In this document: piece by piece, positions 1-43,997 of the stretch | Layout of the letters: every line of letters begins with the position of its first letter | Numbering within the stretch: the first letter of the stretch is position 1 | DNA from: Myxococcales bacterium | GTDB lineage: Bacteria; Myxococcota_A; Polyangia; Nannocystales; Nannocystaceae | Direction: 5' to 3' | NCBI GenBank assembly: GCA_014240065.1 | Contig: JAAZXR010000001.1 | Span: 104,514-148,510 of the forward strand | Length of the DNA: 43,997 nucleotides | The notes under the pieces: generated by a model | Databases searched by the model: none | Told to the model about the DNA's origin: nothing | What the model saw: the letters and a program-made list of their open reading frames with translations, nothing else | Position numbers and translations under genes: made by a program

Positions 1-1
1 C

Positions 2-64
2 GAGGAGGTCGAGGAGGTCGAGGAGGTCGAGGAGGTCGAGGAGGTCGAGGAGGTCGCGGAGGTC
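2..64 (+). repeat. Tandem 9-bp repeat encoding Glu-Glu-Val
   Basis: Six perfect copies of GAGGAGGTC (2-55) are followed by one variant copy GCGGAGGTC (56-64). The array starts at the window edge, so the true copy number is unknown. It is in frame with the methyltransferase ORF and encodes (EEV)n then AEV. Nonamer units keep the frame, so copy-number change would alter only the length of an acidic stretch. Confidence 0.9.
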
Positions 65-919
65 GCGCCCGCAGCAGCACCTCGCCGCGCTGAGCGAAAG
101 ACGCCTCCCGCCGCCCGACCGGAGAAGTCAAAGGCCAAGGGGAAATCGAAGCGCGCGCGACGGGACTGGGTCACCAAGGGATGGCCTGACAAGATATTTA
201 ACGAAGACTACCTGGCGTTGATTCCGCCGACGATAGAGCAGTCTGCGGCGGCAGACGTGGATTTTGTCCTGGACCGAGCGGGGAGCCCAGAGGCGCCGCG
301 CGTCCTCGATGTCGGCGCCGGATGCGGGCACCACTGCTTCGCGTTTGTCGACGCAGGGTGTGAAGCCCTCGGGCTCGACGCGTCGCTGGACATCCTGCTT
401 CGCGCCGGTGAGCTCAACGAATCGCGCGACCGCAAGGTGGAGTTCCTGCAAGGTGACATGCGGCAGCTTCCGGATGTCGGAGAGTTCGACCTGGTCACAT
501 GTTTGGGCGGGACATTTGGCATGTTCGACGACGAGACGAACCACCACACCCTTGAAGAGATGGTGTCGAAGCTCGCGCCTGGGGGGAAGCTGGTGCTGCA
601 GATGACCAATCGGGACTACCTCGCGCCGCGCATGCCATGTCGTTCATGGTGGACTGGCGATCGCTGTATGGTGCTCGATGAGGCTTCCTTCGACGGGAAG
701 TCTTCACGGGTCGGGGTCAAGCGGACGGTCGTGTTCGAAGACGGGCGCCAGTTTGAGCATCAGTTTTCCATGCGCCTGTACGCGCTCCACGAGGTCGGAC
801 GCATGTTCGCGAGCGTGGGGATGCGCATCGTCGACATTTCAGGGGCGAGACAGAGTCCCGGCTTGTACTACGGGGCGACCTCGCCCGATCTCTGGGTTGT
901 CGCCGTTCGCAGTAAATAG
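2..919 (+). CDS. SAM-dependent class I methyltransferase, 5' end outside window
   Basis: The frame is open from base 2 to the TAG at 917-919, so the true start lies before the window and the TTG at 218 is not needed. The visible part begins with an acidic (EEV)n repeat, then a basic Ala/Pro/Lys linker, then a short segment ending FNEDYL and PPTIEQ that resembles the start of class I methyltransferase domains. The SAM-binding motif I is VLDVGAGCGHH, near 302-335. It is followed by an acidic motif (LGLDAS), a GDMRQLP motif and LVTCLGGTFGMF, as in stand-alone small-molecule or lipid methyltransferases. The C-terminal half is beta-rich and ends PDLWVVAVRSK. The substrate cannot be told from sequence. 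The acidic/basic N-terminal extension is unusual for the family. Confidence 0.85.
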   Translation, partial: EEVEEVEEVEEVEEVEEVAEVAPAAAPRRAERKTPPAARPEKSKAKGKSKRARRDWVTKGWPDKIFNEDYLALIPPTIEQSAAADVDFVLDRAGSPEAPRVLDVGAGCGHHCFAFVDAGCEALGLDASLDILLRAGELNESRDRKVEFLQGDMRQLPDVGEFDLVTCLGGTFGMFDDETNHHTLEEMVSKLAPGGKLVLQMTNRDYLAPRMPCRSWWTGDRCMVLDEASFDGKSSRVGVKRTVVFEDGRQFEHQFSMRLYALHEVGRMFASVGMRIVDISGARQSPGLYYGATSPDLWVVAVRSK

Positions 920-1365
920 GGGCGCCGCTCCCTGCGTCGAGGAGATCTAGGGGAGATCGTCGCGGCGCGAGGGCCGGAGGATCCCACTGTGAATCAAAAG
1001 TCGTTGGTCTGACATTAATTGCAGACGTGGCTGCAGATGTAGCCAAACGGACCGTGGGAAAAGCGCGGTCACCGCCGTCGACGCCCGCTCAGGTCGGCCT
1101 GGAGCAATTCGCGTCGCGGCGACGGATTCGGCGACCAGGGGCGTCGTGTGGGGGAATGGGAGCGCCGCGCCGCTCGGTTGAAACACTTTCGCGTTTGGAT
1201 CGTAGAGCAAGACAGAGGAACCGCGGAGTTGGTGTCGGGCTTGCATTAGTCACGACGCATGGGCGCGACACTTGCCAATCGCAATCGCCAACTTAGGTTG
1301 AGACGGGAATAACAACCCGGCTTGGTTGGTTGATCAGGTTCAGCGCGCACCTTCAAGGCAACATC
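920..1365. other. Intergenic region before the sigma factor gene
   Basis: About 445 bases lie between the methyltransferase stop and the preferred sigma-factor ATG. ORFs here on both strands have no recognisable protein motif and look like chance frames. I see no tRNA and no strong terminator hairpin. One weak promoter candidate lies at 1272-1299. The region could hold a small RNA, but nothing in it supports one directly. Confidence 0.5.
1272..1299 (+). promoter_or_regulatory. Possible sigma70-type promoter for the sigma factor gene
   Basis: TTGCCA (1272-1277) and TAGGTT (1294-1299) are separated by 16 bases, the same spacing as the lon and dnaK promoter candidates in this window. The -10 box is a weak match. 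It lies 66 bases upstream of the preferred ATG. Confidence 0.3.
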
Positions 1366-2649
1366 ATGACACGGACGAAAACAACACGAGGGACCCCACC
1401 TAGCATCTCCCGCAGCTCGAGAAAGAGCGCGTGGACGGCGTCAGGTCGGAAGTCTGGTGACGATAATTTCCTTGCGACCTACTTTAAGGAGATGTCGATC
1501 GTTGACGTCATGACTCCCGAACAGGAGCACGACGCGGCCGTTCGTATTCATGAACTCAGGGTGATGCAGTGGGGCGCGATTCTCTCATACCCACCTTATA
1601 TTATTGGGATTTGTGAACGCATCCGCGAGACCTATCCGGACGAAGAGGATGTCTCACACGAGGTCCTCGCGGAGGTTCGAATCCGCAGCAGAGCCTATCG
1701 GGATCGCGAGACACGAGACCATCGGGACGCGTACGGCGCCGCGTCCGCTGCGCTCAGCGCGGTCATGGCGACGGTCGATGTCGACGGTCTGGTCTCGGAT
1801 GTCGTCGACGACGATCTCGTCGCTCTCGGAAACGGTACCCGCGACGGGGTCCGGCTTGCGGTTCACCCCGCGCGCCGCGGGAGCCGTCCATTCGCCGACT
1901 ACGCGAAGGCGGTGCGGACGGCTTCGATGTTGCTGCGGCGAGAGAAAAACCACTTTGTGCGCGCCAACCTCCGGTTGGTCGTATCGATCGCGCGGCGCTT
2001 TAACCATGGAAAGCTCCCGCTCCAGGATCTGATCCAGGAGGGAAATATCGGTCTCATGAAGGCTGTGGATCGCTTTGATCACACCCGTGGGTTCAGGTTC
2101 TCGACCTACGGGAGCTGGTGGATTCGGCATGCCATTTCGAGGGCCATCGCGGACAAGGGGCGCGCGGTCCGCTTACCGGTTCACATGCTGGATGCGTACC
2201 AGAAGGTGGCGAAGGCGCGCCGCGAGTTTGAGCGTCAGCACGGCCGTCGGCCCGAGCAAGAAGAGCTCGTGGAAACCACGGGGATCCCGATGTCGAAGCT
2301 GGACCGCATGAACGGGTATGCGCTCGAGAACCCGGTGTCGTTGGACCGGCCCGTCTCCGGCGAGGATGATCGTAAGATGGTCGACCTGCTCGAGGACACC
2401 GATTCACAGCAGATCGGCGAGGCGTTGGAGCTGGAGTCATTCCACCGGCAGGTCCAGCAGATCGTTGGAGAGCTTCGTCCCATCGAAGCGGAGATCCTCA
2501 TGAAACGCTTCGGCTTGCATGGGTCGTCGGAGCTCACGCTCAAAGAGATCGGTGGGCACTACTCGCTGTCGCGCGAGCGCATTCGCCAGCTGCAAGAGCA
2601 GGCGCTCGGCAAGATCCGCCGCGAGCTCAAGCGCCGTGACGCGCTCTAG
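1366..2649 (+). CDS. RNA polymerase sigma factor, RpoD-like (sigma-70 group 1/2)
   Basis: Predicted 427-aa sigma factor directing core RNA polymerase to promoters. Region 1.2 is at about residues 34-62 (NFLATYFKEM..LTPEQE-like). A non-conserved insert follows to about 185. Region 2 (about 188-270) contains NLRLVVSIARRF, LIQEGNIGLMKAVDRF and the -10-binding FSTYGSWWIRHAI. Region 3 (about 275-340) contains ARREFERQHGRRP. Region 4.2 (about 388-420) contains the helix-turn-helix LTLKEIGGHYSLSRERIRQL. I chose the ATG at 1366, preceded by AAGG, over the in-frame TTG at 1330, which would add 12 residues with no homology. Region 1.1 is absent and the body is shorter than housekeeping RpoD, so an alternative (group 2 or heat-shock-like) sigma factor is more likely than the primary one. 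It converges on the FHA gene at 2668. Confidence 0.9.
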   Translation: MTRTKTTRGTPPSISRSSRKSAWTASGRKSGDDNFLATYFKEMSIVDVMTPEQEHDAAVRIHELRVMQWGAILSYPPYIIGICERIRETYPDEEDVSHEVLAEVRIRSRAYRDRETRDHRDAYGAASAALSAVMATVDVDGLVSDVVDDDLVALGNGTRDGVRLAVHPARRGSRPFADYAKAVRTASMLLRREKNHFVRANLRLVVSIARRFNHGKLPLQDLIQEGNIGLMKAVDRFDHTRGFRFSTYGSWWIRHAISRAIADKGRAVRLPVHMLDAYQKVAKARREFERQHGRRPEQEELVETTGIPMSKLDRMNGYALENPVSLDRPVSGEDDRKMVDLLEDTDSQQIGEALELESFHRQVQQIVGELRPIEAEILMKRFGLHGSSELTLKEIGGHYSLSRERIRQLQEQALGKIRRELKRRDAL

Positions 2650-2667
2650 GGTGATCGCCGGGCCCGG

Positions 2668-3954
2668 CTACGCGGGGTCGATGCGGAACAGGTGCTGCCC
2701 GAGCAGGATCAGGCTCCCATACGGCAGCAGCTCACCCTCTCGCGCCTTGAAGTAGGTGCCGTTGGAGCTGTCGAGGTCTTCGAGATATACGCCCGTGTCG
2801 TCACCGATGATCCGGCAGTGAGCCCCTGAGACATAGCCGTCTGTGGGGAAGAGAATCTCTCCCTGCTCACGTCCCATGCTGATGCCGGTGTCGAATATCG
2901 GCCAGGCTCGCACGCCGAGATCGGGTTCCACGAGGAGCGTGACGCGACCCCAGAATCCAGTGTTCGGGCTGCCCATGATCTCAGAGCCGTCGGCCATGGA
3001 CTGTGGCTCTGGGAGGTCGTTGTAGAGCATCAGCTCTTGGCCAATACGAAAGTAGTCGCCGTCCGCCAGTTCGCGGCTCCCATACAATCGTACGAACACG
3101 CCGTTAACCGCCGCGTCGCGAGTGAGCACCAGCCCCTCTTCGTTCGCATGCAGTTGAATATGATCGGGATCGAGGTAGGGATCGGAGGCGAAGATGCCCC
3201 CCAAGGACCGACCGACGGCCGTGCCGCTCATGACGACGTCGAGCACTTCGTGCTCGGTCCCGTCTTCGCTCAACTGGATGAGCTTCCCCGTGTGTGTCAC
3301 TTGTGGAGGCGCGGGCACGGGCGGCGCGCTGTCCATGAACATGGTCCTCGCGCTGCCTGAGCTCGGCGGCGCGGCCGGAGGGGGAGCCATCGGGGTCGGC
3401 GGTGCGGCGGCGGGAGGGGCGGCCATCGGCGGGGGCGCCGCGACGGCGCTCGCGCTCGCGGCGGCGACGGGTTGAGAGTCCTCTTTAAGCGAGGACCCGC
3501 AGCGACCACAAAAAGCGAAGCCGGCTGGATTCTCGGTGGCGCAGGCGTTGCACACGGTGGGGAGGCTCGCCGGTGCGGAGCCGCTCACCCCGTTGGTGGG
3601 GAGGCTCGGGAGGCCTGGTGCACCTGGCGAGGCCTGCGGCGTCGCGCGCGTAGGCATCGTTGGGATCGGAATCGGAGGGAGCCCCCCCGCGCCGAGCCCG
3701 GGGCTAGGAGCGCCGCTCCCGGGGGGTGAAGCGCCGATGGATGGGCTCCAAGCGGGGGCCGCGGGGGCCGTGGGGGCGGGGGCCGGGACAACAGCCGGAG
3801 CCGGAGCCACCGCCACCGCAGGGGGAGCCATGGAGGGTGGGGGCGCCACGGGGCCAGGGGGAGGCGCCGCCGCCGCGCTAATCTTCGCCCCACATCCAAG
3901 GCAAAACTTGTAGTGGTCCTGGTTCTGTTTTCCGCAAGATGGGCAGTTCGTCAC
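2668..3954 (-). CDS. Double zinc-ribbon, double FHA-domain protein (paralogue A)
   Basis: Predicted 428 aa. The start is a GTG at 3954 preceded by GAGG at good spacing. This places the first zinc ribbon (Cys 4, 7, 18, 21) at the N-terminus; the longer upstream frame overlaps the neighbouring gene. A Pro/Ala-rich linker leads to a second ribbon (Cys 135, 138, 149, 152), another Pro/Ala linker, an ARTMF motif (202-206) and two FHA folds. FHA-1 (about 224-313) keeps GR at 248 but has Asp where the phosphothreonine-binding Ser usually sits (DPDH, 262-265). FHA-2 (about 336-426) has GRE, SGAH and SSNGT (361, 376, 396) and looks functional. FHA domains bind phosphothreonine peptides, so a link to Ser/Thr kinase signalling is likely. 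The gene lies 16 bases downstream of its paralogue. Specific function unknown. Confidence 0.9.
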   Translation of the reverse strand: MTNCPSCGKQNQDHYKFCLGCGAKISAAAAPPPGPVAPPPSMAPPAVAVAPAPAVVPAPAPTAPAAPAWSPSIGASPPGSGAPSPGLGAGGLPPIPIPTMPTRATPQASPGAPGLPSLPTNGVSGSAPASLPTVCNACATENPAGFAFCGRCGSSLKEDSQPVAAASASAVAAPPPMAAPPAAAPPTPMAPPPAAPPSSGSARTMFMDSAPPVPAPPQVTHTGKLIQLSEDGTEHEVLDVVMSGTAVGRSLGGIFASDPYLDPDHIQLHANEEGLVLTRDAAVNGVFVRLYGSRELADGDYFRIGQELMLYNDLPEPQSMADGSEIMGSPNTGFWGRVTLLVEPDLGVRAWPIFDTGISMGREQGEILFPTDGYVSGAHCRIIGDDTGVYLEDLDSSNGTYFKAREGELLPYGSLILLGQHLFRIDPA

Positions 3955-3970
3955 AATGAACCTCGGGGGG

Positions 3971-4873
3971 TTAGGAGATTTCGACCCTGAAGAGTTGTTG
4001 GCCGATGAAGACGTAGTCTCCGTTGTGGAGTTCGTGGGCGCCGCGGACCCGGTGAAATGTTCCGTTTCGGGAGCCGAGGTCTTCGAGCGTGACGCCCGAG
4101 GCGCCATTCGAGCGGAGCTGCGCGTGGCGGCCAGAGATGAAGTTGTCGTCGGGGAAGTCGAGGATATTCCCCTCTCTGCCAATGGAGAGCAGGGAGTCCT
4201 CTGCGCAGGCCATGATGCCTTCGCTCCCGCCCGCGAGGAGCTGCGTCACTCGAAATTTTGAGGTGACCCGCGGGCTCCCATAAAAGTAGGTCCCGGTGGA
4301 CGTCGGCGTTTGCGTGGGGACCTCCGTGAGATCTAGGCGGAGCAGCTGTTCGCCCGCGAGGAAGCAATCGCCGTCTTCGAGCGTCGCCGAGTCTTGGATG
4401 CGGAGAAACACTCCGTTCGCGCTCCCTGCGTCCTGCACAAACAGGCGGCCCGCCTGCACGGTGAACCGCGCGTGCTGTGGGCTCAAGAAGATGTCTTGGT
4501 CGAACTGAATATCCCCCTCGGTTCGGCCGAGCACCTGGGTGGAGCCCTTGAGGTGGTAGGTGACGCCGTCCGTGCCCTCTCCTTTAATGAGCACCAATCG
4601 AGGCGCCACGTCTTCTTGCTGAAGGGCGCCGAAGAACATGGTGCGCGCCGGCTTCACCTCTTCAGCGGGGCCTGCGGCCGCCGCCTCGGGGCCGACGGCG
4701 GTGTAGGCGCTGGTCGGCTCGTTCCCCCCAGGGCCCGTCGGTGGGTTCGAAAACGAAGGCGGGCCCGCCTCTCGCGGAATGGAGGGGGCGAGTGTGCTGC
4801 CACAACGGTTGCACGATTGTGTGCGCAGCGTGTTGAGTTGCCCACAGGTAGAGCACGCGAGGCCGAGTTCCAT
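3971..4873 (-). CDS. Zinc-ribbon, double FHA-domain protein (paralogue B)
   Basis: Predicted 300 aa from ATG 4873. The longer frame up to 5053 overlaps the upstream TPR gene and lacks homology. One N-terminal zinc ribbon (Cys 7, 10, 21, 24) is followed by a low-complexity linker and an ARTMFFG motif (77-82). FHA-1 (about 91-181) has GR at 116, SPQH at 131 and SANGV at 151. FHA-2 (about 206-298) has GRE at 232, SGRH at 247 and SRNGT at 268, so both keep binding-type residues. The domain order matches paralogue A apart from the missing second ribbon, pointing to a local duplication. Thr in ARTMF could be a kinase target read by the protein's own FHA domain, as in the OdhI/GarA family; that is inference. 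It is likely co-transcribed with its neighbours, which lie 35 and 16 bases away. Confidence 0.9.
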   Translation of the reverse strand: MELGLACSTCGQLNTLRTQSCNRCGSTLAPSIPREAGPPSFSNPPTGPGGNEPTSAYTAVGPEAAAAGPAEEVKPARTMFFGALQQEDVAPRLVLIKGEGTDGVTYHLKGSTQVLGRTEGDIQFDQDIFLSPQHARFTVQAGRLFVQDAGSANGVFLRIQDSATLEDGDCFLAGEQLLRLDLTEVPTQTPTSTGTYFYGSPRVTSKFRVTQLLAGGSEGIMACAEDSLLSIGREGNILDFPDDNFISGRHAQLRSNGASGVTLEDLGSRNGTFHRVRGAHELHNGDYVFIGQQLFRVEIS

Positions 4874-4908
4874 GAGGCGTCCATGGTCTAATGCGGCGTC
4901 TTCTCTTG

Positions 4909-7900
4909 TCAACGAAGGGCTGAGGCATTCGTCTGTTCGGGTGCCGGTTGACGTTCGTTGCCCCCTAGGAGGCAATTGAGCGGCGCCTGTCCAGCGCGGC
5001 CCCCCGAGGACCCACCATGCAGCGGGCTGCGCATCGCGCAGCGCTGGTTCCAATGCGCCAGCGCGAGGCGCTCAAAACGTGGACCGCGCTCCATCTCGAG
5101 CACGGCTTGCGCGAGATGCTCATGGGCAGACGCCGAGGCCTCGGCGCTCCACGCGGCGGCCACGGGGGCCGCGTGCAGGAGGTCCCGGGACCAACGAGAG
5201 ATGGAGGCGGGCATGCGGTCCACTGACGCGCGACCGACCTTCGCAGGGATCGAAGGCGACGGCGCGGCCGCGTAAAATTGGGTGACCGCGGCCCGAGCAG
5301 CGCGGCGAATCTGTCCCGAGGAGGAGAGGTAGGTCCTCCATAGGGCCGCTCCAATCGCGGCGTTGTCCTCGGGGTGCGGAGTGCGACCGAGTCGCCACAC
5401 GACGACCTCGGCGAGCCCCTCGTCGTCGCTCCATAGCAGCGGCAAGAGCCGTCGCACTTGGCTGTCCTGCGTGTACACGGCGTTGGCAATTTCACAGGCG
5501 GTGATGGCGGTCGCGGTGCGGGAGAGCGTCCGCGCGCGCTCGATCCGAGGGCGCAGCCGCCACGCGCGCGGCCCGCGGGCGGCGAGCCCCGCGCGAGCGA
5601 GCCCCGCGCAGACCAAGGCGCGCTTGAGGTCAGAGACATTTTTCTCATCGAGGAGGAGCCCGAGCAGCGCGAGCGCGTCTGGGTGGTCGCTGTTGATGAG
5701 CGCCCACGTCGCGCCGATTTTTACTGTGGCGTCGCGACTCGTGGTCGCCGCCTCGAAGAGCGCGTCGAGGGTGTCGGCGTCGTCGATGGTCCCCGCGGCG
5801 AGGAGCGCGCCCCAGCGCAGCCGGTCGAGGCCTCGTCGCTCCGTGCGAGACACCGAGCGTGGCGTGGCGATTCGCGTGGCGACGCGGACCAGCTCGCCGC
5901 CGGTGTGTCGCGCGTGCAGCCTCCCCAGCATCCGGGCCGCGCTCGCACGCGCGGTCAACGGATCCCCGCGGAACGCTCGCAAGAGCTCCCGCTCGATCAC
6001 GGGAGCCCACTCGAGGTGCTCTCGCTTCCAGGCGCGAAGCTCGACGTCGCTCATCAACTCGACGGTCTGAGCAATGAGGCCGCGTGAGACCAGCGACGAG
6101 TTCGCGGATGATTCCCGGGCGAGGAGCGATAAAAACTCAGCCTCCTGACCGGTGAGCGACATCAGGGACAAGGCCATCGAACCCGCTCGCTTGGAGAGGT
6201 AGTCGTCGCCGCGCCTCGAGAGCGCCGCGGTCAGACAGTCGGCGGCCGCCGGGAGGTCGCCACCGGTCATCTCGAGCATGCCCAGCTCGAACATCGGGGC
6301 GGGGTGCTCGGGGAAGGCCTTGGCGGCGGCTCGCAGCGCGTCCCGGGCGCTCTCGAGGTCTCCACGCTGCCGGAGCTCCGCCGCGATCCGAATCGAAGGC
6401 CCTGGGGCGCGAGTCGCGGTCGCGGCCTCACCCGCGCGCTCGATCGCCGCGACCGCCTCCCCGCGCTCCACGTGGAGCTCTGCGAGCAAGAGCAGCGGGG
6501 TCGCGAGGTCGCCGCCTCCCCGGCTGGCGAGGTCGCTCAGGACGCGGATGGCGTCCGCGGGGCGGTTCGCGCGACGCAGCGCGCGTCCATAGCTGAGCAA
6601 CACCTCGTGTGACTGCGGCGCGAGCTCCACCAGCCGACCCCACACGCTCACCACGTCCTCAGGTCGACCTTGGCGAAGATAGATCTCTGCGAGCGCGCGG
6701 GCGGACTCGATCCGGGTAGGGAGCGCCCCATGCTTCAAGTTCTCGAGCGAGTCGGTCTCAAGCTGCCGAAGGAGGGCCTCGCGTCGCTGCCGCTTCGGGA
6801 GGCGAAAGATATTCTCCACGATACGGCTCCGGGCTTCGTCGCGGAGCGCGGTGTCGGCGTCGGCGAAGACGAGCACCCGCGACCAGGCGTCGTAGGCGGC
6901 GGAGGAATCGCGGCGGTGCTCGGCGAGCAGCCCTGCGATTCGGTGGAGGCCGGGATCCGCTGGGGCGAGGGCGAGCCCTCGCTCCAGCGCTCGAGTCGCG
7001 TGCTCGCGCATCTCCCGTGGCTTGCCGTGCCCTGACTGGCTCAAAAAAATCTCGGCGACGTCGCGCCATCCCTCGTGGCGAGGCCGAGTGAGCGTGGCGA
7101 TCTCATTCCAGGTCTTCACCGCGTCGTCGAGGCGGTCCATTTGAAAGTACTGGTCGCCGAGCCGCCTGCGAGCGACCGCGTCCTTCGGCGACAGCGCACA
7201 TATCCGCTCGGACAACTCGAGCCCGCGCTCAAGGTCGCCGTGCGCGTTGAAGTAGTCCCTGACGATGCCGAGTCCGTCCGGTCGGCGACCCGCCAGCTCG
7301 CGAACCCGCTCGACGGCCCGACCGGCGGTTCGCGCGTCTCCGAGGGCGCGCGTCCGGGTGGCGAATTCGAGGGCATAGATGACGAGGTCTTCGTCGTATC
7401 GGCGCCACCCGGCGATGAGTTCGAGCACAGCGTGTGCGTCGCCCGCCCGCTCGAGCGCGTCCATCCAGCCGAGCAGCAGCGGCGCTCGGCGCGGGAACTC
7501 GCGAGCGCCTCGCTCCCAGTGCGGTGCCGACGGCTCCCCGAGCGCGGCCGCGACCTTCGCCCGCAGCCAGTACGCGCGCCAGTTGGCGTGGAGCTGCCGG
7601 CGTCCGACGGCCGCATCCAGCGTCGCGCCGAGGGGGCGGAGCGCGTCTGCGGCGCGCGCGTAGCGGAGCAGGTTCGCCCAGTCGTCGGCGTCGAACGCCT
7701 GGACCGCGCGCCGGTCATGGAGCAGCGAGAGCATCTGTGTGAGCGCGTCGTGGGGCGCGTTCGCCGAGGCCAGCGCGCGGGCGTGGTCCTTGATCCACTC
7801 CACGCGCTGCATGGCTCGCGGCGCGTGTTCGACGGCCTTCGCGTAGGAGCTGGCCGCCGCCACAAAATCAGCGTGGGCCTCTTCGCTCGTGGCGCGCGAG

Positions 7901-8547
7901 GCCCACGCGGTCGCGGAGTCAGGGAACTCCGACGTCCAGGTAGCGCCGACTTCGCGACGGATCCGCGTGAGCCCGTGGCGCGTCGCGAGCTTGAACGCCC
8001 GCTCCAGATACCGGCGGCGGGTGTCTTCGCCCATGCCGTGGGTCCGGGTGAGGAGGACACGCGCGGCGCGTGCGTGATGGGAGAGGGATTCGAGCGTGTC
8101 GCTCTGGAGGAGCAGCGCCTTGGCCGCGAAGCGGCTGCGGCCGAGGGCGACCGCCGAGAGCAGGTCCGCGGCGGCGGCGGGCTCCCCGGCGTCGAGTTTC
8201 ACGCGGGCGCTGAGGATGCGCAGCGCGGCGTCGTCGGGCGCCCGCGCGCGCCGCCGCTCGACGAGTCGGGCGCGGCCTCGGTCCCCGAGCGCCCTTTGGA
8301 GCGAACGCCAGTGGGGGTTCGAGAACGGGTTGCTGCGAAGCGCGTCGAGCCGGTGCTCGTTGAGCGCGCGGTCGTCGTCCCCCCGCTCAAGGCTCCAATC
8401 GTCCGTCGGCGGGGCGGCGCGCGCCGGGAGAGGAGGCCACAGCAGCAGCGCGGCGCCGAGGGCGATCGCGGGCCCCGCCGCGCGAGCGAGGACGCTCCGC
8501 GCGCAGCATATGCCGATCCAGCGTGTCCGACGATGGCGTCCCCCCAC
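4909..8547 (-). CDS. Large secreted TPR/HEAT-repeat protein
   Basis: Predicted 1212 aa from a GTG at 8547 with TAGGA upstream. An arginine-containing N-terminus and a long hydrophobic Ala/Leu segment ending PARAAPP (about residues 20-46) form a signal peptide, so the protein is probably periplasmic or outer-membrane associated. Most of the remainder is a helical solenoid. It has repeated TPR-like helices with A-A-A-L-E-x-A-P spacing from about 90 to 850 (for example LSPKDAVARRRLGDQYFQMD and APQSHEVLLSYGRALRRANR). Beyond about 890 the repeats are HEAT-like (TVKIGATWALINSDHPDALA). No enzyme motif is visible. It is first in a likely operon with the two FHA proteins and is divergent from the FmdB-type gene. 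It probably acts as a scaffold or assembly protein; the exact role is unknown. Confidence 0.85.
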   Translation of the reverse strand: MGGRHRRTRWIGICCARSVLARAAGPAIALGAALLLWPPLPARAAPPTDDWSLERGDDDRALNEHRLDALRSNPFSNPHWRSLQRALGDRGRARLVERRRARAPDDAALRILSARVKLDAGEPAAAADLLSAVALGRSRFAAKALLLQSDTLESLSHHARAARVLLTRTHGMGEDTRRRYLERAFKLATRHGLTRIRREVGATWTSEFPDSATAWASRATSEEAHADFVAAASSYAKAVEHAPRAMQRVEWIKDHARALASANAPHDALTQMLSLLHDRRAVQAFDADDWANLLRYARAADALRPLGATLDAAVGRRQLHANWRAYWLRAKVAAALGEPSAPHWERGAREFPRRAPLLLGWMDALERAGDAHAVLELIAGWRRYDEDLVIYALEFATRTRALGDARTAGRAVERVRELAGRRPDGLGIVRDYFNAHGDLERGLELSERICALSPKDAVARRRLGDQYFQMDRLDDAVKTWNEIATLTRPRHEGWRDVAEIFLSQSGHGKPREMREHATRALERGLALAPADPGLHRIAGLLAEHRRDSSAAYDAWSRVLVFADADTALRDEARSRIVENIFRLPKRQRREALLRQLETDSLENLKHGALPTRIESARALAEIYLRQGRPEDVVSVWGRLVELAPQSHEVLLSYGRALRRANRPADAIRVLSDLASRGGGDLATPLLLLAELHVERGEAVAAIERAGEAATATRAPGPSIRIAAELRQRGDLESARDALRAAAKAFPEHPAPMFELGMLEMTGGDLPAAADCLTAALSRRGDDYLSKRAGSMALSLMSLTGQEAEFLSLLARESSANSSLVSRGLIAQTVELMSDVELRAWKREHLEWAPVIERELLRAFRGDPLTARASAARMLGRLHARHTGGELVRVATRIATPRSVSRTERRGLDRLRWGALLAAGTIDDADTLDALFEAATTSRDATVKIGATWALINSDHPDALALLGLLLDEKNVSDLKRALVCAGLARAGLAARGPRAWRLRPRIERARTLSRTATAITACEIANAVYTQDSQVRRLLPLLWSDDEGLAEVVVWRLGRTPHPEDNAAIGAALWRTYLSSSGQIRRAARAAVTQFYAAAPSPSIPAKVGRASVDRMPASISRWSRDLLHAAPVAAAWSAEASASAHEHLAQAVLEMERGPRFERLALAHWNQRCAMRSPLHGGSSGGRAGQAPLNCLLGGNERQPAPEQTNASALR

Positions 8548-8624
8548 CCATCGATCCTAGCAGCAGGCAGCAGCGGTGGAGGGCGTTTTTTGCGCAACTT
8601 GACCTTCCGTTGCGTTGCCCGCAT

Positions 8625-8650
8625 TTTGAGCCGGCCATTTGAGCCGGCCA
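8625..8650 (+). repeat. Perfect tandem duplication of 13 bp upstream of the FmdB-type gene
   Basis: TTTGAGCCGGCCA occurs twice back to back (8625-8637, 8638-8650), ending eight bases before the ATG at 8659. It contains the palindrome GCCGGC. TTGACC at 8599 lies upstream and could be a -35 box with CATTTT at 8622 as a poor -10. The duplication occupies the space where a ribosome binding site would be, and no AGGAGG-like sequence is present. Confidence 0.8.
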
Positions 8651-8658
8651 TCTCAGCC

Positions 8659-8985
8659 ATGCCCATGTACGAATATCAGTGCGACGGATGCAATGACGTC
8701 TTCGAGTTCATTCAAAAGTTCAGCGATCCGCCCATGAGCGAGTGCGAGGTCTGCGGCGGCGGCTTGAAGAAGGTGCTCAGCGCGCCGTCCTTTCATCTCA
8801 CTGGCGGAGGCTGGTACGCGGATGGATACGCGGACGCCAAGCCCAAAGACAAAGGGTCGAAGGACGCAGGTGCGGCGGACAGCAGATCGTCAGAGGGCGG
8901 CGGCGCGAAGAAGACGACGCCGAAGTCATCCGCGGACAAAGGGGCGGGCGCCTCCGCCTCCAAGAAAACTGGCGGGAGTGACTGA
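8659..8985 (+). CDS. FmdB-family zinc-ribbon protein
   Basis: Predicted 108 aa. The N-terminus MPMYEYQCDGCN matches the FmdB/CxxC_CxxC_SSSS putative regulatory family, which usually begins MPxYEY. The zinc-binding cysteines are CDGC (about 9-12) and CEVC (about 31-34), followed by the typical KKVLSAPSFHLTGGGWY segment. The C-terminal half is a low-complexity Lys/Ser/Gly/Ala tail that is variable in this family. The first of two close ATGs (8659 and 8665) gives the family N-terminus. A much longer in-frame ORF running back to 7075 is an antisense shadow of the TPR gene. No Shine-Dalgarno is seen. Family members are abundant in high-GC bacteria and their function is poorly defined. Confidence 0.9.
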   Translation: MPMYEYQCDGCNDVFEFIQKFSDPPMSECEVCGGGLKKVLSAPSFHLTGGGWYADGYADAKPKDKGSKDAGAADSRSSEGGGAKKTTPKSSADKGAGASASKKTGGSD

Positions 8986-9045
8986 GCTTCACGTGCGCGT
9001 CGGGAGGCGCGGGGCTCTTGGCTGAAGTGTGGTACTCCCCAAGTC

Positions 9046-9906
9046 GTGACCGGCACCACCATCATCGACGGCAGAGCGATCGCCCGCGAGGTTGAGGCTG
9101 ACCTCGCGACCAAGACCAGCGCGCTCCTTGAGCGAGCGGTGCGCCCATGCCTCGCGGTCGTCCTGGTCGGCGAAGACCCGGCGTCGCGCGTGTACGTACG
9201 TCACAAGACGAGGGCGGCCGAGCGCATCGGCGTAGAGGCGAGAGACCATGCGCTGTCGGGCGACGTCTCCACCGAGCGCGTGCTCCAAGAGGTGCGCGCG
9301 CTCAACGACGACCCGGCGGTGAACGGCATCCTCGTACAGCTCCCGCTGCCGCCGCAGGTGGACGAGAATCGAGTGCTGCTGGCCATCGCCCCCCACAAGG
9401 ACGTCGACGGATTTCACCCCGACAACCTCGGCCGCCTCGTGATCGGCGAGCCGCGCTTCGTGGCGTGTACGCCGAGAGGGTGCATGCACCTGATCCGCTC
9501 GGTGTGTCCGGAAATCAGCGGGAAGCGTGCGCTCGTGGTCGGCCGATCCACCATCGTCGGAAAGCCCATGGCCCTGCTCCTCACCCAGGCCGACGCCACC
9601 GTGATCGTGGCGCACTCCAAGACCCAGGACTTGGCGGCAGAAGTAGGTCGCGCAGACATCGTGGTGGCCGCTGTGGGGCGGCCGAAGATGATCCGCGGGG
9701 AGTGGCTGCGGGCGGGCGCCGTCGTCATCGACGTGGGGATCAATCGCGGAGACGACGGCAAGCTCATCGGCGACGTGGATTTCGATGCGGCGCTCGGTCG
9801 CGCCGGCGCCATCACCCCCGTGCCCGGTGGCGTCGGGCCCATGACCATCGCCTGCTTGATGTCCAACGTGGTCGAAGCGGCCCACCGACGCCTCGACAGG
9901 GGCTAG
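9046..9906 (+). CDS. folD: Bifunctional methylenetetrahydrofolate dehydrogenase/cyclohydrolase
   Basis: Predicted 286 aa, normal for FolD. It oxidises 5,10-methylene-THF to 5,10-methenyl-THF with NADP and hydrolyses it to 10-formyl-THF, the one-carbon donor for purines and formyl-Met. The catalytic Tyr50/Lys54 pair is in YVRHK. The family signatures VNGILVQLPLP, KDVDGFHP and GRSTIVGKPMALLL (Rossmann glycine loop) and the C-terminal TPVPGGVGPMT are all present. The start is a GTG at 9046 with no clear ribosome binding site. The 10-formyl-THF product feeds PurH, encoded about 12 kb downstream. It converges on parB, whose stop is 27 bases away. Cytoplasmic. Confidence 0.97.
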   Translation: MTGTTIIDGRAIAREVEADLATKTSALLERAVRPCLAVVLVGEDPASRVYVRHKTRAAERIGVEARDHALSGDVSTERVLQEVRALNDDPAVNGILVQLPLPPQVDENRVLLAIAPHKDVDGFHPDNLGRLVIGEPRFVACTPRGCMHLIRSVCPEISGKRALVVGRSTIVGKPMALLLTQADATVIVAHSKTQDLAAEVGRADIVVAAVGRPKMIRGEWLRAGAVVIDVGINRGDDGKLIGDVDFDAALGRAGAITPVPGGVGPMTIACLMSNVVEAAHRRLDRG

Positions 9907-9933
9907 CGGCGCGCCGCTCCAGCACCCTGTCGC

Positions 9934-10869
9934 CTAGCCCTCCGGACCTTCGATGATCCGGTTCAGCAAGCGCGTGAGTTCGTCGAGTTCACCGTAGGGG
10001 AGCTCGATCACGCCGCGATTTTTGGAGCGCTTGGACACCCGCAGCTTGGCCCGGATACCGAGCGCGCGGGTGAGTCGTTCCTCAAGATCCTTGACGATGA
10101 TCGCGCTGCGCTTGGCCTCGTCACTCGGCGGAGGCGCGCTCGGCCGCAGCAGGTCACGCACCTTCGTCTCCGTCGCGCGCACGCTGAGCTTGCCCGCGAT
10201 CACGGATTTCGCGAGCGCGATCATCTGGGCCTCTTGTTGCAGGGACAGCAGCGCGCGCGCGTGACCCATGCCGAGCAGACCTCGGACGACCAGCTCGCGG
10301 ACCGGGGGCGGGAGCCGGAGCAGCCGCAGCGCGTTGGCGACCGAGCTTCGGTCCTTGCCCACCCGCCCGGCGAGCTCTTCTTGGGTCCAGTGGTTGAGGT
10401 CGATCAGCTGCTGATATGCGGTCGCCTCTTCGATGGCGTTGAGGTCGGCGCGTTGCAGGTTCTCGACCAGCGCGAGCTCGAGGCGTTGGTGGGCCGGCGT
10501 GTCTCGCACGACCACTGGCACCTCGTGAAGACCGGCGCGCTGAGCCGCGCGCCAGCGCCGTTCGCCCGCCAGGATCAGGTAGCGATCGGCGCCTTCTTTG
10601 TGCACCACGATTGGCTGGATGATGCCCGTGGTCGCGATGCTCTGCGCGAGCCCCTTGAGCGCCTCGTCGTCGAAGTGTCGCCGTGGCTGCTCCGGGTTTG
10701 GCTCGAGCTTCTCGATCGCCAGGTGTTGAGGGGTCGGCAGCGCCTTCCCGGCGCTCGCCGGGGTCGCGGCGGCGTCCGTGGAGTCGTCCTCTTGCGCCGT
10801 GGGCTTCGGCGCCGCGGTGGGGATGAGGGCGTTGAGGCCGCGGCCCAGCGCTGGACGTTTCGAGGTCAA
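9934..10869 (-). CDS. parB: Chromosome-partitioning protein ParB
   Basis: Predicted 311 aa. ParB binds parS sites, uses CTP to slide along DNA, and acts with ParA in origin segregation. The N-terminus has the ALGRGLNALI ParA-stimulating motif (about 7-16). An Ala/Pro linker follows, then the ParB/Srx CTP-binding domain with PNPEQPRRHF (about 58-66), AGERRWRAAQ (101-110) and ENLQRADLNAIEEA (136-149). The helix-turn-helix is TQEELAGRVGKDRSSVANAL (about 162-181). LGMGHARALL and a C-terminal dimerisation region complete the normal architecture. The start overlaps the parA stop (ATGA-type overlap, 10866-10869), indicating translational coupling. Confidence 0.97.
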   Translation of the reverse strand: MTSKRPALGRGLNALIPTAAPKPTAQEDDSTDAAATPASAGKALPTPQHLAIEKLEPNPEQPRRHFDDEALKGLAQSIATTGIIQPIVVHKEGADRYLILAGERRWRAAQRAGLHEVPVVVRDTPAHQRLELALVENLQRADLNAIEEATAYQQLIDLNHWTQEELAGRVGKDRSSVANALRLLRLPPPVRELVVRGLLGMGHARALLSLQQEAQMIALAKSVIAGKLSVRATETKVRDLLRPSAPPPSDEAKRSAIIVKDLEERLTRALGIRAKLRVSKRSKNRGVIELPYGELDELTRLLNRIIEGPEG

Positions 10870-11666
10870 AGGGTGGACTCCTGTTTGAGCGATTCGAGCA
10901 GCTCTCGCGCGAGCGCGAGGTAGGCTTGCGCGCCCTTGCTGTCGATATCGTACAAGATCGCGGGGAGTCCGTGGCTCGGACTCTCGCTGAGTCGAATATT
11001 TTGGGGAATCCGGGTCTTGAACACGAGCCCCTTAAAGTGCTCCTCGACTTCGCTGACGACCTGCTGGGCGAGGTTGGTCCGCGGGTCAAACAGGCAAAAC
11101 AAGATCCCCTGAATGTGCAGGTCTGGATTGAGCGCCTCTTTGACCCGCGCGATGGTCTCGCGGAGGGCCGACAGGCCTTCGAGCGAGAAGTACTTGGCTT
11201 GCATGGGGATGAGGACGCTGTCGGCCGCGACGAGGGCGTTGAGCGTCAAGAGCCCCAGGGAAGGGGGGCAGTCGAAGATCACGAAGTCGTAGCGGGCGGA
11301 GGCCTGATCGAGCGCGGCGCGAAGGAGCGTCGCTCGATCTTCAAGCTGCACCAGCTCGACCTCTGCGCCGGCGAGATCGGCCGTCGCAGGCACGACGTGC
11401 AGGTTGTCGAGTTGGGTCTCTCGAATCACCGCGTCCAGCGAGGCCTGGCCGACGAGGAGGTCGTAGGTCCCGGCGTCTACGGCGCCGCGCGGGAACCCTA
11501 CGCTCGAGCTGGCGTTGCACTGGGGATCGAGATCCATGAGCAGCACGCGCCGCTCGGCGGCCGCGAGGCTCGCCGCCAGATTGACCGCCGTGGTCGTTTT
11601 GCCCTCGCCTCCTTTTTGATTGGAGACGGCCAACACGAGCGGGCTTTGAGCGTTGCGGTCGGGCAC
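10866..11666 (-). CDS. parA: Chromosome-partitioning ATPase ParA (Soj-type)
   Basis: Predicted 266 aa. This is the ATPase that binds DNA non-specifically and moves ParB-parS complexes. The deviant Walker A loop reads KGGEGKTTT (18-26), with Glu where most family members have Val; both signature lysines are present. LLMDLDPQCNAS is the A' motif and FVIFDCPPSLG the Walker B region. IPMQAKYFSLEGL and the C-terminal RIPQNIRLSESPSHGLP are also family-typical. The start is a GTG at 11666. An in-frame TAA 24 bases upstream excludes a longer product, and no convincing ribosome binding site is seen. It is followed directly by parB. Confidence 0.97.
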   Translation of the reverse strand: MPDRNAQSPLVLAVSNQKGGEGKTTTAVNLAASLAAAERRVLLMDLDPQCNASSSVGFPRGAVDAGTYDLLVGQASLDAVIRETQLDNLHVVPATADLAGAEVELVQLEDRATLLRAALDQASARYDFVIFDCPPSLGLLTLNALVAADSVLIPMQAKYFSLEGLSALRETIARVKEALNPDLHIQGILFCLFDPRTNLAQQVVSEVEEHFKGLVFKTRIPQNIRLSESPSHGLPAILYDIDSKGAQAYLALARELLESLKQESTL

Positions 11667-11680
11667 GGGCGCAAAGGCTT

Positions 11681-11696
11681 ACCACCTTCCGGTGGT
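11681..11696 (-). promoter_or_regulatory. Hairpin in the parA leader
   Basis: ACCACC and GGTGGT form a perfect 6-bp stem around a TTCC loop, 14 bases upstream of the parA GTG. The GGAAGG that could serve as a ribosome binding site overlaps the loop and stem, so folding could limit parA translation. This is a structural observation only. Confidence 0.4.
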
Positions 11697-11731
11697 GCGA
11701 CGCATGGCGCCCCACAAAATTTGTCAGGTTT

Positions 11732-11769
11732 TTACCTACATATCTCACATGCCATTACACTGTAGGTGA
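11732..11769. promoter_or_regulatory. Inverted repeat in the divergent parA / small-ORF control region
   Basis: TTACCTACA (11732-11740) and TGTAGGTGA (11761-11769) are inverted repeats matching at 8 of 9 positions with a 20-base spacer. The spacing of the arm centres, 29 bases, is near three helical turns, as expected of an operator for a dimeric regulator. The segment is AT-richer than its surroundings and sits between divergently oriented genes. It is not a contiguous palindrome and so is unlike parS. Confidence 0.4.
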
Positions 11770-11810
11770 AGATGGTGTGGAGCCATCGCACCGCAACCGA
11801 AGGGCATCAA

Positions 11811-11954
11811 ATGGCCGTCAATCCCCTCAAAACGAAGAATCGCGAGCGTTCGATCGTTCGGTCGCGTGGAGTGACGACCATCCCAACGGTGACGGCTTGG
11901 GCTCGCGAGCCGCTCCGCTCCCATCAGATCACTCCGCATATCTCTACGCACTGA
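11811..11954 (+). CDS. Possible 47-aa basic small protein
   Basis: An ATG at 11811 preceded by GAAGGG at 6-base spacing opens a 47-codon frame (MAVNPLKTKN...) ending at a TGA, 12 bases before the next small ORF. The product is basic, with many Arg, His and Thr residues and no recognisable motif. Third-position GC is only moderately high, so coding is uncertain. The GTG at 11766 would give a longer frame but lacks a ribosome binding site. The good ribosome site and the short gap to the next ORF are the main arguments for it. Confidence 0.3.
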   Translation: MAVNPLKTKNRERSIVRSRGVTTIPTVTAWAREPLRSHQITPHISTH

Positions 11955-11966
11955 AGGACCATTCCC

Positions 11967-12146
11967 ATGAGCTACTACCGACACCAATTTTCGAGCTTTC
12001 AAGAGTTTCAACGAGAGGGGCTCTGCGCTTCGGGCGGGCACACCTCGGAGCTAGGTAAGGACGAGTACGAGCTGCTTCGTGCGCTCGAGGACGACGAGGC
12101 GTTTGACCAGCGACCTCGGGCCCGGCGCCGCGACTGGTGGGACTAG
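11967..12146 (+). CDS. Hypothetical 59-aa small protein
   Basis: An ATG at 11967 with GAAGGA eight bases upstream opens a 59-codon frame beginning MSYYRHQFSSFQEFQREG and ending in an Arg-rich RPRARRRDWWD. The middle is acidic and helix-prone (LGKDEYELLRALEDDEAF). Third-position GC is around three quarters, in line with neighbouring genes, and there is a single cysteine. I do not recognise the family. It lies downstream of the divergent parA control region and may form a small transcription unit with the ORF at 11811. The weak hairpin TCAATC-GGTA-GATTGA at 12196-12211 could mark the transcript end. Confidence 0.5.
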   Translation: MSYYRHQFSSFQEFQREGLCASGGHTSELGKDEYELLRALEDDEAFDQRPRARRRDWWD

Positions 12147-12521
12147 GGCACGCGCGGGAATCGGGGGCCGTCGAGAACGCGCGGGCGCGCTCCGGTCAAT
12201 CGGTAGATTGAGGCCGCCAGGGACGTGAGCCCGGGGAGATCAGCCCACCTTGACCGCTGCGTTGCCGCTATCATTGGATAGTAGTCGCCCGCCAAGCCGG
12301 AAAGGACGCGCGAGGGACATCGTTGCAGTCGCCGTTCGATGACGAGGACATCGCCGCGGCAACCGGGCCGTCGGCCACGGGGAGGTGTGTCGAGTTCGGT
12401 GTTGGCACATCTCAACGGGCCTCCGCGATCGCGCCAGCGTAGCGCTCGTGGGCTCCATGGGACCTGTTGACAGCGTCGGCCCGGGTGTTACGGTGAGAGC
12501 GGAAAGGGCGCTCCTCCCCGC
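12147..12521. other. Intergenic region upstream of lon
   Basis: These 375 bases hold two short inverted repeats: TCAATC/GATTGA at 12196-12211 and CTATC/GATAG at 12268-12281. A good promoter candidate at 12467-12494 serves lon. No convincing ORF is present on either strand, and no tRNA or strong terminator is seen. Confidence 0.6.
12467..12494 (+). promoter_or_regulatory. Predicted promoter of lon
   Basis: TTGACA (12467-12472) and TACGGT (12489-12494) are separated by 16 bases and lie 28 bases before the ATG. The -35 region reads CCTGTTGACA, identical to that before dnaK, and both contain TCGGCCC in the spacer. GGAAAGGG at 12501-12508 may serve as ribosome site, although it is far from the ATG. 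Confidence 0.6.
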
Positions 12522-14930
12522 ATGACCACTCCGACGCCGTCCGAAGAAAATATCGAACTCCCCGATGTGATCGCCTTGTTGCCCCTGCGCAACCAGGTTT
12601 TGTTTCCGGGCTCGATCATCCCCATCGACGTCGGACGGCCGAGCTCCGTCAAGCTGATCGAGGAGGCCATCGCCGCAGAGCGGCCGATCATCGGGATCGT
12701 GGCGCAAAAAGACGCCCAGGTGGAGAACCCGGAGCGGGGAGACATCTACGATGTCGGCTGTGGCGCGCGCATTCTCAAGGTCATCAAGCTCGCCAAAGAC
12801 AGCTACAGCGTGATTTTGCAGGGCGTGGTGCGCATGCATATCCAAGAACTGACGGCGACGGAGCCCTTTCTCGAGGCCCGCGTCAGCGAGGTCGGCGACA
12901 TCCTCGTGTCGACGGTGGAGTGCGACGCCCTCGTGGCCAATATTAAGGAGACCGCAAAGAAGCTGGTCTCGCTGCTCCCGGAATTGCCTCGGGAGGTGGC
13001 GTCCTTGCTCGACAGCGTGACGAAGCCGGGGGAGCTCGCGGACCTGGTGGTGTCGAATCTGGAGATCGAGCCGGCCGAGAAACAAGACCTGCTCGAGGCG
13101 GAGCGCATCGACGAGCGGCTCCAAAAAGTGCTGATGCTGCTCACGCGTCAACTTGAAGTGCTGAAGATCCGCGAGCGGATCAACACTCAAGTTCAAGAAG
13201 AGATGGGGCACAGCCAGCGCGAGTACGTGCTGCGTCAACAGCTGAAGGCGATTCGTGGAGAGCTCGGAGACGCGGACGACGAGAGCGAAGAGGCGGACGA
13301 ATTTCACCAGAAGATTCTCGACGCGAAGATGCCAGAGGACGCGGAGAAGGTCGCCCTCAAGCAGCTGGACCGGCTCAAGCAGATGCAGCCCTCCAGCGCC
13401 GAGTACACCGTCACGCGCTCGTATCTTGAGTGGATGGTGGACTTGCCTTGGGCGATCACGACGGAGGACCAGCTCGATATCCCCGTGGTCCGCGACGTGC
13501 TCAATGAGGACCACTACGACCTAGAGAAGGTCAAAAAGCGGATTTTGGAGTACATGGCGGTGCTCAAGCTGAACGCCTCGAAGAAGGGGCCGATCCTGTG
13601 CTTGGTGGGACCACCCGGGGTGGGGAAGACGTCTCTTGGAAAGTCGATCGCGAAGGCCATCGGGCGCAAGTTTGTCCGCATCAGTTTGGGCGGTGTGCGT
13701 GACGAGGCGGAGATTCGCGGTCACCGAAGGACCTACGTCGGATCGCTGCCCGGACGAATAATTCAGGGACTCAAGCGCGCGGGGACGAACAACCCAGTGA
13801 TCGTGCTCGATGAGATCGACAAGCTCGGCGCGGACTTTCGCGGCGATCCGGCCTCTGCGCTGCTCGAGGTGCTCGATCCAGAGCAAAACCACACCTTCAG
13901 CGATCATTATTTAGAGGTGCCTTTCGATCTGTCGAAGGTGATGTTCATCGCGACGGCGAACAGCGTGGAGCCGATCCCTCCGGCCCTCAAAGATCGCCTC
14001 GAGCTGCTCGAACTCCCGGGCTACACGCGCCAAGAAAAGCTCGCCATCGCGAATCGATTTTTGATCCCCAAACAAATCACGGAGCACGGGCTGTCCACCG
14101 AGGCCCGCGGAGAGGGGTTCAAGGTGCAATTTTCGGAGGAGGCGGTGTTCGCCATGATCGACAGCTACACGCGAGAGGCGGGGGTTCGCAACCTTGAGCG
14201 TGAAGCGTCGAGCGTGATCCGTGGCATCGCGGTGAAGGTCGTGGAGGGCGAGCTGTCGGGCGAGATCGAGGTGACCCGCGACCACGTCACCGACTTTCTT
14301 GGCCCCGAGAAGTTCATGCCTGAGGTGGCCGAGCGGACGGCCCAGCCGGGCGTCGCGACGGGTCTCGCGTGGACGCCTGCGGGCGGAGAGATCATGTTCG
14401 TGGAGGCCACCCGTATGCCGGGCAAGGGCGGTCTCATGCTGACGGGTCAGCTTGGGGACGTGATGAAAGAGTCCGCGCAGGCGGCGATGAGCTATCTCAA
14501 GAGTCATCTCGATACGCTGGGTATCGATCAGGAGAAGATCGAGAACCACGACATTCACGTGCACGTGCCGGCGGGGGCGATCCCCAAGGACGGACCGTCG
14601 GCGGGTGTGGCGATGCTCTCGGCCCTCGTGTCATTGCTGACGGACACCTGTGTACGGCACGACGTGGCCATGACGGGAGAGATCACGCTGCGGGGGCTCG
14701 TGCTGCCCATCGGTGGAGTCAAAGAGAAAATGCTGGCTGCGCACCGAGCGGGGATTAAGCGGGTGTTGCTGCCCGAGCGGAACGAGAAGGACGTGGTGGA
14801 CGTGCCCGAGGAGATTCGCGAGGAGATGGAGATCGTGTTCTGCAAGCAGGTTGGAGACGTCCTCGCCTCGGTGTTGACGGACAAGGACACGGACACGGAC
14901 ACGGACACGGACACGGGCACCGACGCCTAG
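12522..14930 (+). CDS. lon: ATP-dependent Lon protease
   Basis: Predicted 802 aa, full length for bacterial LonA. The N-terminal substrate-binding domain starts at [18 protein letters not shown] (about 12-30), followed by a charged coiled coil. The AAA+ module has Walker [10 protein letters not shown] (about 362-370) and Walker B VIVLDEID (about 426-433). The protease domain carries the Ser-Lys dyad: Ser693 in DGPSAGVAM and Lys736 in GGVKEKM, 43 residues apart as in E. coli Lon. It degrades misfolded and regulatory proteins in the cytoplasm. The very C-terminus is an unusual Asp-Thr repeat made by a hexanucleotide array. It stands as a single gene behind a TTGACA-type promoter. Confidence 0.98.
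14885..14920 (+). repeat. Hexanucleotide repeat in the lon 3' end
   Basis: Five perfect copies of GGACAC (14885-14914) plus one variant GGGCAC (14915-14920) encode (DT)5 then GT at the end of Lon. The units are a multiple of three, so slippage would change tail length without breaking the frame. The repeat lies outside the catalytic domains. Confidence 0.9.
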
Positions 14931-14938
14931 CGGCTGTT

Positions 14939-14960
14939 CCCGCCTCGCGAGGCGGGGTTT
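14939..14960 (+). terminator. Possible lon terminator
   Basis: CCCGCCTCG followed by CGAGGCGGG is an 18-base perfect palindrome (14939-14956) ending in GTTT. It begins eight bases after the lon stop. The T-run is short and the hairpin loop would use part of the stem, so it is a weak intrinsic terminator. Confidence 0.45.
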
Positions 14961-15130
14961 CGCCGCGGCTCGCCGTCTCCCGTGCGATCGTTCGGGGCTG
15001 GCGAAGCCGCGCACGAGCGGGGAAGGCCGCTGTACGAGCATTGGGGGGCTACCTCGCCGGACCTTGGCGCGGCTTCGTGGTGGTGCCGCGCATCGCGCGA
15101 AGTATGCGGAATCTCGCACCCGCGGGCCTG

Positions 15131-15158
15131 TTGACACTCGGCCCCCGACGCTTATGTT
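15131..15158 (+). promoter_or_regulatory. Predicted promoter of dnaK
   Basis: TTGACA (15131-15136) and TATGTT (15153-15158) are separated by 16 bases. CCTGTTGACA and a TCGGCCC spacer motif are shared with the lon promoter. It lies 66 bases before the dnaK ATG, which has AAAGG upstream. A classical sigma32 box (CTTGAAA, CCCCAT) is not seen. Confidence 0.6.
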
Positions 15159-15224
15159 GCCGTCCGCAGCCGAGCAATACGGACCAACGCTCCGGTCTCG
15201 GCGCCACGAAAGGTAACCAAAGCA

Positions 15225-17153
15225 ATGGGCAAGATCATCGGAATCGACTTGGGCACGACGAACTCTGTCGTCGCCGTCATGGAGGGCAACGAGCCCAAGG
15301 TCATCACCAACGAAGAGGGCGGACGCACGACGCCGTCGGTCGTCGCGTTCCAAGAGAGCGGCGACGTGCTCGTCGGGCAGCTGGCGCGGCGTCAAGCCAT
15401 CACGAACCCCGAGAACACCATCTTCTCGTCCAAGCGGCTCGTGGGTCGGCGCTTCGCAGAGGTCGAGAGTGAGATCGGCCGTCTCCCATACAAGGTCGTC
15501 AAGGCTGCCAACGGTGACGCGCACGTCGAGGCGCGAGGCAAGGTCTACCCTCCGCCCGAGATCAGCGCGCGGGTGCTGATGAAGTTGAAGAAGGCGGCAG
15601 AGGACTACCTCGGAGAGTCCGTGACGGAGGCCGTCATCACGGTCCCGGCTTATTTCAATGATTCTCAGCGTCAGGCCACGAAAGACGCGGGCCGCATCGC
15701 GGGGCTCGACGTGAAACGCATCGTGAACGAGCCGACGGCGGCGGCGCTGGCCTACGGTCGGTCCCGCGGCAGCGAAGAGGAGAAACTCATCGCGGTGTAC
15801 GATCTTGGTGGCGGCACCTTTGACATCTCGATCCTCGAGGTGGCGGAGAACGTCGTGGAGGTCATCGCGACCAACGGCGACACGCACCTCGGCGGTGATG
15901 ACTTTGACGAGATCATCATTCAATGGCTCATCTTAGAGTTCAAGAAGGAGTCGGGGATCGACGTCAGCAAAGACAACATGGTCATGCAGCGCCTCAAAGA
16001 CGCCGGCGAGAAGGCCAAAATTGAGCTTTCCAACCAGTCGGAGGTGGACATCAACCTCCCGTTCCTCACGGCGGACGCCAGCGGCCCGAAGCACCTGCAA
16101 ATCAAACTTAGCCGCGCGAAGTTTGAGTCGATGATCGGGGCGCTCGTCAAGCGATCCATCGAGCCGTGCAAGAAGGCCCTCTCGGACGCAAAGAAATCTG
16201 TCGGTGACATCGACGAGGTGTTGCTTGTCGGTGGCTCCACCCGCATTCCTTGTGTGCAGCAGGCGGTGCAGGACTTCTTTGGAAAGGAGCCAAGCAAGGG
16301 CGTGAACCCGGATGAGGTGGTGGGCCTCGGCGCGGCGGTGCAAGCCGGCGTGCTCGCGGGCGATGTCTCCGATATCGTGCTCGTTGACGTCACCCCGCTG
16401 AGCCTCGGAATCGAGACGCTCGGTGGTGTCATGACCGCCCTCATCCCGCGCAACACCACGATCCCGACACGCAAGTCGGAGGTGTTCACGACGGCGGCCG
16501 ACAACCAGTCCTCGGTGGAGGTCCACGTGGTCCAAGGCGAGCGCTCGATGGCAGGGGACAACCGCACGCTCGGTAAGTTCAGCCTCCAGGGGATCCCCGC
16601 GGCGCCCCGCGGCGTCCCTCAAATCGAGGTGACCTTCGACATCGACGCGAACGGCATCGTCAACGTCTCTGCCAAGGACCAGGCGACCGGCAAAGAGCAG
16701 AAGATCACGCTCACCGCCTCCTCCGGGCTCAACGAAGATGACATCCAACGCATGGTGGACGACGCGGCGCAGTTCGAGGAAGAGGACAAAAAGCGCAAGG
16801 AGGCCGTGGAGGCGAAGAACACGCTCGAGTCCATGGCGCTGCAGACGGAGAAGATGTTGTCTGAAAATGGCGACAAAATCGCCGACGCGGACAAGGCAGA
16901 GGTCGAGGCCGCGGTGGAAGAGGCGAAGGAAGCGGTGGAGTCCGGCGACGGCGACAAGATCGCGGCTGCCAAAGAGAAACTCGAAGCCGCGAGCCACAAG
17001 CTGGCCAGCGCCATGTACGGACAGAATGGCGCGGAGGGGGAAGCCCCTGGGGACGCGGACCCCTCGGCCGGGACGGGCGAATCGCCTGGCGCTGAAGATG
17101 CGGGCGGCGGCGAGGGCGACGTGATCGACGCGGAATTCGAAGAGAAGACCTAG
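15225..17153 (+). CDS. dnaK: Hsp70 chaperone DnaK
   Basis: Predicted 642 aa, full length. The ATPase domain begins [21 protein letters not shown] and contains [17 protein letters not shown], the [11 protein letters not shown] motif, [14 protein letters not shown] and LVGGSTRIP. The substrate-binding domain starts near [17 protein letters not shown]. The C-terminus ends DVIDAEFEE, close to the EEVD-like DnaK tail. It binds exposed hydrophobic segments in an ATP cycle with DnaJ and GrpE. Neither partner gene is adjacent; dnaK stands alone between its own promoter and a strong terminator. The C-terminal lid region contains a low-complexity Ala/Glu/Gly stretch. Confidence 0.99.
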
Positions 17154-17172
17154 ACGACCGCTTCGTCATTGA

Positions 17173-17210
17173 AACGAGGGCCCCCACCATGGGCGGCCCT
17201 CGTTTTTTTT
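17173..17210 (+). terminator. Strong rho-independent terminator of dnaK
   Basis: AACGAGGGCC (17173-17182) pairs with GGCCCTCGTT (17195-17204) around a 12-base loop, followed by an eight-T run to 17210. It is located 19 bases after the dnaK stop. Confidence 0.95.
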
Positions 17211-17284
17211 CTGCGGCGCCGCGGTACAGCGAAAAACAGCGCCTGTTTCTTTGGAGTCCCGCGCAAGTAGGTGAGACTCCAACG

Positions 17285-18163
17285 GTGCGACTTGGATCCA
17301 AACTCATCGCCGCGGCGATGACGGTGATGACCGCGACACTGTCGTCGTGCGCCGCACCTGGGCTGTGGACGGACTTCACGAGCATCTCGCACGGGACGAC
17401 AACCGAGGGGCGATTGCGGCACCCGAGGATGTTGCCGCTGCGGGGTCGCGGGTATGAGGTCCCCGACGAGTGGCGCTCCCGTCGCCGAAACTTCGGGACC
17501 GACGAGCTCGTGGAGGCGATCCAACGTGCGGCGGCGACCGTGCAGGCCGGCGACGAGCGGGTCCGTCTCGGGGTCGGGGACATGTCGCGGCTGCGGGGGG
17601 GAGACGTGATCGGCCACAGCAGCCACGAGTCTGGGCGCGACGTGGACCTCATTTTCTACAACGTCGACCGAAAGGGGCGCCCCATGCGACCGCCTGACGA
17701 AGAGATGCTGCACTTCGGGGCCGACGGGAAGGTGTTCGTCCCACGTCGGATGAAGCGAGACTATTGGCAGCGAGATTGGAGAGAGCGTCGCTTCGATGAC
17801 GCGCGGAACTGGAGGCTCGTGGAGGCGCTGCTCGCGGATCCTCAGATCCGGGTGCAGTGGATCTTCGTGAGCGACCCGATCCGAGCGCGACTGCTGGAGT
17901 GGGCGCGGACCAACGGTCGGCCGTCGTGGTTGATCGACTACGCGGAGGTCGTCATTCGGCAGCCGCAAGGCAGCTCACCACACGACGATCATTTTCATCT
18001 CCGCATCTACTGCTCGCGAGGTGATCGCCAGTACGGCTGCGTGGACGGCCAGCCCTTGTGGCAGCACGAGAAAAAGACCGCCAAGTACTTGGGCCGGGAA
18101 TGGTATCGCGCGCCGCTGCAAGAGCGGCTCGCTCCCATGGTGTTGTTCTTGCCTCGCGGGTAG
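17285..18163 (+). CDS. mepA: MepA-type penicillin-insensitive murein endopeptidase, lipoprotein
   Basis: Predicted 292 aa. I chose the GTG at 17285, preceded by AGGTGAG at 7-base spacing. It gives a classical lipoprotein signal ending LSSC (about 18-21); the ATG at 17189 lies inside the dnaK terminator. The mature part has the peptidase M74 signatures HSSHESGRDVD (about 110-120) and HDDHFHLRIYC (about 232-242), whose His and Asp residues bind zinc. Family enzymes cut D-Ala-mDAP cross-links in peptidoglycan in the periplasm, so this one would act from a membrane anchor. Cysteines in the last third (IYCSRGDRQYGC) match the disulphide-bearing C-terminus of the family. No partner gene is adjacent. 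Confidence 0.93.
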   Translation: MRLGSKLIAAAMTVMTATLSSCAAPGLWTDFTSISHGTTTEGRLRHPRMLPLRGRGYEVPDEWRSRRRNFGTDELVEAIQRAAATVQAGDERVRLGVGDMSRLRGGDVIGHSSHESGRDVDLIFYNVDRKGRPMRPPDEEMLHFGADGKVFVPRRMKRDYWQRDWRERRFDDARNWRLVEALLADPQIRVQWIFVSDPIRARLLEWARTNGRPSWLIDYAEVVIRQPQGSSPHDDHFHLRIYCSRGDRQYGCVDGQPLWQHEKKTAKYLGREWYRAPLQERLAPMVLFLPRG

Positions 18164-18379
18164 CTGCGGCCGAGCACCGCGCGTTGTCTGGGGGTCGGGC
18201 TGACGCGGTTCGACGGGCCGTCCGGCCGTCCACCGCGGCGTAGCTCCTTGGAGGCTACCTGCGGCCGCGCCGCCCGCACCCGCCGCAGGACGAGCCATGG
18301 CCGCCAAACGGCGATCAGGGCGGTCGCTGGTCCTGCGCTTTGACACGGCGCCTGGGTATGCCGGACAAGGGATGGGTTG

Positions 18380-20074
18380 ATGCGTGTTGGTGAGTACGAG
18401 CTGACGCAGAAGATCGGCGCAGGGGGCATGGGCGAGGTGTGGTTGGGGCGCCGGGCTGCGACCGATGGATTCTCGAAGACGGTGGCGGTGAAGTTCCCAC
18501 CGGCCCACCTCGCAGGGGACGCGCGCGCGCGGCGGAGCTTTGTGCGCGAGGTGCAGCTGTCGATGCACCTGTCCCACTCCAATATCGTGCAGGTCTTCGA
18601 CGTCGGTGAGGCCGAGGGGCGGCTTTTCATGGTGATGGAGTGGGTCGACGGATGTGATGTGCGGCGCCTCCTCGAGGGGGAGACGACGCCGGGCGGCGGC
18701 GCGCCCATCTGTGTCGCGGCCCACATCACCGCAGAGATCTTGCGCGCGCTGGAGTACGCGCACACGCTGCGGCACGAAGGTGCGGCGCTCGGCATCGTTC
18801 ACCGGGATGTCTCTCCGCACAACGTCCTCATCTCGACTTCGGGCGAGGTCAAGCTCACCGACTTCGGCGTCGCGCGGACGGAGCACGAGGAGACCTCCGG
18901 GATGCATGTCCCGGGCAAGCTGCGGTATATGGCGCCTGAGCAGTTCAAGGGCGCCCGTCGTTCGCCCACCATGGACCTGTACGCGGTGGGAGCGATCTTG
19001 CACGAGCTGCTCTCCGGTCGGCGGTTTCGCGAGGCAGCGCAGGAGGGCGAGCTGTACCGCCTCATCCTCGAGGGTCACGTGCCGGATGTGGATCGCGACG
19101 ACGTGCCGGCGCCGCTCGAGGCGCTCCGCCGCTCGCTGTTGGCGCCCACGCCAGCGGGCCGGCCCGGGTCCGCGAGCGAAGCGCTGAGGTTCTTGGAGGA
19201 CATCGAATCGCCGGCGCAGGCTCGCAGAGAGCTGGCGGTGCGGTGTCGAGAAATCACCGGGGTCGAGGCGCCACGGTCGGGGGTGTTCGCGGCGCTGTCG
19301 GCGGACGTGGAGGGTGATGTCGACGTCGGCGCCCGAGCCTCGCAGCCAGATACGAGGACCCTCGCGAGGCCTGGCGACGCGCGCGTGAGCGCCGAGGCTG
19401 GCGGGGACCGACGCCCCGGGGTGGCGGTCTCCAACGGGAGGACTCGGCGTCGCTTCGCCGCTGTCGCCATCGCGTTACCGATCATCGGCAGCGGGTTTTT
19501 GTTTGTGTTCGGGGGTCGCCCGGGGACCGTTGGGGGGGGCGACGAGCCGCGCGTGTTGATGGGGGCCGCGGTCTCGGGTGAGCCCTCGACCCCCTCGGCC
19601 TCACCCGCGCGAGCGGACCCACCCCGCGTGAACGAGGAGGAGCGCTCGCGATCCTATCGGCGGCAGCCCGTGGATGGGGAGTCGCCGTCTGTGGCGCTCG
19701 CTGGCTTGAGCCCTCAAGCTGCGCCGTCGAGCGTGGTGGCGCAGCTTGATCCAGGCGACTCGACGAGGGGTCGGACGCGAGAGGACGCTCCGGCCGCCGT
19801 CGCGCCGACGCCCGCGGTCGCAGGCGTCGCTCGCGTCACCTTTCGTGCGAGCGACTACGACTTCGCGTACGTGCGGGTGAACGACGAGGTGATGACGCTT
19901 GAGCCTCGCGCGAGTCTCGACCTCCCCGTGGGACGTCACGCCGTCTTCATGCGGCTCCGCGCGGAGGAACCATGGCGGCGCATCGGGACCGTGCGGCTGG
20001 TCCGCGACCGCAGCTACACCGTGCGACTGCGGGCGCCGGGTCGCTTGGACCTTCAAATGACGGCGACCCCGTAG
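18380..20074 (+). CDS. Membrane-anchored Ser/Thr protein kinase with PEGA-like C-terminal domain
   Basis: Predicted 564 aa from ATG 18380; a TTG lies one codon earlier. The N-terminal Hanks-type kinase domain (about 6-270) has the glycine loop IGAGGMGEVW, the ATP-binding Lys38 in VAVKF, the catalytic loop HRDVSPHNVLI, the DFG motif LTDFGVAR and YMAPEQ. All catalytic residues are present. After a charged linker, a hydrophobic segment (FAAVAIALPIIGSGFLFVFGG, about 355-377) should span the membrane. A Pro/Ser/Ala-rich region leads to a beta-rich PEGA-like domain (about 480-560) on the outer face. The domain order fits a sensor kinase phosphorylating cytoplasmic FHA-bearing partners. No partner is adjacent, but three FHA genes lie elsewhere in this window. 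Confidence 0.93.
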   Translation: MRVGEYELTQKIGAGGMGEVWLGRRAATDGFSKTVAVKFPPAHLAGDARARRSFVREVQLSMHLSHSNIVQVFDVGEAEGRLFMVMEWVDGCDVRRLLEGETTPGGGAPICVAAHITAEILRALEYAHTLRHEGAALGIVHRDVSPHNVLISTSGEVKLTDFGVARTEHEETSGMHVPGKLRYMAPEQFKGARRSPTMDLYAVGAILHELLSGRRFREAAQEGELYRLILEGHVPDVDRDDVPAPLEALRRSLLAPTPAGRPGSASEALRFLEDIESPAQARRELAVRCREITGVEAPRSGVFAALSADVEGDVDVGARASQPDTRTLARPGDARVSAEAGGDRRPGVAVSNGRTRRRFAAVAIALPIIGSGFLFVFGGRPGTVGGGDEPRVLMGAAVSGEPSTPSASPARADPPRVNEEERSRSYRRQPVDGESPSVALAGLSPQAAPSSVVAQLDPGDSTRGRTREDAPAAVAPTPAVAGVARVTFRASDYDFAYVRVNDEVMTLEPRASLDLPVGRHAVFMRLRAEEPWRRIGTVRLVRDRSYTVRLRAPGRLDLQMTATP

Positions 20075-20269
20075 TTACCGCTAATCTGTTCAGCGATCTT
20101 CGTGAGACGCTTCTGCGCGGCCCGTGAGGTGGCGTCCCCGCGTCTTTGGCAAAATCGCGTGTGCGCCTGGTTCAGTGGGGCTGTTTCAATGAGAGCCACT
20201 ATGGTTTCGGTTTTGAACTGAACAAGTGTGATGGAGTCAAAAAAAAGGCTTATTTTTGTAAAAAAGGTC

Positions 20270-20298
20270 TTCAACAATTCTATTCAATAGATTACATT
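20270..20298 (+). promoter_or_regulatory. Possible promoter with palindromic operator in the spacer
   Basis: TTCAAC (20270-20275) and TACATT (20293-20298) are separated by 17 bases. The spacer holds the 13-base palindrome TCTATT-C-AATAGA (20279-20291), nearly centred between the two boxes. MerR-family regulators typically bind a palindrome between -35 and -10, usually with a longer spacer of 19-20 bases. The downstream gene is MerR-like, so autoregulation is plausible. Confidence 0.4.
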
Positions 20299-20323
20299 CG
20301 AGATCGTACTGATAGCGAGATCG
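20299..20323 (+). repeat. Direct repeat CGAGATCG, 17-bp period
   Basis: CGAGATCG occurs at 20299-20306 and 20316-20323, immediately after the candidate -10 box and across the likely transcription start. Its position suggests a protein-binding site, but two 8-mers can occur by chance. Confidence 0.35.
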
Positions 20324-20414
20324 ATCAAACACTAGATATTTCGGCGCCACTCGCCTCGCTCGGCCCCTGAACCTCCTCCGTTCTCTCTCCTCTCCTCCGC
20401 CTCCACGCTTCCCA

Positions 20415-20957
20415 ATGGCCACCACGCTCTCCGAACACGAACTCACCGCACTCGAAGCCGAGCATGCGGACGGGATCTCGTCGCAGGAGCTGGTGTCGGC
20501 GTTCGATTCGAGGGGAGTGCGCTTCAGCGAGGCGAATCTTCGCCGCTACGTACAGCTCGGGCTGGTGCCGCGCTCGCGCCGAGTCGGGCAAAAAGGCAAG
20601 CACCTCGGCTCACGCGGGCTCTATCCGGTCAAGGCGCTGCGCAGGATCAACGCCATCAAGCGATTGATGGAGCAGCGGTTCACGCTCGAAGAGATTCAGC
20701 AGCAGTTCCTCGCGTTCAAGAGCGCCATCGACACCCTCGAAGACTCGGTCGAAGAGGTCGTCGGGCTGTTCGAGACACGCCTCGAGGGGCTCGACGAAGA
20801 GCGCCGCGAGCGCCTCATCCGAGAGTTGCACTCCGTTCGCGACCGGGCGGACGCCCTCATGAACGGCGTGCAGCGCTTCGAAAAGATTTTTACCTCGACG
20901 GCGGGCATTCGACGCCCACGTGGGGGTGGGGCTGCCAACCCCACCGAACTCCTCTAG
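20415..20957 (+). CDS. MerR-like winged-helix transcriptional regulator
   Basis: Predicted 180 aa. The N-terminal region (about 20-95) is a MerR-type helix-turn-helix and wing: ISSQELVSAF, then FSEANLRRYVQLGLVPRSRR with the typical recognition helix and turn, then GLYPVKALRRINAIKRLMEQRFTLEEIQQQ. The rest (about 100-165) is a long helical, charge-rich segment suited to dimerisation (VEEVVGLFETRLEGLDEERRERLIREL). No cysteine or ligand-binding domain is evident, so it may not sense a small molecule. The ATG at 20415 has no Shine-Dalgarno and is preceded by a pyrimidine-rich leader containing CCTCC. It is followed 121 bases later by the sigma-region-4-like gene, which has a similar leader. Confidence 0.85.
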   Translation: MATTLSEHELTALEAEHADGISSQELVSAFDSRGVRFSEANLRRYVQLGLVPRSRRVGQKGKHLGSRGLYPVKALRRINAIKRLMEQRFTLEEIQQQFLAFKSAIDTLEDSVEEVVGLFETRLEGLDEERRERLIRELHSVRDRADALMNGVQRFEKIFTSTAGIRRPRGGGAANPTELL

Positions 20958-21078
20958 CCCCCTCTCATCCTCGACTCCTCGCGACTGATTCCCTCCTTCA
21001 TCCTTCTTCACCGCTCGCTTCACCGCTCCGCTCGAACCTCTCACTCCAGGGTCTCCTGGTCTCCCCACCCCCCGACCT

Positions 21079-21534
21079 ATGACAAACAAACGCTCCACCA
21101 ACACCTCCTCCAACCCCAAACCCCTCGTTCGCGTCCGCGCCAAGACCATCGCCATGAAGCGCCTCACCAAAGAGGAGATCCGCATCGGCAAGTTGCTGTT
21201 CCCAGAGCGCGGCTATTGGCGCCCGAAGACGAGAGGTGACTGTGCGAACGTCGCCCGGCCGTGCCCGTACGTGAGCTGCAAGTACCACCTGTTCATCGAC
21301 GTGAACCAGCAGACCGGGAGCATCAAGCTCAACTTCCCCGATCTTGAAGTGTGGGACCTCAAGCAGAGCTGCGCGCTCGACGTGGCCATGCAAGGCGGGG
21401 CCACGCTTGAGGAGGTCGGTGAGATCCTCAACCTCACGCGCGAGCGTATTCGCCAAGTGGAGGTGCGAGGTCTGTTTCAACTCAAAGAGCAGGACTCGGA
21501 CGCGCTGAACTCCTATCTGTCCCGCGACGGCTAG
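21079..21534 (+). CDS. Sigma-region-4-like HTH protein with N-terminal cysteine cluster
   Basis: Predicted 151 aa. The C-terminal half (about 98-133) resembles sigma-70 region 4.2: [23 protein letters not shown]. No sigma region 2 is present, so it cannot be a complete sigma factor. The N-terminal half holds Cys55, Cys62, Cys67, His70 and Cys98, spaced to suggest a zinc site or an Fe-S cluster, with [14 protein letters not shown] and [11 protein letters not shown] around them. I recall similar proteins in deltaproteobacterial genomes annotated as sigma-factor-like DNA-binding proteins, without known function. The ATG at 21079 gives 25 poorly conserved residues before [12 protein letters not shown], so ATG 21154 is an alternative. 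The leader is pyrimidine-rich with no Shine-Dalgarno. A terminator follows. Confidence 0.85.
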
Positions 21535-21594
21535 AGAAGATCCACGGCGGGGGGTTCGCGGAGGTCGCCCGGCGTCCGGGGCTCTCCACGCGCG

Positions 21595-21639
21595 AAACCG
21601 CGGTTATGTGCCCTCGGGGGGTGCGCGCCGCGGTTTTTT
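21595..21639 (+). terminator. Rho-independent terminator after the sigma-4-like gene
   Basis: AAACCGCGG (21595-21603) pairs with CCGCGGTTT (21628-21636) around a loop of about 24 bases, and a six-T run ends at 21639. It lies 45 bases before the purH start and separates the regulators from the purine operon. Confidence 0.8.
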
Positions 21640-21683
21640 GCTGGCCGCTGGTCGACCGGGGGGCGCTGTGCTAGCAGGCTGGC

Positions 21684-23288
21684 GTGCAACAGCAGATGCG
21701 ACCCATCCGGCGCGCCCTCGTGAGCGTGAGCGACAAGTCGAACCTCGAGGTCCTCGCGAGCGCCTTCAAGGCCCACGGCGTGGAGGTCCTCTCCACGGGA
21801 GGGACGGCCCGGGCCCTGTTGGAGCTGGGTGTGGACGTGGTCAAGGTGAGTGACTACACCGGGGCGGCGGAGATCCTCGGCGGTCGGGTGAAGACCCTCC
21901 ACCCCAAGATCCACGGTGGCATCCTGGCCTTGCCCACCGCCGCCCACGAGGAAGAGGCGGCCGCCCATGACATCCCCCCCATCGATCTCGTGGTGGTGAA
22001 CCTGTACCCGTTTCGCGAGACCATCGCGAACCCCGACTGCACCTTCGCGGAGGCCGTGGAGCAGATCGACATCGGCGGCCCCACCATGGTGCGCTCGGCG
22101 GCGAAGAACTGGACGCGGGTGGGCGTGGTCGTCAACCCCGCGGACTACGGCGACGTGAGCGCGGCCTTGGACGCCAATGAGGGGGCCCTTGACGACCGCA
22201 CGCGCCGCCGCCTTTCGCGGGAGGCTTTCTCTCACACCGCGGCCTACGACGCCGCCATCTCCACGTGGCTCGCTCGACACGATGATCAGGGCGCAGCCGC
22301 GGACGCCGACGCGGTGAGTGAGTGGCTCGCGATCACCGGTGAGGCGGTGTCCACGCTCCGGTATGGCGAGAACCCTCATCAGCCCGCGACCTTTGTCGCG
22401 ACCGATTACGCGCGCAACGAGCCGGTCGGGCTCGACCGGGCCATCGTGCACCAAGGCAAGGCCCTCAGCTACAACAACCTGCTCGACGCGGACGCGGCCC
22501 TGGGGCTGATCCGGGACCTCGCGCCCGTGGGCAGAGCGGCGGCGGTGTTCAAGCACCTGTCACCGTGCGGCGCGGCGGTCACGAGCTCCGACCGCGGCAT
22601 GGCAGACATCTACGTCGCCGCCAGGCAAGCCGACGCCGAGAGCGCGTTCGGGGGCATCGTGTCATTGACCGACGAGGTCGATGAGGCCGTGGCGTCGCGC
22701 CTGCTCGAGAGCTTCCTCGAGGTCGTGGTGGCGCCCGGATATACGCCCGCCGCCCTCGCGATGTTGGCGAAGAAAAAGAACCTCCGCCTGCTCGAGATCC
22801 CCGACATGTTCACGGGCCTCGATGGCGTCGCGCCTTTGCGCCTGCGGTCGGTGGCCGGCGGCGTCCTCGTTCAGCGCGAGGACCTGATCACTGTGAGCGC
22901 GCAGCAGGGGACTGTGGCGACCACGCGCCCGCCGACGGAGGCGGAGCTCGAGAGCCTTGAGCTCGCGCAGCGGGTCTGCAAGCACGTGAAGTCCAACGCG
23001 GTCGTGCTCGTTCGCGACGGGGTGACGGTGGGGGTCGGCGGGGGCCAAACCTCCCGGGTCGAGGCGGTCCGCCAAGCCATCGCGCGGGCCGGAGACCTGG
23101 CGAGCGGGGCGATGCTCGCCTCCGATGCCTTCTTCCCGTTCCGCGACAGCGTGGACCACCTGGCGGCGGCGGGCGTCCGTGGAATCATCCAACCCGGCGG
23201 CTCCAAGCGAGACCCAGAGGTCATCGAGGCGGCCAATGAGCACTCGATGACCATGGTGTTCACGGGGCAGCGACACTTTCGCCACTAG
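21684..23288 (+). CDS. purH: Bifunctional AICAR transformylase / IMP cyclohydrolase
   Basis: Predicted 534 aa, full length. PurH adds a formyl group from 10-formyl-THF to AICAR and closes the ring to IMP, the last two steps of purine synthesis. The GTG at 21684 gives MQQQMRPIRRALVSVSDKS, closely matching the N-terminus of E. coli PurH, so it is preferred to ATG 21696. The N-terminal MGS-like cyclohydrolase domain contains STGGTARALLE, GGRVKTLHPKIHGGIL and VVNLYPFRET. The transformylase domain contains RYGENPHQPA, QGKALSYNNLLD, FKHLSPCGAA, ESAFGGIVSL and KSNAVVLVRDG. It is first gene of the purine/histidine run; FolD, encoded upstream, supplies the cofactor. Confidence 0.98.
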   Translation: MQQQMRPIRRALVSVSDKSNLEVLASAFKAHGVEVLSTGGTARALLELGVDVVKVSDYTGAAEILGGRVKTLHPKIHGGILALPTAAHEEEAAAHDIPPIDLVVVNLYPFRETIANPDCTFAEAVEQIDIGGPTMVRSAAKNWTRVGVVVNPADYGDVSAALDANEGALDDRTRRRLSREAFSHTAAYDAAISTWLARHDDQGAAADADAVSEWLAITGEAVSTLRYGENPHQPATFVATDYARNEPVGLDRAIVHQGKALSYNNLLDADAALGLIRDLAPVGRAAAVFKHLSPCGAAVTSSDRGMADIYVAARQADAESAFGGIVSLTDEVDEAVASRLLESFLEVVVAPGYTPAALAMLAKKKNLRLLEIPDMFTGLDGVAPLRLRSVAGGVLVQREDLITVSAQQGTVATTRPPTEAELESLELAQRVCKHVKSNAVVLVRDGVTVGVGGGQTSRVEAVRQAIARAGDLASGAMLASDAFFPFRDSVDHLAAAGVRGIIQPGGSKRDPEVIEAANEHSMTMVFTGQRHFRH

Positions 23289-23347
23289 ATAGGCGCCGGA
23301 GAGTTGGTGTACGGTCGTGGGCGCTCTTGGGCGCAGTCTGAGGTTCA

Positions 23348-24616
23348 ATGAAGATACTCATCATCGGTTCTGGAGGTCGCGAGCACGCGCTCGCGTGGCG
23401 TGGAGTTCACGAGGGGCACGAGGTGTCGTGCGCGCCCGGGAGCGCGGGCATGGAGGCGGACGGGGTCCGCTGCTTTGGTGAGGTGGGGGTGTCGGACGCC
23501 GCGGGTATCTTGGGGCTCGCGCGCGACGTGGGCGCAGACTTCGTCCTCGTCGGCCCGGAGCAACCACTGGTGGAAGGACTGGCAGACGACCTGCGTGAGG
23601 CCGGCGTCGCCACCCTCGGCGCGTCGCGAGCGAGCGCCGTGCTCGAGGGCAGCAAGGCGGTCGCCAAGGCGTTCATGGCGCGCCACGGCATCCCGACGGC
23701 GCGGCACGTCACGGTGACCACGTTGGACGAGGGCTTCGCCGCGCTCGATTCCTTCGAGGTCGCGCCGGTCGTGAAGGCGAGCGGGCTCGCGGCGGGGAAG
23801 GGGGTCACGGTGCCCGAGTCATTCGACGAGGCGAGGTCCGCGCTGCGAGCGTGCATCGAGGGCGAGAAGTTTGGAGCGGCGGGGCAGACCGTGGTGCTCG
23901 AAGAGCGCATGCTGGGCGAGGAGCTCTCGTTCTTCGCGATCAGCGACGGCGTGAACGCGCTGACGTTGAGCGCGGCGCAGGACCACAAGAGAATCTTTGA
24001 CGGAGATCTTGGCCCGAACACCGGCGGCATGGGGGCCTACGCGCCGGCCCCGTTGTGCGATGACGCGCTCCGCGAGCGGATCGAGCGTGACATCGTGGCG
24101 CCGACGCTCGCCGGGTTGAAGGCCGAGGGGACGCCCCTCGTGGGCGTGCTGTTTTGCGGCCTGATGGTGTCCGACGACGGCGCCCCGCGCGTCATCGAGT
24201 ACAACGTGCGCTTTGGAGATCCGGAGACGCAGCCGCTGATGCTGGGGCTCACCGCGCCGATCATGGAGCACCTGCGCGCGGCTGCCGTCGGGGACTTACG
24301 ACCCGGACGAATTGACGTGGCCCCCTCGGTCAGCGTCGTGATGGCGTCTGCGGGGTACCCCGAGAGTTCCACCAAGGGCTGCGCGATCTCGGGGCTCGAC
24401 GAGGTTGACGATCCGGACGTGAAGGTGTTCCACGCCGGCACGCGGCGCGGCGCGGACGGCGGCTGGGAGACGGCTGGAGGCCGGGTCTTGGGGGTCTGTG
24501 CCCGCGGTCCAGACCTCGAGGCGGCCATCCAAAAGGCCTACGCGACCATCGAGGGGCTGTCCTTCGAGGGCGCCCAGATCCGCCGCGATATCGGCGCACA
24601 TGCGCGCGCGAAGTGA
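23348..24616 (+). CDS. purD: Phosphoribosylamine-glycine ligase (GAR synthetase)
   Basis: Predicted 422 aa, normal length. It joins glycine to 5-phosphoribosylamine with ATP, the second step of purine synthesis. It starts at an ATG with GAGG upstream. The N-terminal domain begins MKILIIGSGGREHALAWR. The ATP-grasp core has KASGLAAGKGV, LGEELSFFAISDG, QDHKRIFDGDLGPNTGGMGAYAP and EYNVRFGDPETQPLM, the last with metal-binding Glu and Asn. The gene lies 59 bases after purH and 52 before the DUF1015 gene, consistent with one transcript. Confidence 0.98.
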   Translation: MKILIIGSGGREHALAWRGVHEGHEVSCAPGSAGMEADGVRCFGEVGVSDAAGILGLARDVGADFVLVGPEQPLVEGLADDLREAGVATLGASRASAVLEGSKAVAKAFMARHGIPTARHVTVTTLDEGFAALDSFEVAPVVKASGLAAGKGVTVPESFDEARSALRACIEGEKFGAAGQTVVLEERMLGEELSFFAISDGVNALTLSAAQDHKRIFDGDLGPNTGGMGAYAPAPLCDDALRERIERDIVAPTLAGLKAEGTPLVGVLFCGLMVSDDGAPRVIEYNVRFGDPETQPLMLGLTAPIMEHLRAAAVGDLRPGRIDVAPSVSVVMASAGYPESSTKGCAISGLDEVDDPDVKVFHAGTRRGADGGWETAGGRVLGVCARGPDLEAAIQKAYATIEGLSFEGAQIRRDIGAHARAK

Positions 24617-24668
24617 CAGATCGCCGGTCGCGTATGGCGTGTCGTGGGGGGGCGCGGTATAGGGGGCC

Positions 24669-25967
24669 ATGGTCGCGATCCGCCCATTTCGAGGACTTCG
24701 ATTCGACACCCCGCGCGTGGGCCAAGCGCGCGATTTGCTGGCGCCGCCCTACGACGTCATCGACGACGCGCATCGCCGCGAGCTCACGGGTCGGTCGGAG
24801 TTTAATTGTGCGCGGCTGATCTTGCCGGAGGGTGACGGCGACGCGCGATATGACGAGGGGCGGCGAGTGTTCGACGCGCTCCGCGAGCGCGCGCTGGTGC
24901 TCGATGAGGCGCCATGTCTGTACGTCTACCACCAGACCTTCGAGGTGGGCGGTGAACGCTTCGTTCGCAAGGGCCTGATCTGCGCCATGGAGCTGACGTC
25001 GTTCGGCGAAGGACAGGTGCGCCCTCACGAGCGCACGTTGGCGGGGCCGAAGGCGGATCGCTTGAAGCTGATGCGCGCGTGCGACGGTCACCTAGAGCTG
25101 GTCTTCGGGATGTTCTCTGATCCCGACAAGCGCTGGGAGGCGGCGCTCACCGATCAGCTTGGCGAGCCGGTTTTGGATGACGACTTCGACGGCGCGCACC
25201 ACACATTATTTCGCGTGTCGGATCCCGGCGCCTGCGCGGCGGTTCAAGAGGCCCTCGCGTCGCGCGCGGTCTACATCGCGGATGGTCACCATCGCTACGA
25301 GACGATGTGTGCCTTTGCAGATGAGCTCCGGTCTGCGGGGCGCGCCGAGGCGGCGAGCATGGGCATGATCTACCTGTCGAATCTCGACGATGAGGGGCTG
25401 GTGGTGCTGCCGACGCACCGGATCGTTCACGGGTTGGAATCGGTGAACTTTTCCGCGCTGCTCCAAGGCGCCGCCGCGCACTTCGAGGTGTCGGAGCGGT
25501 CGCTGCCGCAGACGGCGGCGGAGCTCGCTGAGGCCCTCGCGCCGGGCGAAGGCGGCCGCGCCACCTTCGGGCTGACCGCGCCTGGCTCCGGCATCCTGTC
25601 CGTGCTGCGCCTCCGGGGGGACTTTGATCCCGCGGCGGCGGGGCTCGGCGAGCTGCACCCTTCGCTCGCGACGCTGGATGTGGCGCTGCTCCACGAGCTT
25701 GTGTTGGAGCGAGGGTTGGGGATCTCCAAGGCGGCGCAGGCCGCGAAGACCAACCTAAAGTACTTCAAGTCGACCGAGGCCTCCATCGAGACCGCGGCCT
25801 CCTCCGGCGGATCCGCGCAGCTCGTGTGCCTCATGAACGCGACCTCCGTGCACGACGTGGTCGCGGTCTGCGACAGCGGCCAGGTCATGCCACAAAAGAG
25901 CACTTTCTTTTATCCAAAAATCCCGACGGGGCTCGTGTTCCGGGCCCTCTCCGACGACGAGGCGTAG
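24669..25967 (+). CDS. DUF1015 family protein
   Basis: Predicted 432 aa from an ATG preceded by AGGGGG. It starts MVAIRPFRGLRFD and LLAPPYDVID, the hallmark opening of DUF1015. The IADGHHRYETM motif falls near residue 200 and MPQKSTFFYPKIPTGLVFR at the C-terminus, both family-typical. It has no signal peptide or membrane segment. Family members are widespread but have no agreed biochemical role. Here the gene sits tightly inside a purine/histidine gene run, six bases before hisZ, so a role near nucleotide or amino-acid metabolism is a reasonable but unproven guess. Confidence 0.9.
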   Translation: MVAIRPFRGLRFDTPRVGQARDLLAPPYDVIDDAHRRELTGRSEFNCARLILPEGDGDARYDEGRRVFDALRERALVLDEAPCLYVYHQTFEVGGERFVRKGLICAMELTSFGEGQVRPHERTLAGPKADRLKLMRACDGHLELVFGMFSDPDKRWEAALTDQLGEPVLDDDFDGAHHTLFRVSDPGACAAVQEALASRAVYIADGHHRYETMCAFADELRSAGRAEAASMGMIYLSNLDDEGLVVLPTHRIVHGLESVNFSALLQGAAAHFEVSERSLPQTAAELAEALAPGEGGRATFGLTAPGSGILSVLRLRGDFDPAAAGLGELHPSLATLDVALLHELVLERGLGISKAAQAAKTNLKYFKSTEASIETAASSGGSAQLVCLMNATSVHDVVAVCDSGQVMPQKSTFFYPKIPTGLVFRALSDDEA

Positions 25968-25973
25968 CGTTCG

Positions 25974-27254
25974 ATGAATCCAGAGCCTCTCGATAGGCTC
26001 CCGCGTGGGTCGCGGGACCTGCTCCCGGCGGCCGCCGCAGAGCGCCGCCGCGCCCAAGCCAAGCTGCTTAAGGTGTTTGAGCGGTGGGGTTTCTCGGAGG
26101 TCGTGCCGCCCTTGGTCGAGTATCACGACGTTCACCGCCGCGGTCTGAGCGTCGAGCAGGGGGCGAGGGTGGTTCGCTTCATCGAGGCCGGCACCGGAGA
26201 GCTGGTGAGCCTGCGCGCCGACGTGACCCCTCAAGTCGCGAGGATGGTCGCGCAGCGCGTGCGGCCGACGGGTCGCGCCGTCCGAGTCAGCTACGCCGCG
26301 GACGTGCTGCGAATCCCCGATGAGCGCGCCGATCGTGCGGAGCTCCATCAGGTCGGCGTGGAGCTGATCGGTGAGGGGGGACCTCAGATGGACGCAGAGA
26401 TGGTGGCCCTCGCTGACGAGTCACTGCGTCGCGTCGGCTTGCGGGATTTTCGGATCGAGCTCGCCCACACGGGGGTGTTTCGCGCCGCGCTGGCGACGGT
26501 GGGCCTCTCACGAGAGGACGCCGCGAGAATCCGGGGCCCGTTCGCCCGAAAAGACGAGGTGGCCATCTCCGGGATCTTGAAGGGGGCGGGCGTCAAGCCC
26601 CGGCACCGCGCGGCGATGTTCGCCCTCTGTCGAGCCTATGGCGGCGCGGCGGACCTGGTCGAATTCCGCGCGGCGCTGCGGCCGCTGAAGGTCTCGAAGG
26701 CGATCGACGAATTGGAGGGAGTGCTCGACCTCGTGGGGCTCTATGATTCCACCCTCCGATCGCGGGTCGTCCTCGATCTCGGAGAGGCGCGAGGCTTCGA
26801 TTACTACACGGGGATTCGTCTGCGCGCGTGGGCGGCGGGGAGCTCCGCGCCGCTGATTCGCGGCGGACGCTACGACGACATGGTGGGGCGCTACGGCCGC
26901 GACATGCCCGCCATCGGCTTCGCGGTGGACCTCGACGCCCTCGAGCGAGCCCGCGCGGAGGCGCGCGGTGGGGATGGTCCCGCCGCGCCGCGCGGCTGCC
27001 TCGTCGCGGTGAGTGACGTCTCCAACCAGCGCCGGATGAAGCGGGCCATCGAGCTGGTCAGCGAGATCAGGCGCGGCGGCACGCCGTCTTGGTTGGCGGC
27101 AGACGGCTTGGATTTGCTCGGCGCCAAAGACCTCGCGTTCTCGCAGAACGCAAAGCAGCTGTGTCACCTGGGCCCGCGCCTGAGCGCGTGGGAACTCGAA
27201 CATGAAATGTGGCGCCGAACGGCGGCGCCCGGAAAGAAGCAGGACAAGACGTGA
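25974..27254 (+). CDS. hisZ: ATP phosphoribosyltransferase regulatory subunit
   Basis: Predicted 426 aa. HisZ is a catalytically inactive relative of histidyl-tRNA synthetase that partners short-form HisG in the first step of histidine synthesis. The class II synthetase fold is visible: LPRGSRDLLP, a motif 1-like VVPPLVEYHDVH, motif 2-like LRADVTPQVARMV and RVSYAADVLR, and RGFDYYTGIRL with GGRYDDMVGRYG near the C-terminus. It is not an active HisRS because HisRS motif 2 and the anticodon-binding domain are not clearly present; the last 100 residues are divergent. hisG is not in the window. The TGA overlaps the purA GTG (GTGA), so the two are translationally coupled. Confidence 0.85.
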   Translation: MNPEPLDRLPRGSRDLLPAAAAERRRAQAKLLKVFERWGFSEVVPPLVEYHDVHRRGLSVEQGARVVRFIEAGTGELVSLRADVTPQVARMVAQRVRPTGRAVRVSYAADVLRIPDERADRAELHQVGVELIGEGGPQMDAEMVALADESLRRVGLRDFRIELAHTGVFRAALATVGLSREDAARIRGPFARKDEVAISGILKGAGVKPRHRAAMFALCRAYGGAADLVEFRAALRPLKVSKAIDELEGVLDLVGLYDSTLRSRVVLDLGEARGFDYYTGIRLRAWAAGSSAPLIRGGRYDDMVGRYGRDMPAIGFAVDLDALERARAEARGGDGPAAPRGCLVAVSDVSNQRRMKRAIELVSEIRRGGTPSWLAADGLDLLGAKDLAFSQNAKQLCHLGPRLSAWELEHEMWRRTAAPGKKQDKT

Positions 27255-28537
27255 AGACTCTCGGAGTGGTTGGCGCTCAATGGGGCGATGAAGGAAAAGG
27301 CAAGGTCGTGGACGTCCTCGCGGCGCAGGCGGACGTCGTCGCCCGCTATTCGGGGGGCAACAACGCCGGGCACACGCTGGTGATGGACGGGAAGAAGATC
27401 ATCACCCACCTCGTCCCCTCTGGATGCGCGTACAAGGGCACCGCCTGCGTGTTGGGAGCGGGCATGGTGATCGACGTGGATGTGCTGCAAGACGAGGTCG
27501 CGGGCATCCAGGGGCACGGCTTGCTCCGTGACGATGAACTCAAGGTGTCCCTCGATGCCCACTTGATCATGCCGTACCATCGAGAGCTGGACGGGTTGCG
27601 GGAAGACAGCCGCATAGGCGCCGCAAAGATCGGGACGACGCGCCGCGGCATCGGGCCGTGCTATGAGGCGAAGGCCGCCCGTCGGGGGATCAAGGTGAGG
27701 GACCTCTTTGATCCGAACACGCTGCGGGTGCGGCTGGAGGGGAACGCCGCCGCTGTGGACGCTGAGCTCTTGCATCTAGGCGCGTCACGGGGCGTCGATG
27801 TGGACGCGTTGTTGAAGTCGGCGAGCGGCTGGGCGCGGTGGCTTGAGCCCTTGGTGTGCGACGTGGGAGCGGTGATCGATGACGCGATCACCGACGGCAA
27901 GCGCGTGCTGTTCGAGGGCGCACAAGGGGCGCTGCTCGATGTGGATCACGGCACCTACCCCTACGTGACGTCCACGACGACGACGGCGGGAGGAATCAGC
28001 GCGGGGCTGGGGATTGGACCGACCAAGATTCGTAGCGTCTGGGGGATCACGAAAGCGTATACGACGCGGGTCGGCGCGGGGCCGTTCCCAACGCGGGCTG
28101 AAGGTGAGGCGGAAGAGCAAATTCGCGCTGCCGGCGGCGAGTTCGGCGCGACGACCGGCCGGCCGCGCGATTGTGGGTGGCTGGATTTGCCGGCGCTCCG
28201 CTTCGCCGCGCGCGTGAACGGTCTCACCGGCCTTTGCGTCACGAAGCTCGACGTCCTCGCCATGCTCCCGGAGGTGATGGTGTGCCGCGCCTATCGCGAT
28301 GGTGTGACGCCTGGGCGTGACGGATTTTCGCGGGCGCAGCCCATCTACGAGACGCTGAGCGGGTGGGGGGATCCAGCCCTCCAGAGCCTGCTGCGGGCGG
28401 CCCGCTCGCTCTCAGAGATCCCGACGGCGGTGCGCGAATACCTCGACCTTATCGAGCAGGAGGTGGGGGTGCCGGTGACGCTGCTCGGCGTGGGCCCCGA
28501 CCGAACCGAGACGATCAGCCTCGCAGACCCGTTTTGA
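27251..28537 (+). CDS. purA: Adenylosuccinate synthetase
   Basis: Predicted 428 aa from a GTG at 27251 inside the GTGA overlap with hisZ. An upstream start at 27209 would sit inside hisZ and adds 14 unrelated residues. PurA joins aspartate to IMP with GTP, the first committed step to AMP. The phosphate loop VVGAQWGDEGKGKVVD and its Asp/Lys are intact. SGGNNAGHTLV, IGTTRRGIGPCYEAK, LFEGAQGALLDVDHGTYPYVTS, TRVGAGPFPTR and the C-terminal GVGPDRTETI are all in order. It is the last gene of the purine/histidine run, followed by a terminator. Confidence 0.98.
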   Translation: MKTLGVVGAQWGDEGKGKVVDVLAAQADVVARYSGGNNAGHTLVMDGKKIITHLVPSGCAYKGTACVLGAGMVIDVDVLQDEVAGIQGHGLLRDDELKVSLDAHLIMPYHRELDGLREDSRIGAAKIGTTRRGIGPCYEAKAARRGIKVRDLFDPNTLRVRLEGNAAAVDAELLHLGASRGVDVDALLKSASGWARWLEPLVCDVGAVIDDAITDGKRVLFEGAQGALLDVDHGTYPYVTSTTTTAGGISAGLGIGPTKIRSVWGITKAYTTRVGAGPFPTRAEGEAEEQIRAAGGEFGATTGRPRDCGWLDLPALRFAARVNGLTGLCVTKLDVLAMLPEVMVCRAYRDGVTPGRDGFSRAQPIYETLSGWGDPALQSLLRAARSLSEIPTAVREYLDLIEQEVGVPVTLLGVGPDRTETISLADPF

Positions 28538-28539
28538 GG

Positions 28540-28599
28540 GGGCCCACGGACACCGAGACGGCAGCCTTTGCGCCAGGCTCGTCGGCGTGGGCCCTTTTT
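28540..28599 (+). terminator. Rho-independent terminator of the purine/histidine run
   Basis: GGGCCCACG (28540-28548) pairs with CGTGGGCCC (28586-28594), followed by five T residues. The long loop contains a second hairpin (GCCT/AGGC). It starts three bases after the purA stop. Confidence 0.9.
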
Positions 28600-28705
28600 G
28601 GCCCCGCGAGGCGATGGGCCGAGGCCCCGCGCTGACGCAAAATTCGGGGGTAGACGACCTCGGATGCGCGCTCAGACCGATAGATCGATGGGTGCTTCGC
28701 GCGCG

Positions 28706-28734
28706 TTGTAGAGGTGGAGCAGGTTCTCTATACT
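28706..28734 (+). promoter_or_regulatory. Predicted sigma70 promoter of the AgmX-like gene
   Basis: TTGTAG (28706-28711) and TATACT (28729-28734) are separated by 17 bases. The -10 box is close to consensus. It lies 70 bases before the ATG at 28805, leaving a leader of about 60 bases. Confidence 0.6.
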
Positions 28735-28804
28735 TGCGCGCGCGTCGGCTTTGAGACAAGTATGGCGCACCGGAGAACCGAAGACCCGGTTAGGTGAGAC
28801 ACCC

Positions 28805-30709
<1,905 letters not shown>

Positions 30710-30728
30710 GGCCAAACGCCTCATAATA

Positions 30729-30763
30729 AAGAGGAATCTGGGTGTTCCCTAGGTTCCTCTTTT
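30729..30763. terminator. Bidirectional terminator between convergent genes
   Basis: AAGAGGAA (30729-30736) pairs with TTCCTCTT (30754-30761), with further pairing inside down to a TGTT loop. A T-run follows on the plus strand. The reverse complement also ends in T-rich sequence, so it can stop transcripts of both the AgmX-like gene and ltaE. Confidence 0.9.
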
Positions 30764-30780
30764 CGTGGTTGATGGGCAGG

Positions 30781-31827
30781 CTACGCGGCGGTCATGAGCG
30801 GCTCCACCACGGCGCGAATGCGGACGATGGCGTCCTCGACGATGGCGTCGTCGATGCCGAGGTGCGTCACGAGCCGCAGCTCGGAGCGGATATTTGGATA
30901 ACAGACGATTCCCGCGTCGCGGAGGGGGCCGGCGATGCGCTCGGCGTCGCCGATGCGCTCGGCGACCGTGAGCAGGACGATGTTGGTGTCGCCGGGGCGG
31001 ACCTCCCAGCCGGGGAGGTCGCGGAGTCCATCGCGGAGTCGTTGGGCGCGCCGATGGTCCTCACCGATCCGCTCGAGATGATGGTCGAGGGCGTGCAGCC
31101 CGGCGGCCGCGAGGATCCCCGACTGTCGCATGGAGCCTCCAAAGGCGTAGCGGCAGGCCCTCGCAGCGTCGATGACGTCGCGCGGGCCCGACAATACCGC
31201 GCCCGCAGGCGCGCCGAGCCCCTTGCTCAGGCACGTGCTCACGGTGTCCGCGGTGCTCGCCAGCTCGGCGAGGCTCTGACCGGAGGCCGCGTGCGCGTTC
31301 CATAGCCGCGCGCCGTCGAGGTGAATTGGGGTGGTGCCTGCGGCGGCCCGAAGCCGCTGGAGCTCATCGAGCGGCCACAGCATCCCGCCGGCCGCGCCGA
31401 GCGTGTTCTCCACGCAGATGAGCCCGAGCGTGGGCCAGCCGTTCGCCTCCTCAGCGACGAGCTCGCGTAGATGTTCGACGCCAAAGCCGCGTCGGCCTCC
31501 GATGGGCATGGCTTGCACCCCCGAGATCCTCGCGGCGGCGGCGCCTTCGTGTACCTGCACATGGGCCATGGGAACGCACGCGAGCGTCTGTCCCGGTCGC
31601 GCCTGCACGTGGATCGCGAGCTGGTTGCCGAGCGTGCCACCCGGCACGAACAAGCCAGCTTCTTTGCCGAGCAGCTCTGCGACGCGGGCCTCGAGCGCGG
31701 CCACGGTGGGATCATCGCCATAGCAATCGTCTCCGACGGGGGCTGCTGCCATGGCCGCACGCATGGCCCCGGTCGGTTGTGTCACGGTGTCGCTGCGAAG
31801 GTCGATGGTCGCGTTCGCGGTGCTCAT
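30781..31827 (-). CDS. ltaE: Low-specificity L-threonine aldolase
   Basis: Predicted 348 aa. A fold-type I PLP enzyme cleaving L-threonine or allo-threonine to glycine and acetaldehyde. The N-terminus IDLRSDTVTQPTGAMR and GDDCYGDDPTV is diagnostic. The active site has GTLGNQLAIHV, AHVQVHE, ENTLGAAGGML and HLDGARLWNA with the substrate-binding Arg. The PLP-binding Lys202 is in CLSKGLGAPAG. The product glycine can feed purine and folate one-carbon metabolism, though the gene is on the opposite strand to those operons. It lies 51 bases after the gene at 31879. If the poly-C tract in that gene were one base shorter, its frame would run to a TGA overlapping this ATG. Confidence 0.96.
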   Translation of the reverse strand: MSTANATIDLRSDTVTQPTGAMRAAMAAAPVGDDCYGDDPTVAALEARVAELLGKEAGLFVPGGTLGNQLAIHVQARPGQTLACVPMAHVQVHEGAAAARISGVQAMPIGGRRGFGVEHLRELVAEEANGWPTLGLICVENTLGAAGGMLWPLDELQRLRAAAGTTPIHLDGARLWNAHAASGQSLAELASTADTVSTCLSKGLGAPAGAVLSGPRDVIDAARACRYAFGGSMRQSGILAAAGLHALDHHLERIGEDHRRAQRLRDGLRDLPGWEVRPGDTNIVLLTVAERIGDAERIAGPLRDAGIVCYPNIRSELRLVTHLGIDDAIVEDAIVRIRAVVEPLMTAA

Positions 31828-31878
31828 GGCTCGGGAATGTACCCCGTTCCTTCACCACGTGGCCATGGGCCCGATGCG

Positions 31879-32457
31879 TCAGCCGGTGAGCGAGGAGCCA
31901 CCCTCGTGGGTGTTGTCGTCGCCGGGCTCTTCCTCGGCGGGAGGATCTTCTGCGGGGGGGGGGGGGGGCTTGACCGGCTGGCCGCGCTCCTCTCTCAATT
32001 TCGTGGCGATCCCATCCAGGATCGCGAAGGGAAGATGCGCCGGGCCACGGCTCGTCGTAGAGATCAGCGTGACGGAGCGCCGCCCCGCCTTGTCGAGATC
32101 GCTAAGGAATTCCACGGAGCCGCTCACGGTGCTCGACCCGTCTTCGGACGTGAAGACGATGTAGCCAGCGTCCTTGTCGCGGTCCGCGATATCGTAGCCT
32201 CGCTCGACCCGGAGGTAGCGGATGGTCGTGGGCCAGACCTGCTCGAACGGGTAGCTCACCTGCCGCTGGTGCTTGAGGAGCGCGGCCGGGGTCGCCTTGG
32301 CTTCGTGCGGACCGGCAGGAGCCAAGGCCCCATACGAGCCGAGGCAGAAGAACGCGAAAAACGCGCACCAGCGACCGAAGGTTCGGCGCCTCGCTCCGAG
32401 CGGTCGAGCGAATGGGTGACATCGGGCGACGCGGCGGGGGCAGGGGTGAGCGACCAT
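31879..32457 (-). CDS. Secreted hypothetical protein with homopolymeric tract
   Basis: Predicted 192 aa. An Arg-rich N-terminus followed by a hydrophobic stretch (WCAFFAFFCLGSYGALAPA, about 30-48) suggests a signal peptide, so it is probably periplasmic. The central domain (about 60-150; YPFEQVWPTTIRYLRVERGYDI, GYIVFTSEDG, TLISTTSRGP) looks like a helix-grip fold reminiscent of BamC-type domains. That is a fold guess, not a family assignment. The C-terminus is a Pro-rich acidic tail. Its five-proline run is encoded by 15 consecutive C bases (31954-31968 as G on the plus strand). No ribosome binding site is evident. It precedes ltaE and may be co-transcribed with it. Confidence 0.7.
   Translation of the reverse strand: MVAHPCPRRVARCHPFARPLGARRRTFGRWCAFFAFFCLGSYGALAPAGPHEAKATPAALLKHQRQVSYPFEQVWPTTIRYLRVERGYDIADRDKDAGYIVFTSEDGSSTVSGSVEFLSDLDKAGRRSVTLISTTSRGPAHLPFAILDGIATKLREERGQPVKPPPPPAEDPPAEEEPGDDNTHEGGSSLTG
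31954..31968 (-). repeat. 15-bp homopolymer (poly-C on coding strand) inside an ORF
   Basis: Fifteen consecutive G bases on the plus strand encode five prolines in the gene at 31879-32457. Homopolymers this long are prone to slippage and to sequencing error. Loss of one base would switch the C-terminal 24 residues for a 42-residue tail ending at TGA 31824-31826, overlapping the ltaE ATG. Gain of one base leaves a third frame open for some distance. Confidence 0.9.
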
Positions 32458-32522
32458 GATGACAAGAGGGTGCCTTGGGGGTGGTCAGTCGGACAAATTT
32501 CCGGCATTTATGGGGGCAAGCA

Positions 32523-32546
32523 GATTCGCGCTGTTTTTCGCGAATC
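32523..32546 (+). promoter_or_regulatory. Inverted repeat in the divergent control region
   Basis: GATTCGCG (32523-32530) and CGCGAATC (32539-32546) are perfect 8-bp inverted repeats with an 8-base, T-rich spacer. They lie 69 bases before the coiled-coil gene and 66 bases before the divergent secreted-protein gene. It could be an operator or a leader hairpin. Confidence 0.5.
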
Positions 32547-32614
32547 GATAGGCGCCTCCCCTCGTTTGGAACGGGAAGTCCGTACCTACCGCGGGCCCGG
32601 CAACGGAGAAGAAA

Positions 32615-33394
32615 ATGTCCCAGCAAGAAAACTCAGCACTGAACGCCCTCGCGGACCTCATGGGTCTCGAAGAAGAGCGAGTCCACGAAGAAGAAGAGAC
32701 GGCTCGCGAAGCCGCCGAAGCCCAGGCGGCTCGAATCGCCGCCGAAGAGAAACAGCGCGCGGAGGAAGAGGCGCGGCGCCAAGCGGAGGAAGACGAGCGG
32801 CTCCGCGTCGAGCAAGAGGAGAAGGAACGCCTCGAGCGAGAAGAGCGGCTTCGGATCGCGGAGGCGGGGGTGGAGGCCAAGGCCGCCCAAGAAGCGCGGC
32901 TCAAAGAGGAGCAGATGCGACTCGACGCTCAGGTCAAAATCGCTGAGAAAAAGCAAAAGCCCAAGTGGTTGTATGCCCTGCCCGTGGTGCTCGGCGGCTT
33001 GTTCATCAGTTATATGGTGTACAGCAACTCCCAGGCGGACAAAGCGGCTGCAGAGCAGGCAGAGCGCGATCGGGAGCGAGATGAGCAATTTGCCAAGCTC
33101 CAAAAACGACTGGACGACCAGCTCGCCGCTTCGGCGCAGGAGAAAGAGCGCCTCGCCAAGGCATTGGAGGCGGCGACGTCGGAGGCCGAGCGAGAGAAGA
33201 TTCGCGCGCAGCAAGCCGAGCAGAAAAAGAAGGAAGACGATCTGCGCAGCCAGAAGAAGCGCCGCTCCTCGTCAAAGAAATCCAAGGGCGGGTCGTCGTC
33301 GTCTGCCGCGAGCGAGCCCGCGCCGGAGGTCACCAAGAAGCGAAGGAAGAAGATCGAACTCGGTGGCGGCGAGGACCCCCTCGGGGGTCTGTAG
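32615..33394 (+). CDS. Coiled-coil protein with a single transmembrane segment
   Basis: Predicted 259 aa from an ATG with GGAGAA upstream. Residues about 18-110 are almost entirely Glu, Ala, Arg and Lys with heptad-like spacing, predicting a long coiled coil. One hydrophobic helix follows (about 117-137; WLYALPVVLGGLFISYMVYSN). A second coiled coil (about 140-210) leads to a basic Lys/Ser tail (RSSSKKSKGGSSSS) and an acidic-hydrophobic end. The linker composition resembles that of the AgmX-like protein 2 kb upstream, but there is no zinc ribbon, GYF or TonB-C domain. I cannot assign a function; a structural membrane protein is likely. Confidence 0.8.
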   Translation: MSQQENSALNALADLMGLEEERVHEEEETAREAAEAQAARIAAEEKQRAEEEARRQAEEDERLRVEQEEKERLEREERLRIAEAGVEAKAAQEARLKEEQMRLDAQVKIAEKKQKPKWLYALPVVLGGLFISYMVYSNSQADKAAAEQAERDRERDEQFAKLQKRLDDQLAASAQEKERLAKALEAATSEAEREKIRAQQAEQKKKEDDLRSQKKRRSSSKKSKGGSSSSAASEPAPEVTKKRRKKIELGGGEDPLGGL

Positions 33395-33438
33395 CGACGA
33401 GACGGTCGGGTCCGCGTGCGGCGGCCGCGGGTTGTTCG

Positions 33439-33480
33439 AACGAAGAGAGCGCGTCCATCCCGGGTGCGCTCTCCTTCGTT
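33439..33480 (+). terminator. Hairpin after the coiled-coil gene
   Basis: AACGAAG-A-GAGCGC pairs with GCGCTCTCCTTCGTT across a 13-base loop; the stem of about 14 pairs has one bulge. No T-run follows, so it may protect or end the transcript without being a classical intrinsic terminator. Confidence 0.5.
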
Positions 33481-33499
33481 GTGGCGCCGCAGAAAAGTA

Positions 33500-33530
33500 A
33501 AAGACACCCGCGAAGCTTCGGGTGTCTTTT
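33500..33530. terminator. Bidirectional terminator between the coiled-coil gene and tRNA-Cys
   Basis: AAAGACACCCG (33500-33510) pairs with CGGGTGTCTTT (33519-33529), an 11-bp stem with a CGAAGCTT loop. A T-run ends at 33530 on the plus strand, and the complement also runs into Ts. It lies directly downstream of the minus-strand tRNA gene. Confidence 0.9.
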
Positions 33531-33534
33531 GGGG

Positions 33535-33606
33535 AGGCCTGGGTCGGAATCGAACCGACGAATAAGGCTTTTGCAGAGCCTTGCCTTACCACTTGGCGAC
33601 CAGGCC
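33535..33606 (-). tRNA. tRNA-Cys (GCA anticodon)
   Basis: The reverse complement folds as a standard cloverleaf. The acceptor is GGCCTGG/CCAGGCC, with a three-pair D stem. The anticodon stem AGGCT/AGCCT holds the loop CTGCAAA with GCA in the anticodon position. The T stem GTCGG/CCGAC carries TTCGATT. Base 73 is U (33535), the expected tRNA-Cys identity element. The 3' CCA is not encoded: the next bases read CCC. Confidence 0.97.
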
Positions 33607-33707
33607 ACGCTTGCGCGTTCGGTTAGCTATCACGGACCTGGGTGCATCGCAAGCGCGGCGCGCACCTCTCACCTCTCACGCCTCACCTCCCACGCCTCGT
33701 CGGCCTC

Positions 33708-35894
33708 CTAGGACGGTGGGGTCGGCGCCTGGTCGGGTTTCGGCGGCCGCCGCTCTATCGGAAGCTCGCTCCAGCGCAGGTAGTTTTGCGCCATCTCATA
33801 CTCGAAAAACGACATCATGCCCGACTCGATCACCTTGTTCATCTTCGCGAGGCTGGTCCTCGTGTCGCCTGTGCGCCACGCCCTCAGCCCCTCATAAAAC
33901 TCGGCCTCCGCGCGCTGGCCCCGGTCGGTCGCTCGGGCAAAGAGGTCGGCGGCAGAGAGCTCGCCGCGGGCATGGGAGGCGAGCTGCCCCACCCAGCCCT
34001 CGTCGCGAAACGCCGCGATAAACTCGGTCGCCGCCGCAGGCGGGGTCACCCCCTTTCGCAGCGCGAGGTCGTGGACCCAAAGCGCGAAATACAACTTCAA
34101 GGGGGCGGGGAGGTCGTGGCGCATCGCCTGGGCGAAGATCTCCGAGGCCTCGCGCATCAACCCGTGGCTGACCGCCAAGATGAGCGGCTCCGCGTAGGTC
34201 AGGGGACGGTTCGGCGCGGTGGACACGGCGTCTCGAAAGTCCTGCATGGCGAGGCGCGTCTCCCCGGCGAAGAACAGCACACGCGCGCGCTCGGTGAGCC
34301 AAAATGCGCGGAGAAACTCGTCGAGGTTGGGCTGCGCGAGCACGAGGTTGAGCGTCTCGAGCGCCGTCCGGAGGCTCTCTCGAGCGCGTCGCTCGTCGCC
34401 TTTCCACAGCGCGATCTCGCCGATCTGGCTGTTCGCGCGGATGCTCCAGCGCAAGCGCGCATATTGGTCGTCGAAGGGGAGCACCAGCAGCGATTCGTAG
34501 GATGAGTAGGCGTCCGAATACCTGGCCTCCTTGAGGGCGATGGTGCCGAGCAGGTCGACCGCGCGAGGCTGGGGCTCCAACGCGAGCGACCCCTCGAGCA
34601 GCGATCTGGCTCGCGTGATATCCCCCGCGTCGTACAACGATTCTCCCACGGTCACGTACGCGCGCGGCAGTCCAGGTTGGACGGGTCGGTCTCTCCAAAT
34701 CTCCATCGCCTCGCCATGGAATTCCTCGAGCCGCTTAAGCATGACGAGCGCCTCTTGAGGGTCTCGTTCGGCGATTCGCTCGAGCTCTTTTTGCTCGAGC
34801 ATGGCGACCGCGGCCCAGGCTTCGAAGACGTTCTTCCCGGCGCCAAGGGTCTCGCGATAGCGCAGGAGCGCGGCGGAGTTGAGCCCCCGCTGCATCAGCA
34901 CCTCCGCGATCGCGAGGTGGGCCGTGGGGTTCCCGTCGCTCGTTTGCAGCATCCGCCGCGCCAGCACCTCCACGATGCCCCAGCCTTGCCGGATCGCGTG
35001 GGTGGGGAGGTCGTCTTCGTCACCTGGGCGGAAGTACCGGATGAGCTCTTCGAGGGCGGCGTTCGGTCGCGGGCCGTTGCTGGCGCGGTCGATGACGTCG
35101 CGCAGTTCCTTGGACGCAGGATCGCTCGCGTAGTTGTCGAGCGCGGCGGCGGCTTCGTCGAGGCGGCCCGCGCGCAGGAGGGTGCGGGCGATGAGATACC
35201 CCGAGAACGCGAGCCGGTGCTGGGAGTCTGGATCCGTCAAAAAACTCTGCTCGCGCAGCGCCTTGGCCGCCTCGTAGCCGCCAAGGTAGATGCCCGTAAG
35301 CTGCTCTACGACCCACGGTGAGGGGAAGATTGCGGCCACCTCTTCGAGGGTGCGCTCGGGAGACGCGATTCGCGATCGCTCTCGCGCGAACTCGTCGGCG
35401 TCGGTGAGCCACCCCTCAAGCTGCCGCCACTCCGTCTCAAGTTGCTCGAGCGGATCGGCGCCGAAGTGACGGCGGATGGCCAGCGTCAAGAGGGCTTGGG
35501 TTTCAAGTCCTTGACGGGCCGCCTTGTCGTAGACGGTCTCAACGAAGGCCAGGAACGCCGGCGTACAGGTCGCCGTCTCCGCGCCAAGCTCCCCGGGGCT
35601 CCAGAGGGTGAGGCCCGTCTCGAGGAGGTTCATCGCCTCTTCGTAGGCGTTGGCGGTCATCGCCTCGGCGCCCCGCTCGGCCAGTCCGTCGAGAATCTGC
35701 GCGCGCAGGGGGTCGCGGTCGGCGAGGGTTCGTGGCATCGCCGCGAACGCGTTGAGCGCGGTGTCGAGGGCGCCGTCCTCGTCCATCGACGCGGGCGCAG
35801 CGATCGGCGCGGTGGGAGGTCTGCTCGGGGCCGTGGCGCACGCGCTGACCGCGACGGTGAGCGAGAGGGCTAGGAATAAGGGGCGTCCCTGCAC
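33708..35894 (-). CDS. TPR-rich outer-membrane or periplasmic lipoprotein
   Basis: Predicted 728 aa from a GTG at 35894. The N-terminus has a lipoprotein signal (LFLALSLTVAVSAC, lipobox VSAC about 16-19). The rest is helical with scattered TPR-like repeats (for example NPTAHLAIAEVLMQRGLNSAALLRYRE and RAYVTVGESLYDAGDITRARSLLEGSL). No enzyme motif is visible. It ends close to tRNA-Cys and lies 129 bases downstream of the FadL-type porin on the same strand, so the two may be co-transcribed. A scaffold role in envelope assembly is the simplest guess. No Shine-Dalgarno is obvious before the GTG. Confidence 0.85.
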   Translation of the reverse strand: MQGRPLFLALSLTVAVSACATAPSRPPTAPIAAPASMDEDGALDTALNAFAAMPRTLADRDPLRAQILDGLAERGAEAMTANAYEEAMNLLETGLTLWSPGELGAETATCTPAFLAFVETVYDKAARQGLETQALLTLAIRRHFGADPLEQLETEWRQLEGWLTDADEFARERSRIASPERTLEEVAAIFPSPWVVEQLTGIYLGGYEAAKALREQSFLTDPDSQHRLAFSGYLIARTLLRAGRLDEAAAALDNYASDPASKELRDVIDRASNGPRPNAALEELIRYFRPGDEDDLPTHAIRQGWGIVEVLARRMLQTSDGNPTAHLAIAEVLMQRGLNSAALLRYRETLGAGKNVFEAWAAVAMLEQKELERIAERDPQEALVMLKRLEEFHGEAMEIWRDRPVQPGLPRAYVTVGESLYDAGDITRARSLLEGSLALEPQPRAVDLLGTIALKEARYSDAYSSYESLLVLPFDDQYARLRWSIRANSQIGEIALWKGDERRARESLRTALETLNLVLAQPNLDEFLRAFWLTERARVLFFAGETRLAMQDFRDAVSTAPNRPLTYAEPLILAVSHGLMREASEIFAQAMRHDLPAPLKLYFALWVHDLALRKGVTPPAAATEFIAAFRDEGWVGQLASHARGELSAADLFARATDRGQRAEAEFYEGLRAWRTGDTRTSLAKMNKVIESGMMSFFEYEMAQNYLRWSELPIERRPPKPDQAPTPPS

Positions 35895-36023
35895 ACGGTA
35901 GAGTCTACGTGCCCAGGACCCGTTCGGCTACTCGCTGCGCGGAACGGACGCGCGAGGGGTTCGTGGCCGCGGCGTCGTGTCCTCGCGGGGCGCGCCGGCG
36001 CGAGCGTCTATCGTGGGCTCGCG

Positions 36024-37718
36024 TCACGGCGCTCGGCTCCCGTAGTCGCTGCGCTCCGACCACCGGATGCTGAACAGCAGGGCGTGGCTGTGGGCGAGGT
36101 AGCGGCCCGCGTTGGTCGGGCGCGCCCGCCCTGAGAGGACGGCGCCGGCGCTCGGAGAATTGATGTCGCCGCCGCTCGCCGCGAACTGCGCGAGCGCGCC
36201 GGGTAAGTACAGCGGCGTGGCGCCTCCCGGACCTACCGTGGTGGGTACTTGGAGGTTGAGTCCATAGCCCGGCGCGAGGAACAGGGATCCGAGGCGCTGC
36301 TCAAGCTCGAGCGAGGCGCCGACAGAGGCCTTGACGGCCCAGCCGTCGACCCGCTCCACGGTCAGGGCGCCCGGTCGAGTCGCGGGGGAGTCGAATCCCC
36401 CGCCCCACAAGATGCTGACCTTCGCGTGCTGGGTTTTGGAGCGCTGAAGATCGTAGCCGCCGTAGATCTCCAGGCCGTAGCGATCCGCGCGTCCTCGATA
36501 GATCGGCGTCTCGGCGAGCACGCTGGCGCGCGGGTCGAGCCCCTTGATCTGGAGCTCCGCGATGTCGCGGCCCTGGCAGGAGGTGGGCGCGATGCCGCCG
36601 GGACAAAAATCGATCCAGTACAGGTTGGTGTCGAGGCGAAATTCGTCACGGGCGCCGAGGCGCGTCGAATATCCGATCGCCACCTCCCGGGGGAGCGTCT
36701 GCTCCCAGCTCGCGCGGAGGTCGCTGTCATTGCCGCAGGGCGACGTACCATCCGCCGCCGCGACCTCGGCCGCCTCGCCAGGTCGGCAGACCCGGGCGCG
36801 GCCGATGGTCTCTACCTTTCCGCGGTAAAGCAGCGGTTGGGTGCGATACCGCAGCCCGATGACGCCACTGTCTCCCACGTCAACGGCGATCCCCGCGGTG
36901 AGGGCGAGATCGAAGTTGCTCCCCTCGTCGACGAGGCCGAACCACCTCAGCTGCGTGCGACCGTCGTAGACGAGGCGCCGCGTGCAGCGAGGATCATTCA
37001 CGCTCGCGTTCGGGACGCCGTCGCACGTGAGCGCGTCCAACTCAGAGATCTGAGCGGTGTCCTGGTCACGGCCGAGTTTGACGCGCATGCGAGGGAAGTG
37101 CACCGACAGGCCCAGGCGAAAGCGGTCGAAGGCGTTCCACGCGATGGCGAGGGTCCAGTCTGTCCTGGTCTCGGCGCTCCCACCGAAGCGAGGTGAGGGG
37201 CACTGCTCGGCGCTGTCGAGGCGGCATCCGAAGTTCGGATCATCCGCGAGGTGGTAGCGAAACGGCGCGGCGCTGCTGGGTCGATAGGTGTTTCCGAGGG
37301 AGTACGCGCCGAAGCCAACCGCGACCGGATCGAGCATGAAGCTCGCGCCGACGAAGTAGCCGAACGTGGGCTGCGCGAGGGAGGTCTTGGCGCCGAGGGT
37401 CGAGGTCGGGAGTCCTGCGCCGTCGATCTCGTAGCGGCGAGCGTTGATGATCTCAGCGCCGCTCGAGATGCTGGAGAGGACGTTGATTCCAGGCAGACGA
37501 GTGAGCATCGCCGGGTTGTGATGAAGTGCGGAGACGGAGGCCGTGGCGGGTCCTTGAGCCTCCACGCCGCTGAGACGGCGCGCTTGTCCGGGGGTCGCGT
37601 GGGCGGCCCCCGGGAGCAGGCACAGCGCCGCCGCTCCCAACGCCCAGCCGAATCTCGCCGGAGCGCGCCGGGCCCTCCGGCGGCGCGCGTGACCTGCGTT
37701 GAGCGGGGACCGTTGCAT
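36024..37718 (-). CDS. OMPP1/FadL/TodX-family outer-membrane protein
   Basis: Predicted 564 aa from ATG 37718; GTG 37757 and ATG 37748 are alternatives that lengthen an already long Arg-rich start. The signal peptide ends AAHA (about 40-45). The mature protein starts TPGQARRLSGVEAQGPATASVSALHHNPAML, matching the FadL-type N-terminal region, where NPA is highly conserved. Beta strands with alternating aromatic residues then run to a terminal strand ending in FSIRW. FadL proteins form 14-stranded barrels that take up hydrophobic compounds. Several Cys pairs in loops (CRLDSAEQC, CPGGIAPTSC) suggest disulphides. No ribosome binding site is obvious. Divergent from the FHA-recG pair. Confidence 0.85.
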   Translation of the reverse strand: MQRSPLNAGHARRRRARRAPARFGWALGAAALCLLPGAAHATPGQARRLSGVEAQGPATASVSALHHNPAMLTRLPGINVLSSISSGAEIINARRYEIDGAGLPTSTLGAKTSLAQPTFGYFVGASFMLDPVAVGFGAYSLGNTYRPSSAAPFRYHLADDPNFGCRLDSAEQCPSPRFGGSAETRTDWTLAIAWNAFDRFRLGLSVHFPRMRVKLGRDQDTAQISELDALTCDGVPNASVNDPRCTRRLVYDGRTQLRWFGLVDEGSNFDLALTAGIAVDVGDSGVIGLRYRTQPLLYRGKVETIGRARVCRPGEAAEVAAADGTSPCGNDSDLRASWEQTLPREVAIGYSTRLGARDEFRLDTNLYWIDFCPGGIAPTSCQGRDIAELQIKGLDPRASVLAETPIYRGRADRYGLEIYGGYDLQRSKTQHAKVSILWGGGFDSPATRPGALTVERVDGWAVKASVGASLELEQRLGSLFLAPGYGLNLQVPTTVGPGGATPLYLPGALAQFAASGGDINSPSAGAVLSGRARPTNAGRYLAHSHALLFSIRWSERSDYGSRAP

Positions 37719-37928
37719 ACGTACGGAAGGATACCGGAGCGGCGGCATCAAAAGCACGTTTCAAGCGCGGCGAGGGATGAATCGCCGCGTTCGATCGCGG
37801 AGGCGCGCCCTTCGGGAGAGATCGCGGGGGGGGATCGCTGCGGACCAGAACACGTCTCCTTTGGGTGATGTTGCTCGGTCCGGCGGTTTTCATTACGATG
37901 GTTGCGCCCGCGACACGCGGGGATCCTT

Positions 37929-38510
37929 ATGAACAAGCAAGTCCGAAAGTTCGAGTGCAGGGATGATGTGTGGGCCAGGGTGGAGGCGCTCGCGGAGAGT
38001 CGCGGGGTGTCCACGGACGAGATCGTTCAAGGGGTGCTCATTCAGGTGTTCTCGCGCAAGCGTGCCGCGGGCGCAAAGGCCGGTGGGGACAGCGCCCGGG
38101 TCCGATCGGTTTCTCCGCCCGCGAGCAGTCGCCGGACGATCCCCGCCCTGCGTGATCCGAGCGAGCCACCTCCGCTCGGAGGGTCCGCGCGCCGAGCACC
38201 GGCGAAGACCCCGCAGTCTGCGGAGCGGCTATACATCACCGTCGCGGGGGCAGTGCACGTCGTCGATCGCGACGAATTCCTGATAGGGCGGGCTCCGAGG
38301 GTGTGTCAAATCGCGATCAAAGACGCGAACATCTCGCGGAAGCACTGCCGTGTTGTCCGGCGCGACGGCCAGTTCTTTATCTGCGATCTTGGCAGCACGA
38401 ACGGGGTGGAATTTGAGGGCGAGCGCGTTGACAACCATCGGATCATGGAGGGGGCGGTGTATCGCTTGTGTGACCACGAGCTTCATTGCACCTACACCCG
38501 TCCGTCGTGA
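37929..38510 (+). CDS. FHA-domain protein with N-terminal ribbon-helix-helix-like segment
   Basis: Predicted 193 aa from ATG 37929, preceded by GGGGA; GTG 37902 is unsupported. The first 45 residues (VRKFECRDDVWARVEALAESRGVSTDEIVQ) read like a ribbon-helix-helix DNA-binding or dimerisation unit. After a Pro/Ser linker, an FHA domain (about 104-190) carries IGRAP, SRKHC and STNGVEF, so phosphothreonine binding should be intact. The stop overlaps the recG GTG (GTGA), giving tight translational coupling. A DNA-binding FHA protein next to RecG could link kinase signalling to recombination or repair; that is inference. Confidence 0.85.
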   Translation: MNKQVRKFECRDDVWARVEALAESRGVSTDEIVQGVLIQVFSRKRAAGAKAGGDSARVRSVSPPASSRRTIPALRDPSEPPPLGGSARRAPAKTPQSAERLYITVAGAVHVVDRDEFLIGRAPRVCQIAIKDANISRKHCRVVRRDGQFFICDLGSTNGVEFEGERVDNHRIMEGAVYRLCDHELHCTYTRPS

Positions 38511-41068
38511 CGCGCGCCCGCGGACTTCATTCGCTCCGGGACCTGCTCGGCTCCGCTGCCAGGGACGGTTTCGCAGCGGTCATGGAGGAGGGGCTCGGGG
38601 GGCGCTTGCGCGAGGCCGCGGCCGCGGCGACGCAAGAGCTCGAGCTCGGCGAGCTCCGAGGACAGTTTGAGAAGTTCGAGGGGGGGCTCGCACGCTTTGA
38701 AGAGCGAGGTCGCGTGGATCGGAGCAGGGTCGTCGCGCACGGCCTCAGGATTTGTATGCAGCTCGCTCCCGCGGCCCCGTCCCGGGGTGCGTCGAGGTCG
38801 AGGCGGACCCCGGAGCAGCGGGGTGTTCGCGGTCGGCCACGCCCGTCGCCTGATCGGGTGACCGCGGAGTCGCGCGAGGCGGACGCCCCGAGGGGAGCGC
38901 CCGAACGCCCCAGCGCGTCTCGCGCCAAGCGGTCGCGTGGCGATGCGAACCTCGGCCCAAAGACTCGGAGCGTCGGTCCAGGTGACGACCCGGTGACGGT
39001 GCTCCCCGGCGTGGGTCCCAAGATCGCCGAGCGGCTCGCGGAGCGCGGGGTGGCGCGGGTCGAAGACCTGGCGCTCGCGATACCGCGAGGCTATCGCGAC
39101 CGGCGATCACGCCACCCGATTCATGAGCTGATCGACGGGATGGAGGCGACGGTCGAGGGCGTCATCCGTGACTTTCGCCAGAGCTGGTTCCGCGGCAGGT
39201 TCAACGCGCGGATGTCCGTGGAGGCGGTCGAGGGGGAGCCGGCGGCGTCGCTGGAGGCGCGCTGGTTTCATCCCGTGGGGGGGTTGGGGCAGCGCGTCGT
39301 CACGGGCGAGCGCGTGCTGCTGTCCGGCGCTGTAAAGTTCTTCCGCGGCGCGCCATCGATGGTTCACCCAGAGGTGTCCCACCCGGACGCGCCAGGCCCG
39401 GCGATCACAGTGCGCTATCCGGCGGTTGAGGGCGTCCCTGCGAAGACGTTCGCGAAGGCGTGCCGGGCGGCTGTGGCACATATCGGCGAGGCGCTGGTCG
39501 ATCCGATCCCGGAGTGGCTGGTCGCGGCGCGCGAATTGCCGTCACGCTTGGATTCGCTGCGCCTGCTTCACGACCCGCCGGAGACGCTCGACGCGGAGGC
39601 GTTCGCGCGGCTCGCCGACGGGACCTCACCGGCCCATCGACGGCTCGCGTTCGACGAGTTCTTCATGGTTCAGCTCGCGGTGTTGCAGCAACGGCAGCGC
39701 TGGAAACACACCTCGTGCGCGTGTCCTCCGGTGAGTTTTGATCGCGAGCGGCTCCGCTCTGCGCTCCCGTTCGAGCCCACCGCTGCGCAGTGGCGGTCGA
39801 TCTCGGAGATCGAAGACGACCTGGGATCGGGTGAGGCGATGCTGCGCCTCTTGCAAGGGGACGTCGGCTCAGGGAAGACCGCGGTGGCCTTCGCCGCCGC
39901 GTTGGCGGTGGCGATGGGGGGTGCCCAGAGCGCCTTGATGGCGCCCACCGAGCTGTTGGCCGACCAGCATTATAAAACCCTGGCGCCCTGGTGTGAGCGC
40001 GCCGGGCTCACGATCGCCTCGCTCACGGGGAGCACCGGTCGCGCGCAGCGAGCGTCACGCCTCGCGCTGTTGGAGGCCGGGAAGATCGACCTGCTGATCG
40101 GCACCCACGCGCTCATTGTCGATGACGTGCGGTTTCATCAACTCGGGCTCGTGGTGGTCGACGAGCAGCATCGCTTTGGCGTGGAGCAGCGCACGAGACT
40201 CCGTGAGAAGGGGGTGGCGCCGCATCTGTTGGTGATGACCGCGACGCCGATCCCGAGGAGCCTCGCGCTGACGGCGTTTGGTGAGCTCGACGTCTCGGTC
40301 ATCGACGAGCTCCCGCCTGGCAGAGAGCCAGCGCAGACCTCGGTGTTCCTAGGAAAGCGGGGCCTCAAGTCCGCGCGCCAGCGACTGCTCAAGCAGGTCC
40401 GCGGCGGGCTCCAGGCCTACGTGGTCTGCCCCTTGGTCGAGGCGAGCGAGGCGGTGGCGGCCAGCGACGTGGAGCAGACGGCGGCGGAGCTCCGCGCGTT
40501 GATCGAAGGTGAGGGCGAGGTCGGACTGATTCACGGCAGGCTGTCTCAGGCGGACAAAGACGAGGTGATGCAGCGGTTTCGGGCCGGTGAGCTTCGCGTC
40601 CTCGTCGCGACCACCGTGATCGAAGTGGGCGTGGACGTGCCGGGCGCGCGGGCGATCTTGATCGAGCACGCGGAGCGCTTCGGGCTCGCCCAGCTGCATC
40701 AGCTCCGCGGCCGCGTGGGTCGTGGCCAGGGGGCGAGCCAGTGTCTATTGCACACGGGGCAGTCCAAGGGCTCCGACGCCCACGCGCGGTTGTTGGTGCT
40801 CGAGCAGACCTCCGATGGATTTGAGGTGGCCGAGCGCGACCTGAAGTTTCGCGGACCCGGCGAGATGTTTGGGACTCGGCAGTCGGGCGCGATGTCGCTT
40901 CGCTTCGCCGGATTTGGGGGGGACGGGCTCAAAGTGGTCGTGGACGCTCGCGCGGCGGCGCGAGAGCTCCTCGAGCGCGATCCGGAGCTTCACGCCTCCC
41001 CGCGATTGAGCGACGAGCTCGCGCGCCGGCTGGACTCGGAGGCGTTCTACAGCGGAGAGTCGGGCTAG
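38507..41068 (+). CDS. recG: ATP-dependent DNA helicase RecG with N-terminal extension
   Basis: Predicted 853 aa, about 160 longer than typical RecG. The GTG at 38507 overlaps the FHA stop. Residues 1-160 are a charged, low-complexity region with no known domain. The normal protein starts near VTVLPGVGPKIAERLAERG (about 164). The wedge/OB domain then leads to the SF2 core: GDVGSGKTAVA (about 451), VVVDEQHRFG (about 548), MTATPIPRSLALT, TTVIEVGVDVPGA and QLRGRVGRG, with GPGEMFGTRQSG near the end. It remodels stalled replication forks and branches recombination intermediates. All helicase motifs are present. Confidence 0.95.
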   Translation: MTRARGLHSLRDLLGSAARDGFAAVMEEGLGGRLREAAAAATQELELGELRGQFEKFEGGLARFEERGRVDRSRVVAHGLRICMQLAPAAPSRGASRSRRTPEQRGVRGRPRPSPDRVTAESREADAPRGAPERPSASRAKRSRGDANLGPKTRSVGPGDDPVTVLPGVGPKIAERLAERGVARVEDLALAIPRGYRDRRSRHPIHELIDGMEATVEGVIRDFRQSWFRGRFNARMSVEAVEGEPAASLEARWFHPVGGLGQRVVTGERVLLSGAVKFFRGAPSMVHPEVSHPDAPGPAITVRYPAVEGVPAKTFAKACRAAVAHIGEALVDPIPEWLVAARELPSRLDSLRLLHDPPETLDAEAFARLADGTSPAHRRLAFDEFFMVQLAVLQQRQRWKHTSCACPPVSFDRERLRSALPFEPTAAQWRSISEIEDDLGSGEAMLRLLQGDVGSGKTAVAFAAALAVAMGGAQSALMAPTELLADQHYKTLAPWCERAGLTIASLTGSTGRAQRASRLALLEAGKIDLLIGTHALIVDDVRFHQLGLVVVDEQHRFGVEQRTRLREKGVAPHLLVMTATPIPRSLALTAFGELDVSVIDELPPGREPAQTSVFLGKRGLKSARQRLLKQVRGGLQAYVVCPLVEASEAVAASDVEQTAAELRALIEGEGEVGLIHGRLSQADKDEVMQRFRAGELRVLVATTVIEVGVDVPGARAILIEHAERFGLAQLHQLRGRVGRGQGASQCLLHTGQSKGSDAHARLLVLEQTSDGFEVAERDLKFRGPGEMFGTRQSGAMSLRFAGFGGDGLKVVVDARAAARELLERDPELHASPRLSDELARRLDSEAFYSGESG

Positions 41069-41119
41069 AGCGGGGGCAGCGCTGGCCCGGAGAGCGAAGA
41101 TTGTTGGGGCCACGAGGCC

Positions 41120-41347
41120 CTAGCTACCTTTGAAGAGCGGGAGCTGGTCGCCTTGGGTCTCACCAGACGCCAGCAGGTCACGGACATGGCCCGAGATCAG
41201 CGCTCGAACGTCCCCGTGGCAGGTTTGGCAGCCGACGCCGGCTTCGCATGCCCGCCCGACGGCTTGGAGGCTGTGGGCTCCCTCGCGGATACACTTCATA
41301 ATATCCTGCTCGGAGACGCTCGCGCAGCTGCATACAATCCGGCTCAT
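41120..41347 (-). CDS. BFD-like [2Fe-2S] protein
   Basis: Predicted 75 aa. Cys6, Cys8, Cys40 and Cys43 have the C-x-C...C-x2-C pattern of bacterioferritin-associated ferredoxin, with VCSCASVSEQDI, GVGCQTC and helices between. Such proteins carry electrons to bacterioferritin to release iron, or serve as modules of larger enzymes. Here it is free-standing. No bacterioferritin gene is adjacent. It is divergent from lysC, and its stop lies 51 bases from the end of recG, with a short hairpin (GGGCC/GGCCC, 41107-41120) between. Confidence 0.88.
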   Translation of the reverse strand: MSRIVCSCASVSEQDIMKCIREGAHSLQAVGRACEAGVGCQTCHGDVRALISGHVRDLLASGETQGDQLPLFKGS

Positions 41348-41414
41348 CTACGACTCACATAGCACTTTTTTGGGGGAAGGGCGCAACGAAGGGCGGGGAA
41401 GGGCGAGGGCACGC

Positions 41415-41443
41415 TTGAAAGCGATTGTCAGTCGAACTACAAC
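41415..41443 (+). promoter_or_regulatory. Predicted lysC promoter implying a leaderless mRNA
   Basis: TTGAAA (41415-41420) and TACAAC (41438-41443) are separated by 17 bases. The lysC ATG begins eight bases after the -10 box, so transcription would start at or next to the A of the ATG. No Shine-Dalgarno is present. Confidence 0.5.
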
Positions 41444-41451
41444 ACCGACGA

Positions 41452-42747
41452 ATGCTCGTCGTTCAAAAATACGGGGGCTCGTCTGTCGGAGACCTCGACC
41501 GGATCCGCGTGGTGGCCGATCGATGCGCGCGGCGACGACGCGCCGGCGACGACTTGGTGGTGGTGGTTTCGGCGATGGCTGGTCAAACGGATCACCTCAT
41601 CTCGATGGCGAACGAGCTGGTGACCACGTCGCAAAGTGAGTCCGATGGACAGTGGATCTCCTCCGCGCGCGTCGGGGACAACGCGCACCAGCGTGAGCTG
41701 AGCCAGCTGATGAGCACGGGAGAGAAGGTCTCCGCGGCGTTGCTGTCCATGGCGCTCAACGAGGCGGGGTGTCCCGCGGCTTCCCTCGTCGGACATCAGC
41801 TTGGGTTGCGAACCGACCGCCAGTTTACGAACGCGAGGATCACGGGAATCGAGCAGTCGCAGGTTCGGCGCGAGCTTGATAAGGGGCGCGTGGTGGTGTG
41901 CGCGGGATTCCAAGGGTTGGATCCGGAGGGGAATATTACGACCCTGGGGCGAGGGGGGAGCGACACGTCGGCTGTGGCGATGGCCGTCGCGATCGGCGCT
42001 GACGTGTGTGAGATTCTGACGGATGTCGACGGCGTGTATACGACCGACCCGCGGGTCGTGAGCGACGCGCGCAAAATTCCACGGATCTGCTACGAGGAGA
42101 TGATCGAGCTCGCCTCCTTAGGGACGAAGGTGCTGCAGATCAGGAGCGTTGAATTTGCGATGAAATATGGCGTGGCGGTGCATGTCCGCTCAAGCCTCAA
42201 CACCAACGAAGGGACGATGATCGTGCCAGAAGACGAAAGTATGGAGAAGGTAGTGGTGCGGGGCGTCGCCCTTGATCGCAGCGAGGCCAAGGTGACAGTG
42301 ACCAACTGTCCCGATGTGCCTGGCACGGTGGCCAAGCTGTTTGGCGTGCTCGGGCGCGCGGGCGTGGTGGTCGATATGATCATCCAAAATGCGAGCCGCT
42401 CGCGGCGGACAGACGTGACCTTCACGGTGCCGCGCGCCGATCTCACAAGCTCGGTGGAGCAGCTCTCGCAGATCGACTTTATCGCCGACGACGCGGAGGT
42501 GGGGGTGCTCTCCGATCCAGAGATCAGTAAAATCTCGATCGTCGGGGTTGGGATGCGGTCGCACACGGGCGTGGCAGCGCGCGCGTTTGAGGCGCTGGCC
42601 AACGAGGGGATCAACGTGCAGATGGTCTCGACCTCGGAGATCAAGGTGTCGGTGGTCGTCGCGGCGAAGTATGGAGAGCTCGCGCTCAGGGCCCTTCACG
42701 ACGCGTTCGGATTGGCCGAAGCGCCGCGGGGCGCCGACGGTGGGTAG
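41452..42747 (+). CDS. lysC: Aspartate kinase
   Basis: Predicted 431 aa. It phosphorylates aspartate, the first step to lysine, methionine, threonine and diaminopimelate. It starts MLVVQKYGGSSVGD, the family N-terminus; the TTG at 41425 would add nine unrelated residues. The kinase domain has VVVVSAMAG, LMSTGEKVSAALL, ITTLGRGGSDTSAVAMA and LTDVDGVYTTDPR. Two C-terminal ACT domains (VALDRSEAKVTVTNCPD and SKISIVGVGMRSHTG) should bind lysine and/or threonine for feedback inhibition. No ribosome site is visible, and a promoter sits almost on the start. The final codons overlap the ComEA-like gene. Confidence 0.97.
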   Translation: MLVVQKYGGSSVGDLDRIRVVADRCARRRRAGDDLVVVVSAMAGQTDHLISMANELVTTSQSESDGQWISSARVGDNAHQRELSQLMSTGEKVSAALLSMALNEAGCPAASLVGHQLGLRTDRQFTNARITGIEQSQVRRELDKGRVVVCAGFQGLDPEGNITTLGRGGSDTSAVAMAVAIGADVCEILTDVDGVYTTDPRVVSDARKIPRICYEEMIELASLGTKVLQIRSVEFAMKYGVAVHVRSSLNTNEGTMIVPEDESMEKVVVRGVALDRSEAKVTVTNCPDVPGTVAKLFGVLGRAGVVVDMIIQNASRSRRTDVTFTVPRADLTSSVEQLSQIDFIADDAEVGVLSDPEISKISIVGVGMRSHTGVAARAFEALANEGINVQMVSTSEIKVSVVVAAKYGELALRALHDAFGLAEAPRGADGG

Positions 42748-43237
42748 GCGAAGCTCACTTTGGGGTCTGCTCGCGACCGCGGCATGTGTCGCGGCGCTGC
42801 TGAGTCGTCAGGCGGCGTCGGCGACGGCTCCGGTCGCCTTCGCGTGCGAGGCGCCCGTGGTCGTTCACGAGGCGCTCACGTGCGCGCACGACCCCCCCGC
42901 GCTCACGGCCGACGCCGCGGGCGAGGTCGCGTGCGCGGGCTTGGTCCGCGCCGGGGAGCGTGTCCGTTGCGGGCGCGGCGGCGTGGAGCGGGGTTATATG
43001 AGCCGGGCGGAGCTCGCCGCGCTCGAAGTGCGTCTCCCACTCAACGACGCCCCGGCCGAGGCCCTCGCGAGTATCCGGGGCGTCGGTCCGGTCCTCGCGG
43101 AACGAATCTGCGCGCGACGCCCGTTTCGCGAACTTCGCGAGGTGCTCACAGTGCGCGGGGTGGGGGATCGCAAGCATGAGGCGATCGCCGCGCGCGCATG
43201 CGTCGAGTGTGCGCCACCTCGGCCGCTCAGATTTTGA
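42740..43237 (+). CDS. ComEA-like secreted helix-hairpin-helix protein
   Basis: Predicted 165 aa from a GTG at 42740 inside the lysC end (8-base overlap in another frame). The N-terminus RRSSLWGLLATAACVAALLSRQAASA is a signal peptide or membrane anchor. A short Cys-containing region (about 35-75) precedes a helix-hairpin-helix pair typical of ComEA (LNDAPAEALASIRGVGPVLAERI and FRELREVLTVRGVGDRKHEAI, about 95-150). ComEA binds incoming DNA during natural transformation in the periplasm. No other competence gene is visible here, so a different periplasmic nucleic-acid-binding role is possible. Confidence 0.85.
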   Translation: MGRRSSLWGLLATAACVAALLSRQAASATAPVAFACEAPVVVHEALTCAHDPPALTADAAGEVACAGLVRAGERVRCGRGGVERGYMSRAELAALEVRLPLNDAPAEALASIRGVGPVLAERICARRPFRELREVLTVRGVGDRKHEAIAARACVECAPPRPLRF

Positions 43238-43252
43238 CGGGCGACCGCGCCG

Positions 43253-43996
43253 CTACAGCGCGCTGCCCACGAGGGCTTCGAGCTCCGCGATCGTTTTGGG
43301 GGCGGCGTCGCTGAGCACCGCGGGGCCCTCGGGCGTGACCCACACGTCGTCTTCGATGCGTACGCCGATCCCTCGGAACTCTTCGGGGACGTCGTCGAGA
43401 TCGTTCGCGACGTAGATGCCCGGCTCCACCGTGAGCACGTGACCGGCCGCGAGCGACCGCGGAGCGCCGTCGACCGAGTAGGAGCCGACGTCATGGACGT
43501 CCGCGCCGAGCCAGTGGCTTGTCCGGTGCATGTAAAAGCGCTTGTACTCCTCGCGCTCAAGGACCGAGTCCCTGCTGCCCTTGAGGAGCCCGATGGACAG
43601 CATCCCGTCCACCAACACCTCAAGGCATCTCTCGTGGATCGCGTTGATATTGGATCCGACGGTCGAGCCTTGGATCCCCGCGATATTCGCCGCGAGGACG
43701 ATCTCGTAGAGGGACCGCTGCGCGGCCGTGAACCTCCCCGAGGCCGGGTAGCAGCGGGTGATGTCTCCCGTGAACAGCTCCCATTCACAGCCGGCGTCCA
43801 CGAGCAGGAGGTCGTCGGAGCCGATCATCGCCGCGTTCTCCACGTAGTGGAGGATGTTCGCGTTGTCACCAGCGCCGACGATGGAGCCGTAACCTGGTCC
43901 TGAGCTGCCGCTGCGCCGGAAGGCGTACTCAAGCCGCGCCTCGACCTCGTACTCGTAGATGCCCGCGCGCAGATGAGCGGCGGCCTCCGTGTGCCC
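43253..43996 (-). CDS. pepP: Xaa-Pro aminopeptidase (M24B), N-terminal part outside window
   Basis: The frame is open to the window edge, so the start is missing and about 247 residues remain. It begins HTEAAAHLRAGIYEYEVEA and GSIVGAGDNANILHYVEN, the family approach to the metal site. The two-metal ligands are visible: the Asp residues in LLLVDAGCEWELFTGDITR, His in RTSHWLGADVHDVG, Glu in LTVEPGIYV and Glu in GVRIEDDVWV. It removes the N-terminal residue from peptides with proline in position two, in the cytoplasm. The C-terminus is complete. The gene converges on the ComEA-like gene. Confidence 0.93.
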   Translation of the reverse strand, partial: GHTEAAAHLRAGIYEYEVEARLEYAFRRSGSSGPGYGSIVGAGDNANILHYVENAAMIGSDDLLLVDAGCEWELFTGDITRCYPASGRFTAAQRSLYEIVLAANIAGIQGSTVGSNINAIHERCLEVLVDGMLSIGLLKGSRDSVLEREEYKRFYMHRTSHWLGADVHDVGSYSVDGAPRSLAAGHVLTVEPGIYVANDLDDVPEEFRGIGVRIEDDVWVTPEGPAVLSDAAPKTIAELEALVGSAL

Positions 43997-43997
43997 G

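What the first reader, a model, noticed from the sequence alone, without database searches (positions are those of the whole stretch)
2668..8547. Tandem zinc-ribbon/double-FHA paralogues downstream of a giant secreted repeat protein
Two proteins with the same domain order sit 16 bases apart, downstream of a 1212-aa TPR/HEAT protein with a signal peptide. Both carry an ARTMF motif between the Pro/Ala linker and FHA-1. One of four FHA domains has lost the canonical phosphothreonine-binding Ser. This looks like duplication and divergence of a phospho-signalling adaptor, perhaps with the ARTMF threonine acting as an internal switch as in OdhI/GarA.
Basis: partly seen in the sequence, partly recalled or inferred. 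Interest (0 to 1): 0.5.

Follow-up and report, generated by a model that had tools for sequence, protein, structure and literature searches.

The report
Ancient paired zinc-ribbon double-FHA adaptor proteins
Two neighbouring genes in a myxobacterium encode related adaptor proteins, each with small zinc-binding modules and two phosphothreonine-reading domains; the pair is an old, widely kept feature of these bacteria rather than a recent duplication, and in some relatives a protein kinase gene sits beside them, which makes the predicted phosphorylation circuit testable.

Summary
Genes A (4873..3971, minus, 300 aa) and B (3954..2668, minus, 428 aa) lie 16 nt apart behind a probably exported TPR/HEAT protein (8547..4909). 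Here A has one zinc ribbon, B two. Each has an ARTMF motif and two FHA domains; only B FHA-1 lacks the canonical Ser (Asp). The window is a Nannocystaceae MAG (Myxococcota).

The duplication is ancient: in a tree the four FHA positions are four separate groups, and A with B downstream recurs in 81 of 120 distinct loci (21 had no room to tell).

In A the motif is a conserved island (Thr 78 of 88, second Phe 86 of 88). A second copy, GTYFYGSP, precedes FHA-2 (Thr 88 of 88). In B the first copy is kept in a minority. Thr loss and FHA-1 Ser loss never coincide, so the FHA-1/pThr switch is only weakly supported; FHA-2 is the invariant reader.

New: in 8 of 120 distinct A loci a Hanks kinase gene lies within 1.1 kb downstream of A. 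Best reading: pThr-reading scaffold pair tied to Hanks kinases, whose TxFF elements are either self-ligands or structural caps. Function is untested.

The parts
4909..8547 (-). Probably exported 1212-aa TPR/HEAT repeat protein, first gene of the unit (GTG 8547)
   Evidence: of 120 distinct A loci a homologue lies upstream of A on the same strand in 46, downstream on the other strand in 1, was not found in 46, and 27 had no room
3971..4873 (-). Gene A: zinc ribbon, TMFFGA motif (T78), FHA-1, GTYFYGSP linker motif (T195), FHA-2; 300 aa
2668..3954 (-). Gene B: two zinc ribbons, Pro/Ala linkers, ARTMFMD motif, FHA-1 with Asp for Ser (D262), DGSEIMGSPN linker, FHA-2; 428 aa (GTG 3954)
4628..4645 (-). 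Codons for A residues 77-82 (RTMFFG), first TxFF element
   Evidence: Thr 78 of 88, F81 86 of 88
4274..4294 (-). Codons for A residues 194-200 (GTYFYGS), second element of the same pattern, before FHA-2
   Evidence: T195 88 of 88
3331..3348 (-). Codons for B residues 203-208 (RTMFMD)
   Evidence: present in a minority of B homologues
3169..3171 (-). Codon of B D262, where FHA domains carry the phosphate-binding Ser
   Evidence: S 53, D 11, N 8 of 72

Best explanation
A and B are an ancient pair of cytosolic zinc-ribbon, tandem-FHA adaptor (scaffold) proteins. In each, FHA-2 is a fully canonical phosphothreonine reader. FHA-1 is under weaker constraint, and in the Nannocystaceae B it has probably lost canonical phosphate binding. 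A Hanks-type kinase, in some relatives a zinc-ribbon kinase encoded beside A, phosphorylates threonines on itself, on partners or on A and B, and the FHA-2 domains gather these proteins. Each FHA unit of A carries, 13-15 residues before its first strand, a T-x-[FY]-[FY]-[GSA] element. It acts either as a self-ligand once its Thr is phosphorylated (as in OdhI, GarA and DgcB) or as a structural cap of the FHA unit. The co-encoded, probably exported TPR/HEAT protein suggests an output at the cell envelope. Shown: anatomy, conservation, ancient duplication, kinase neighbourhood in some relatives. Inferred: pThr reading, cytosolic location, kinase partnership, envelope output.
For: FHA-2 residues R, S, H and N are invariant in 88 of 88 A and 72 of 72 B homologues. 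AF2 is confident over the zinc ribbons and both FHA domains of A and B, and the top solved folds for A include OdhI, GarA, EmbR and DgcB. A Hanks kinase lies within 1.1 kb downstream of A in 8 of 120 distinct A loci, from five family codes; six are within 20 nt of A, seven are on the opposite strand and one is on the same strand with a start about 10 nt after A. The profile used was built from three of these eight, which match by construction; those three score 227-330 bits with each other and at most 160 with other kinases in the loci compared. Of five read in full, three (L207, L201, L122) begin with a CxxC..CxxC pattern, though only L207 reaches Pfam's zinc-ribbon lists at E 0.001, below cut-off. 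The window's own genome holds an unlinked kinase with such a ribbon, 46% identical to L207's. T.[FY][FY][GSA] is at site 1 in 73, at site 2 in 65 and at both in 56 of 88 A homologues, never elsewhere in them; T to the FHA Gly is 38 and 37 residues. DgcB, OdhI and GarA self-peptides also have hydrophobic +2 and +3 residues (PMC6733907 section 9).
Against: There are no phosphorylation, binding or localisation data. The kinase is beside A in only 8 of 120 loci, in none of the Nannocystaceae loci examined, and mostly on the other strand, which is weak evidence for one pathway. Thr78 is missing in 10 of 88 A rows without Ser in its place, and the first motif is absent from most B. AF2 gives the first element only pLDDT 55-65 in A and about 53 in B, so no docking is predicted. 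In B the first element stands 44 residues before the FHA Gly, not 37-38. The ribbon of A scores under Pfam's cut-off.
Confidence: 0.6

Rival explanations
1. One reading: Thr of ARTMF is phosphorylated and bound by the adjacent FHA-1, which shuts or opens the adaptor as in OdhI and GarA.
For: Motif island in A, Thr 78 of 88 and F at +3 86 of 88; no Ser in the Thr column, which suits FHA selectivity for pThr. Top folds include self-binding FHA proteins. DgcB does this with its own tail.
Against: Loss of the FHA-1 Ser (6 rows) and of the Thr (10 rows) are disjoint among 88. The motif is missing in most B although B FHA-1 keeps Ser in 53 of 72. About 14 residues link Thr78 to the first FHA strand, which looks short for binding to the same domain (inference).
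Confidence: 0.25
2. The TxFF elements are structural: an N-terminal extension that packs on each FHA unit or joins the two into one body; Thr is kept for packing, not for phosphorylation.
For: Similar register before both FHA domains of A (38 and 37 residues before the Gly). [YF]FGxMQ stays in 8 of 10 rows that lost the Thr. The linker Thr is 88 of 88 in A and 66 of 72 in B, with G328 and P330 72 of 72. AF2 places short strands in B's linker with block pLDDT 80-88.
Against: The first element of A has low confidence in the model (55-65), and most B do without it.
Confidence: 0.4
3. A and B bind nucleic acid or another protein by their zinc ribbons, and the FHA domains only dimerise them; phosphorylation is not involved.
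For: Ribbon cysteines are kept in most rows (75-78% of 88 A for the first ribbon). FHA-1 shows relaxed Ser (19 of 72 B, 6 of 88 A).
Against: FHA-2 keeps its pThr-binding residues in every row, and kinases neighbour A in five family codes.
Confidence: 0.15

Closest known systems
OdhI / GarA (single-FHA self-binding regulators of Actinobacteria)
   Same: FHA fold (Z 15.0-15.8, 1.0-1.6 A over 93-98 residues); an upstream Thr followed by hydrophobic residues
   Different: A and B have two FHA domains, zinc ribbons and a short tether of about 14 residues; the NCBIfam OdhI model gives A 51.6 bits against a cut-off of 200 and does not list B
Bdellovibrio DgcB (FHA-GGDEF with a self-binding tail)
   Same: FHA fold (Z 15.6); tail Thr with hydrophobic +2 and +3
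   Different: No GGDEF domain in A or B; two FHA domains; zinc ribbons
Mycobacterial FhaB/FipA (NF049868)
   Same: Best NCBIfam match of A and of B, best stretch in FHA-2
   Different: 77.6 and 42.9 bits against a cut-off of 125; other architecture
Myxobacterial gliding protein GltG (NF033760)
   Same: FHA domain
   Different: 12.1 bits for A against a cut-off of 650; B not listed

Membership tests
FHA domain proteins with a pThr-binding site | Gly-Arg, Ser-x-x-His, Asn-Gly signature | tested here: met
   Met by FHA-2 in all 88 A and 72 B homologues and by A FHA-1 of the window; B FHA-1 of the window has Asp for Ser
FHA domain proteins with a pThr-binding site | Binding of a phosphothreonine peptide | not testable with these tools
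   needs purified protein
OdhI/GarA family | Score above the NCBIfam NF041660 cut-off | tested here: not met
   51.6 bits against 200 for A; B not listed
OdhI/GarA family | N-terminal phosphorylatable Thr that is a ligand of the own FHA domain | tested here: inconclusive
   Thr in 78 of 88 A, but no co-variation with the FHA-1 Ser and low model confidence
FhaB/FipA (NF049868) | Score above the NCBIfam cut-off | tested here: not met
   77.6 and 42.9 against 125
GltG (NF033760) | Score above the NCBIfam cut-off | tested here: not met
   12.1 against 650 for A; B not listed
Zinc-ribbon proteins (PF13240, PF12773) | Score above the Pfam cut-off | tested here: inconclusive
   B 38.7 and 37.6 against 25 and 27.3; A 11.9 and 15.4, under both, although two CxxC pairs are present

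The most novel reading that the evidence does not exclude
A phylum-old phospho-scaffold of Myxococcota in which each FHA unit of A carries its own TxFF phospho-ligand: a zinc-ribbon Hanks kinase phosphorylates the two tandem elements, and the pThr are passed between FHA-2 of A and FHA-2 of B to build an A-B network that answers to an exported TPR/HEAT protein, while FHA-1 has been demoted to a structural or dimerising domain.
Probability: 0.15. Interest if true: 0.75.

Novelty: new variant of a known kind. Interest (0 to 1): 0.4.

Why it matters
This 4.7 Mb genome has many Hanks kinases (67 matching stretches, some of them two to a gene), and readers of their signals in myxobacteria are, to my knowledge, little described. 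A paired reader kept over much of the phylum, with a kinase gene beside it in some families, gives named partners and residues to test. It may also be a tandem use of the self-peptide principle of OdhI, GarA and DgcB.

Tried and rejected
Recent tandem duplication: rejected by the FHA tree, in which A FHA-1, A FHA-2, B FHA-1 and B FHA-2 are four separate groups over 21 loci (support 34, 99, 99 and 90). The A FHA-1 group is thus weakly supported, and only 94 columns were available. I chose 22 of the 70 loci that hold both genes, and 21 were usable.

Motif as a general FHA tag: not so in this genome. The pattern T.[FYM][FYMLV][GSAD] stands before the FHA domain in 1 of 19 other FHA loci read (L163, TTTFFSS, possibly chance). 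A T[ML]FFG-like DNA pattern hits the genome twice, once in A, against three hits of the reversed control.

Motif in the giant or the kinases as a shared ligand: the pattern is in 2 of 29 giants and 0 of 5 kinases, taken as chance.

Kinase at 18377 as the partner: not excluded, but not favoured.

Literature: seven searches ran. No listed title or abstract start was about such a pair. Only PMC6733907 was opened (passages, section 9). PMC7159879, the one paper holding FHA domain, zinc ribbon and Myxococcus, was seen only in the listing. The library holds open-licence papers only, so this absence is weak.

Counts to read with care. The 88 A and 72 B rows come from loci gathered by similarity to A, deduplicated on the last 150 residues; two weaker relatives (L063 9636-10721 and L138 6553-7122) were dropped. 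B was gathered only near A., 120 distinct A loci: B without kinase 75, kinase and B 6, kinase without B 2 (L201; and L186, where the stretch ends inside the kinase), neither 16, no room 21. A kinase counted if over 120 bits with the three-row profile and within 1.2 kb; L044's frame is only 212 aa and may be a remnant, and L207's and L044's kinases lie 1018 and 563 nt from A. Of the 59 genomes (own included) all match A at E 0.001, but 7 only at E above 1e-30. The B motif count depends on the pattern (17 loose, some far upstream and probably chance; 12 strict). Absence of a family from the VIA-align list was not used.

Full report
What is there. The window lies in a 4.7 Mb MAG, 97.7% complete. 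The only same-genus genome searched (G001, contig C404, 5625 bases) corresponds by length and match to a contig titled 'uncultured Nannocystaceae bacterium' (L111, 90% identity), and named relatives with the gene include Enhygromyxa, Plesiocystis, Nannocystis and Paraliomyxa; so it is a Nannocystaceae member, phylum Myxococcota. On the minus strand, in order, are a probably exported 1212-aa TPR/HEAT protein (8547..4909), gene A (4873..3971, 300 aa) and gene B (3954..2668, 428 aa), with 16 nt between A and B. Pfam finds two FHA domains in each of A and B and TPR repeats in the first gene. Here A has one CxxC..CxxC ribbon and B two; several A of other families also have two.

The four FHA domains. 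All keep Gly-Arg, His and Asn-Gly. Among 88 distinct A and 72 distinct B homologues, FHA-2 keeps Ser in every row, A FHA-1 in 82 of 88 and B FHA-1 in 53 of 72, with 11 Asp and 8 Asn. On the B tree a starred clade of 20 rows holds the window; 19 of the 20 have Asp or Asn and one has Ser. Window B FHA-1 also has a long end branch, 1.08 changes per column. The loss is a property of this clade and goes with faster change.

Age. All 59 genomes match A at E 0.001, 52 of them at E 1e-30 or better; over the phylum 111 of 188 genomes match the A alignment at E 1e-30 or better. In a tree of 86 FHA domains from 21 loci and a third paralogue the four positions are four separate groups, one of them weakly supported. 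The internal FHA duplication and the A/B duplication are therefore older than the family. Of 120 distinct A loci, 81 have B within about 3.5 kb downstream on the same strand, 18 show none and 21 had no room. The TPR/HEAT gene is upstream of A on the same strand in 46 of 120, downstream on the other strand in 1, not found in 46, without room in 27.

The motif. In A the residues from K/R77 to Q85 form an island in a poorly conserved linker: T78 78 of 88, F81 86 of 88, Q85 96%. A second, similar element, GTYFYGSP, stands before FHA-2, T195 in 88 of 88. Both keep about the same distance to the Gly of Gly-Arg of their FHA domain, 38 and 37 residues. T.[FY][FY][GSA] is at site 1 in 73, at site 2 in 65, at both in 56 of 88 A proteins, and nowhere else in them; shuffled proteins give 0.02 each. 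In B the ARTMF form is kept in a minority (12 of 72 strict; 17 of 72 loose) and stands 44 residues before the Gly, while the linker element DGTExMGSPN, 37 residues before it, is kept (T 66 and S 4 of 72; G328 and P330 72 of 72).

Is the Thr a switch? For: no Ser stands in its column, hydrophobic residues stand at +2 and +3 as in the self-peptides of DgcB, OdhI and GarA (section 9 of PMC6733907), and these proteins are among the top solved folds. Against: 10 of 88 rows lack the Thr, which needs at least 4 changes of state on the tree; 8 of these rows keep [YF]FGxMQ; the rows that lost the Thr and the 6 that lost the FHA-1 Ser do not overlap; and AF2 gives the first element only 55-65 pLDDT. A structural role is at least as likely as a phospho-switch, and FHA-2 is a better candidate reader than FHA-1.

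The kinase link. In 8 of 120 distinct A loci a Hanks-type kinase gene lies within 1.1 kb downstream of A, six of them within 20 nt; in six of the eight B follows. They come from five family codes (f6, f14, f15, f19, f44), the last in another class. Seven are on the opposite strand; one (L122) is on the same strand and starts about 10 nt after A. The search profile was built from three of the eight (L201, L206, L207), which match by construction; these score 227-330 bits with each other and at most 160 with the other kinases compared, so I infer orthology. Pfam confirms a kinase domain in five of five scanned. L207, L201 and L122 start with a CxxC..CxxC pattern, L206 and L052 do not. L044's frame is short and may be a remnant. 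In the window's genome the nearest match to L207's kinase is at C202:56190-57149, 46% identical and with a CxxC..CxxC ribbon before the kinase domain. The kinase at 18377 is a Pkinase without these traits.

Verdict. This is an ancient pair of zinc-ribbon tandem-FHA adaptors, not described in what my searches listed, most likely pThr readers tied to Hanks kinases: a new variant of a known kind.

Noticed in passing
L063 9636-10721 (own genome, contig C153): A third, more diverged zinc-ribbon double-FHA paralogue; its linker reads EWFGTP without the Thr, and its FHA-1 has Gly-Ala in place of Gly-Arg.
   Followed up: partly
window 1330-2649: A sigma-70 factor (regions 2, 3, 4) convergent with B; its family recurs near the unit in 22 of 60 loci compared, and a methyltransferase family in 17.
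   Followed up: partly
window 9046-11666: FolD, ParB and ParA genes next to the unit; their families recur in 15, 7 and 11 of 60 loci compared.
   Followed up: partly
window 14631-15923, minus strand: An ORF matching PF10712 'NAD-GH' (212 bits) overlaps, on the other strand, an HSP70 gene at 15225-17153; most likely a shadow ORF of dnaK.
   Followed up: yes
window 28751-30709: A 652-aa protein with a zinc ribbon and a GYF domain, an arrangement I recall from the gliding protein GltJ/AgmX (recall, not tested).
   Followed up: no
window 37902-38510: Another FHA protein, 202 aa, in the same window.
   Followed up: no
L163 (own genome, contig C166): An FHA protein that also holds GTLFLDEIGE, recalled as a sigma-54 activator motif, has TTTFFSSP about 37 residues before its FHA match, like the A linker element; may be chance.
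   Followed up: no
L198, L199, L200, L204, L205: Loci of other Myxococcota classes with A and a TPR/HEAT homologue nearby but no B found, suggesting that the A-TPR/HEAT link may be older than the A-B tandem.
   Followed up: partly
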